From Protonemura montana (Eukaryota; Arthropoda; Insecta; Plecoptera; Nemouridae), in assembly GCA_947568835.1 (NCBI GenBank), contig OX387605.1, positions 13,954,418 to 14,018,417 on the forward strand: a stretch of DNA of 64,000 nucleotides, read 5' to 3'. This document shows positions 1-64,000 of this stretch, piece after piece (positions within the stretch are counted from its first letter, which is position 1; the number at the start of each line of letters is the position of its first letter). Under the pieces are notes generated by a model that searched no databases, was not told the origin of the DNA, and saw only the letters and a program-made list of their open reading frames with translations. A program made the translations under genes and the position numbers.

Positions 1-1537
1 TTGCCCTTACCTTAAGCTAAATGTCTGTAAATTGTGATTTCCAAATGTAACCATCTTTCTATCAAATTAAATAGTAATGGCTGCATGAATTTGGTACTCG
101 AGTGCCCAGTAACCTAATAAAAATCTGTGTATGGGCTTTATAGTAACTTAGGTAAATTACCGTAATGCATCAGGCTCTACACAACTTGAAACTAAGCTAA
201 ATTAGATTTGTATTGTATATTATAATTAATAAACTGTGACATTTGTTAATGAAGTTTAGGTACTTGCACTTTCTTTCAAGTGGTAACAAAGGTCATTTTA
301 AGGACCTGAAATTGATTGATATGTTATTGATGGCAGATGATTATTCGTGTGTGAAGAACCAACGGTTAATCAATGTTGACTCTCTGATTTATATCATTAA
401 TTGATTAATAATTTTACTTTTCCTTATAAGTTACAAAATATCTTACCTACTATTCTTGTTGTATGTATCCATTAGCTGTTGGACAAGGATTAAGAAGCCT
501 GCTACTTTATACTTAGTAGATAGGGATGATAGATTGTTTACAAACAAATAAATCCACTAACTTTTTGTGGTTTATCTTTAACTGTGTATCCATATAGGTA
601 AAATGGTATTTATATAACTACCTGTATTGTAAACAATAATATATCCGATTCACCTTCATTGTTGTACAGATCATTTAATAAAGCAACAATCGGAAAAGTA
701 TGCTAAAATGCTGTCATCATCTATGTAAATGATTATCCTAAAAATCCTGAAATGCATATCTCTGTGAAGCTCCAGGAAACAACTGCATGGAATGAACAGG
801 AGTAGGTTCATATTTATTGGCGATTATAAAAAGGTAATAAGCATGATTGTTGTGTGCAAAAGAAACTCAGTAACATCTTGGAGAACAACCCTTCATAAGT
901 TAGCTGAATTACCCAACACTTTTCAAAAAGGCTTGACCTACTCAAAGTGTGTTTATTCTGACAAGGGAAGTCAACAGTTTCAAATTAAATTTTTCAATGC
1001 ATATTTTATTGATGTTTCATCGCAGAAGAGAGAGTGCTGTCTCGTCCTCTCATTGATGGCAGCGTGCGTATTCATGACAATTAAGAAGCCAAGTCTCCTT
1101 TAAGCAGCAAATAATTTTCAAGTCTTATATTGATGAACTCAAAGTGCACGTCTCATGCCAGAAAGTTAAAAACCCAATGGCAATTAAAATCTTCACGTTA
1201 GTAACTAATAATCCTATCGTCAATGTACCATTAATGCACACATCTGAAAGGATGTCAATAAAAATAAAACAACCTTTCTTACATCTATCAGAGGAGAGTG
1301 ATTTTCAAAATAAGAATCATCTGCTCAAGAAATATCTCAATGGCAACTTTAGAAGATAGTAAACAATTCACTCCTCGACTCTGGTATGAGATGAGGGACT
1401 TGTAAATTAGCAAGTGCTAGAGAGGGTTTGACTAGAAAGCACTCGCCAAACGCTTCAGACGAATTGTTTGGCCATGAGACTCGCACGTCTTTGGCTTTAA
1501 CCTGGTTTGCCGTGATCTTCGTGTTGTTGCACAACCG
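1..1537. other. 3' flank / probable 3' UTR of the Mint gene
   Basis: AT-rich DNA downstream of the Mint stop codon. Open frames here are short, lack homology that I recognise and lack splice context. The first several hundred bases after the stop (positions falling from 1537) are probably 3' UTR. I see no other gene, repeat family or structured RNA. Confidence 0.5.
1005..1010 (-). terminator. Candidate polyadenylation signal of Mint
   Basis: Reads AATAAA on the minus strand about 530 nt past the Mint stop codon. The hexamer match is exact but common in AT-rich DNA, and no cDNA end is available, so this is only a candidate. Confidence 0.3.
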
Positions 1538-3143
1538 TTAGATGTATAGAGGTGTCTCTTGGCCCGTCAACAGTCGGAACATAGACGTTGGCATTGTTTT
1601 CATCAGGATCTGAAAGCAAAATGGTTAGTTCAGGACATGATCGTTGGTAAGCATTTCAGTGATTGAAGATTTGATTCACTGGTGTGTATCAAATAAATTA
1701 AAACTGCTTTAGTATAGGTACATTTTTAGGTATAGGTATATTTAGTATAGGTTTAATATAGGTAGTATAGGTAATTATCTCCTTCATACAACTAGGAAAT
1801 CCATTTTCATTTGGTATTGTCATTTATTATTTTGTTTAATGATAGTTGCTCACCTCCCCTACTGATGTAGCCAGCAGATTGACGATCTTCTCATGTGGAA
1901 CTGCGACTACGCTCTGGTTGTTGATCTCGATGATTCGGTGGCCAACACGGACACCCCCCCTCTCTGCAATTCCCCCGCGTAGAAGACTGCAGATCTGGGT
2001 ACAAAATAAAACTCTGCACGCTCACTTCTGCGTCTTTCGAAAGCATTCAGTCACTTCGAAGTCTATAAGTGTAGCGATGTCTGTCAATGACAGTAGTGTA
2101 AAAGTAAAAATAATTGTATGTAACTCAGTATGCAGTGTACTTATATAATTTGGCCTATGCTACAGTTGAAAGTGAATTAACTGAGGAAGAGGTAGGAAAG
2201 GAATGCAACTGATGTCAAAATGGCCGAAATGAAGTTACAACATTTTGACTGCTGTCTTGTAAGGGGGTGTTCACAACTTCTCCACGTGAACAAGGCAGCA
2301 GCCAAAGTGTTACACCTCTTCCACCTTTCCCAGTAAGCCAATTCAACTTCAGTAAGTTGCGTGTCCTTCTTTCCACTTTCTCAGTTCACAAAGTTTCTGG
2401 GAAAGATACAAGTATATAACCTTTGATTACTGATGTTGTCATAATCAAAAATAAATATATAATCAGTGCAGCCCTAAATACAGCTGACGATAAATTGTTC
2501 TAACGTACCACTCCATTCTGCACGCTGAATCCTAGCTGATATTTGGTGTCTGGTCGTTTTATCTTCACCTCTACCACGGGTGCACATGGCACAACAGTCA
2601 GCTTCACCACCGTTTGGTTCTTGGTATTCTGAAATCACATGTAAATTGCTTACATTATGAGGATGTCGATAAGTAGGACAAATTCATCAATATTCAAAAT
2701 AAAGAAGACCACCCAGGATATGGTGAGTGCACAGAGATATTTACTTGGTCGATTTTCAAACAAATAAATGGCATTATTTAAATATTTGAAAGAAAATGAT
2801 GAAACTCTGCTTTGGCAGGCTTAATTATTTGTCACAACATCTTTTTTCTTTCCTTCCCTGCTGTGATCCTGTCTTGTGGCACCCTTACCTACATACAAAC
2901 ATAAATAGAAACTCTTAAAAATGTCCCAACCTTAATGTAGTTCTGGCACGTGGATAGAGGCAGGCCGACGAGGCTGACCCCGTTGATGGCAATGATCTGG
3001 TCGCCGATGTTTAGCTGACCGCACCGCGCTGCAGCCCCCGCGGGCGCCAGGTTAGCGATCACCACAGTTGGCAGCATTGAACCCCAGCCAGACTCAACAA
3101 TCACCACCCCCAGGATTTCGTTCTTTGCTTTCGGCACCACCAC
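1538..3143 (-). other. Mint exons 20-23: tandem PDZ domains and C-terminal tail
   Basis: Exon 2931-3143 encodes PDZ1, with the family signature [20 protein letters not shown] and [20 protein letters not shown]. Exons 2509-2628, 1854-1994 and 1538-1609 encode PDZ2, with [25 protein letters not shown] and the terminal [12 protein letters not shown]. All four exons are whole codons in length (71, 40, 47 and 24 codons including the stop), so all introns here are phase 0. These are the best conserved exons of the gene and fix its identity. Confidence 0.95.
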
Positions 3144-6100
3144 CTGCACGCACGGAGCACCACTTCGTGACTGCACAGTTTCTCAAATGATGATTATATT
3201 TAACTTATATTTATCTACACTTGAGCTTAGATTTTTATCTTGTAAACAATTTGACTCTGGCAGTAATGGGTTGAGTAATAACTTGTACATAATCATTAAA
3301 TACAACAAAAGAAGATAATGTAACAAGCAATTCAATATAATTGCTTTTCAAATTAGGCCACAACACAATCCGAGCATCAGTATGAAAAATATGACATGTC
3401 CCTTGCCTCTTTCTGCATCTCTTTTTTGGCAAACATCTGCAGCTCATCGCCGAAGATTTCTTGCGAGTTGAGTACCTCTTGATAGTCCATCTCCTTGACA
3501 AAACTGTGGTCCTCAATACCGTTGGCCTTGAGGAATTCCATGTAAGCCACCTGGAACGCTTGCCCTATCGACTGCGCTATGAACTGAGCCTGCATAACCG
3601 AGACCAAACAAGACAAGGTTAATAAACGAAACATTGCGGATAAACAAATAAAATGTGTTATTTTTTAATAACAAAATTCCTAGATACATTCAGACAATTA
3701 CCTCCTCGCTCTCAAAAACATGGCATATCATTTTCGGTGTGCGGTTGACCTTAGGAGGTTCCTCGAGGTCGTGGGGAACAAAACGTCGGCGGGCCATTAG
3801 CACGACAAGGTCGCCAATGTCCGCGATGTAAGAGATTGTGCGCAGAGCGTGGTCCATCATAATCTCCTGCAAGCCACAAATCCGAGTTAAACCTGTAATA
3901 TCTATCTAGCGCTCGCTTAGTGTTTGGCTAGCTATCACTGATTGGTGGTACATTTCATCAGTTCATCCATTGACATACAAAACTCTCGAGCTTTTTCTCT
4001 AGTTGAATATACCAATTCGTTTGAATCAAATGGTACTTACCATCTAGCCAACAAATAAAAAATAAAATAAAGAATGCAGTTTTAATATGCTGGCAAATTG
4101 TCCATTTAGGTAGTTCTGATTTTGTATATTTTGTTCTTATTGGCAACTGATGACAACATGGTTGCTGCGCAAGTTAATTTTTAAAAAATTGTCTTAATAG
4201 TAAAAAATGTTAAAGTTACATTTCTGTTATCTACCCCTTTTTATGCAAAGGTATTATTTAGGCCAGGAAAAATTCTTGAAGGTCATCAGTTATTCATTAC
4301 CTTGAGATCCGTGTTGAGGACCATTATTTTCTCCGTCGAGATAAAAAGGTCGACCTCCGTGCTCGGTTGTGTTTCACCTTCCGGCGCCTGCATTCATAAT
4401 ACAATTATTATCCCTGGCCAACGAACACAGATATAGCACTGCAGTAACAATAAGCACAATAAATAGGCAACAGATAGGAATTTAAAATTTTAATCCAGCG
4501 CTAGACTTACCAATGCCTACAGGAGCCATTGAGTGCGTGGGGAAATAAAGACAGCATTGTAATCAGAGAGAACAGGTTATTTTTAAGTAAGTAATCTAAA
4601 TACTAGAAAATTGCATCAAATCATAGTGAATTTTATCACTAGAACGTACCAAAAATTCAATAGATTTTAACTAAAATACTCTTACATCTAGACATGAAAG
4701 TTCAGAAAAATATGATTGATACTGATTTGTGATACATTGTTATTTTGTTGCTTCTCTTTGGGATAATCTACCCTACTTCTAAAACGCAGTTATCAAAGTC
4801 CCTTGTCATGATCTCTTAAGCAAGGAATAGTGAAGGTATTCTGCTTATTGCTTTCAAATAAATTTATCAAGATTGCAGTAAGAGCTTGAATTAGACTGCC
4901 ACTTTATCCTTTCGAGCACTTTATCAGTCTCAAGCATCACTACACAAATGCTTCAGAACCCTTGGCAATCACACAGCGTCCTTAATCGAGGCCAACGCAA
5001 GCGAAAAGCAACACCTTAATCTTCGCGACGGCTTCCTCCACCATCAACTTCTTGAGCCGTTTGCGCCGTTTGCGGCCCGCCTCCTCGTCGACTTGTACTG
5101 ATCCAACGAATGAGAGCCTGAAAACTGTGGGCCGAACAGGCCCGTCGTCCAGCAAGCCAAGCCCCTCGAAGAGAATAGGGCCTCGGCAACCAGCCACGTG
5201 CTGCGATTGGTTGAAGCCAGCGACCGAAGCGTCCTGCAAGCCGACGGCTCAGTCCGTGCGGCGATAGGCAGACTCTCATAGGGACAGGACAGGGCAAAGG
5301 AAAGATGGCGCAATAGCGTTGAGTAGATTGTCTCGAGACAAGAGAGAAAAGTTTGTTGCCTTTGTCATCTTGTCTTATGAAGACAGATTATGGGATATGG
5401 CCGATGAGGTGTTGTGAATGGGAGTGTTTGATAGTGTTGAACTTGCAATCAATGATGGTGAATCAGATGCACTACTATTAGCTTTTTAGTTTTTAAGACT
5501 TGTGTAAAAGCTTTCAAACTAATTAAAAAGATCGTTAGACTGTCTCATTTGTGTACCTGTACTCTAGTAATGCAAATTAGCTGTGTTAGAGAGAAAACAT
5601 GCTGTTTAAAACCGTGTTTGTGGTGTGTAGCAAGTTACGTAGCTAATGTTTAAGATAACACTTTTTTATTTTGGTTCCCAGCAAAATAAACATAACAAAA
5701 TCCATGCCAACATGTGTACGAATACTCATAAACAAAATTATCAAAATCAAACGCGACCAGAAGGAAAGAGGTCGCGAGGATAAGTGCTTCGAGAGACTGG
5801 CTATCGCTGCAAAGATACCGAGTCGGTTGTTCATCTGTCGTCTCGATGAAGGCGGAACAAAACGTTCTCGTATTAGTAAATAGCACGTCGAACCATCTCA
5901 GTTTGGTAATCGGAAGTCATTCGCCAATCAAAAGCTAGACATTGAATGTGCTGCATGTCGGTGAAAGAGTGAGTAATCACAACAACGAAACCAAGCGACA
6001 ACAATCAGAAAACTCAACGGTTTGTGCACGAGTGGTGTGAGTGAAATATATCAATAAAGTAATAAAAAGTGAATGAGTGAAATATAAAGAGATTGTGCTG

Positions 6101-9100
6101 TTAAAGACGAGACACGAGTGAGGGGAGAGAGACGACAGATGAAACAACAATCCAACTAATCGGACGCATCAGCCAACAGGCACCAACCAATCACAGAGTT
6201 ACACGTGCTCCGACCTTGAACGACGGGCCAATTCCGCTCCGGTTTTCAGCTTCCGAGTTATTCGTTCGAAGGCCAATGAAGTCAGAGCTACCAGGGTGTT
6301 GTTTTCTCACAAAAGCCCCTAGGTATTGAGATATGATATTTCTTTCACTAGTTAGTCCGGAAGCTTACTATCACAAAATCGTTCAGGCTATTCAACAACT
6401 AGGCTAGGTGCCGTTACGTGCCGTTGTCATTAATATCTCAGCACAACTAGTTGAGATACAAAAATGTAAATATTAACTCAGCTGTATTTTGAAGTACAAA
6501 ATTGATAGGCAGACTAAGTTGATGAATAGTCCTTGGCTTTAGGTACCAGTAGACGTTAACTTCTAGGACTATATAAAAAAAAAAATGTCTTGTCTGATAT
6601 TCAAAACAAGGCACGTAAACTTAGATTAATAAACACTACGCCTAGCAGGTAAAATAATCTTCTGCAGCTATTTTGCATAGCAGTAAGCAAGCGTTAGTCT
6701 AAACTACGAGGGACTAAATGCATAGAACTTTATAAAATATGCGATACAATGCCTACCTGTGAACCTCCGTAAGATAAAAGCTCACTGAAACTTTTCAAAG
6801 AGCAAACTCCCCGACTCAATTTTATGACGATGACCCGATTATTATGCTCCTGGATGGCAGCCAAACTTTCAGCGTATTTAAAAGCAGGAGCAAGGGTAAC
6901 ATACTGCCGACAAACTTACCTTGATCCGCGATACTGCTTCTTCTGCCTGCATCATGCGAGTCGACTTAGTGGGCTGGCCTTCGCAAACTAGCTGCGTAGA
7001 GCCGAGGTAATGTGCTCGAAACAGAACTCCTTCTATGAGTACTGCAGGTTCGTGGATCATAACTGAAATAGGGAGACAGTTTGAAAAAATGTTGTCTGAT
7101 GTAGTGAGTTGAGGCATCTAGTCTTACAAACTACGCTATGCCAAAAACTACAAGCTTTATTTAAACTATACATCAGAAAAGATGGTTTTTGACCAGGTGA
7201 GCTGAATATTCATTGCTACAAAATTGCACTTATATCAACTATCTACGTGAAAAACCAATCTTATTCTTAGCTAGTTTCTAAAAGCTGTTCAACACAATTC
7301 ATGCCTTCTCTACAAAAAAATAGTTTTGAAAGTAAACCAAAATGAGACATTAAGTATAAAATAAAGATAAAAACTCCGGTATATGAAGAAAAAATTATTA
7401 CTAACAATTAAGGACAAATGAAATTAAACACAATAATCACTCGGGAAGTAAAAATCTGAACATTGCATTTTCGGATTAACGTTCAACTTGGCAACGTCTA
7501 GCCAACCAGTCAACACTCGTACGACAACAGGTGAAGTCATGCGTTAAGCCGAGAGCGGTGCCTGCTCACTTACCGTGGTAAGAACGCGCGCGGCGCGACG
7601 GCCATGTGCAAGAAAGTAACAGATATGTATCAGACTCACACGAATCAACACTTCACTAGTGCCAAACACATCACAGCAGCAGCAGCAGCAGGGGCTTTGT
7701 ATTTACATTTTTACACACGCCACCGGGAATTTCAATAGCTAGGACGTGACTGTTCATAACTAATTGTAAAATGACTTTAAGGACGATCAAGTAATGTTAG
7801 AGACTATCTTGAATATTTTAAAATTCAAAATCTTTCTGGAAGCAAGACTTGTATATCAAATTAATGTATATGTTATTCAATCTTTGTTCCCTCAGAATTG
7901 TATCCATAAAGTAAGTCTAAATTTGAAACGAATGTCACAATTTGACAAAAAGGGCATACAATAGTTTCATACTTCAAACCTATCAGATCATTCACTGAGT
8001 CAAACTCGAAGTTAAGATTGGATACATATCAGATTTATTGCTTTCCACTCTTAAATTTCTTGCAGCCATTGTTAAGTAAATTACCTAACACTGATATTGA
8101 CAAGGAGAATATTTTTTGATCTATTAGACCGACGTTTAACAAACTCACGTCAATGTTTTGATTTGATGCTCGTAACCGCGCAGGAATTCTGTGTTGCATC
8201 GATGACATACGTTTAAAGTGACGTTGAAAGCAGCTGTAGTGATGACTGCTATGGCTACTGTGCGAGACAACGTGAGCACTAACCGCTAGTCCAAGTTTGC
8301 TTGTGCGACTGTGCACAAGTGTTTCAAACTCAACAACGTACAATGTGTGCGTTCGTGAGATGACGGCACATTGTTTTGTCCCACACAACATGGCTATGCT
8401 ACTGATCTGCTACTGTGCTGCTGCACAGTTTTCTGTGCTCGAGTACAGAAAAAGTATTATCTGTATCTCCCTAAATATGTTATTTATTATTATTGTCAAA
8501 TAATTAAAATTTGCATAGAGGTCTGATGGAAATATCCTGTTTTCCTCTCAATTTTCAACAACTTGATACCAGAATTACCAATTTATAAACTTTTCTTTAT
8601 TATTTAATGCATTCTTCCATAACCCTAATTCTTTATAATTCTTCATAGTCCTGTAAAACTCAAAATGTGAACCTTTTATTAAGATTCACAAAATGGCTGT
8701 ATTAGATTCCTAAAAACCTCCCGAGAGTGATTTTTGCTCTTACCTTCCTTGTTGCGTCCTTTCTTCTTCGTACTCCCATCTTTATCCTGCAAAGAAAGAA
8801 GCGACGCTTTAATATTTACAGTTTGAATGCGCTATTTTACAGCCATGCAAAACTTCGTGCATGGTTCAATTTGTAGGTATTTAAATGCTGAGAATACACT
8901 GCAATGGGCAGTGAGCAGCAGAGTTCACGGCTAAGCCAACGTCATGCTTTGCGACGGTCAAAGCTAAAATCTAGAACAGCGAGACATTGCTGGCCCAGAT
9001 TAGAAAAACAATCAAGCAAATTAAAAAATATGTCATATAATGACTAGCAGAATTACTAAAGAGATCAATTTAACTGCCAGCAGGTAATTATTTAAAACAA

Positions 9101-12100
9101 AGCACATACAAACTTGTTTTAATGGGAAAAAAATATAATCTTAACATTTTATAAACAGGAAATCATGCTGTAGCAAAGTGCCTAAAAACATCTGCAGGGC
9201 ACAGCTGCCATAACTACAGCTAAAAAAAAAGTCAAGTCACTTCTAACCTAAAAACTGCATTACTAAGAATCTGTGAATTATAATAAAAAAAAAACAACAA
9301 AAAAAAACACATGGTATGGCATCATGTTATGCATTTGAGTCAGGCAGCAAAACAGTCGAGTGAACCAGCGTTGCGGGATGCAGGATACGTCGCGAAAAGC
9401 AGCACCTTCTTGGCCTTCAGCGCCGTATCTTTGGCGGGCGACAATGCCTTGTCCCCGTTCTCGTCTTCGACAACGACGGCATCGCTGGTGCCAGGGGCTG
9501 CGGAAGCGGCATCTACAGGGGGAGAGTTTGGGGTAGCCACCGGCGGTAGCTTGGGGGCAGAGGTCGGCAGCTTGGTTGTCGCTAGTGGCGTCGATGTCTT
9601 GGACGCAGCAGCTGATGGCATCACCGTCCGCGACTTGGGCTTGCGCCAACCCTGCGATCGAATCACGCCAATACGCTGAGCATTGTGCGATCGATTTTGA
9701 GGATCAGTGGAGGCTAGGTTAATATGTTGTAGGTGAACAGTATCGATTTCCAGAGCACACATGATGCACTCTGAGAGATCGCACTTACGCATGACAGTGC
9801 ACTTACGCATGTTTGGGCACAGAAAAAACTTGAAATGAACATTATTATATGCAATTAAAATGTCAACATACAAACAATGGCATTTAACAGTTGAAAAAAA
9901 CTGTGCTAAAAAAACAATTGTGATAATGGGGCATTGTCTAAAACTTTTAGAAACTAACAATTTCTTCAGTCAGAATATCTGCTGCTAGCCTGACAATTTA
10001 CCACTTACATTTTCCTTCCTTCTCACCTTAAGTTTAATAAGCAAAAAGATTTAGTTTTTGGAAAACCAATTCAACAACAGACATTGTATTGTGTGCCTTA
10101 GCCAGTGCTTTAAAAGTCTGTAATTAAGTTTAGTTTCACTTTCTACTGACCTTGTCGTCGAAAAATCCGTGGTCATCGATCCGCTGCTGTCCAAGAAGCC
10201 GATCCGTTTCCAGGTCTGTGTCCGCTTCTACTGGGGAAACAAACTCTTGTCAGAAAATAAACACTATTTTCATCCGAACAGAACAACTAAAAATGGTGCT
10301 GAAAATCAATGTCATGACGGCTTTCATGCCATATGATTACTCTAAGGGACCAAAGCATGCTAACATATTTTTCAGTGAGAAATTCCTTAAAATCAGTTTT
10401 TTACTAATAACGAATAAGTTGGATGTATGTGTAGGCAAATAGCTGAATTTTACATTAAGAAAAAACTCACACAGATTGCATTGACTAGCATCTATTTTTG
10501 ATTAACACATATTTTATCCTAACATATTTTTGGAGCAACTAATTTGGCTACGATCATAGTTCATACAACTTTTCGAACCTCTGAATGTGCTAAGATTATG
10601 TTCAAAATCAGTGCTTGATGAATTCTTAATCACAAAAAGGTGCATTCTGGCGGTAGAACAGCGTCCCTACCTTCATCACCATCTTCCTTGTCCCCCCGGC
10701 GGCGTGGTACCCACACAGGACTGGCTGCATGATCAGGACTGTCACTAGCCGGGCTCTTGAGTGGCTTGGTTCTCTGCAAAGCCAGCCGGATGTCTTTGAT
10801 GGCTGCCTCCACGGAATCACTCAGCCCGAGCGAATCCAACCCACCCCCGCCACCACGGTGAGGAGCCGGTGCAGGCGGTGGTGGCGTCATTCCGGCCGCT
10901 GAAACGCAGCACAAGCTTGTTTACAGGGTTGTTTTATTGGTGTCAACGGCAGGGTTTTTGTCCATGTAGTGATGCAACGAATGCATAGGAAATTAGAGAA
11001 GCCAGGTTCATAAGTCCAGTAATCGATTATCAATGTATGTAGCCTACCAGGTGTATCCATCTACAGCCTTTGCACTCACTTCAAATGATTTAACTAAAAT
11101 AACATCTATTAATTATTAGAAACACCACTAACCTCTCAAAAACCTCATCTTTTTCATTAAAGATGACAGATTTTCATCTTTCATTATTCTCATGAAATGC
11201 AGTAAAACCCTCTCGAAAATGACATGTCCAAGAAGTTTAATTGGTTAAAGCAACACCCGCAACTGGTAGAGATTGGAGTTTGAGACCCCGATTGAGCACC
11301 TATTTTTGAGAGGTTATTAGTGTTCCTGATAAAAAATAACACTTTGCCTATTGCAGGCACTTGCAATTTATATCAGATTTCACAACATCTATTAAAGACG
11401 TGTTTTTATGACACACTTGCCATCTAATTACCTCAACACACAATTTAATGCAACTTGGAACAAGGCATCATCTGCTCTTTTTGTCACATGGGAAAAAAAC
11501 TGAACCAACTCTAACAGCAGTATGAATGAGCAGTTTTTATAGTTTTAGTAAAACAAGGTATATAAGTGTGGCATTTACGATGCATCTAACTAATCATCTT
11601 ACCACGTTTCTTCTGTAATAGTATTCTAAACGCTCCCATTTATGGATGCATTCCACATCAAAGCCATTTCAAATGCACTCTGCATAGCAAGTAACAAACA
11701 GTGACACACAACCTTGTGTATGCACTTTTATGGTTGCTAAGGCGATTGAAATGGATCTCGTACCTTCAATAAAAACATTGGTCTCAGGCAACCCTTTAAC
11801 GTCTCATGTTGTTTGTTTCCTTTTATGTAAGTGACCCTGACCCTGAGTGACCATAATCTCAGGAAATGAAAAAATGCATTAAAAAATTATACCAATTAGC
11901 ATGCATATCTTTCACCTAGCTATTTGCTATTATGAAAACTTTGTGCCGAGTGCCATTTCGTTTGAGATTTAGTGTAATACTCATAACTTCATTAGCAAAA
12001 AATAAAATACATAAAGCTGCAAAATGCACTAAAAAGAGAAAACTAAACTTCATAAAAAATTTAATAAAAAGAGAAAAAGAACACAAAAAAAGAGAAAATG

Positions 12101-15100
12101 CCACCTGACAGAAGTCATCCCTTGTCAATCAGCAAAAAACAGTCTCATGTCCAATTATGATATATTGAAGACACCAAACATCCACACGCATTATCAGTTG
12201 CCACACAATCCAAAACTATCTATAAATCACTATCTATACTCACCCAATGGGTCAAGAGCTTCGAGTTCCAAGTCGTTGGTGTCATTGTACGAGTTGTTGA
12301 TGCTCTTGATAACAGAAAACATCTCGTCAACAGCATCGGCTTGCTTGTCTGGGGACATCTTACGGCCGTTGCGCTGGACAATCTCGCGTTCGATCTCACT
12401 GATCTGCCGCCTCATCAGCAACATTGTCGGGTTGTTGTTGTCTGTGTCGGACGCGTGGCCAGAAGATAAACCGTCTTCCAGTACTGGCATGCTAGAGTAG
12501 ATGCGCAATGAATCTTGCACCACCTGCAATAGAGTCTGCTGTAATACATCAGAGAGAATTTTGGGTATAACCATAGGGTCATTCCATGTGTAATCACTCA
12601 CTTTTAATTAAATTTCACTTTGACCGACCCAGATTTTGATGAAAATTGGTATACTTGTTAAGTTTGTTGACTTAGGGGCTATTTTTTTTTTTTTTTTTTT
12701 TTGGTCCAACCGTTCGGATATTACAAGGGGGGGAAGTTGGGGTCATTTTGCCCCCCGGGCGTGTAGTGACCACCCTTTCTACGCAATATCTAGGGTTCTA
12801 TGGGAGCTACAGAGCTGGGAAAAAAATCATCTGAAAGGTAATTTCATACCCTACCTGAATATGGAAACAAAAATGACGATATGTTAATACGAATTTAATT
12901 GTGATTTTACACATCTGCATTTTCCAAAATGACCATATCGCTGATGAGTCATTTTTGATTTGCCTGATTTTTTTTCTATATATACAGAACATACATATGA
13001 TCATGTGTTCCAAAAATCAAGATGGGTGTTTTACCACTTTCCAAGAAAAAAAATTTTTTCTATAAAAAAGTGCCTTTTTGCCAGTAGAACAGCATTTTGA
13101 TCACAATTATTGTGATCAGAGCACTGGCATATATTTTATATTAAAGTTGATTTTTGTTTGCACAGTTGCATGTTCTTGAAATGTTATTCTCTACAATACA
13201 AATCGATTGTTTGCCATATTCCTGTAAATCATGGATCAAGTTGAAACAGTTCATAGAAGTCAAAAGTTTGTTCATTTCTTGTCTGGACTTGCATCTACAA
13301 GAATCTTAAAATGGTATTCCCTAGAATACAACTATAGATTGTTTGTCATGCTCCTGAATCATGGATCAAGTTGTAACAGGTTACAAGTAAAAAGTTTGGT
13401 AATTTCTTGTCTGGACTAAAGCAATCAGTCTCTGGCCTCATGTTGATGAGGATAGAAGCTAATTTGCTCTCAAGCACCTTTTATTTAGAGATTCATAATG
13501 TGCTCAATTGGACTGTTCTTTGAAGAAGAATGTGGACCCATCGAAGATCTAGCGATTAAAAGCATTGAAAGTTTCAATAGTGACCAGCAGTTATCATTAG
13601 CTCTGCGTACTAAGTGTGATAATGTGAAGACCGTGTGTCATTTACATGAAAAGAAATTCCTTCGTCTGTATAGCTGTCACCACAAGTTATGCTGCGATCC
13701 GTTTCAGGCTCACTGTGGAATAGTGAAAGTTAATGGGTTAAGAGAAATTAATGCAGCATCCAGGACGAAATACTTGGAGATTGCCGACCTCATCCCTGGA
13801 AAGAAATTATGCTCAACTTGCCGTAAGCTGCTCTCGCTCAGGCTGAAGGAACTAACAACCGTTTCTGTTCTAACGCCAACTAAATCCACTGAACTTGACC
13901 TACCTTTCGTGGACATACCCTGTGAAGCAGATGCCGTGAATCAGTCTTTAGCTGCATTTGGTGTGTCACCTATTAATACCACCAAACTAAAGGGTAAATC
14001 TATGTTTTATTCGAAAAGAAAGTTCAGCGAAATAACACAAGGTGTAAAGAAGAGATTGGAACTAGTATCTCCCAGTAATGAAGAAATCAGCAAAGAAGAT
14101 TTGACATCTTCAGAGGAGTGCAAGGACAGCATCCGTGATGGGTCAGAGATAATAGCACAACTGAAAGAAAAGTTTAAGACGAGTACCAGAAGCGAGAAAA
14201 TAACAATTTTATCTGTGCTTCCAAAAAGTTGGAGCATTAAGAGAATAATGCAAGAGTTCAATGCATCTAACCATTTGGTACGTAAAACCAAACAACTAGT
14301 AAAGGCCCAAGGGATACTGCCATCTGCAAATCAAAAAGCAGGAAAAACTCTTTCCCCTGATTGCATTCAACTGATTGAAGAGTTTTATGAAAATGATGAT
14401 GTAAGCCGTGTCATGCCGGGTAAAAAAGATTTTGTCTCGGTTAAAGTGGGTGACAATCGAGTTCACCGCCAGAAGAGACTAGTGTTAAGCAACTTAAGTG
14501 AAGTGTATCGCAGCTTCAAAGATAAATATCCTGACATCAAGGTTGGATTCTCGAAGTTTGCAGAGCTCAGACCCAAACATTGTGTTCTGGCAGGAGCAGC
14601 TGGGACACATTCTGTCTGTGTCTGTACGATACACCAAAACGTTAAGTTGATGGCTTTGGGAGCAAAGCTGCCTTTGCTTTCAGACGGTACCATCAAATCA
14701 TACCAACACTGCCTTGCCAGCCTCATGTGCAACCCCCCGCTTCTCAACTGCTTTGTAGGAAAGTGTGGCAATTGTCCGGGAACCGATGAACTTCGTGAAT
14801 GGCTAGAAATCTCATTCAGTGAAAATTTCATAGACTCTGTGACTTATAAACAGTGGCTGTCAACAGACAGATGTACCCTAGAGACAATTACGAAACCTAC
14901 AGATGAGTTTGTTGACTGTTTTATTGAAAAATGCATTTTATTAAGAAATCATGATTTTATTGCACGGCAGCAAGCGGCATTCATGCAGGAGAAGAAAGCC
15001 AACCTTAAACCAGGGGAAGTTTTAGTAGTGGGCGACTTCGCTGAGAATTATTCTTTTGTGCTCCAGGATGCTGCACAAGGTTACCATTGGAATAACAGCC

Positions 15101-18100
15101 AATGCACCCTTCACCCATTTGTGTGTTACTTTAAGCCTGAAGATCGAGACATACAACATTTAAGTTACGTTGTCATTTCTGACTCGCTAACTCATGACAC
15201 CGTTACTGTGCACACTTTCCAAAAGCACCTGATAAGACACCTGAAACAAAACATTTCGGATGTATCCCATTTAATTTACTTTTCTGATGGAGCGGCAGCC
15301 CAATATAAGAATAAGAAGAATTTTTCCAACTTGTGCCATCATGAAGTTGACTTCGAACTAACTGCTGAGTGGCATTTTTTTGCCACATCCCACGGTAAAG
15401 GACCATGCGATGGAGTTGGTGGGACTGTAAAACGAAATGCAGCACGGGCAAGTTTACAGAAACCATATGCCGACCAAATAATGACGCCGATAGACTTTTA
15501 CCGGTGGGCAACAGAAAATGTGTGGACTGTAAATTTTGTGTTTGTAGCCAATGAAGAGATTACAGCAAATGGCATCAAACTTAAAGAACGATTCAAAGAA
15601 TTAAAAACTATCGTAGGCACAAGAAGCTTTCATGCGTTCTACCCAAAATCGCTAACTTCCTTACATGTGAAACACTTTTCTCTTTCTGAAGAAATCAACA
15701 TTGTGAAGATTGTTGAGAAAAATGAAGAAGGAGAAGAAGAAGAAGAAGAAGAAGAGGAGGAAGCAACAGCAGCAGAAATACCCGAGTTTGAGTTCAAAGA
15801 CGTGGGCAGTTTCATCACTGTAGCATACAACGAAGACTGGTGGCTAGCGTGTGTTCTTGAAAAATCATCACAGTCTCTTGAACTTCAAGTCAACTTTCTA
15901 CACCCTCATGGACCAGCTCCATCATATTTTTATCCCAGTGTACAAGACAAACTAATTGTAGCTTTTGCTGATGTTTTAACACTGGCCGACCCCAACACGG
16001 CAACTGGTCGAACATACTTTTTGTCGGCTACAGACACCAACAGGGCAACAGCAGGGCTTATAAAATATGTACCTCAATAAGGTAAACTACATCTCTCTTA
16101 AGATATGCAAATTTGTACTTCATAGTAGCTATGATTGTAAGTAATGATCATTTTCTTGAATGTTGTCTTAAATTCAGTTCATATTAATTTATATTATGAA
16201 TGAATTTGCAGAAAACATTTTTTTTTCTTGGAAAGTAGTAGAACACCCATCTTGATTTTTGGAACACATGATCATATGTATGTTCTGTACATATAGAAAA
16301 AAAATCAGGCAAATCAAAAATGACTCATCAGCGATATGGTCATTTTGGAAAATGCAGATGTGTAAAATCACAATTAAATTCGTATTAACATATCGTCATT
16401 TTTGTTTCCATATTCAGGTAGGGTATGAAATTACCTTTCAGATGATTTTTTTCCCAGCTCTGTAGCTCCCATAGAACCCTAGATATTGCGTAGAAAGGGT
16501 GGTCACTACACGCGCGGGGGGCAAAATGACCCCAACTTCCCCCCCTTGTAATATCCGAACGGTTGGACCAAAAAAAAAAAAATTAAAAAATAGCCCCTAA
16601 GTCAACAAACTTAACAAGTATACCAATTTTCATCAAAATCTGGGTCGGTCAAAGTTTGAGGTGAGTGATTACACATGGAATGACCCCATACTAAAAAAAT
16701 GTACGATAATCTTTTGGCTGGGTTCTATAACTGATAACTGAAGCTCAAGAAAAGACGCTAGGAGTCAATTTGGAACATTGACATACCTAACCTTGGTTTA
16801 TTTGTGTTACCCACTCAAAACTGGAAAGAGAGTTGAAGCATGACAGTAGGCAAATAATTAAGAGAGGTAAGATGACGAGGTAAAAGAAGAGACGTAAGTA
16901 GGTAAGAAAATGAAGTACATTTAAGAAAGTTTAAATATCAAAATTGAATCAAGCTATGGTCTAGTGAAGAGTTAAAAAAATGCTGGCAATAAAAGAGTTG
17001 ACTGTTTTTCACAAGCATTGCTCCTCCCAATTCAATTGAAGGTTTAATGATTACTTACCTCCCCGCCGCTGCCAGCGCCGTCACGGTCACCTTCCATCAG
17101 CAGCGATGCCTCCGAGTCGAGGTCCCCGCAATTGGAGTCGCAGTCGGTAGTCTCCGGAGAGAGAGTGAAATTGCGGCTGTGTCCGACCTGTGAACACCGA
17201 CACTCAATAACTATGCCTCGTAAAGGACATTAAACGATCGCGATGAAAGAATAGTTTGTGACGACGTGCCTGTCCTAAATGATCTGCAAGTTTCTAAGAA
17301 TCTAAGACTATTTGCTTGTAGCAACGGCTAAACATTTTTTTTTCCCACAGCAAAATTTTATCTAAAAACACTGATGATACTAATGAGTAATGATTTTTGT
17401 AATTAGGAGTGAAGAGCTGCTTCCAGAAATGTGTATCTCTTTTTCTCTTCACTTTTCCCAAATGCTGAAAAACTAGGTACCTAATACAAGATACTAATAA
17501 ACATATCAAGGACAACCCAAAGCTACAAGAAACATCGTAGCCAAATTGAAAGCAGGGTTACATGTCAGCAACGATTAAGTGAGTTTCTCGATGGTTTGTT
17601 ACCTGCAAGCCAATCTCTGTGCCCTCGTTCGAGCCAGTCTCGTCTGCGGAGAGGTCGAGGAAGAGGCCGTCCTTGCGCGGCTCGCCTTCCTCAGCAGCTG
17701 CCTTGGCCAACCGCTGACCCACGTATGAGCTGCCTGCTTGCCTCCGCAAGTCATACTCCAGTTCCTGCGACACGCAAAATGGCACAGCATTAAGTGCCAA
17801 TTCCATGGGAGAAAATATGGTTTCTTACAGGACTAGTTCCACATATCCCAAAATAAAGTAACTTGTGTGTTGTTGTTTTGTGTGTTTCGTTTGAGATCTA
17901 GCGGCCGAACGTCTGCTTTGATTAGAAAAAAATTTGCAGAGCACATTTTTGTTTTTTAACTTAGACATGCAGTGTTTTTTTGTAGAAATATTGGTCAAAT
18001 AATTTTGCAACTATTCAAAATTTACGAAAATTTTCCTATTTTAAAAATGAACTTTTTAGTATAAAATACCGGCACATTTTTGTTGAAATTCGCCGATATA

Positions 18101-21100
18101 ATTTCCATGACAACGAAAATTTTCAGATTTTGTGTTAACTCTTCATTGTTCCACAACAATTTCCATGACAACGTTTTTACAAATTTGAACGAAAATTCAA
18201 TGACAGAAAGTACCAAAGAAGCATACCAAAAGAATTGTGTCACGAAGACCTAGTTCATAGGAACATTGCAAATTTGACAATTTTAGCTCTGATAGTAAAA
18301 GCACTATCATACAGCCATTGAGTTTACCAACGGTTGTTTTACCCAACGATAAAATGAATATTCTCCCACAACATAAGAATTCCACGAAACGTTTAGAAAT
18401 TTGAGAACCTCAATAAGTCTAAGAAGTTTCGTTTGCATTCTGAATGACTTGGCTAACAAGGATCGCACCCACATATATACAAGGGTCTTACCTGGAACTC
18501 CGCTGAGCCTTCTTCGGCCAAGCTGGGACACTTGAAGAACTCTTCGAGAACCTTGCGGGTCTCGGAGAACTCATAAAGGTAATCAAACGTTCCGCCAGCA
18601 AGTGTTGGGCTGAGTGCTGGTGGCTCGCAGTCCGCTGCAGCCGGCAGCACTCTCTGCAGACAGGCATGGAAAATGCATACATTAGAACATTTGCTTCGGC
18701 TGAATTTAGAAACGCATACGTATCTTGACAATTATGTTAGATTTCTCTCAGATTGAAAGAGCTCAGGCACATTAACCTGGCAATCTAACCCTGAATCCAA
18801 TAGTTCAGAAGGTTGAACAAGGTTGAACCATGCATGATTTCAAAGGATTTACATAATTTCTTGCAAACCTTTGGACTAACTTGAAAATTCAAAAACAAAT
18901 TCAAAATTCGATTTCGATAACAAATATTATTTTTTAACCTGTTTTGAAGATGAACATTTTAAGATGAATCACAGAATAATATTTTCTAGTCCCATACAAA
19001 TTCCCAACCCTATATTTAAAATTTAAAACGTGTACAGCATGTAACGTTTAAAGTAATATGTGGATCTTTCTCAAAACTTGATAGAATTTGTTGTCATCCA
19101 GTTCTGGGCTATGTTTATAATTTCAAGTCTCTCGCTCATTGGAAAGTTTGTTTCACATCAACTGCAAAATGTATACAAGACAGACAGGCAAGAAAGCGAC
19201 CTAATAAAAATGCGTTATCAGGAAAACATCGGGAAGTACTACTTAGCCGCAGAGGGGATACGATTGTGGAATAATCTGCCGGGAAGTGCGGTTATACCAC
19301 TAGCAAAAAGCTCCAAAGAAATAAGACATAAACTAAATAATATACAAACAACCTAGCAAAACAACCGATAGCATTTTAAATTGAATAAAATGCATGTCAA
19401 AATTGTGTAAAAAAAAAAATAACAGATAAAAAAATTTAAAAATGTGGACCATCTTGATCAAAGCCTTCAAGCTTTGATTGAAAAATGAATCTAACAATCA
19501 ATTGATTAATTATTCTATGAACAAGTCACCAAATTTACCCGGGGGTATTCGCTTCTAGCAACTCATGTAAACATTAACACTACCAACAATGTTTATATTG
19601 TTCTTACATAAATATTGTTGGTTTTGCTATTCTCATGGTAATGCATACTTTAAAAAAAGCCAATTATGTTTAGAGCTGAATTTGTAACCCATTGAGTTTT
19701 TAAAGCACACCTCGAGTTAAAAAACTCTAATTAAAAAAAACTTGCCAGAAAAAGAATCAACCACACATCTTTTAGTAAAAATACTTATGTGTATCAAAGA
19801 AATTACACTAAATTACATCAGTTCCACAAACAATATCACATATACATTGTCAAACATATCATCACACATTGGGTACCAGATAAATATGAAAATAGTAAGT
19901 CCTTTTACAATTTCAAAGATAATCATTCTCATTTTGCTAAATCCCACGAGGAACAAGTTGTAACAGCTTGTTACTACAAAAAAATTAGCAGTTATCTACA
20001 ATTATAGAAAGAATATTAAGCCTTTCGTCCTTTTCAGCAAATCATACACATAACGAAAGACATCCATGCATCGTTTTCGTTCAGCAGCTCAGGGGACTAG
20101 TGGCTGAGATACAATGGCGGCAACTTCAATGGCAGCAACCAGGATCCAGTAACACAAACAGCACAGAATTGGAGCAACAGACATCAAAACAGGTGCGCCC
20201 CACTAAAAATTATTTTACATTTATTTCAAAGTGAGGGAGCCGACATCAACGTCAAGACATCAATTTTCATCGCAAAACTTGCAAGCTTTGGTAAAGCCGC
20301 CGTTCAATAAAGAAGGACAAGACTCGGAGCTAGAGTCATCAACGAAGAGACAACAAATTCCATCGCAAAATGTGCTAGCTTTGGTGAAGCCACCATGCGA
20401 TGATGCTGAAAAATGTGCTAGCTTTGGTGAAGCCGCCTTTCAATGAAGGAGGACAAGACGCAGAGCCAAGGTCATCAACATCGAGACAACAAATTCCATC
20501 GCAAAATGTGCTAGCTTTGGTGAAGCCGCCATGCGATGATGCTGAAAAATGTGCTAGCTTTGGTGAAGCCGCCTTTCAATGAAGGAGGACAAGACGCAGA
20601 GCCAAGGTCATCAACATCGAGACAAGAAATTCCATCGCAAAATGTGCTAGCTTTGGTGAAGCCACCATGCGATGATGCTGAAAAATGTGCTAGCTTTGGT
20701 GAAGCCGCCATTCAATGAAGGAGGACAAGACGCAGAGCCAAGGTCATCAACATCAAGACAACAAATTCCATCGCAAAATGTGCTAGCTTTGGTGAAGCCG
20801 CCATGCGATGATGCTGAAAAACGTGCTAGCTTTGGTGAAGCCGCCATTCAATGAAGGAAGACAAGACGCCGAGCCAAGGTCATCAACGTCGAGACAACAA
20901 ATTCCATCGCAAAATGTGCTAGCTTTGGTGAAGCCGCCATTCAATGAAGGAGGACAAGACGCAGAGCCAAGGTCATCAACGTCGAGACAACAAATTCCAT
21001 CGCAAAATGTGCTAGCTTTGGTGAAGCCGCCATGCGATGATGCCGAAAAATGTGCTAGCTTTGGTGAAGCCGCCGTTCGATGAAGGAGGACAAGACTCGG

Positions 21101-24100
21101 AGCTAGAGTCATCAACGAAGTGACAACAAATTCCATCGCAAAACGTGCTAGCTTTGGTGAAGCCACCATGCGATGATGCTGAAAAATGTGCTAGCTTTGG
21201 TGAAGCCACCATGCGATGATGCTGAAAAATGTGCTAGCTTTGGTGAAGCCGCCTTTCAATGAAGGAGGACAAGACGCAGAGCCAAGGTCATCAACGTCGA
21301 GACAACAAATTCCATCGCAAAATGTGCTAGCTTTGGTGAAGCCGCCATGCGATGAAGGAGGACAAGACGCAGAGCCAAGGACATCAACGTCGAGACAACA
21401 AATTCCATCGCAAAATGTGCTAGCTTTGGTGAAGCCGCCATTCAATGAAGGAGGACAAGACGCAGAGCCAAGGTCATCAACGTCGAGACAACAAATTCCA
21501 TCGCAAAATGTGCTAGCTTTGGTGAAGCCACCATGCGATGATGCTGAAAAATGTGCTAGCTTTGGTGAAGCCGCCATTCAATGAAGGAGGACAAGACGCA
21601 GAGCCAAGGTCATCAACGTCGAGACAACAAATTCCATCGCAAAATGTGCTAGCTTTGGTGAAGCCGCCATTCAATGAAGGAGGACAAGACGCAGAGCCAA
21701 GGTCATCAACGTCGAGACAACAAATTCCATCGCAAAATGTGCTAGCTTTGGTGAAGCCACCATGCGATGATGCTGAAAAATGTGCTAGCTTTGGTGAAGC
21801 CGCCATGCGATGAAGGAGGACAAGACGCAGAGCCAAGGTCATCAACATCGAGACAACAAATTCCATCGCAAAATGTGCTAGCTTTGGTGAAGCCGCCATT
21901 CAATGAAGGAGGACAAGACGCAGAGCCAAGGTCATCAACGTCGAGACAACAAATTCCATCGCAAAATGTGCTAGCTTTGGTGAAGCCACCATGCGATGAT
22001 GCTGAAAAACGTGCTAGCTTTGGTGAAGCCGCCATTCAATGAAGGAAGACAAGACGCAGAGCCAAGGACATCAACGTCTAGACAACAAATTCCATCGCAA
22101 AATGTGCTAGCTTTGGTGAAGCCACCATGCGATGATGCTGAAAAATGTGCTAGCTTTGGTGAAGCCGCCATTCAATGAAGGAGGACAAGACGCAGAGCCA
22201 AGGTCATCAACGTCGAGACAACAAATTCCATCGCAAAATGTGCTAGCTTTGGTGAAGCCACCATGCGATGATGCTGAAAAACGTGCTAGCTTTGGTGAAG
22301 CCGCCATTCAATGAAGGAAGACAAGACGCAGAGCCAAGGACATCAACGTCTAGACAACAAATTCCATCGCAAAATGTGCTAGCTTTGGTGAAGCCACCAT
22401 GCGATGATGCTGAAAAATGTGCTAGCTTTGGTGAAGCCGCCATTCAATGAAGGAGGACAAGACGCAGAGCCAAGGTCATCAACGTCGAGACAACAAATTC
22501 CATCGCAAAATGTGCTAGCTTTGGTGAAGCCACCATGCGATGATGCTGAAAAATGTGCTAGCTTTGGTGAAGCCGCCATTCAATGAAGGAGGACAAGACG
22601 CAGAGCCAAGGTCATCAACGTCTAGACAACAAATTCCATCGCAAAATGTGCTAGCTTTGGTGAAGCCGCCTTTCGATGAAGGAGGACAAGACGCAGAGCC
22701 AAGGTCATCAACATCAAGACAACAAATTCCATCGCAAAATGTGCTAGCTTTGGTGAAGCTGCCTTGCGATGATGCTGGTTAAAGTGTTTGTCTTGGTGTA
22801 GCCCTGATTAGCAGCCGGCGTTTGCTGTCCTTTGTATTGCCTCACTGTGTACTCCTTTACTGCCTGTCACTCCCTGCAAAGTTTAGGAACCTTGCAGGGG
22901 GCGAGATGAGAGACAGTAAAGGAGTAGACAGTGAGGGCGCACCTTCAGTTTCAGAGAACGTCGACAATCACAACAACAGTTACATGATGATGGCCAGACG
23001 TCTACGGGCTACTTGAGATGGACGACTTACTATGGATGTAGAACTTAAGATGCGGGGGATCCTGTGAAGACAGTACACTGACACCTTATACTTACAGAGG
23101 TGCACCTTATTTGATATTATTCATTTGAAGTTCTTATTACTTTTCTAATCAGATCTTGAATGTTTACAGCTGCTGTGTTAGTAATTTGGATTGATTTTTG
23201 TTTTCTAGGTGAACTCATCCACCTGACCAGTGTGCTGTTCGGATACTAACCTGTGGGAAGCCTGGTCGCGGCGGGTAGACGGAGGGAGAAGCAAGGAGAC
23301 TTTGTGCGCTCGGCAGCGTGGGGTGCGAGTTTGCATCGGGGGCCCGCGGCCCGTATCGTCGTGGGGAGCCCTCGTAGTCTGCAATGGGGAGCCCGCCAAT
23401 GACGCGGCCAACTTTTGCTACGAGCTCTGGGGATAGCGAGTTGCCATCCAGATCTCCTGACGTTACCGCCTGATTAAGACAAAATTGATTATTTTAGCAA
23501 TCCCATTTATTGTTCTGTGCTAATAAAATTGAAATCTATTTACTGGTGAAACTGTTGTTTATATGTGTCTGTCCCGATTTTTTTTTTTCCTGTTTAGCAA
23601 TTGCAATACGGATGAGATGTTAAGATAATTGATATGGCACATTTATCAGATGGTGTCTGATACAGGAGAAAGGAGCAAACATTGCTGAAATAGGGATGAG
23701 GGAATTAATACACAATGATTGATGTCTTTAATTTCTTTTGAGTAGTCTTTCTTTACACAACAACATCGTACCTTGAAGAAGTCCGATGCATTCCGGTGGT
23801 GAGTGGGCGGGCTGGGCAAGCTCTCATCAGTTGAGTCTGGCTCTTCCTCCTTGGCTACGCCTCCTTGGCTTCCATTGTCGGCCCCCAGTAGGCCATCTAG
23901 GCGCAGACCACGCCAGTCGTCGTCAATGTCATCAAACACGACCACCTCGCCCTTGCTCACCGACAGCGGGCTTTGAGTGTCTGGTGGTCAACAAAATGCA
24001 GTTTAACAATTAGTGGTTTGCTCATGTGATCAAAAACACATTTTCAAAGATGGGCATTGAAAGCAAAAAAACAAAACAAAACAAACAACAATGTGTGATA

Positions 24101-27100
24101 ATTAGTTTCAGTTTTACAGGTGTGATCTAAAAACCATTTCAAATACAAGCGTTAACGCAAGAACAACTCAATAGTAGCAATTGTAGAGAACAACTTTCTT
24201 GTAGTGAAGCAGCTTCTCTAAAAATGATGCATTATCTTAGTTAAAAAAATATCTGGCACGAACTCCACGAAGCCCCACGTAGATCCACGTAATGAGTCAA
24301 TTAGGGATCTATTATATATGAAGTCTGTTTGCCAGTATGTAGTTTTACAGTATGTGGCAGTAAATGACAAGTGGTTTTTTTGCTAATGAGCAAGCTAGTG
24401 ACATCAAAGAAGGCTCACCTCTGGGTGTTTCAGCGGGAGTCACTTCCAGCTGAACAGCCCCGCTGGGACTGTTGGTACTTCTGGGATGTCGAACCGAATG
24501 CACTTCAGTCGAGAAGACCGTCTCAGTGACGTCACGAGCATTGCGTGGCTTCTTCTGCTCTCCGTTCCTGTCGAAAAAATAAAAAGTAAGGGCAGATCAT
24601 TGCTGATCAAAATTTCCCCTACACGTGAACGCTGCTTTTTGAGAACTTGGGCAAAGGAATCATCAATCAGGAATCAATCACAACATTATCATTGCAATTA
24701 AACTTAAATAAATTGAATTACCTAACTCTGGTGTTCTTTAGTTAAAAAGTTGACACTCAAATAAAAAGTTGACTATCAAAGTATTGGTCAGTTTATTGGA
24801 AAGGAAGAGCACCTCTTTAGAATAAGAAGACAAGATTGAAGATACCTATATTTATAGAAGAGTCATTCCAATAATTCCAAAACAAAACTTTCTGTAACAG
24901 ATTTAATAAATTAAATCGCAAAAGTCTACAAATGAATAACAGGGTGGATTTTGATAAGAGCCAGCTGCCAAATAAGCAAGCTGATAATATACCTTGATCG
25001 CATCTCCCACACGCCCTGCATCTTGTTCCTTTTGGCAGCGACCTTTTCTGGCTCGTCGCTGAAGCGGGACTTGCGCGACCCCTTCGTGCGGCTGTGTGAG
25101 AACATCTCCCTGCCGCCGGCGATCTCGATGATGCGCGAGTCGCGCAACTTGTACGTCCCTCCCTTTCCGCCGCTCACTACGATCACATCAGAGCTCGGCT
25201 CCGTGGGCTCCCGCAGCTTGTACGATTGACCTGGTGAGTGAGGCGCGGCAGGCGTTAACGGTCATTTGTTTCAGGAACCATTTGAAGCAAGTTTACTGTA
25301 CATGTTATTTTTTTTACTCTAGCAGTAAAGGAGAGATGATATGGCTGTAGTATAAAAGATGGAATCCTGCAGATGACAAAGCAAACTCTGCTAAAATGTT
25401 AGGAAACCAAGCCATTTCTGGGACTGAAAAAAAGCTTTCACTAGAAATACATAGCTCACACTGCCTGGTTCACTTCATGGCATTATCGTGGCTTTGCTTA
25501 CCTTTGTGGCCGCTGCTGACAACAATGACATCGTTGGAAGAGTCGTCTTGCGAGTGGTCGACGTTATCATCATCATCGTTCATGTCATCGGACGAGGTTT
25601 CGGTGTCGTCATTGTCATCTCCGTTTCCCTCGTCTTCCTCGGGATCGCCCTCATCCACGTTGTCCCGACTAGAAGCCATTCGCCTGTAACATGTGTGCCG
25701 GAATGTCAGTGCGTAGAAATTTTAGGCAATCAAACGAAAGCAAGTTCCTTGACGTCGATGTTTAAGGAAATGCATAGATTTCCTAAGTTTGAGTAACTTA
25801 GGAAGGCTGGAAGGCTTTTAAGAAAGGTGAGCACACTTCTGGATTTGGAAAAATTTGAGATTAGTTTCTTATTAATCAGGCATTGAAAGAGCAGCAGCCA
25901 ATGTTGTAACGGCCAACGTTGCAGCTGCCAATGGTTGAGGCTACGGTCTGACATATGAGGCGCATAATTTATGAAGAAATAAGACAGCAAGAAAAATAAC
26001 TACAAGGAAGTGAACAGAAACACCTGGTCACAGATCAATCACCTCTCTGTTTCAGTGTCCATCACGATGAGCACACCGTTGTGGTTGTCGTCATGTCTTT
26101 GGGACGCCAGGGGAGGGATCGCGTTTAGGTTGTAGTCTCGTGGCCGGCACTTTGGAAACAGCCGGTCGATGTGCGTTGCCGTCGCAGTAGTATCAGAAGA
26201 TGGGTTGTCTAGACGCAGCATGGCGCTGGCATCACTGTCAACGCTCTGCAAACCACAAATGAGGTTGAATTATTTTATTGATTGATGATTGATTTATCTA
26301 AATTGTCATAAAATATGAATTCCATTCAATTCTGACGTGATTACATTCTGTATGACTGTTATGTCATTTACTTAAACCTATTCAGTTATCTTTTAAAAAC
26401 TTAGTTAAGGCCTAGATTACAGAGTGGCTGTACATTTTTTGCAGACAGTCAGAATCTACCAATTCCTCTATGCAACAGGAGAAAAATTAATATTTCCAGC
26501 ACCGCTATGTTGTAAAGCAAGGAAAATGGTTTCTAATGGATGCACGTAGTTTGAGAGGTTTTTAGTTAGTAATTGAGATTGAAATTGTTTGCAGCAATGC
26601 ATCAGATCATAAGCAACTCGAGATGTCATACCAGACTACAACTGCTCCATGACATGAAAGGGTATTTATAATTCATCTCCAGATGGTAACGCTAAGAAAC
26701 ATTAAATACATTTCGAAAACTAATAAGAACTTTGAACTGCTCAGTTAGGGGCATCACTTTTTCAGCAACATAACTCGAGAAAGTCATTGCTGCCTGATGC
26801 ACATGGTATCCTCTAAATGTTTTTAATGTCTGAGAAGCTTCCGTTTCTACATCATGTTGAGACAATTGTTAGAAACGTTGGAACTTTTGATTGAGAAAAA
26901 ATCTTCTGTTATAACTTGTAATAACTTCTCCGTAACTTTATAAGTAACTTGTAACTTGCATTACTAGCCTTGTAGAGCAAGTTTATACCTGCCTTCATGA
27001 GCTTCTCCCAGTGAGTGATGCTTCCAATACTTTCATTACCCCAGTGTAAGATTATAAAACTGGAGCCATACTAGGTTTCATATGACCATAATAACCATAT

Positions 27101-30100
27101 GGGTACAATGCACATAAGAAACACCAACTATTTCAAGAGCAAATGAATGTTTTCAATGTTTCCAAAGTCTAAAGAAGTGAATTATACTTCAAATAGCAAG
27201 AAGCAAATGTATGCTAAAATAAGCTGTCTACAAGTTGCAAAAAAAGGTCAATACAATGTATTCATCAGATTTTTTGGACCACTCGGTTTACAAAAAATTG
27301 GGAATAACTAGTACATTACAAGGTTTATCTACAGTTTAAGCTGTGTAACACCAACGTTTACTAAGTAATGATAATCAATATGTCTACCTGCCAAGAGTGC
27401 AGTCGTGTAGCAAATTTTTCTCACTTTTCAAAATACATGTTAATTAATTAGTTGAAATGAATGAACAAAATATAATGATCACGACAGTTGGATTGTGCTA
27501 TTTACTTCGACTGAAAAACACAACATTTAGTAATCTTCTTTAAAAATGAGTCATAAGTCCTTCATAATAGAAAAGGAGGATGCCCTGGTCGTTGAAATTG
27601 TAGCAGAAGAACTATCTCCCTTCCAGATTATGACAAACCTCCAATAGAGCTAATTTTAGAAGCGAATTACAAAGCCTCCTGATTAAAGGCAAATATTATT
27701 CCTGTAAAGAATTTTTAGCAACTAAGATATAAATTTATCTTATGTATTCATGACTATGTTCACATAATTGTAAAATTGTTTAATGAACTGCTATTAAATA
27801 AATAAATAAATAAATATCTGCAAAAGTGAAATTTGTGTTGGCTTTAAGTGCCCAGTGATATATGAGCATGTTTTTCCATGGCTTGTCACCATGGAAAAAG
27901 AACGGTGACAAGCGATGCTGCAATGATTACTCTGCAGCCGGGCTAGCACAGTCAGGTAAGATCACTTTAATTAATATGAGCCATAACTCTGAGCAGTTTG
28001 ATTGCTTAATGAAGCAATCTCGGAGATTTGCAAAAACTTTTGTGAAACAAGTTTAATAAATGTTAGGTTAGGTTTTTTAGGTTTTAATTTAACTAATTTT
28101 CAATTGTAAAATTAATTGCATATCCTCAACTTCAATCCTGCTTCCATATAAAGCGCATCATCACAGACTGTTTCCAGAATTTTATGGGTTAATACCATAG
28201 TGGTAACACCTTAATCACTTAATGTATGGGCTTATTTATATGTTTATTTAATTAAAGAATGTGGCCGCTGAAATACAACAGCATTATTTTATATTTAAAA
28301 AATACAATGGTAATTTATTTTCACTAGTTTCAGAGACTTTGCTGATCACCTGTCTAAGGAGCAAGGTTTGGCCTTTCAGTGACCATTCAATTCGAAATGC
28401 TAGGAATTTCTCGACAAGTGCATCACACAATGCCAATTTCTTATCCGGTAAGTTGGGCTTCCTTTCTCTTTCCTTTTTCACCACAATGCAATGCTTTGTG
28501 AAATTCGAACAAGGAGTCAGAAGGTGACAAACATCCTCTAAGTCATCTAGTTATTTATACTTATTGTGTAATTTCCTACCTAAAAAGTTATCTACCTAAA
28601 ATTATTGCACAAATTCACTTTTAATCTTTGTGCAGCCTATTAATTAGCCTTGCTATTTGAAAATTGTCTATTCCGCTCTGGCCCAATTTTTATCGCCTTG
28701 TGTTTATTTTGTATAAGTTGATTGCTGTTAAAGTAATTTTTTAGTAATTGATTCCTAGCTTGGACAACCATGGAAAAGAAAATCAGGTAAATCAGGTAAA
28801 TCAGGTCAATCATGTTCATCACATGATAGACATGATTTATTATGCATCAAAATTGATGAGTGCTATTGAAACTGTTTCAGAACCAGAAAGGTCAGCGACA
28901 TTTATTTCAGCTGCTCAACCACTGCCACCAGGTCAACACATGTCAGCTGCGCATCTTCGTATTTCTTATGTGATTTTTTTTCAAATCGTAAATTTTTCAT
29001 TCTTATATATTTCTGTTCAAATAATTATTTAAAAATTTGAAAACAACGAAAAGCGGTCATATCATTTTCTAAGTTAGGTTGGTCTCTGATTTGTGAATAG
29101 GTGTATAGTGTCAAGCACACCAACCAATTTCACTTAGATTCAAAAAAATGTAGGCCGAATTTTTCAGACATTTTTTGTTTGGCATCAAGCTTTTAAGAGA
29201 CTTCCCTTACAGCATGCGGTGACATCTTACACTTGTCTAGGTGACCAGCCTGCTAAGGCCTAAAACAGACCCCAAACTTTGGACTTTTGCTCTCAAATAT
29301 ACAACCACAGAACAAGTTCACAATAGTGCTACAATTATTGACTGACAGCTTCGGCTGGTATCCATCCAGCCGAAGTCATGCTGCCACCGCAGATAGTACA
29401 TTAGTGGAGTGACGTCACGCTAGAGGCATGCAACATTACTTAAATTCTTATTGCAGTGCGTTTATTAACTGTGATTTCATGTCTTCATCTTGTCAATAAA
29501 TTTAAAAAATTTAAGTGCTTTAAGGAAAACACTGCTAATTTAGTTCCACCTGTGTTGATTTCCAGAACTTTTATCATATCCTGACAAAACTCCTTTAACC
29601 TTAAGGTCTCCTGGATGAGGAGTCAGATTAAATTAGATCCACTGGATCTAGATATTAGATCCACTGAATCTAGATATCAGATCCAATGCTCCCAGGTTTC
29701 AGATCCACTGGATATGATTATATACAATACAATTTTATACAATACAAAACTGGATTCAATAATATCTAATTTCAATTTTGACTAGATCCAATCAGATCTG
29801 AATCAGATTCAATCATATCTGAGTAAGATATTATCATATCTGGAAAACGGCAGAACTAAAATACAATAATATATGACTGGACGTATGAAATTCATATCTG
29901 AATTCAGTTCCGATCAGATCATTACGTTTCATCAGGGTTGTCACAGCCTATCACTCCCCGTCACCCCTTCGCTCATAGGAAAGTTGTCTTTTTCATGGAG
30001 ATATGGGATTACATTTTCATCCTACTGAAAGACAGTAAAGTTCTGCTAAACTGGTCTCTAGCAATAACTCTAACAAACAAACACAATGGGTAAACCAGGA

Positions 30101-31916
30101 TTTAACGCGTGTATACACTAGAAGATCTATGAGGTATTTTACATAGAAGTCGTGTGGTATGTGCCATGCATACACAGTGATTCAAAACGCGCGTGTGTGT
30201 GTGTGTGGTACTCTACTACCGCACATGAATGCCCAATGAGCTTATCCCAATTAAACTCTCTGCGTCACTAATGAACCTAGCGGGGCCAACCACTGCTTTG
30301 GAGCTGGACCGAAATATTAACATTTTCTGTAGACATACTCAAGTGAAGTGAACCATATGCACCACAGTTACTTACATATGCTATGCCATGTGTTATTTTA
30401 AATTATGTATCACTTCCTTGAGGCCAAGTCAACTGGATAGTAGGTTCCCGAATCCCGACCAGGCTAGACTAAAGGTTGTAGGGTGGAAGGAATGGAAGGG
30501 GAGTCGTATATAAACGCTAATCGAGTAATGGGCCCAAATGCACTCGCTACCGGCAAATGAGGAAGCAATGCGAGCGAAGAGGGGCATTACGGAGACAGGG
30601 GGGAGGGGAGGGTTACCATGCTGTGTATAAGCAAGAGCTGAAACACGATTTCATTGATTTCGTTTTCCACGAAGCAAACTTGGGCTGAAATGTGCATTGA
30701 CATACGAGAAACGTTCGCGTAGGTGCAGCACGTGTGCATTTTGTGCACTGCCGCATTTCCTACAGCGGTACAATTGAATTTTTCATAAACTGGGGCAAAC
30801 GTTACGAGCGAGTCGGTGTTTGAACGTAGTTCTTTTTTAGGTTCTACCAGTGTAAACTAAACATGTAGATTATGTAAAATTTAATTTATGGCCATCGGAA
30901 TGAATAGAAATTAAACTGAACCTCATGCAGTTCGGCTGTAATTCAAAACGAATTGAAGCTGTCACTTTTATATTCGAGTACACCTCAAAGATGTACACTC
31001 AAGCGAAGTGTTGATTCCTCAATAATCGCGGCGAATTGAACAGAATAGGAATCATAACATAATGACAAGGCGTAGACACGATCAAAGTCGACCACATATA
31101 AAAAGAAACCAAAGTAATGACATCCGCTATTTACACAACCCTATCTAGCTCTTTGCTATAGACGCAACCAACCACCCTTCGCAAATAAAACCACAGAAAC
31201 ACACACCACGGATCGCTGCTTGCTCGGTAGGGTACGCATTACAAGATTGGGTGGATTCGAGGTGGCACTAACCTCCCCCCACCCTTTCACCGCCAGCAGA
31301 CTACGCGCCGCATACGTTGATATGTAATTGTTTCCCTACGCACGCGACGCCGACGAAAGAACGCAACTCCTGCAATACCGACGCCGATGTCGTCGGTTGT
31401 TGCCATAATTTGACTATGGATAAAATAACTTACGTAGGAAAGTATCAAATTTGTGGTGGGCCAACGCGGACCCGAGAAAATAAAATTTTACATTGAAATA
31501 GTAGATAAAGTTTAAAAATAGGTACGTGTAATCGATAGCGAATCTAAGGTTAAAAGTACATGCGGTTTTTATGGCACAACAAAATTAAATATGCCTCGAT
31601 ACTATAGATGACGAAATAAATCAAATTATGGTCGTGGTAGGCATGCGAGACCGCGGCTGGAGTCGACAAGTAGACGAAAATTTGAACTAGAATTGACATC
31701 TGAACAGAATTTCAGGCTCGCGACATTGTGTGCCCCCAAAAGTATAATATTTTGGCTGTCGCGGCCGCCCATGGCGGGACTGACGGCAACCCCCGTCACG
31801 TGACTCACCTCACATCGTGGTGCGCGAGGAGACGTCTGGCTGGGGCGGCTGCTCTCACCTGGAATCGAACGAGAGACCCCACTGGTTAGTTTCACTTCTT
31901 TCAAGGCGTGCGACAT
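1538..31916 (-). CDS. Mint: Mint/X11 adaptor (amyloid precursor protein-binding family A), 23 coding exons, 1253 aa
   Basis: Multidomain adaptor. Family members bind APP-type receptors through a PTB domain and partners through two PDZ domains, acting in synaptic vesicle traffic and polarised sorting. Coding exons in transcript order: 31809-31916, 26043-26245, 25502-25683, 24993-25230, 24419-24567, 23772-23980, 23251-23469, 18492-18653, 17603-17764, 17059-17187, 12244-12523, 10671-10898, 10151-10230, 9406-9651, 8744-8786, 6920-7062, 4301-4387, 3702-3866, 3407-3589, 2931-3143, 2509-2628, 1854-1994, 1538-1609 (includes TAA). Every junction keeps phase and the total is 3762 nt. PTB lies at about residues 885-1060, PDZ1 about 1072-1160, PDZ2 about 1163-1240. 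The C-terminus ends [12 protein letters not shown], the family's conserved tail. The N-terminal 880 residues are mostly acidic or low complexity. The start MSHALKEV is the first ATG of an exon whose GTGAGT donor matches phase 0 of the next exon. Transcript evidence is needed for exons 1-7. A separate upstream gene is possible but unlikely given the phase continuity. Confidence 0.92.
3144..3406 (-). other. GC-AG intron of Mint
   Basis: The exon 3407-3589 ends in codons KKEMQKE. The next base pair in the intron is GC, giving GAG|GCAAGG, not GT. The acceptor at 3144-3145 is a normal AG before codons VVVPKAK. Homology to the Mint family at KE|VVVPK fixes this junction, so the non-canonical donor is real and not a choice of frame. 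GC-AG introns are a known minor class of U2 introns. The GCAAG following the exon's AG fits their consensus. Confidence 0.85.
4388..6919 (-). other. Large Mint intron holding a candidate alternative PTB exon
   Basis: 2.5 kb between the first and second constitutive PTB exons. Apart from the candidate alternative exon at 5015-5124 and a CpG-rich patch around it (about 5015-5310), the intron is AT-rich and unremarkable. Other open frames on both strands at 5016-5313 are frame shadows of the CpG-rich patch. Confidence 0.6.
5015..5124 (-). CDS. Candidate mutually exclusive first PTB exon of Mint
   Basis: 110 nt, bounded by CCACAG upstream and AAG|GTGTTG downstream on the minus strand. With the acceptor at 5125-5126 it begins TT TTC AGG, so it joins exon 8744-8786 (phase 1) exactly as the constitutive exon does, and it ends in phase 0 as KIK|. 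It encodes [15 protein letters not shown], then a run of basic residues, then [11 protein letters not shown]. This parallels the constitutive exon's [15 protein letters not shown] and [12 protein letters not shown]. Including both exons would shift the frame (143+110 nt), which is typical of mutually exclusive pairs. The donor is weak. It could instead be a relic of an exon duplication. It lacks an in-frame ATG that would make it a first exon. Confidence 0.6.
7063..8743 (-). other. Mint intron with a CpG-rich patch and a CAG run
   Basis: 1.7 kb intron upstream of the constitutive PTB exon. It contains a short CpG-rich stretch with a strong splice donor near 7574, listed separately, and a (CAG)6-type run at about 7675-7692. 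The remainder is AT-rich with no coding or mobile-element signal that I can recognise. Confidence 0.5.
7574..7620 (-). promoter_or_regulatory. Candidate alternative first exon for a short Mint isoform
   Basis: On the minus strand a CpG-rich stretch with GCGCGCG runs into a near-perfect donor, CCACG|GTAAGTGAGC (intron at 7564-7573). It lies 0.5 kb upstream of the constitutive PTB exon, whose third base starts an ATG ([11 protein letters not shown]). Splicing the two would give a transcript able to start just before the PTB domain, yielding a PTB-PDZ-PDZ protein. A small upstream ATG at 7605 ([10 protein letters not shown]) is out of frame and would act as a uORF. Inference from splice signal and composition only. 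Confidence 0.3.
9406..12523 (-). other. Mint exons 11-14: linker before the PTB domain
   Basis: Exons 12244-12523, 10671-10898, 10151-10230 and 9406-9651. They encode [31 protein letters not shown] (a likely short helix), a Pro/Gly-rich patch ([16 protein letters not shown]), [32 protein letters not shown] and then an Ala/Pro/Ser/Thr-rich disordered stretch ending KDTALKAKK. The donor of 9406-9651 is weak (AAG|GTGCTG), and the exon is a whole 82 codons, so skipping would be in frame. The introns between these exons are AT-rich and hold nothing else that I recognise. The 1.3-kb one at 10899-12243 is included in that statement. Confidence 0.8.
12576..13061 (+). repeat. Left terminal inverted repeat of the transposon
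   Basis: About 486 bp, complementary to 16210-16686. It contains a long T-run (about 12671-12692), a G-run followed by a C-run near 12727-12758, and a 68-codon open stretch that also occurs, with a single residue changed, in the right repeat. Similarity stops just after the AAGAAAAAAA tract near 13061. Confidence 0.92.
13173..13425 (+). repeat. Two-copy direct repeat (period 130 bp) upstream of the transposase
   Basis: Two imperfect copies offset by 130 bp share the blocks GATTGTTTG, AATCATGGATCAAGTTG and TTTCTTGTCTGGACT. They lie between the left inverted repeat and the transposase start, where a promoter or subterminal transposase-binding sites would be expected. Function not shown. Confidence 0.75.
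13498..16080 (+). CDS. Transposase of the Sola-like element, 860 aa, uninterrupted
   Basis: Single-exon ORF on the plus strand, ATG in a favourable context (A at -3). The N-terminus is Cys/His-rich ([24 protein letters not shown]; residues about 47-105), suggesting a zinc-binding DNA-recognition region. The core has GDFAENYSF (D513), [15 protein letters not shown] (D597), TAEWHFF (E624) and [16 protein letters not shown] (D638). D513 and D597 with E624 or D638 are candidate members of an RNase H-fold DDE/D triad, which is inference. A Glu-rich run (about residues 742-758) precedes a C-terminal module with [20 protein letters not shown] and [12 protein letters not shown], reminiscent of a Tudor/SH3-like barrel. 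No stops or frame breaks, so it may still be functional. I recall similar proteins annotated as uncharacterised in many invertebrate genomes. Confidence 0.85.
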   Translation: MCSIGLFFEEECGPIEDLAIKSIESFNSDQQLSLALRTKCDNVKTVCHLHEKKFLRLYSCHHKLCCDPFQAHCGIVKVNGLREINAASRTKYLEIADLIPGKKLCSTCRKLLSLRLKELTTVSVLTPTKSTELDLPFVDIPCEADAVNQSLAAFGVSPINTTKLKGKSMFYSKRKFSEITQGVKKRLELVSPSNEEISKEDLTSSEECKDSIRDGSEIIAQLKEKFKTSTRSEKITILSVLPKSWSIKRIMQEFNASNHLVRKTKQLVKAQGILPSANQKAGKTLSPDCIQLIEEFYENDDVSRVMPGKKDFVSVKVGDNRVHRQKRLVLSNLSEVYRSFKDKYPDIKVGFSKFAELRPKHCVLAGAAGTHSVCVCTIHQNVKLMALGAKLPLLSDGTIKSYQHCLASLMCNPPLLNCFVGKCGNCPGTDELREWLEISFSENFIDSVTYKQWLSTDRCTLETITKPTDEFVDCFIEKCILLRNHDFIARQQAAFMQEKKANLKPGEVLVVGDFAENYSFVLQDAAQGYHWNNSQCTLHPFVCYFKPEDRDIQHLSYVVISDSLTHDTVTVHTFQKHLIRHLKQNISDVSHLIYFSDGAAAQYKNKKNFSNLCHHEVDFELTAEWHFFATSHGKGPCDGVGGTVKRNAARASLQKPYADQIMTPIDFYRWATENVWTVNFVFVANEEITANGIKLKERFKELKTIVGTRSFHAFYPKSLTSLHVKHFSLSEEINIVKIVEKNEEGEEEEEEEEEEATAAEIPEFEFKDVGSFITVAYNEDWWLACVLEKSSQSLELQVNFLHPHGPAPSYFYPSVQDKLIVAFADVLTLADPNTATGRTYFLSATDTNRATAGLIKYVPQ
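16210..16686 (-). repeat. Right terminal inverted repeat of the transposon
   Basis: About 477 bp, reverse complement of 12576-13061 with few differences. It ends in GGAATGACCC followed by the CATA target duplication. Confidence 0.92.
17059..18653 (-). other. Mint exons 8-10
   Basis: Exons 18492-18653, 17603-17764 and 17059-17187, all whole codons (54, 54 and 43). They encode [40 protein letters not shown] and [19 protein letters not shown], then an acidic tail. The low degeneracy of these motifs and clean donors (GTAAGT, GTAACA, GTAAGA) make them secure exons. I do not assign a binding partner. The intron 17765-18491 contains a 16-bp direct repeat (AATTTCCATGACAACG, near 18099 and 18161) and nothing else recognised. 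Confidence 0.85.
19060..19420 (+). mobile_element. 3' fragment of a non-LTR retrotransposon (LINE), ORF2 C-terminus
   Basis: An open frame ending at 19356 carries [24 protein letters not shown] and ends [15 protein letters not shown]. This matches the pattern typical of the extreme C-terminus of Jockey/CR1-type ORF2 proteins (AA..WN.LP followed by a short K-rich tail). It is followed by about 55 bp and an A-run (about 19409-19420), as expected for a 5'-truncated LINE insertion. No reverse transcriptase core remains upstream, and the left boundary is uncertain. Inserted in a Mint intron, opposite in orientation to Mint. Confidence 0.45.
20231..22780. repeat. 2.5-kb minisatellite with two interspersed unit lengths (93 and 43 bp)
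   Basis: About 20 long units (93 bp, containing AAGGAGGACAAGACGC and ACAACAAATTCCATCGC) and about 15 short units (43 bp, containing ATGCGATGATGCTG) share a 28-bp core ending GTGCTAGCTTTGGTGAAGCC. Most alternate as a 136-bp pair, but runs of long-long and one short-short also occur. Edge units at 20240-20400 are diverged, and one internal copy near 21070-21130 carries the same edge variants (GACTCGGAGCTAGAG). The array lies in a Mint intron. Open frames on both strands are by-products of the repeat: the 43-bp unit shifts frame, so no long reading frame survives. Confidence 0.95.
22839..22938. repeat. 100-nt imperfect inverted repeat (hairpin) beside the minisatellite
   Basis: The left arm (CCTCACTGTGTACTCCTTTA) and right arm (TAAAGGAGTAGACAGTGAGG) pair with few mismatches. 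The inner arms CCCTGCAA/TTGCAGGG close a short loop. It lies just past the end of the array. Precursor-like in size, but no conservation evidence. Confidence 0.7.
27871..27913. repeat. Two overlapping inverted repeats (alternate hairpins)
   Basis: TTTTTCCATGG (27871-27881) pairs with CCATGGAAAAA (27889-27899). GCTTGTCACC (27881-27890), in the loop of the first stem, pairs with GGTGACAAGC (27904-27913). Both stems are perfect. They share three bases, so they would compete or form a tight pseudoknot if transcribed. Confidence 0.7.
29349..29375. repeat. Perfect 10-bp stem hairpin
   Basis: CTTCGGCTGG and CCAGCCGAAG separated by a 7-nt loop, in Mint intron 1. No terminator or RNA gene context. 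Confidence 0.7.
29410..29417. promoter_or_regulatory. Perfect CRE palindrome TGACGTCA
   Basis: Full consensus CREB/ATF site in Mint intron 1, within the 10-bp palindrome GTGACGTCAC. The same octamer occurs inside coding exon 24419-24567 (24527-24534), where it may be incidental. Binding not shown. Confidence 0.35.
29623..29935. repeat. Degenerate AGATCC/AGATCTGA-rich repeat cluster
   Basis: About 310 bp densely filled with variants of AGATCCACTGGATCTAGATA and, further on, of ATCAGATCTGAATCAGATT. Many are locally palindromic around GATC. No clean period, so it is an old or cryptically simple tandem region, not a young satellite. Confidence 0.6.
31795..31804. promoter_or_regulatory. Palindromic E-box GTCACGTGAC just inside Mint intron 1
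   Basis: A perfect 10-bp palindrome identical to the CLEAR-type E-box bound by MiT/TFE bHLH-Zip factors. It begins four bases after the exon 1 boundary, partly overlapping the GTGAGT donor. Local DNA is CpG-rich, with a GCGGCCGC site at about 31761, consistent with a promoter-proximal position. Occupancy unknown. Confidence 0.4.
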
Positions 31917-32129
31917 TGATTACGGTGTTCGATATCGTAGAAGTATAAAGGATGAAAGGTTCGTCACTTATCAACGATTTGGTTCAATTGCTGAATGCAA
32001 TCTGCAGGAAATTATCAGGGTACAGTGCAGGAAAGATACGGATGACAATTAGATGAGTAGAACGATTACGATTACGAACGATTAAATTTATTGGACAATG
32101 AAAATCTAGAGATGAAAAGCACCTTTATA

Positions 32130-32460
32130 GGAGCAGGGGTTAGCAAGTTTGGAGAGTTAATTTAATCTCCTTGCGCGCAAGAGACCAATCCCAGTACCTC
32201 TCTAGCGTAACCAGGGGTACTTGCTGTAAAGATGGCAACGCGCCCAGCTAAAGCCGAGTAGCCACTTGCTGAGTCGCTTCCCCCCACAACCGTAAACTGG
32301 GAGAATTACCCGCCGTAAATAACAACGTATGCTACCCTTGGCTGGCATAATATGCCGTAAAATAAATAAATCCGCGAGACGCCATTAAGGTGAAAGATCT
32401 TCACCGATTTCAGACCAATCTGCGTCGTTAAACCCCAAAAATCAATCAGACCAATCTTTC
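32130..32460 (+). mobile_element. Possible LINE 3' UTR and tail
   Basis: The stretch with GCCGAGTAGCCACTTGCTGA and GTCGTTAAACCCCAAAAATC resembles the 3' end of arthropod non-LTR elements as I remember them: a block ending in CGTTAAAC plus A/ATC-rich tail. No ORF remains. Identification is by pattern memory only. Confidence 0.3.
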
Positions 32461-35400
32461 GACACGTTTCCTGGCCGCACCGTTCAAGTTAAAATTCTAA
32501 AAATCGAGTATGTTATAGATAAAGAATTAAACTAGTGAACAACAGGTTTCTTTTTTCCGAAATTATTCTTTACTTTTGCCAAAAGTGACTCCCAAAGTTG
32601 CACTTTTTAACCAAGTTCAGGAGAGCGCATTAGGCAAACTAAACACATTTTCGGAAAAAGATGAAATGAAAACGTAAAATCCAATGAAAACGTTTGTACT
32701 TTCGGCCTGTTGGACTGTTCAAATTGCCGGTCTTTCATTAGCCCCATGTGCCACAGTTTTGGTGTTGTGTGGTTAACGCTTCTCGATAATAGGTATAAGT
32801 AAAATAAACGGTAATCAAAAATAAATAGTTTAAGTAAATAAAGGGAGATTTCTTGTTCCCTGTTTTGTTGTATATGTTCATAATTCACAATCACATTTAT
32901 ATAAGACATTGGTCGCACCGTTCTTTCGTTAAATTTATTGCACCGAAAGTTCAGTTCGGTCAGTTCGGTACAGAAAGGCGAGAAGGAGCAGGTGCAGTCC
33001 AGTTACCTTGCTGGTTGATCACAGTAAATTGTTGCTAGAGAGGGTAGTTTCAACAATAGAACAAAAATGTAAACTGATTTGTAATCAGGGCTGATTTACA
33101 GGTCTCGAAGCTGAAAGCGATTCTGTTGAAAATATTTTCAAAATTCAATTATTGGCATCAGATGAATATTTTTGTTAAATTCCTCTGGTATTAGCGATTC
33201 TCGGAACATTTTTATCGCACATCGGCTTAGACATTCAGAAGTGTTTCGTTCCAAATCAAATCTCCAGTCGCATAACCAGACACCCACGTGATACACTCCC
33301 CTTTTGCCGCGGTAGAAAATGAGTGTATAGAGAAAATGCACACCTCGTCCCGTATCAACCCCTGCGGATACGTTTAACACTGCCCTCTATACAAGTAATG
33401 AACTAAATATTCAAAGGTATGGCGTATCCGTAAGATAAATTGCTTCGCAGGGCAAGACGCGTTTATGCCGCGAAAAAAGAAAATAAGATTAACCAAAGCC
33501 GAGCTATCTCGTCGCTCTCCCTCTGCCACAAGGCCGGCAACGTGAACTTGCATACCACTGCGCGTGGGATCTTCTAAATTGATCAATTATTCAATTTCAA
33601 CCGAGATGTAGCTTAATCAAATGCGAAACTTGGAAATCCGCAGAAGCATGCATTTTATACACCAGCGTCGCGACCGTTTCAGGGTGAATAACAAATCTGC
33701 CTTCGCTCACAAAGCGCCTTGCTGTTTTGAGCGCCACCAGATTTCTCGACGGTGTCGTCTTTTACAGAAAATACACCCCAAGAACTTAAAAAATAAGACA
33801 AAACAGGCTGGCTTATCGATGTAGATTTACTTCTTAAAACCTTTTCTAGTGGGCATGGTTCAGTCACTTTACATATCTGCTTGTGACAGCTACATTATCA
33901 TTATTATACAACTGTAATAGCTAAAAATAAGAATAAGAAATGTCTCACGACAAAATGTCTCTGCAATGACGCAAGCTGGAGGAGCACAGCACAATGGCGA
34001 AAAGAAAAGAAGACGATCCCAGTTTCACATAGACCCTCAGGACATGTAGATTATGCAATTATTCATCAGCAGAGACCCAAGTCGGTTGCGTGGCCTGCGT
34101 CTGATCGCATGCGTACGTATATTACGCACGACTCACGCACGCACGAAGGAACGCCACGCACGGGAGGGTGCGTGCGAGCACGTGACATACAGAAGTGAGA
34201 GTGGGGTTGGGCGGATGAGGGGAGGGTCGCGAAAATCCGCTTTGGGCCTTTTAAGTGGTGGCATGGTGGGCATTCTACCCGATTTAGTTGGATGAAATTT
34301 AATACGCGTCCGTGGAGTTCACGGTTGAGATGTGGTGCACAGAAATTTAGGATTGATACTCAGAAAGTCTGGCTAATCGATAAAAAATGTAGGTGGTGTG
34401 AGCGAGCAGTTTTCTTCGGCGCTGGAATTTTGTCAAAAAAAAAGGCCATTCTGTTCGCTATCTGCGAAGATTCCCTGTCAGGTCGTTGAGAAGGCATCGC
34501 GAGGCAATTTATATCTGTTCGGCTTTTTAGTACAGCCCATCCACCCAGTTCTTAAGTCCCTTCATACGCTTGTAAATCTGTCCAAAATATTGACAAAACG
34601 GCGAGTGACATTTTGCCATCTGCCAATCTGTCGCCGCGGTACGTCAATCCGCGATAATGCCTGCCCACACGTACAACCATGCCATTTGTGTCGCTGAACG
34701 ATGTCGCTGAATTGAAATTCGCAAAACCCGTGTGGTCGCACGTTTGTGACAGTTCTACGAATCGAACATATAGATTTCTTCATATTTTCATTATATCCGA
34801 CAGCGCGGAATCATCGAGGCCAGGCGACGCGTTCAAATCGCGCGACTTCTAGAACACAACGTGACATTCTCAGATTCAATCACTTTGTTTCGTCAGCAAG
34901 ATTTCCTCGTTATCCTGGCTTTTGTTTGGTAATCCTGAGTATCAGAACATCATGATCCTTGCACCCTTCACAGTCATCGATGTTCAAGATAAAGTATGAT
35001 CGACTTACATATTGCTTTACTATCTGTGTACTATCTGCTAATCCAAACCCAATGAGGCATATCTTCCTATAGAAATTCAAACAGCTATATGCAGGGAATG
35101 TCCGTGTAACGGCACTGCATTGGGTTGACTCACCCCTTGAGAGTCATGAGTCAGTCATATAATCACATCACAATAATCAATTGCAATAGCAAGCCGAAAA
35201 TGTTGCAGCCCATGCGATATCGTAGAGATATTTCCCTCCCCAAGCAGATCATCGAATCAATTCAAATCAGGATAAACGGAAACCCATACCGACGTTCCCC
35301 GAAAGACTGCATCCGAAGCATCAAACAGAGTCAAGCCCTCCTAAAAAAATACACTTTAAAGTAGTAACGCGATTAATATGAACCCCAACACAGGGGTGTC

Positions 35401-36019
35401 CGCTACGTGGCATGGAGACCGGCAGAGAGCGCGGCGTCGTCTGGGGTCTGGCGCGCATGGCGTGATCGATCGACGTCGTCCCGATGAGCGGGATGCGAGA
35501 GCCGCCAGTGGCGTTACAAGCGGCACCCTTAAAGGTACTGACGAATACGGTCGGAGGGGACCACAAATGTTTGTATTGCGTAAACTCAAGTGTTCCAACG
35601 CAGCAATGCTTTTACCTGAAAAGTATGATAAAATCATGCCAAAATATATGAAGCAAGGATTTTAACCCGCTTGTATGGTTTTACAGTTATAGAGCAATTG
35701 CGCGAGAAGATTAGATGCTTCAGTGGAACTGAGATTGTGAAATTGAGAGGATGACACTGTGAGGTCACAAAAAGGACCTCAAAAATTTAAAGTACACTCA
35801 ATAAAAAATAAATAAAAAAAAAACACTAAATTATGGCACAGCAACCCCCGGGAAAAAGTGCAAACGATCTTGCTTTTGGTTTCCCTTAAACGCAATCGCC
35901 GAAGTGTCAGTATACACCATGTCACCATAAACGCCAAGTCGGTAATTAAACAGGAATCCCGCCGTGGCACTGCACTCTACAGCGACGCCACTGCTACGCG
36001 GCGCGCGGGCAACATTGCG

Positions 36020-36037
36020 GGCTAAGCCGGCTTAGCC
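36020..36037. repeat. Perfect 18-bp palindrome
   Basis: GGCTAAGCCGGCTTAGCC is its own reverse complement and sits in the most CpG-dense part of the intergenic region. It could be a dimeric protein-binding site or chance. Confidence 0.6.
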
Positions 36038-39000
36038 AGGGCGCCGCGAACAGCACGGGCGTCGGTACACGGACGCCGACGTCGCGGTGAATGCAAATCG
36101 CACCCGGCATGGACGCCGTCGGCGCCGAACACTAATCGCACGGTCTGCGATGGCACTAATCCTCATAGAATCGGCAAGACCCACCCAGGACCACGCGCTT
36201 AGAATCGCTTATGCATGGAGTGGCCAACTGTGGCGCTTTTAGCGGATCGAGAAAAACATTAGTGCAAACCAGACCGACTTAAAACACATGGGCCTGTTAC
36301 CTTTTGCCACGCTAGGCATTGGGTTAATTATCGTTACAGATGTTCGTCTTACAACGCATTATTCAACACCATCCAAAGTGCGCTACGGCGTCACTAACGA
36401 ACTTATTTGTGATACCACCACACCGGTGGCATTATTTAAGGCGGAAGGTCCCTGTAATCCGAGTGATCACACTCGCAGATATATTAACATTAAAAACTGT
36501 GATGCGTATAGGATAGCTTGCAACAGAAGAGTGGTCATTGAGTTGACTGTGGTCCAATGGCCGGCGTGGTCGACCATCAAGGCACTCCATACTTAAACGT
36601 GGGCCCAAATTGGTCAGGGTGCGCCATCTGGACGGCACTCCCATCCCTCGCAGTCTCGCGGAATAACGACGGGGGCCTTCTGGGCCCGGTGTGATGGTTT
36701 AGACTTGGAGACGAATGACGACGTGCGTTTGTGTGCACACAGGAATCCATAGCCTTGACTTGCGCGAGACGCAGAGTGATGTTATGAATGTATCATAGGC
36801 ATCAGTCTCCCCGCTGTTAAAAGTTACATGAGTGCCGAACGGCTGGCTGTCAATCAGTCGTGGGTTAGGCTGTCATAGACGCGAGGATTTTCATCCAGAT
36901 TCGACGGTCAAATTCTAAGCCGCCTTCAATTTGAAAGCCGACTCTTTTTGCCACTTAGGTCACACCGGCATGGCAGGGGATTGCAGCTAGCTGCCAGTTC
37001 GAATCCAAACATAGACAAGGGGGATGAGGTTATGGACATGGGATTACGGGTGTACGGTGTACAGGCGTAATTGGTAACCGATGTACAACGTATCGTTAGG
37101 TACACTTCGGGGATCGGCCGTGGCCTGAAGATGCGCCGGACAAGGCCAGTCTGGCCAGACACACGAATTCGAAGAAATTTAAATTCAAAGTCAACGACTT
37201 ACGAATTAATATTCACTGACAAGTGACGTCTAAAAACGATTAGCGGACGTCGTGACACATTTATCGCTACTATATTGGCACTTTAAACTCGAGCGCGAAA
37301 CGCTACATGCCACCAAAGGAAGATGAGATCGTCCACTTCTCCGCGAAGATAGAATTCTTTTCATGTAAGATCGATTGTTCTCATCTTGTTCGCCAGCATC
37401 CTCCCTCCGACGCAACTCGCAAGACGTCGAGCTACAGGTTTGACCCTAGCTCCACACCACGCAGCTCTAAGAGATTCGTATACGTAGCGCACTAAATCCA
37501 CTCCATCCCCGCTTGCCCCATCTAATCATCAATTTTACGAGGAAACTTTATTGGTAGTGTCACTGTGCACTGAGAGGAAGACGATCAGGGATTATGACTT
37601 GTACGGACCATCCCCCTTGGGCGTTAGAAGGGCATAAGAGCAAATTAGATTCTCCAAAAAAGATACAGAAAATGTAAGGGAAGGCAATCGCAAGGATCTG
37701 GGGCTTAAATTGGGAAGGCGTGAGTAGTGGGGTTATGATGGTTTATGCGCAAGTGAAGAGGCTGTGTAATTCGAGTACCACCCGTGGTAAGGGCCCGAGG
37801 GTAATTGCGCCGCCCACTGACGATCAAGCGCTGTGCCATGGAATTATGCTTTTCCAGTATGCGCACACGAGTAACGAAGGGGAAGCTGATAAGAGTGTAA
37901 AGCTTCACAGTTAGAGAATACGTTAGTAAAACCTCGTGAATTGAAAGTGGACGCAAACTGACCAATTCTGTATTACTTGTGTCTGAACAAAGCAGTATTT
38001 AAAATATGAATTTCCAGCTAAAATCTAAAAACGATGCTAAAATAGAGCACAGTCGTGTATTCATCTCAACTTTTCCATTGAGCTGTACGTTAAAACAATT
38101 TTTTGTAGGCACGGTTATTTTCAAAATATAAGCGCATACGGTATATGTATCTGTATGCCTCAAAAAAATCTTCCGGTCCAGACAATGGCGAGATACCACG
38201 TACGTTTTCAAGTATCCATCATGATTCATGAAGACTGAAGAGAATATTGGGATGTTATCACGCAGATGATCGTGAGCGAAAGTTTCGAACAAGAATAGGA
38301 CCACTCTAAGAAATGAAAGGATCGTAGAATGGAAGGGGACGATCTGGCAATGGATTGGCCCGTTTGGTCCGAGAAGGAGGCGATCTCGCTGCAGGAAACT
38401 GGAAAGGTGTGTCTGTCAAAAAGATAGCGGCTTTCAGAGCGTGTGGAAATGGCATTCGGCAATTGCGGCGGCCGCGGCATGCTGTGGAAAGAGATTCTAG
38501 CCGAATTCCATCGGTGGGGGAGAGTGGAGTCGACGATGCGATGTATGGCCGTGAGAAGGGAATGGAACGTCGAGCATGTTGGGGTGTCGATGGGTGCCCA
38601 CTGGCCGACGACTCGCCGCGATAATCGCACACTATATGAGGGTGTTATTTGCGATGGGTTTTCAATACAGATGCGTATCGAGGCGCGAACAATGCCCGGG
38701 ATTCCGGACTTTTTCTAAATAAACACTGACTGGTGCATTCTTGGGGTTGGGCACATAATGGGATACTACTGTGTGGGGGATTAAATCATAATAGTAGGGA
38801 ATGATGATAACGCGTATTGTACAGGAGGCTTCAAGAGTTCAGACTCCACGTGATGGCCCCAAAGTGGATGAGTTTGGTTTTAGGGGAAAAACTGCTATAT
38901 TTTTACGGGAAAAATAATGACACTGAATCGTTCCCATGAGAGGTTTTGGTGTGATGAGTCAAGTTTTAAGTATGATTCCCTGTAATGTGTCATCGCCATC

Positions 39001-40471
39001 TCGCTGCCCAGTCCAGTTCGTTAGGACTTGAACTTTGAACCAATTATAAGTTAGAGCTGTCGGGCCCAATCTTCAGCTGCGGGCGTAAGGGTGAAATGGG
39101 AATTGATTTCTTTCCAAAGGTGACTTTCTGTCAATTTGTTTTACCACTGTAAATAAGGCGTCATGAGATCGATGTGGTTTTCTCTTGCGATACGGGGGAG
39201 GATGATCCATCAAACAGACACCCTCCAAATTAAATTGAGAGTTCCTTCCCCTCGAAAGAAAAAGAAAACATGTCGGGGTGGAATGAAAGGTGTACTACGT
39301 AATGCTAGCAGCGACTTTTTCTAGCTAAGTAATGTTAAGAATTTGGGGTTCAGCCACATGTCACTGAGTTCTTTGGCTGGAGGATTTTCTTACGAGCATC
39401 CTGCATCACCACGATCTGCGGCGATAGCCTCTTGGCAATGGGAATTAATTTCAAAGTAGCGAGATATGCTAATGCAGTAGATATACTATAAAAACAACCG
39501 GATTGGTGTCAATCGAGAAGTACAAAAAAATGAAGTAAAACTGACTTTTTAACAGAATTTTCTAGACTACCTGCTGAGGAAACCAATTGTTGCTTAGTAG
39601 TACTAAAAGTGCTGAATAAGAGACGTTGAACCTTGACCTGGGCGAAGGCAAGTGAAAATACGAGGACTAGGACAGAAATAAAGTTTAAAAACACGTTCGA
39701 AACGCTTTACACGCGACTGCTGCGTGAAACATAAATCGTGGTTCTACGGAGCTGTCAAGTCTAGACGTATGGACATATGCCTCCACGTTGCCCAGGGTTC
39801 AAGATAGCGTTTCCCAGTAACTAGTTGTTGCCACGGTCCTCATATTTACGATACAAATCTTACAAACTGCCACAGCCCCTGATCACCCCTTATTTTATGC
39901 CTTTACGTACATGGCCCCCAAATGCCTCACACCTAGCACCCCAGAATCGATCGCACAAGATTTCACAGTAACCAGCGACATTTGTAACGAAAACTAACAT
40001 GCGCTTGTATCTGGTGCCATGAAACACGTTTTACTCACCGAAATGAAGGAAAATTGCTCGTGAATAATATTAAAACGAAACACACCGAAAGACTAGCATA
40101 AAAACATCAAAATATACGTAGCCACTGACACTGGACCGAGCTCCGTTGCGGACAGATGGCCGACTGATTTGTCATCTTTGATCAACAGAGAGCAGCACAG
40201 TTACGAGGATTTGCAGTCGGTGAATATTGTATGGTGCTAGCTTCACACTGCTCCCTGTCGGATCAGCTGTATACGCTCTCCGAGCTGTACTAACCGCATG
40301 CTGTAGAACTGTAGAAGCTGTCAGTTTTTCAAGGGAAATTTCTGTTTTGAAGAGACTGGTGGGAATTAGATGCTTACGTATATATATATTTATTTAACTC
40401 ATAATTAATATAAAAAAAAATATATTTTGTATGGTATATCATATTTTACGGCTATTTTTACCGCCGTAAGT

Positions 40472-41772
40472 ATGGCAGAGAGTCAGTGTAATACTTTGGC
40501 TTCCACTCGCGATGCAGCTGGGATTATAGAGAAAGCTGCTTTGGATAAGGTTTCTGTAGAGGCTGGAGGCACTCTCTCAAACACCCAGCGTGCTCAAGTA
40601 GAGCGGAATCGACAGCGAGCGTTACTTTTGCGGCAAGCCAGGCTCATACCACACCCTTACGCTAAAGTGTAAGCACATCAGTTGTTAATCATCGACTATA
40701 TTAAAATACTTCTCTAAATAATTGCGGTTTGTTTTTTTTCCCTAGAAATACTGCAGATTCCGTTGAGAAAAGTATTATTCGAGTTGCAGGAAGCAAATTC
40801 ATTGATACTGGAGGTGGCTTCCTCCTAGAACAAAAAGATGATGAGGATCAACTGCCAGTATGTGATTTGTATACCTATCTACATTTGGTATGGCTTTTTC
40901 CAAAACACTAATAATTTTTTTTTCACAGCTGAGGCGAGTTGAACTACCAGCTCCGATATTGAAACCTAACCAACCACAATGTATAGAATGCCAAGAAGAT
41001 TTTGACGATTCTTTTCTGTTCCGATCGTTCGACTTCCGAGTTTGCGACAAGTGTAGGTGGGTTACGTACTTTTTCACAACGGACGCCTTATTTTTCAAAG
41101 AGGTAGTCCATTTCATATATTTATATATCCACAGGGATGATGCCGACAAGCATTCCCTTATCACTCGCACTGATGCAAAGAGCGAATACCTGCTTAAAGA
41201 TTGCGACCTTGATAAACGAGAACCAAAACTGAAATTTCTTCTTCGCAAAAATCCTCATAATGTGAATTGGGGTGATATGAAATTATACCTTCATGTACAG
41301 GTAATTACACAAAGATTTGATTACCCACTGGTATGGCTTTAGTAATTGCCTAAATGAAGTATCTTCAGAGCTAATTTTTTCTTTTCCATTTTTAGGTTGA
41401 AGAGCGAGCTTTAGAAGTGTGGGGTGGGGAAGAAGAGATACTTGAAGAAAGAGAGAGACGAGATCAATTGCGAGAGAAATCCAAGACAAAGAAATACAAC
41501 AAGCAAATGAAAGGTATGTGTAAAATGTTGGCATCCAGAATGTAAATACTAAACCTACACATTGTAAACCTAGAAAATTTGAAGATAATATCTTATTTCA
41601 AACAATCCTACCCTCAGCCCTGCGAATGTCAGTGAGGAGTAGCCTCTATGACCGAACGTCTGCAGCATCTCACACCCATAGCTTTGGTCCAGATACATAC
41701 CACGAGGAAGAAGACAACTACACCCACGTTTGCACCGAATGCGACTACGAAGAGACATTTGAGAAGATGTGA
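40472..41772 (+). CDS. XPA: XPA, DNA-damage recognition/verification protein, 6 exons, 291 aa
   Basis: Nuclear scaffold of nucleotide excision repair. It binds damaged junction DNA, RPA, ERCC1-XPF and TFIIH. Exons: 40472-40668, 40746-40857, 40929-41056, 41135-41300, 41396-41513, 41618-41772 (TGA). Introns are 71-104 nt, all GT-AG, and the phases sum to 876 nt. The N-terminus has the basic helix QVERNRQRALLLRQARL, then KFIDTGGGFLLE. The zinc finger is C121-x2-C124-x17-C142-x2-C145, the same spacing as the human protein. The DNA-binding domain continues with TDAKSEYLLKDCDLDKREP and NPHNVNWGDMKLYLHVQ. The C-terminus carries HVCTECDYEETFEKM, equivalent to the TFIIH-binding tail. The Met at 40472 is chosen because it precedes the family-like N-terminus. 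An in-frame ATG 45 nt upstream (40427) is possible but would add a hydrophobic stretch. It converges with HMG-CoA reductase about 0.64 kb downstream. Confidence 0.96.
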
Positions 41773-42414
41773 TGGTCCTAAAGCAACTTGGACATTTTAG
41801 GTATTACATGGTTTTTCCATGCTAGCCCTTGATTTAATCCTATTCACTCATGAAGATTTTCACTGATCTAGGTGGTGTAGGTAGGCATAGAAAGTACAAA
41901 AGATAATTCCGTAATAAATACTCTTTTTTTTAACAAGCCTGATATTACTTCAAGTTATTGGACTAATTAATTAAGGTTATCCACGTGAATTCCTGACTTT
42001 TTTCCTTCAATAAACTTTAAAAATATATTTATACATAAGATTATTAGCTATGCTAAGATATATACAGCCTGAGGCTAAATAACAGTCAAAGTAAATCTTC
42101 GAGGCAAATACTTTCACCCGAGACGCTAAACCTTCAAAATGTCAACGCCGCATCACTCGACTGGCGGCTAAAACACTCTATGCGCACTTTGTGCGAGGTC
42201 TCACTTAGTTCACATTTCCACTTAGAGGTGTGCCACATTCGCCTACAACTCTACACTGGAAAGTGTCTCGAGTGGCGATCACGTCGATTTCTGTGAGAGT
42301 CAGGCAGTCGTCACTTGTTGCGCAAAACGATTTGCCGATGGTGTGTATTTAGTGGGAGGGCAGCGACGGCTGCGCAAAGGCCGATGATGGATCGCCGTCC
42401 AACCCCAGCTGTTC
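41773..42414. other. Spacer between the convergent XPA and HMG-CoA reductase genes
   Basis: 640 bp shared by the two 3' UTRs. It contains the XPA poly(A) signal. No exon or RNA gene seen. The two transcripts may overlap at their ends. Confidence 0.6.
41913..41918 (+). terminator. Polyadenylation signal of XPA
   Basis: AATAAA 141 nt after the XPA stop codon, followed within 15 nt by a T-rich tract (CTCTTTTTTTTAAC). Position and context fit a functional signal. Confidence 0.6.
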
Positions 42415-45400
42415 TCACGAGGTGTCTTCTGTGGAGAGTCGACTCCTGGCTGTCGGAGATGGGTGACCCGCCTTACTCATGGAGTTCACAGCTACTGAAG
42501 ACCTGCCAGACGATAAACAAACATTGTTGACCACATTTTTCCTGAACATATACACTTGGTTTCAAAGTAACTGCAAGTGTTTCTTTTATTACTTCCCAGT
42601 TTTCTTTAATGTGTTTTTTTTAAACATCGATAAAAAAAATCATGAAAAGCCATGCAGCCAGAGTAGTTGCTTGCCCAGTCTATAGCTATCTTTTCTCACC
42701 GTGGTGTAACCGCAGCGAACCATACCTGTTGTGTCGGAGATGGCTGCGCACAAGGTGCCCAGCGGCCAGCGCGGACATGAGCGACAGCTCGCCAGCGAGC
42801 ACGGTGCCGCACACAATTCGCGCGAGCGTGTTGGCGTTCTCTCCCGGCCGCTCCACGTTGGCGCCTCGCACGCCCAGCATTTCGAGGCACGCAGACTGCG
42901 GTGTGAGCACGGTGCCGCCGCCGATTGTGCCAATCTCGATGGATGGCATCGTGCATGTCACGTACAGGTCCTCTCCGTCCTCGCCCCACGGCTCCATTAG
43001 CGTCATGCAGTTGCTGCTGCCAACGTTCTGGGCGGGGTCCTAAAGACAAAGGGTGTACGTTAGCATTCATTTATGTTGTTTAAGTTTTATTTGTTACGTT
43101 AAAATGCTCCAGACAAACGGGACGAAGTAAAAATTTACACAATTTTATGTAGAATACTAATTACGTACATAATGCATTTTTATCAATGACCATAGTACCA
43201 AGATAACACAATAAAATAATATATAGGTTTAAGTTGCTAATAGGTACATATAACAATAGGCTTATAGGCTTATGAGCTAGTTCTGTTGAAAACAAAGCTG
43301 TTGAAGCTTTTTGATTGAATCACTATCAAAATTGGCATTGGATTTATTTAACTGATTTTAATTGAATAAGAGTGGAAGATTGAAATTGTGTTAGATTAAT
43401 ATCTGATGCTTAATGAATGCTCTCTGCGCCACCCCGAGCTTAATCCTACCTGTCCAGTGGCGATAAAAATTGCCGTGACGATGTTGGCTGCATGCGCGTT
43501 GAAACCACCGATGCTTCCTGCCATTGCTGAGCCGATCATATTCTTGCTGATGTTGACGTCGACGAGAGCATGCACGGATGTCTTGAGCGTGCTTGTTACG
43601 ATGTGAGCCGGCACCACCGCCTCGCACACCACCGACTTGCCACGACCCTCAATCCAGTTCACCGCCGCCGGCTTCTTGTCCGTGCAAAAGTTGCCACTCA
43701 GGCTAAGCAACTCCATGTCCGGGAACTCTTCTTGCACTGATTTGAGTGATATCTCCGTGCCCTGTTGACAATGGCGATGTTTTGTGGGAAGCAATTTGGA
43801 ATTTTAATCATGGCAAATGAGTAAAATTGTGGCAGTTAACTGCTGAGAAGTAAAACAGACTCATCAATAACAAAAACTATCTGAACTGGGCTTTGAATGC
43901 TAAGTAAAGAACAACTGAATTTCCTAACGTTTCGTTAACTTGTACCGGTTACTTCTTCATGAGCAGTCCTGACAATTTTCCCATAAAAGAACCGCACAAC
44001 ATTTTTATCGGAAAATTGTCAGGACTGTTCTTACCTTTGAAGAAGTAACCAGTACAAGTTGCGAAACGTTGGGAAATTTAGTTGTTCTTTACTTAGCATT
44101 CAAAACCCAGTTCAAATAGTTTTTGTTAAAACTAGTGCTAAGGATAAATCAAGTAGACGAGAGTCTAAAATCAGACTCTTAAATGATGGGTTTTAGACTC
44201 ATGCCTACTCGTCCAATGTTCACAGAATATTTCAACTGCTTTTACAATTCAATGTTAAATAGAAGTTAACCTTATCATTAATCAGAGCCAATTTATATGA
44301 ATGTATCACACAAGTCTCATTGTGTAAATTTAGTGATACAAGATTAAAACTATAGATACTGCATCCAGTAGGTGCAGATAAAATTGTTAAGATATTGTAA
44401 AGGAGCATTTAGCATAAAACCTTAGGAAGTGGGTTGGCCCTCAAAAACCTGTATCAAACAGGGACAAAAGATTGTTAGAGCTGTTAACATTTGACCTATC
44501 TTCAAGTAACTTGTGCACCTGAAAGTGAAATTGAAAATGTACTTGCTGCAATAACTTACAAGTTGCAAGGATATCCTACGACATGCATTCAAGGAAATAT
44601 TAAAAAGTGCTGTACGTTAGAGAAAGGCATCTCAAGAACCTTAAGAACACCATAATCATACGTCAACTGCTTAACTCATCACAAGGCACTCACCTTCGAG
44701 AGCATGTTCATGCCCATCGCGTCGCCAGTGGTGGCTACAAAGCGAATGAAGAGATGCCTGCCGGCGATACGGATGTGGAGCTTTGTGAGCCGTGCAAACC
44801 GGCTGGTGGAGTCGAAGCTGGTCTTCATCTTGTCAAAGTTATCTTGCTTCTCCATCCACGCCATGGCCTCGCTGGCCCGACCAATGTTCGGGAAACGCAC
44901 CACAGGGCCACGAGTCATGCCATCAGCAACCTGAGCAAATGGTGTGGACGTTAACAGCAAAAAACAGCAAACATTTTGTCATTTGTCTTATTACAAATGT
45001 GTTGTGTAGCTACATCAAAGATACGTGTTTTAAATCAAAATGGTAGTGTGCTGTTAGTGTTGATTTAGGCATGATTAAAAATGGTAAACCATAAAACTAG
45101 AAGAAATGCAAGTAACTTGGTTAGTGTTGCCCCTACTACTTCTAGCTCAGCATGTCAGTTACTCTGTTGCAATTTTTAATCCACAGAAGAATTTATTATA
45201 GACTTAAACATACCTGAAGCCTATTTCTCTGCAGTCGAGGTACATCTTCTCTTTGAATACCATCGACTCACTTTGAACCCACCTGAAGGTACAAGACTCA
45301 CCACTTTGCTGTTGACTCCGCATGTGGCCAGCGCTCTGCACCCGCGGTTGGTGCTTGCAACGAGGCAGCCCTCAGTGGTCGCCATAGGCACGTAGATGGG

Positions 45401-48400
45401 CTTGCCATCCAGGGTCAGCGGGCCTGCGATGCCCACTGGCACCGGCATGTAGCCAATCACATTCTCGCAGCACGCCCCCAGAACCTGCTCAGACACGGCA
45501 ACGAATAGCATCAGGGATAATTCAGAGCAGAGACAATGATGATGAATAGAAGTTTGGCCAACAAATGCAGTTGCTACTTAGCTGCTGGAAATGGTGAAGT
45601 TTTTTGTCAGATCGTTCACTGATTATATTGAATGATTACCAAAAGCAAGCAGATGTAAGTGATCTTTCTTGCCAACTCCCTGCAATCGAAGCCTTCTTTT
45701 GTGCCCCCGTCGAGCATGCCATCTAGCGACTCTGTTATAATTGTCAGGTCATAGTTGGAATACCTTATATTTGCCACACTATTTTTAGAAAATCTTTATT
45801 ACTATCAAATAAAATAACAATTAGTGTAGACTCTTAGCATAAATCCTACCTTGGAGTAGTCGTAGTTGCGGTACGGCAGATCGGGGAGGGCCTGTGTAAA
45901 GCGTCCCAGTGCGCCAATGATCTGGCGCCGAATACCAACTCCACGCTCAAGGTCTCCCACCGCCTTCTCGATTTGGTACGTTGCAATGTGTCTTGCGTCT
46001 ACCAGTCGTACCACCTGCATAGAGAGATTTAACATGTTGACATCTGCCAGTAAAAATACAGGCATTTTGTCATTCTTTTGATTTCTACATCTAGCTTTGA
46101 CCAGATTGGACATCAAACTTTTCGACACCATGCGGTACACAACAAGCTTTATCTAGCAAATTTTCTTATTTGGACTGCCAAAAGCAAATTATTAACACAA
46201 TTTAAATCAATCACTTTTAGATGAAGCTCTGAATAAGACCAGTTTTAATTCATTCAAATATGAGAATTTCATAGAAATCTAGTCCTTAAGTTAGTTATTT
46301 ATACATATACATATACATATATACATATACGAAACTTTTAACAGTCATCTTTTGGCGCAAAGCTTTACATTTTTAAAATTCTTTCATCTAAATGATCTAG
46401 CGTAATGGAAATTGTCCACTCGTCTTGAAAATCCCAAGCTTAACGCACCTCAGTGTCGGTGAGTGCAGCGGCACCAGCCTCTGACTTGTAAATGGCGAGA
46501 CACTCATCGGTCGGCCGCGCAGGCCGCTCGGTTGGCGGTTTGACAGGGGACGCGGGCTCGGTAGGCACCGCTGTGCGACCTGTCGCTTCCTCCGACTCTG
46601 TCTGCACCTCCTTGTGCTCCCACTGGATGGCCGCCTCGTCAGCCTCACCCACGTCAACCCACCTGCAAAACAGGAAACGGGCGTGACGGTGTCAGTTGCA
46701 CTGGTTTCTCGACGCTGCAGCCCTACCTAAAGAGGCCATTTGGCCGTGCTACCATGGTGCTACATCATACGTTCCGAGGTACTAGATAACTCCATTCTAG
46801 AGTTGTATTTTGTAACAATGCTAGAGTTTGTTAATATCCACTGCATTAGCAACCGGTATAACAGTGATGATTACAGTATTACGGTGATGATATATCTAAT
46901 TGTTGCCAATGGTTGCAATGGAACAAAATTTAATGCATCAATCAACCATAATCAGGCAAAATCACAGAATTGCATCACTGGTAAAATTCAACTTTGGCTT
47001 GCAGATCTGCAGCAGGCAGACCCCTTTAGAAGTTAAACCAAACAAGCTGTACACAGGCAAGATAAACTCTAGCTAGATATACAGATATTTTGCTTGCTCA
47101 CCCATCGCAGCCCTTGTCGGCGTACCCCTGCGGGGCAAATCGGCGGCGCAGGGTAGAGTTGAGCTCATCTACCTCGGCCTGGCTGGAGTCAGCCATGCGC
47201 TCGTCCTTGTCCTCGAAGAACACGAACTTGACAGTCAGGGCCAGCAGCAGAATCAGGATCACGATCTGGTCTGCACTAACAGTCAACCACCTGCAACATA
47301 GGTACAATCGTTGAAGCTATGGTCGAGAGCTGATTCTGGCTGATGTCAAAACCTTGTTAGAATGAATGAATCATAGGGTCTGTTGGCGCGTCAATCTGAT
47401 AATCATTTTGTGCCTGAGAAACCTCTATAGCGTAACAGGTTAAGCAGCGGTGTTTTTATTTTTAAAACTAGCAGTGCCTTGTGTAAACTGGGAAAACATT
47501 CTTTTGAGGTCACTGGTATTAAAGGTACATGAACATTAAACAAGTCTTAAAATAAAACAATCAAGCTCAGTTACAATTAAAATGAATGTAAAATTAATAA
47601 TTTTAATAACAAAAACAAAGTCCAGTTTTTTTTTTAGGTTTTCAGGTTTTTGCTGCACAAAATAATCAAGCTACCTTTTATAAGTGAATCTAATAATTTC
47701 CATGAGAGTCTCCTGCTCTAGTCCTCCAGCTGCTTTTTACCAGGATAAGCTTACCTCATGATGAACCCATGAATCTGCTTGTCGTCGGTCGCGTTCGGGC
47801 TCATAGTGTGGTCAACGGCTAGCGGGGAACTGATGTCATCATCTCCAGCGCTTGAGAACGTCCAGCGGCTGTAATAGAATGAAACGCTCTGATCTGAGTC
47901 TTGTTGGCATGTTGGCAGTCGCAAGCAATTTTTTCTCTCTTTAACTCTTAATTCAAGTCTGCAAGTCCAAAGCCCTTTAAAAAGGTATGTAAATATAAAT
48001 CTAGGTTTGGTAGTTGGAATAGACATCAAGGTAGAACAGCCTGCTGCTTGGGACTCTCCCTTGGATTTAGCTTCCGATATCATTTGAATATAAAAATGTT
48101 CTTTTAAAAAATATGTGTAAATGCATCCGACTATCCCAAGAAATACCAAGAGAATACAACAAAAATCTCAAAAATATTTATGTGAAGACTTTTTAGGTCC
48201 TGTTAAATCACAGGCCAGAAGCGCTGTACTCTTCATCACCTGCCTTTCACAACGACCCTCGATCTCTCAAGATGCAACCGGCAAGTTTCAAATCCGAGCA
48301 ACTACTGACATACTTCCATTTCTTGTATTTTCCCTAACTCCAAACCAGTGACCCATGAGGTCACGAAAAGCTGGAAATAAGTCCTTTGGACAATGTAGCT

Positions 48401-51400
48401 TATTAAACCCGGGTGTGATACCATCGTCCGACCTTCAGCATTGAAACTTAAGAAAGAAAGGCCAAGGACTTCGCTGTCTACCGGATATACATCTAGCCAT
48501 GGCAATGCTACAAGTCGGATGTTACCTAGGGTATACAAGATCTATTTTTACTAGTATTTAGACAAAGTGGCACGTTAAAAAGTTGAAATAATTATCATAA
48601 ATAATTTCTTGCATTCAGTAATTCTCAATCACATCAAAATGTATTTGTGAAAATGATAAAACAGTGTAACTGTTGTCCCACAAGAGGGGATGACAAAACC
48701 ATACTTAAATTTCCATAGTTAAATGAACAATTTTTAAGTGGTGAGAATACCAAAGGCTGATGCATTTACTGGGAAAGAGGAAAGAAGGGCTGCTAAGTAC
48801 ATCGGTTGAAAAAACTTGTTGCAAACTTGCAATATCTGTAGAGAGTTGTATGACCTGTTGGCTATGTTGGCTTGCTCAGGTAGTTTAGAAAAATAACTCT
48901 CTGCATCTATTACAGTGAAGTTTTTTAACCTAAGTAAGTTCTCCCTCTCTCTCTCTCTCTCCCATTACTCTAAAAAAACATTATAGGACCTAAAAAATTC
49001 CGGTACTAGCCACATTCAATTAACCGAAATGAGCGCACCCATGAGCACAAAGCAACACTTGCCTCACGAGACACAATCCCTCGGTGCGGCTTACTCACCT
49101 GTGAGCGTGCACGAGCATGAGACCGGCAGACATGATGACCTTGACCCTCTGCACGACAGGGTTGGTCTTCTGATCAGGCTCGTTGAGCGTTGAGATTAGG
49201 TGCGCTTTGTCGTACCACGCCGGTCGGCCGCCCTCCTTGGTCGCCCGTGATAGCTCGAGGATCAGCGACAGGCACGCCGGGTAGAACGTCATGAACACCA
49301 TGTAGTTTACCAGCACCGACATGCAGCCAAAATAGCACAGCAGCTCCAGCCGACGAACGCCTGAGGGTACAGAGAGAAGTCGACGTCAGGTTAGTTCTTT
49401 GCTGGATTGCTACGCATTGTAATTACCAGGGTAATTAAGTAGAAGTTAATAATTAGTTAAAATGGTCTTAGGTATGATTTCTTAAGATAGGATTTGCCAG
49501 TGGTATGAGTGGCAGTAGTACCTACTTGTTAGACTCTAATTAATATTATTTCAGTTCACGCCAAATCCCACTTCCAATCATTCAACAACTGTGTGACTGA
49601 AAAATGATCAAATCAAATCTCTTCCCCCCACATGCAACCCCTCAGAACTCTGCCGCTTGGAACCAGGTCCTCATTGCCCTCAACCTAAACACAAGCTGAA
49701 CACCCACACAGCTCCCCCCCCCCCCCCTCCCCCTCCCTCAAGTCATCATTAACATTATCGCTCAACAACCTCCTGATATCAGAGCCAGCAACCTATCCCC
49801 CCCGTCCTTGCACTACCCAAAGTCACCCCTTCACACCAGCGCAATCCCTTAACCATCAGTCATAAATATACTGATGGCCCTAGGCAAATATTATCAGTAT
49901 TTGTCTCTGCCAACAGAGGCAACTCGCCATAACGTAACAAAATATCGACATTCTTCATCTCGAGTAAGTTGCGCTGCCTTTCTCTTTCCTTCTTCACCAC
50001 AGCACTTTACGGAAGAATAGTAAAACCAGCTCATGGTTTTAAATTATTATCTTGCTATGTGTTACCCTACTTGATCTCCAATCTGCTCTATGGTGAAACA
50101 AAATAAAACTTTCTGTGCTTGGTAAGCAGTCTTTTTACACCCTGAAATTCAAACTTATTACCCAAATGTCATCCAACAATATCCTATGGAAAGACAGCCA
50201 GTCCTGAGATGGGAAATTCATACCTGACAGGGTGCCCACTCCAATGACTAGTGTCTCGACGACAGTGTCGAGGGTGATGGTGGGCCCAAGTGTCGCCATG
50301 CCTCGCGCAATATTGTGTTTCACCTCCTCCGTATTGCGAGAACTCAGCGCAAACTGCGCCAGCTGTGTCGCCTTGGATAGGTCGATCAGCAGCAGGAAGA
50401 AGAACAGTGCATCTCTGTGAGAATAAATGGGACTTCATTAGCTTTGAGCCAGTGGCATTTGGAACCTGGGGTTTAAAATGGCATTAATCAATATTTTACT
50501 TTTTTATTTGGTCTTAAGATAGTATGGAGGTAATTTATCGCAAAGAGGTTCTTGGGAGTGTAGGCACTTAATGGAGGAGGTCAACGTCTCTAGCGGTTTA
50601 AATAGCAAGAAAGGTGCAAGCTGGGTTCTAGCGTATCATGGCCCTAACTCATAAAAAATTCAATACTCTGAGTAAATATTACAATAACTAGTTATGCTAT
50701 TAGGAAAATAAATTGGGAACAAAAATTCCCATACAGAGGCACCATGGTAATTCTGCTTTAAAAGCCAGAATTTTGCTTAAAACTATCAATCACATCAGCT
50801 GGCAGGACAAGTTTTTGTAGGGGAATTTATATGCAAAAGATGATTACAAGGTTTCCAGGTGTAGGCTCTCTAATCCAAGCATAAACGTGAACTATGCGTA
50901 CCTCAACTAACAAAAGGAATAGCATGAAATATTCAAAAAGCGTCATTTTCAAGGCTAAGCGAATACCAAGTGCAAGATGTAGCAATATCCCCCATTTTAG
51001 ATTAGTACTGGAGCACTTGGGTGGATAAATACTCTATACAATGGTCGGTTCATATGGTAAGTAATTAACATAACTACTGTTACTTGATTTGATTAGGCTT
51101 TAACAATTAGCAAATGAATTTATAAACAAGATAACCTATTACAACAAACAGTTACTAAATACTAAAAATGTAGCAACTTCAACCAATAAGTAGGTACAGG
51201 TTTTGCTGTCATAGGATCTGATTGAACAGGAAAACAGGTGGCAAAAACAACATATTTAAAAATCTGTGCTTACTTGAGGTCTGCAATGTCGCTGCGTAGG
51301 AAGTTAATGACGCTCGAGCTGAACACAAAGCTTGAAAAGACGGTGAACAACCCAGCGATTCCTGCAATTGCAATAAACCAGACTAAGTCAGACTCACAAC

Positions 51401-54115
51401 AAGCAACGCTAATTAAACACATAAATAAAAACTGTTCCGAACGGACACATGAAATGAAATTGTTTAGGTTTTGGGAGGTCATAAGATTTCTAACGTACCA
51501 AACGCTCAGAGTTTCCTGGAGAGCGATTATGTAAATATTGTAAAAAAATTTGTCTCTAGATAACTAGCCACTTCCTGAAACCTCACTTCTTCGGGTTTCA
51601 ACTGGGCCTTGCCGGAAGGTATGCACGACATGTCTAGGAAACTCCTGGAGATCCTTAACACAATCGTTCCCCTGTAGTATAAAAAGGATCGTACAAAGTA
51701 AAATATATGCTATTGATCAGAATTAAATTATTTACTCTAAAATTTTAATCCCAATTTAACGAAATAGAAATGCTTACTTTCTACCTGCATACCTTTTGGC
51801 TGACTGATAATTGTTATGCAAGCTTTAAATTTGATGTAATGATAGGGATTGTACAACTGGCATATATATTGGAGATAAATTCAAGTCACAAAATCATGAC
51901 ATAACCAAGCCTCATGGCTTGATTTCTAACAGGCACTAAAGTTGCAAAAAACTTTGGAACCATGGCTAGGAAACAAAGTGTCCTCAGAAAATAATGTGAC
52001 AGTTAACAGTGAATTTGCAAGAAATCTACAGATGATAGTTGAAGAGTTAGGTTTGTTTATAATAATTGCTGGATAACACCCAAACTGGTTATGTTAAATA
52101 AGATATTGCCAAATAGGTTTCACTTTTCATTTTTGGTCAATTATGTGCGGAGTGAAACAAACAGGGTTTTACATTCTTGTTTTCTCGAGCAGTCGAGTAG
52201 CTCCATCCAACCAGCATCCACATTGGGATGGGTCACTTTCACATGTGACATACCATGCTTCAACCTTAGACTAGAGATTACGGACCAATATTGGATAGTT
52301 TATGTGGTTTGACTACAGATTTTACGTTGCTACTAGTAGTTAAAGGTAGTTTTGCCTTTAGAATTTGGTCATGGTTAAAACAAACAATCTTGAATACACA
52401 AGAGCAGTCAGTCAGTGTGGTTGAGTATGCTTAAAAGTCATAAATTTGATTTTAATTGGGTCAATTGGTTTGTTAAGGTATGTAAAGAATGCAATACTCA
52501 ACATAGGATTGGTTATTATACAGATTTGTGATGATGTAAATAAAAAACCAGCTGACCTTAATTTATTTTCTGGGTCAAAAAACAAAATTCCCTGCTACCC
52601 AGTCAATAAAAGTTGTATTGACCAGCACGCTACTTGATTGCCTTCTGGCAGGGTGCAAATTTAAAGCCGATTCATCTGTAGATTCAAGGTGACTGCTTGA
52701 AATTCAGGGTCAGCCTTTCAGCCAGTGGTCTAAGGTTGACTCTACGACTGGCAACTTTCTCCTGGGGAAAGCACTGTGGGGTTTTCACTCTCTTCTTGTC
52801 GAGGGAGAAAGTGAGATGACGTGATTTAATTGATAACACTGAGCATGGATTAAGCAGTCATACTCTGCCTGTCTTATGAAGCCCACTGGAAAGCGAGTTG
52901 GGTAAAAAGTTACGCAAGACGAAAGTAAAATCGAGAGCGTTGATCTCTAGAGAGATAAATTGGCTGAGAAGTGTTTTGTGATGCATTGGGTTTTGTGGGG
53001 TGATAGCCACCAAGGTTAGAGACATTGACCTTGTAAAATGGTTTCTAATTTTCCATTTCATTCAGAAACGGCTCAATGTCGGCAATTAGTTTGTACTTTC
53101 TCAAGGCTGGTTGTTTAAATTATCTGTACCAAATCTGACCACTATAGTCAATTTATTCAAGTATTTCAGTTTCTCAAAATAAAGAGTGTCAAGGGAGTGA
53201 AGGCTATTAAAAGAACTTTTGAGAAAATTAAAAAAACAGCCTGTTATCTATCTTCAAAAAATAACTCATGCCAACATCCCACACTCTGCATTGCCATCAC
53301 GGTGAATACATCATTTCTATTTTCAGTTGAAAACAAACATCCAAGATAAACATACCTCCCAAAGAATACTTAAATTTTCAAAAATATATTGGTACTCACA
53401 GCCTAAGACTAGGATACATACCAAGCAATCTGGCAATCTTCCAAATGATTGCCAGTAAGTATGAGGATCATGAGTGAGAAATATCACATACCTTGATAAA
53501 CTTGATGCCTCAAGTAGCATCCACTAGTTTTTTATTTCTTTCACACAAATCCACAACCCGTGATATTCACTAACTAAACCAAATTGACAAATGCCATACA
53601 TACATGCACTTCTTTTTCCAAATCTACAGCTTTCGATTTTTTGATTCTATGCTTTTCTACAGCACAATTCAACAGTTTTTCGATTCGATGCTTGATGTGT
53701 ACTCAGCATTCACCTTCAGCCCATTCAGCCAGATCTTTACCTTAAATATTTACTTCCTAGCATGACTGTAAATTTGTTGCAAAAGCTCAAATATAAACCA
53801 AAGACATAGCCCACTTGATCACCTACCTAGAATATACTTGGATCCAAGTTTGTGTAGCTGACAGAACTGATAGTAGCTGTAGAGAACGGCGACGCATCGA
53901 ATGATAGTCATCATGATCATGTCGACGGCGCCACCATTGTACTCGGCGTCAATACGCGATGTGTGCGCCCACGCGTTCGGCAACGCTTCAACAGTGGGCG
54001 GTGAGGCCTGGTCCACGGTCAACATGCATGCTGTCAATGTAAGCGTCGCCACAATCACCTCCCAAGGGTGGGAGGCACAGAACTCCCCGTGCGCTCGGTA
54101 CACCCGGCTAGCCAT
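42415..54115 (-). CDS. HMGCR: HMG-CoA reductase (NADPH), 13 coding exons, 881 aa
   Basis: ER membrane enzyme reducing HMG-CoA to mevalonate, the committed step to isoprenoids. In arthropods it feeds juvenile hormone, dolichol and prenylation, since sterols are not made. Coding exons in transcript order: 53827-54115, 51274-51361, 50224-50414, 49099-49360, 47755-47868, 47102-47290, 46449-46662, 45850-46014, 45302-45484, 44694-44930, 43450-43761, 42726-43039, 42415-42502. All are GT-AG with continuous phase (2646 nt). Residues 1-377 hold the hydrophobic membrane region with a sterol-sensing-type domain ([29 protein letters not shown]), followed by a Pro/Thr linker. The catalytic part has E542 ([11 protein letters not shown]), K673 ([11 protein letters not shown]), D749 ([12 protein letters not shown]) and H848 ([11 protein letters not shown]). 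S854 in HNRS matches the AMPK-regulated serine (human S872). Length is close to the human 888. Start chosen at [12 protein letters not shown], eight bases after an acceptor, so a non-coding first exon must lie upstream. Confidence 0.97.
43869..44127. repeat. Fold-back (MITE-like) element in an HMG-CoA reductase intron
   Basis: Two arms of about 113-119 bp (43869-43981 and about 44009-44127) are inverted copies differing at about a tenth of positions, with about 28 bp between them. The outer ends read AACAAAAACTAT / ATAGTTTTTGTT. No clear target duplication. Arms contain AGAAGTAACC..GTACAAGTT..CGAAACGTT. No coding capacity. Family unknown. Confidence 0.8.
46301..46330. repeat. (ATACAT)n microsatellite
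   Basis: Short ATACAT/ATAT run in the HMG-CoA reductase intron between exons 46449-46662 and 45850-46014. Confidence 0.8.
48945..48961. repeat. (CT)n microsatellite
   Basis: Pure CT run in the 1.2-kb HMG-CoA reductase intron 47869-49098. The rest of this intron is AT-rich with no recognised element. Confidence 0.85.
49361..53826 (-). other. Introns among the HMG-CoA reductase membrane-domain exons
   Basis: Introns 49361-50223, 50415-51273 and 51362-53826, separated by the exons 50224-50414 and 51274-51361. AT-rich and CpG-poor. A C-run at about 49713-49727 is the only simple repeat noted. No further exon, repeat family or RNA gene recognised. The short intron 43762-44693 is treated with the fold-back element. 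Confidence 0.55.
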
Positions 54116-57100
54116 GCTGCCCGCTGTAAACAAAGAAAGGGTTTATAGGTTAGGGCTTGCAGGTTAGAAATATTTGGGCGCTGGCCGTTGCGAGATTTTT
54201 GGGCTGGTTTTGGCTTGCTATTTTAATAGGTTTCAGTGCTTGAGCAGTTACACTTTAGATATAAAAATTGCAGATAGCTTATTTTCATACAATTTTTAAG
54301 TAAAATTTATAACAACACAGTATTTGAGATTGATATTTTTTTAAGATTCTCAAATGATACATTTTCAGAGACATGACGATTATTGGTGATACACGGTGCT
54401 AGGTAAAAATGACCAATGGCAAGTTTTAAGCATTTTTAACTGCTTTTGCAGCTCTGGGTAGAGCCTGGTTCTGTAGAGGGACATTTTTTACTGGGTAAAT
54501 AAGTTACTAAAATCATCACAATCAATAATGTTGAACAATACAGGTATTGAAACACAGGATCATAAAAAATTAAAGTAAAATAGGGATGTAAAAAGTCGCC
54601 TAAAACAAATTAGGATAAGGCAAAAAATTTCCCTGAGGTATTGTATGAAAGAAACAGATGAGAGTAACATATAATTTGCTAGAGCTTTACCTAAATCCAC
54701 TTTTACAAACGATACCTAAACGAGGATTTCTTAGGACCTTGTAACTGGCATCAAGCATTTTGTTTAAATTCTGGACTGCATTCAAAAGATTTAGCAGTCT
54801 TGTGGAGTGTTAGAAACAGCAGATAACCAGGTACTTAAATGCAATTAGTAGGTAGATATAAGTTATGCTAGTAATCAATTTTCAATTTATCAATTTAAAT
54901 CACAGATTCAATCACCTAAATTTTAAAAAATAATTGAAGATTTCAGTTGAAGCTATTTGCGTAATTGACAGAAACTTAGCTCCTGCATCTGTATTTAAAA
55001 ATTGTCAAATTATGTAAATTAGTGCAACACATCTGATAGAGGCTGCCGACTTATAAGATATAAACCAAACGGCGATCGGCCCTCCTGTCTGATATTGACA
55101 TGTCTGTAGAGTCGAAAACGAAAGTTGCCGTCCACGTGATGGCCAGTAAAACAACCAATTAGACCAGTCTCCTTGGTCAAGCTAACAGGTGGAGACTAGG
55201 TGGAGTGTGAAAGGTCATCGACCCTTGGCTATGCACTTACTGACCGACTTGTTAAGGGGAAATAATTGAGATTGTGCAATTAGCACAAATAATAAGTAAT
55301 TAGTAGAATGCGCTCTATATATTATGCCTGTGGTAATTATAAGTATTAAACCACTACATATTGTCTGCTTCTGCCCGAACTAAAATTGAAACTAAGCAAC
55401 TGGTATGCACAAAAATGAATTGAAACACAATCACAACACATCAACATGAAAATGTAGATGTAATCACAATGATCGGGTTTCCAGGCTCAATGCAAAGGTC
55501 ATGGATTCTGAATTACAATAACAAATTAAATAACCAGGGGAATTCAAGAAGCAAAATCCTTGAACAATACAACAAGATGATCAACTTAGCACGTATAGAT
55601 AAGTGGTGAAACAATCTGGAGGTATGGGTTGCAATTTGATAAGAGACCATGTCAACTGTAATTATATCATTTTGCAGTGATATGATCGCATTTAAAAAAA
55701 AAAGCACTGAAATTTAATTACCTGGTATGTGGTAATAAGTGACTAATGACACTTGGCGTCCTCAACTTACGTTCAAGTTTCAGGAGTGAGGTTTCTAGAT
55801 AATAATGGCTATTTTATGGCCCAAAAACGTCTAAGCAGAAACGGGTTTAGCTAAAAAAATTGTAAGCCTAGTCAATTCGTTTACGCTAAAACTTCTCTCC
55901 ACTAACGAGATTTCAAAATAACTGTATTGGAATAACTAGGTATTGCTACCACTCAACGTTTTTTGCAATGTTCGAGGATTTAAAATAACCAATCAAAATG
56001 ACTGTACTGCAAAAGACAGTGTGTCAGCTATCTCAGACCTTATCAGCATTCATTAAAAGGTAGTTTTCATTTGCCCAAATCTAGCGACACTTGTCAATTG
56101 AATATAGTGACGAGGGGTCCCAAAAAATGTATACAATTTTAATAAAAATTATAAGTGATTTAAAACTGAAGTAAAAATTATTCAAACTGAGTGTATATAT
56201 TTTTGGGAAACCTGTATTTTCATTGAATTATCTATTCTGTAAGAGAGCATACTTTTCCGGCAGAGACGCCATCAGTCGTTTTTGGGGTGACATGCGAGCC
56301 AACTGTCATTTTAAAAAACAAACAATTTAAAATAGTTTTTGTCAAAACCACAAATCATCTCCGCTGATGTCCGTCATTTACCTTATGCTCTAAAGCTTTT
56401 GTCGTGCCTAGATGTTTTGTTTTTCAAATTATTATAATAATAATTATAGTATGTATTCGTTTATTTGTCACATAAAACACAAACATGTTAAGCTGACGGT
56501 CAGTTTAAAGAAATCCAGCATTACGTTACTATAAAAAATGTCTAATAATTGAAACAATCTTGAAATTATTAATGCAGTAATAAGTATTTTGAAATCTCGC
56601 CACCAAAATCATAACTGAAATGTAATTCACAAGTTGGTGGCAATGCTGGGGGGCAGTCCTTGTGCCGGTATCTTCTCTTGCGGGCTAGACTGTAGAGCGA
56701 GTGGCCAGCTGTCGTCGGCAATCAAAATCGGGAGCCAATTACATCTTATAATTGCAAGCCGATACGCGCTAATCGAGTTAAAATTGTGTAAGAACGCACA
56801 TTCTCGCTCGAGAAACAAAACCATTTGCTTGTGCTAAATATGAACCTGCGCCCACATTTGCACAAGAACACCAACCCATGCATTTGTGACTTGTTCTTTC
56901 ATTTTACCACAATAAATTGGGTACATTTCGGTTTCTGACATCTAGGACACACGTAGTTTTAATCACTCGAAGGTCGATACATTCAATTGCTTCATTTTTA
57001 CTGAAAATGCATGCTGAAATTTTGGTGTAGTTAGTCAATGACCCTCACCTAACCTGCACGGTATTTATATATTATTATGGGTAATCTACACCAAAAAGTG

Positions 57101-60100
57101 TTACATTTCAGTCACGATCTGGGCCAAATCGAGAGAATTTGGAGACGTAATTTCATTTTCAATTATTTTATTTTAGCAACACTCAAGAAAGGTATACGTT
57201 GTGCGTTGATGCAACGAGAAAAAGTATTGCATCGTAATTGTCGACTAATCGGTGGAATATGTCACGCGCTTTTGTTAGATCACAGACCGAATCGTGCGTG
57301 GAAAATGTGCGTGAAGGTGTGCTGTTGACCCAACGTCGCAGTTGTAAAACCATGCGTGTCAAGGTAGCGATTGTTAATCAGATTTTCTACGCACTGATGG
57401 CAGTCTCTTACCTATGTCCATCGTTTACCTAAACCTGACCAACGATATTGATATGTAAATATTAAGATTTAATACAAGTATTTATTAAATGATATTTACA
57501 TATTACATATGAACATAACACATTTTTTTTATCTCCTTACAGACATTTTTGATACAGGAGCTTTCGAAACAGGTGATAGGCAGGAATGGAATAAAATTTC
57601 AGATTTTATTGGTTGTTTCACGACGCCCTGTTGACACTGCTGGTCTCATGGCTTCGGTGAGTAAACGAGTGATGAAGACAATGATGAGGTTGGTGACGAA
57701 CCTTGCCTAGCCTGGAAGGTTTCCCCATCGGATGGTTTGGGACTAACATTCAAAGACGGTAAAATCACCTTCCCACCCAAGTACCAAAAAAATCTCTTGT
57801 ACACCAACCTAAGTGTCCATTAGTCGGTACACCTTTATACACAGACTCTACAATGAACCATAAAGAAGCACTAATTGATAACGATGCTTGATTTGTCTGA
57901 CGGGAGAAAGTCAGTCATCACAATAACGCGAAGACCTTGACTGAGATTCATCTTTTCGTCCCGATATGTCGGACAACATTAGGTAAACGGACTTTGGATA
58001 CCACTGAATTGCCTTTCCATAAAACGTCGGCTAGTTGCTGTGCGTAAGAGAAATTGCTACGGAACACGTTGAAAGAAGCCGTTGTCGAGAAATTGAAAAG
58101 TCATCCGCAACGAAAATCGGCAGTTAAAAAGCTATTTATAGAAATCTAATTCATCTATTGATTCGTTCAGATTGTGAGGCCAACTGCAATGAATACTGGT
58201 CAGCCAGAGATTAGAAAACTTTTCTCCGTACAAAAATGCCAGTACCCTCTTCTATGTATGAAAAACAATCTGCTAACTAATTGGTTCAAACGAAAGTACA
58301 CTAGACCTTCAAATTCACGGTTTGCCGCCAAAATCTTGCCCATAATTAAACAATCTATCACTACATGTAGCGTGCATATAATTATAATGCATTATATAAT
58401 CTAATTGCTTTGATCCAAGGACATATCTTCATACAGTGAAAAAAAAAGATAAAGTAATCAATTAAGAACCGAATTTAATTAAACAATAAATGCAACATGT
58501 ATATCTCTGCAAAACATGTCCTGCTCTATACTTTTTACTCCCATGTGTAATACTATTACATGTCGGATTTTTCTACATAAAACTATGCAATGTGGGTTAG
58601 TGCCCGCGACATAACAATAGATTACGACGCTTGTGATTGACTTTGAGCTAATGATTTTTTTTCCGCAAAGGTAGCAGAGTGCATGTTCGATCAAAATGTG
58701 TAAATCACAGTCGCCTCTCTCTCCCGACCTCAATACTGATATTCTTAATGTGATTAAATGACAGAAAAACTTCTATTATATTCGGCAAACTATTGCACAA
58801 CTCGTTTATACGTCGCAGTGTAAAAAGTTTTACGCTAATAACACAAATTAAATGCCAAAACTATTGCGTAATGTCCATCCATCGGCATATTCTATTGAAT
58901 AAAAACGAGCGTGAAGGGAAGGTTGCTTGCATTTACTTTATCTTCACCCTGATGCCAAAATAATTGACGAAAATTGGCGCATGGTCGTCGCTGAAGACAC
59001 AACGCTAACAGATAAATTCGAACCCACTCCAACCAATGCCTGCGGTGCACAAGACTTGGCCTCTGTAGGCAATCTCCAAACTCATAAAGGTCGAATCTGC
59101 AAACGACCGCCCCATCCCATAAGTGCGCGACATTGGTCAGCAAACTCACTAATAAACAAGCCAATAAACTACTCTAAATTAGAAGGCAAGCATAACAATT
59201 TTCGAGTGACATATTATAAAAAGCATGGCACGGCTTGTATGCAGATGAGATGGTTGTCTTGCGATCGGTCGGGTGGCCTTGATCCAGCTTTCTTTCACAC
59301 ATTGTATCCTTGCTGAATGATTATCGAGGATCAATACCGATCGCATTATCGCCGATGCCATGTTGCACATACACTGATTGGGTGCAGACATATCCTAATG
59401 ACTCGCGTGAAGATCTGTGGAGGCACGTACTCACGCTAACATTATTTTACGACTTAAGAGAAGAAAATTATTGTCGAGACTCGTGCTACGACCAACGGGT
59501 TGGGCGGAGTTTGCACCATAAACCAGCATGAAAATTAGGTGATTCGAGCCCGTGAGACATAAGGGATGACAAAAACTTCTTGCTGCTCACGGCACAGGTA
59601 TTCCAAATCTCATTAGAGCAATGCCGGTAACAAAATGCATGCGTGAGGCTTGAATACAAGTGAATGCGGAAATATGTATTCGTAACAACTTTGCATAGTT
59701 CCTCCACGGAAGTGAGAACTGCACGAAAACTTCAGTTATATAGCAGTGCCGTTGGGAAAAGAAATCTGCCATGCCGGTTTATTTGGCAGGAAGATTTATC
59801 GTATCAGTATTCGATATCAATACAACGCTACTTGCACACTGAAACATTGCATGTACACAGGTTTAAAGAGACATGTGCTCAATGCGTGGATATGGTGCGA
59901 GTTGTTAAATTTAGATGCAAGCTGGATCTTAATAACGGGCACGCACACTTCACGCATTTATACGTTCGAGCAACGTGACCAGACTCACTTTCAAAAATGG
60001 AAGTGCGTGTGATATATTCTGCTCTCTACACGTTTTTACCTGTACGCGGTTGAGAAGGGCGTTGAAGGAAAGGGCTTGGACTATCCGTCTCAAAGACTGT

Positions 60101-63100
60101 TTCATGGTCCTTTGGATACACCTTGAGGATGTATTATCGTTTTGAGGTGACGGATCCGTGAAAATTAATAGTGAGCCTGACATTCAGAAATGTAAACTTT
60201 AAATTTTCAAGGGTCATGGACCAGCGGCTAGTAAAATTTCGTGGATGCTATTTATGGAGAATTCAAATTCCACTTGGCACTGCAGCCAGACGTATCCAAG
60301 TACATCTAGTCAGATCAAGGCACACCTTCACAAGAACTTTATTGGGCAAATGATCGTGTTTATGACCAAGTATTGTAATGTTGTCACCAAAGACAGGAGC
60401 GAGACATCACTCGCCACTCAGGGAAAAAACACCCATGTTTAGGAAGTGATGGCACTTAGATTTATCAATCAGCGGTCTGCGAGCTGGAATTGATCGTAAA
60501 GTGTATTCAATGCCAAACAGCTGAGGAACGAAGGACGAAAAAAAAAGTATTATTAGAGAAGTGTGATGATTGAAGATTCAATTTAAAGAAGAGATAGGTC
60601 AGTTTTGCGTCGAGGTCGGTCAATAAAACGCATGCAAATTTATAGCGCCGCGAAACGTTTAGATGAGCTGTAAACATCGAGCCAATTATCACACCAATTG
60701 CTAAGACAATATGGTTCTGTTTGTGGTATTTTTCGACGCATCACCAACTGAAGTCGTGTAAATAAAGCACGCGGTCCCGGAACCACCAATCAAATACAGC
60801 GGGTCAAACCGTGAAAGAATTCTCTAAATAACGTCCAATCCACGAGACCGACGCAATTACAGGTCCAAATTGTAATGCCAAGACGTTACGCTGCACTCGC
60901 AGCGACACAAACGAGGAAAAGTACGCATAAATATCAGGGTATGCAATTGCATAGATAAAAAGAAATTGCATCACGACACGCTATACAGAAGACTTCAGAA
61001 TGACTCACTTCCACATCGCTTTTCTTTTCAGAACTTGAAGTGAAATGCGAAAGTATCATCGGAAATGGATGTTGAGCAGACATGTGACACTAGGATATTT
61101 TGGTCGATTATTGTGTTTAGCTCCCAATTGTCATTGAGAGAGGGAGGGTTATAAATTCAAATTTCTCTACCTACCTTTTGTATTATGGAAATTTCCGAGT
61201 TTAGAAAGGTCGCTTTGAAAACCGAATTTTTTTAAATTATTTTCGAAGTTCTAATAAAACACGTTTATAAATTGTCAATTTTTCATGTGGATGGTCAGAG
61301 ATAGTTCGATAGCAATTGCAATGGCTTTCAATTTAAACAAGATTTTTTTTTTACCGCAGCTAAAGCGGCTATGCCACAATGAAGCAAAATTTCAAACTTA
61401 CGCGTATTTTTTGCGACCGGCAGATCTTTAGCGCGTATCTTCAGTGTCTTTGCCGACACTGGCGTGAAACACAAACAAACAAACGACTCTCACTCTCTAC
61501 ACCAGGCGGTCTAACGTGCGTGAACGTGGTAACAGTGACCAACGGAGTGCAATACCCAGCGAGAACTGATCGAACGACCCGTGTTGTCCAACAACAGGCA
61601 CACTGACTCTCTCCTTGTGGTGTGCCGCCTGCTGGACCCTCTCTCCCTGCCTATGACCGCTAACTCGTACGCCGCCGCTGCCACAGCCGCCTCCTTCGAT
61701 TAATCCTCAGATTAATTCACTTGCCATTTTTCTTGCGGCGTAACACTCCAACTTTCCGATAAGAATTAGTTTATTAGTTTAAGTCAGATTTTGAGGAAAC
61801 AAATCAACATACCCTAGTGTGTGAATTGAGTTGATGCATGTAAAATGAATCCTCAGATGCATTTGCTATTTTTTTAGGCGTAACATTCAAACTGTTCGAT
61901 AATAATTAATTTGTTATTACACGTCAGATTTCGAGGAAAGAAGACATGCATACCATAGTGCGTCAAATAGTGCGTCTTGCGTGAATGGAATTGATGTCTG
62001 TAAAATGCAAGTGCGTCAAATGTTGCACTGGTATAAAGTTGCAGCTAGCAAACGCGACGGAATTTTAGAATGATGCCATACAGTGCAGAATACATCCACG
62101 TGATCAGTTCGTGGTAAAAGATGGGTTGCTCAAACGTAAAGAGTTCTTCGAACGAACGAGAATACATTTTTTTAATTTACTGTTTACTGAGCAAATAATT
62201 TCAATTTTGAGCACTTCATCGATCGAGTAGTGGTTATCCTCGCTCCAAAAGTTAGCAGAGAAACCAATGCTAAATTCACATCAGTTTGAAAGGGATTTTT
62301 TTAAATGAAAAGTATTGCTTGGAAGTAGGAATATGACCATTGGGTTTATACTTATGTACAGCCAGGGGCCAGCATTAAAGTAGCTTTCTGCAAACGAGAG
62401 GGCAACACGTGGTAACGATAGGTGCCACTCGATGGCGTTTGCGGCCATAATTTTTAACAAAACTCTACAATTAGATAAATACGACAACACACATCTATAC
62501 GATTACTTGAGCGTAAACCAATCGCAAATGTGAGAGATCTGCGAGAAAGAATGTAATGAAATATCTACACTCGAAACGACGGTGACGACGGTGAAATGTA
62601 GTATCCTCCATTTTTGTCGGTAGAGGTAGTAATTTGGCGGCTATTTTTCGCGATGACAGTTCAATATTAGCGCTTTGGTAGCACGGTATTATATGATGGG
62701 AAGTTGGGAAAATCAATTATCGCACATAAATTCGCAGTTCTCCCAATTTTCAGTCATCGGGGAAATTCACTTTTTTAGAACTGCTCAATGAACGCTCACA
62801 TTTTACAAGTGGTGCGAATTTCCCGAATACAAATTTATAAATAGATTCCTTGGAAGCTTGCGATGATGCATTTATGGCCATTACGCTCATCTCAACGTTC
62901 GACATGAGGCAGATGATATGTGGACGTGTGGAAACATTTTACACTTCATTCATTGCAAAATGACGACAATTTAGTTGCAGGCGAGTCTGCGACGGATTGT
63001 GCTAAGTGCATTTGTCAATTGAAACCCCATTCAGACGAGTCTGAACATCCGAGTGTATAGTGTATCCAAAAAAACCTAGGTGTACCGATAACCTAACAAT

Positions 63101-64000
63101 GGGCCTTGTCCACCTATTTTTAGAAGTCAATATTTACCTCTGAAATATATTTATTGTCAAGATTGATTGATTGGGCCTAATTGACAAATGTTGTCTGGGG
63201 CGTTTGGGTTATTGTAAATAACACTGGTTTACCTGACAAAAAGGGGTAGTTATGCGAGTTTGCTACACAGCTTAGATAGTCGAGCTGAGAAGGGGAATGT
63301 TGACACCTGACATGATGAACATAAATCGAACAAAGAACCCTCTAATTTCCACTTGCAAACGTTAAATCCGACGCACCTGATTTTTTGGGAAACACCGTAA
63401 CATGATAAAAAAAAAGTAAAACTGTTAACATACTTTAAAATAGATAATGAATAACGTTGTCTTTATAAAATAAAATTCGAGAATTATACTTTTGAAATTC
63501 GTAAAAAGTATAAAATAAACCGTACCACGATAACTGACTCGGAAATCGGAATACATAACTTTAGTCGTCAATTACCAGAAACAAAGACCATTTGTTAATT
63601 TTAACTCATTTGCAACTTTACCACAGCACTCACAACGAGACACCTGAATATGACATTCTCCGGCTACAATTCTTTCTTCAGCCTTCTTTATTCCTCTTCA
63701 ACCTCAACCAATAAAAAGTTTATTCTAAGCCAGCAACAACTTGTCACTTGTAAAATGTCATTGTTTTGCCATAAAATCACAATCCTGTCCTTCTCACCTC
63801 ATGGGAATCTGGGTGGTGTCATTACAAATGAGAAGCACCTACCTACACCCATAATATATTTGTTTGCGCTCTGCTTTTTGCCATCCGGGTGAGTTAATTG
63901 AGTAAGTACTAAACTAACCTAACGTCAACAGTACTACATAACATCGACTTTACCATTTTTTGCATTGCGTGTACGACCTGTTGGATGATGAGAAGACGGT
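54116..64000. other. Upstream region of HMG-CoA reductase; no other gene recognised
   Basis: Bases 54116-54123 are 5' UTR ahead of the start codon, with an AG acceptor at 54124-54125. Beyond this, 54.2-56.5 kb is AT-rich, and 56.6-63 kb is richer in CpG. Open frames up to 129 codons (for example 58927-59316) overlap in several frames on both strands and have no motif that I recognise. A possible non-coding first exon of HMG-CoA reductase is listed at 61402-61606. Confidence 0.5.
61402..61606 (-). promoter_or_regulatory. Candidate non-coding first exon and start site of HMG-CoA reductase
   Basis: The minus strand has a GC-rich, TATA-less stretch (about 61607-61700), an arthropod-type initiator TCAGTG at 61606-61601, and about 200 nt later a strong donor ACGC|GTAAGTTTG (intron from 61401 down). 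Splicing to the acceptor at 54124-54125 would give a 7.3-kb first intron, common for a gene with a non-coding first exon. This is inference from signals only. Other donors in the region could be used. Confidence 0.35.

Follow-up and report, generated by a model that had tools for sequence, protein, structure and literature searches.

Does the Mint/X11 gene of Protonemura montana carry two interchangeable versions of the exon that begins its PTB domain? Mint/X11 is an adaptor for nerve-cell membrane traffic; its partners are APP-like cargo, Rab6, and components of the synaptic release machinery. Within the window, the whole 64,000-nt stretch of DNA analysed here, the first 10 kb hold on their minus strand the C-terminal portion of a Mint/X11 (APBA) gene. 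In this gene, the intron between PTB exons Eb and Ec holds a 110-nt candidate exon, here called exon X (Table 1), which the initial annotation proposed as an alternative to Eb.

Table 1. Positions in the window of the Mint/X11 exons, of exon X with its splice sites, and of the inverted repeat.
Feature	Positions	Strand	Remarks
Upstream exon Ea	8744..8786	-	14 residues, ends in phase 1; deduced from splice sites and reading frame
Default first PTB exon Eb	6920..7062	-	143 nt; matches human Mint1/Mint2 PTB chains 4dbb, 1aqc, 3sv1, 3suz
Inverted repeat, 5' arm	6162..6276	+	in the intron between Eb and X
Inverted repeat, 3' arm	5093..5234	-	covers acceptor and first 32 nt of exon X
Possible 5' extension of exon X	5125..5181	-	needs weaker acceptor 5183-5182; phase-compatible, 167 nt total
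Exon X acceptor AG	5125..5126	-	10/16 pyrimidines at -20..-5
Alternative PTB exon X (candidate)	5015..5124	-	110 nt, 37 residues, phase 1 in, phase 0 out
Exon X donor GT	5013..5014	-	AAG/gtgttg, 6/9 consensus positions
Second PTB exon Ec	4301..4387	-	29 residues, enters in phase 0
Third PTB exon Ed	3702..3866	-	
Last PTB exon Ee	3407..3589	-	
PDZ1 exon	2931..3143	-	same gene

The gene was recognized by Eb, which matched the human Mint1 and Mint2 PTB chains with E-values of 2e-11 to 9e-11. Downstream of Eb, three further PID exons are followed by exons that we take to be the PDZ exons of Mint. Ee seems to end in a GC donor (GAG/gcaagg, 3405-3406, minus strand; slashes mark splice boundaries), which would make the intron before PDZ1 a GC-AG intron.

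On the minus strand, exon X reads cacag/TTTTCAGG...AAGATTAAG/gtgttg. Its coordinates, its 110-nt size, and its entry and exit phases (G/TT ... KIK/) were all as first annotated. The splice sites of exon X fall inside the range of the gene's other exons. Its acceptor has 10 of 16 pyrimidines, compared with 8-14 in seven other exons, and a C at -3. Its donor, which is without G at +5, shares its 6/9 value with three of the eight other donors (9406, Ee, and PDZ1); this is the weakest value among the nine examined, and the donor of the default exon Eb scores 9/9. A 167-nt form (5181-5015) is possible but less likely than the 110-nt form; its acceptor is poorer, with G at -3 (gag) and 8/16 pyrimidines.

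A 17-nt element, AAG/gtgYtgcttttcgc, is common to the exon X donor (5001-5017, minus strand) and to 9392-9408 (minus strand), the likely donor of the exon preceding Ea. Four matches to this element were listed in the 258-Mb genome, and none to its backward control. The wider likeness of the exon X and 9406 donor regions was reached by 37 of 500 shuffles, so only the 17-nt core is notable. The element, noticed after the fact, is possibly a shared regulatory donor.

The likeness between exon X and the PTB exon, as claimed initially, was borne out. Smith-Waterman alignment of exon X with Eb gave a score of 50, with 13 identities in 35 aligned codons; none of 20,000 shuffles of exon X, in which the first residue was kept, reached that score (mean 18, maximum 41). 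Phase-compatible AG...GT segments of 80-200 nt were collected from both strands of the whole window and ranked. Among the 2,422 segments, Eb came first and the exon X place second (51 for the longest version, 50 for the 110-nt exon); the next unrelated segment scored 34. WebScipio-type scoring, with rules from the available part of PMC3228551, was re-implemented with GT donors only and used to rank 2,333 segments. The global score against Eb, as a fraction of the self score, was 0.133 for the 167-nt form and 0.079 for the 110-nt form, and 0.008 for the next unrelated segment; the end-free score was 0.207 for the 110-nt form versus at most 0.095 for unrelated segments (n = 2,333). The 15% default was reached by neither form (7.9% at 110 nt, 13.3% at 167 nt); this value is a setting of the software and does not define mutually exclusive exons. 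With such scores, exon X would escape a default search for duplicated exons.

In a Pfam search spanning 24,736 models, exon X alone matched PID (PF00640) with 13.3 bits (E = 0.087), below the 20.9-bit cut-off. Ec, although accepted as an exon, falls short of this cut-off too, with 19.7 bits alone and 15.6 bits in the genome scan, both above exon X. Residues 1-36 of exon X and residues 14-47 of Eb were both placed on PID profile positions 1-34, and the two exons end at the identical profile position. The profile did not match the 88-aa open frame, nor the 167-nt form at E up to 10; the genome-wide PID scan, with the latter limit, listed Ec and not exon X. No match to exon X was found by phmmer in PDB. 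GC-rich stretches yield long chance open frames and the Pfam match alone is sub-threshold, yet several partly independent tests (shuffles, codon positions as given below, WebScipio-type ranking, and Pfam placement) agree, and the similarity stops at splice sites of matching phase, in the right intron and on the right strand. Chance likeness in a GC-rich intron was rejected on these results and is extremely improbable. Judged by sequence comparison, exon X is homologous to the default PTB exon Eb, with no counterparts of the 11 Eb residues before FR.

Other origins were weighed in the organism's own genome (258 Mb, 34 contigs). A second Mint gene as the source was rejected, as Eb and exon X were each listed once. 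Another PTB gene was rejected as well, as the best match of exon X is Mint: the score was 50 for Mint and at most 38 in a six-frame search of 16 other PTB loci. The PTB exons of two of these loci, L016 and L019, are presumably Dab- and Shc-like; they have the pattern F.....G..(E/Q)V.E..G in common with exon X, but score 38 and 37 and are without its long basic stretch. A repeat-family origin was set aside after DNA searches with the 110-nt exon, a 1501-nt piece, and two 231-nt pieces listed only the exon X locus itself, although absence of a match in such a search does not prove rarity. As expected, no relatives were found for Eb in bacterial, archaeal, and viral contigs, or for exon X in viral contigs.

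Other features lie outside the Mint gene. The 15,885-bp mitochondrial contig carries trnL(UUR) between COX1 and COX2, and its order of tRNA genes is the ancestral one of insects and crustaceans, consistent with a pancrustacean arthropod. Window positions 20280-22772 hold a tandem array with 93/136-bp and longer units and long minus-strand open frames. On contig C4, 5760925-5762262 matched COX1 with a score equal to that of the mitochondrial contig C34, and a partial match lies at 5776811-5777755; either mitochondrial DNA was recently copied into the nuclear genome or the assembly is at fault here.

The pattern of differences between exon X and Eb carries a coding signature. Identity was 18/35, 19/35, and 9/35 at codon positions 1, 2, and 3, respectively, and 37/70 (positions 1+2) differed from 9/35 (position 3) with a Fisher p of 0.007, in an alignment built from the amino acids, a choice that favours positions 1 and 2. 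The GC content of the three codon positions was 62/32/70% in exon X, similar to the 62/35/64% found over 310 codons in conserved exons of the gene. Neutral drift from Eb was simulated with equal-rate substitutions and no indels, using 20,000 runs per setting. At 1.0 substitutions per site, 0.27% of runs kept an open frame with a score of at least 50, and third-position identity was 45%; at 1.5 substitutions per site, the values were 0.01% and 35%. The observed third-position identity is 26%. Because open high-scoring copies are rare in simulated drift, exon X has probably been selected as a PTB segment. This selection probably spanned most of its life, as far as the signature tells, and the signature is silent on present use. 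Exon X is very likely a real, selected PTB exon.

Sequence signals of this kind are no measure of present use, and exon X may be a recently dead exon, one that was long a working alternative and is no longer spliced in this species. The donor without G at +5, an acceptor inside a predicted duplex (see below), and the missing counterpart of the residues before FR are consistent with this. However, neither the frame nor either splice dinucleotide nor the exact boundaries have been lost, and by d = 0.2 the frame was already broken in about half of the simulated copies (open 0.494; substitutions only). Recent death of the exon is unlikely in our judgement.

The reading frame bears on how exon X could be used. 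The lengths of exon X (110 nt) and Eb (143 nt) are both 2 modulo 3. Paper splicing gave open products for Ea+Eb+Ec and for Ea+X+Ec, a stop after 26 residues of exon X for Ea+Eb+X+Ec, and a stop after 4 residues for Ea+Ec. Either exon alone keeps the frame and both or neither breaks it; hence, exactly one of Eb and exon X can serve. The initial claim that using both breaks the frame and using either keeps it was confirmed. Exon X and Eb share entry and exit phases, the frame demands one of the two, and their lengths of 37 (or 56) and 48 residues lie within the 20 aa given for mutually exclusive exons in the available part of PMC3228551. The stop reached after 26 residues of exon X would also allow a poison cassette, in which exon X is added after Eb to lower Mint levels. 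Such a cassette does not need the phase-1 PTB frame, yet the selection signature sits in that frame; this use is very unlikely.

We assign a probability of roughly 0.7 to the reading that exon X is a true coding exon, which arose long ago by tandem duplication of the first PTB exon and is used today mutually exclusively with Eb. Exon X would replace Eb in some cells or stages, and the products of double inclusion and double skipping would be removed by nonsense-mediated decay. Like the mutually exclusive exons predicted by WebScipio, as described in the accessible text of PMC3228551, exon X is a homologous exon in an adjoining intron, with the same phases and a similar length (37 versus 48 aa). 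Unlike them, it scores below the 15% default and is known from genomic sequence alone.

An inverted repeat may bear on the choice between the two exons. The 3' arm is an inverted, gapped copy of the 5' arm, with 85 identities and 20 mismatches in aligned columns; alignments scoring as high were obtained from 0 of 200 shuffles in one run and from 2 of 1000 in another. The predicted duplex energy of the exon X acceptor region with the intron was -51.4, compared with a mean of -33.5 (SD 2.6), and none of 100 shuffles was as low. The acceptor G (5125) is paired with 6242 in the predicted folds of both 2,532 and 1,371 nt, with a probability of 1.00. The foldback of a 1,211-nt stretch had a z-score of -5.3 (20 shuffles). 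Among 26 spaced same-strand comparison stretches (one overlapping the 1,211-nt stretch), two fold more strongly, namely 28810-30020 (z = -9.8) and 43330-44540 (z = -12.6), both on the minus strand and with 6 shuffles each. The inverted repeat is therefore real as sequence and uncommon, but not unique. Arm pairing was -64 at exon X, against a mean of -29; the next-best sites were 7602-7513 (about -49 kcal/mol) and 7032-6973 inside Eb (-44.6), all as raw energies. Stem mismatches gave no clear signal of RNA-level selection (7 G-U versus 4 A-C). The modelled foldback over the 3' splice site of exon X is a possible control element, and it would keep the exon off by default.

GC- and CpG-rich sequence in this part of the intron raises the alternative that exon X belongs to a shorter transcript with its own promoter at 5400-5000. 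GC reaches up to 0.61 and CpG o/e is 0.98-1.10 at 5000-5399, but the open stretch that reaches back to 5248 holds no in-frame ATG ahead of FRLSF; two longer frames in this region were judged by eye only. This origin of exon X is highly improbable. A different segment, 7605-7574 (minus strand) in the intron before Eb, contains an ATG, is CG-dense, and ends with a strong donor, CACG/gtaagtg. CpG o/e is 1.52 at 7400-7599, and Eb starts with TT-ATG-ATC. The 7605-7574 segment is possibly an alternative promoter for a short PTB-PDZ-PDZ form that starts from MIHEP.

We take PID positions 1-34 to comprise strand 1, the turn, and helix 1. The initial annotation had described a swap of the first strand. 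Strand 1 would indeed be replaced; the exchanged piece is larger and also includes the turn and helix 1 (PID 1-34). The basic middle of exon X also stood, with a net charge of +6 versus 0 in the default exon. The turn of exon X, VQVDEEAG, resembles the PTB turns at L016 and L019 and is followed by a basic run toward helix 1. Folded alone from the single sequence, exon X was modelled as one helix (9-35) and no strand, a result of low weight (pLDDT 74.8 for the best model, 57-60 for its others). Eb folded alone had a pLDDT of 66.6, with strands at 6-9, 12-19, and 23-26 and a short helix at 39-42. The strand missing from the exon X model means that this prediction is no support for the strand 1 and helix 1 reading. 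If exon X is used as the preferred reading proposes, its isoform would combine PTB strand 1 with a longer basic helix 1, and this helix would offer acidic lipids or partners an additional surface, at a distance from the NPxY groove.

In Dab-like PTB domains, the peptide lies on strand 5 and the C-terminal helix (PMC11889595, available part). Later exons, shared by both forms, would supply strand 5 and the C-terminal helix; hence, the swap probably keeps the NPxY groove and alters another face of the PTB domain. For the Mint1 PTB domain, the consulted part of PMC10820826 describes a second site for peptides, on the side of the domain that faces away from the NPxY groove, and this site may be altered by the swap. 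An extended version of the preferred reading holds that the 3' splice site of exon X is locked by the foldback and that opening of the foldback switches Mint from an NPxY cargo adaptor to a form held at acidic membranes or on a new partner by its basic helix; we consider it doubtful.

Among the matches listed in the open full-text literature, we saw no description of mutually exclusive exons for a Mint gene. This agrees with the initial annotation, which knew of no such Mint isoform. The Mint literature consulted for isoforms includes the available parts of PMC11405698, PMC10820826, and PMC3667844. Among the matches listed in open full text, PMC10484994 was the only paper found with both 'mutually exclusive exon' and 'X11L'; its accessible text notes that in fly X11L the choice of 3'UTR goes along with a slightly displaced upstream 3' splice site.

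The closest known parallels to exon X are two cassette exons; in both, a short PTB segment changes lipid or partner binding and leaves the canonical site in place. Exon 6 of vertebrate Mint1 (APBA1) is an 11-aa cassette (aa 495-505), and the Mint1 826 isoform, which lacks it, allows Rab6 binding and keeps APP binding (PMC3667844, available part). Exon 6 lies in the same intron as exon X, for the exon 5/7 primer in the accessible text of that paper encodes S-R-I-K-A-P, compared with RIK/AP at the Eb/Ec junction. However, it is skipped or included as a cassette, whereas in the present gene strand 1 and helix 1 would be exchanged together as a complete homologous exon. Exon 3 of vertebrate Numb, in the consulted part of a review (PMC11889595), is linked to greater PI4P affinity and to binding of the MDM2 acidic domain. 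Like exon X, it supplies a positively charged PTB segment off the canonical peptide groove; unlike exon X, it is an 11-aa cassette with no exon swap, in a different PTB subfamily.

The vertebrate Mint PTB domain is tuned by a short cassette exon, and the arthropod strand-helix module would use the same intron. If exon X is used as proposed, one junction would have served on more than one occasion to control a PTB domain by splicing. One gene would then yield two adaptors, one of them with a strongly basic patch, and the pair would be a natural swap experiment on the role of the PTB basic face.
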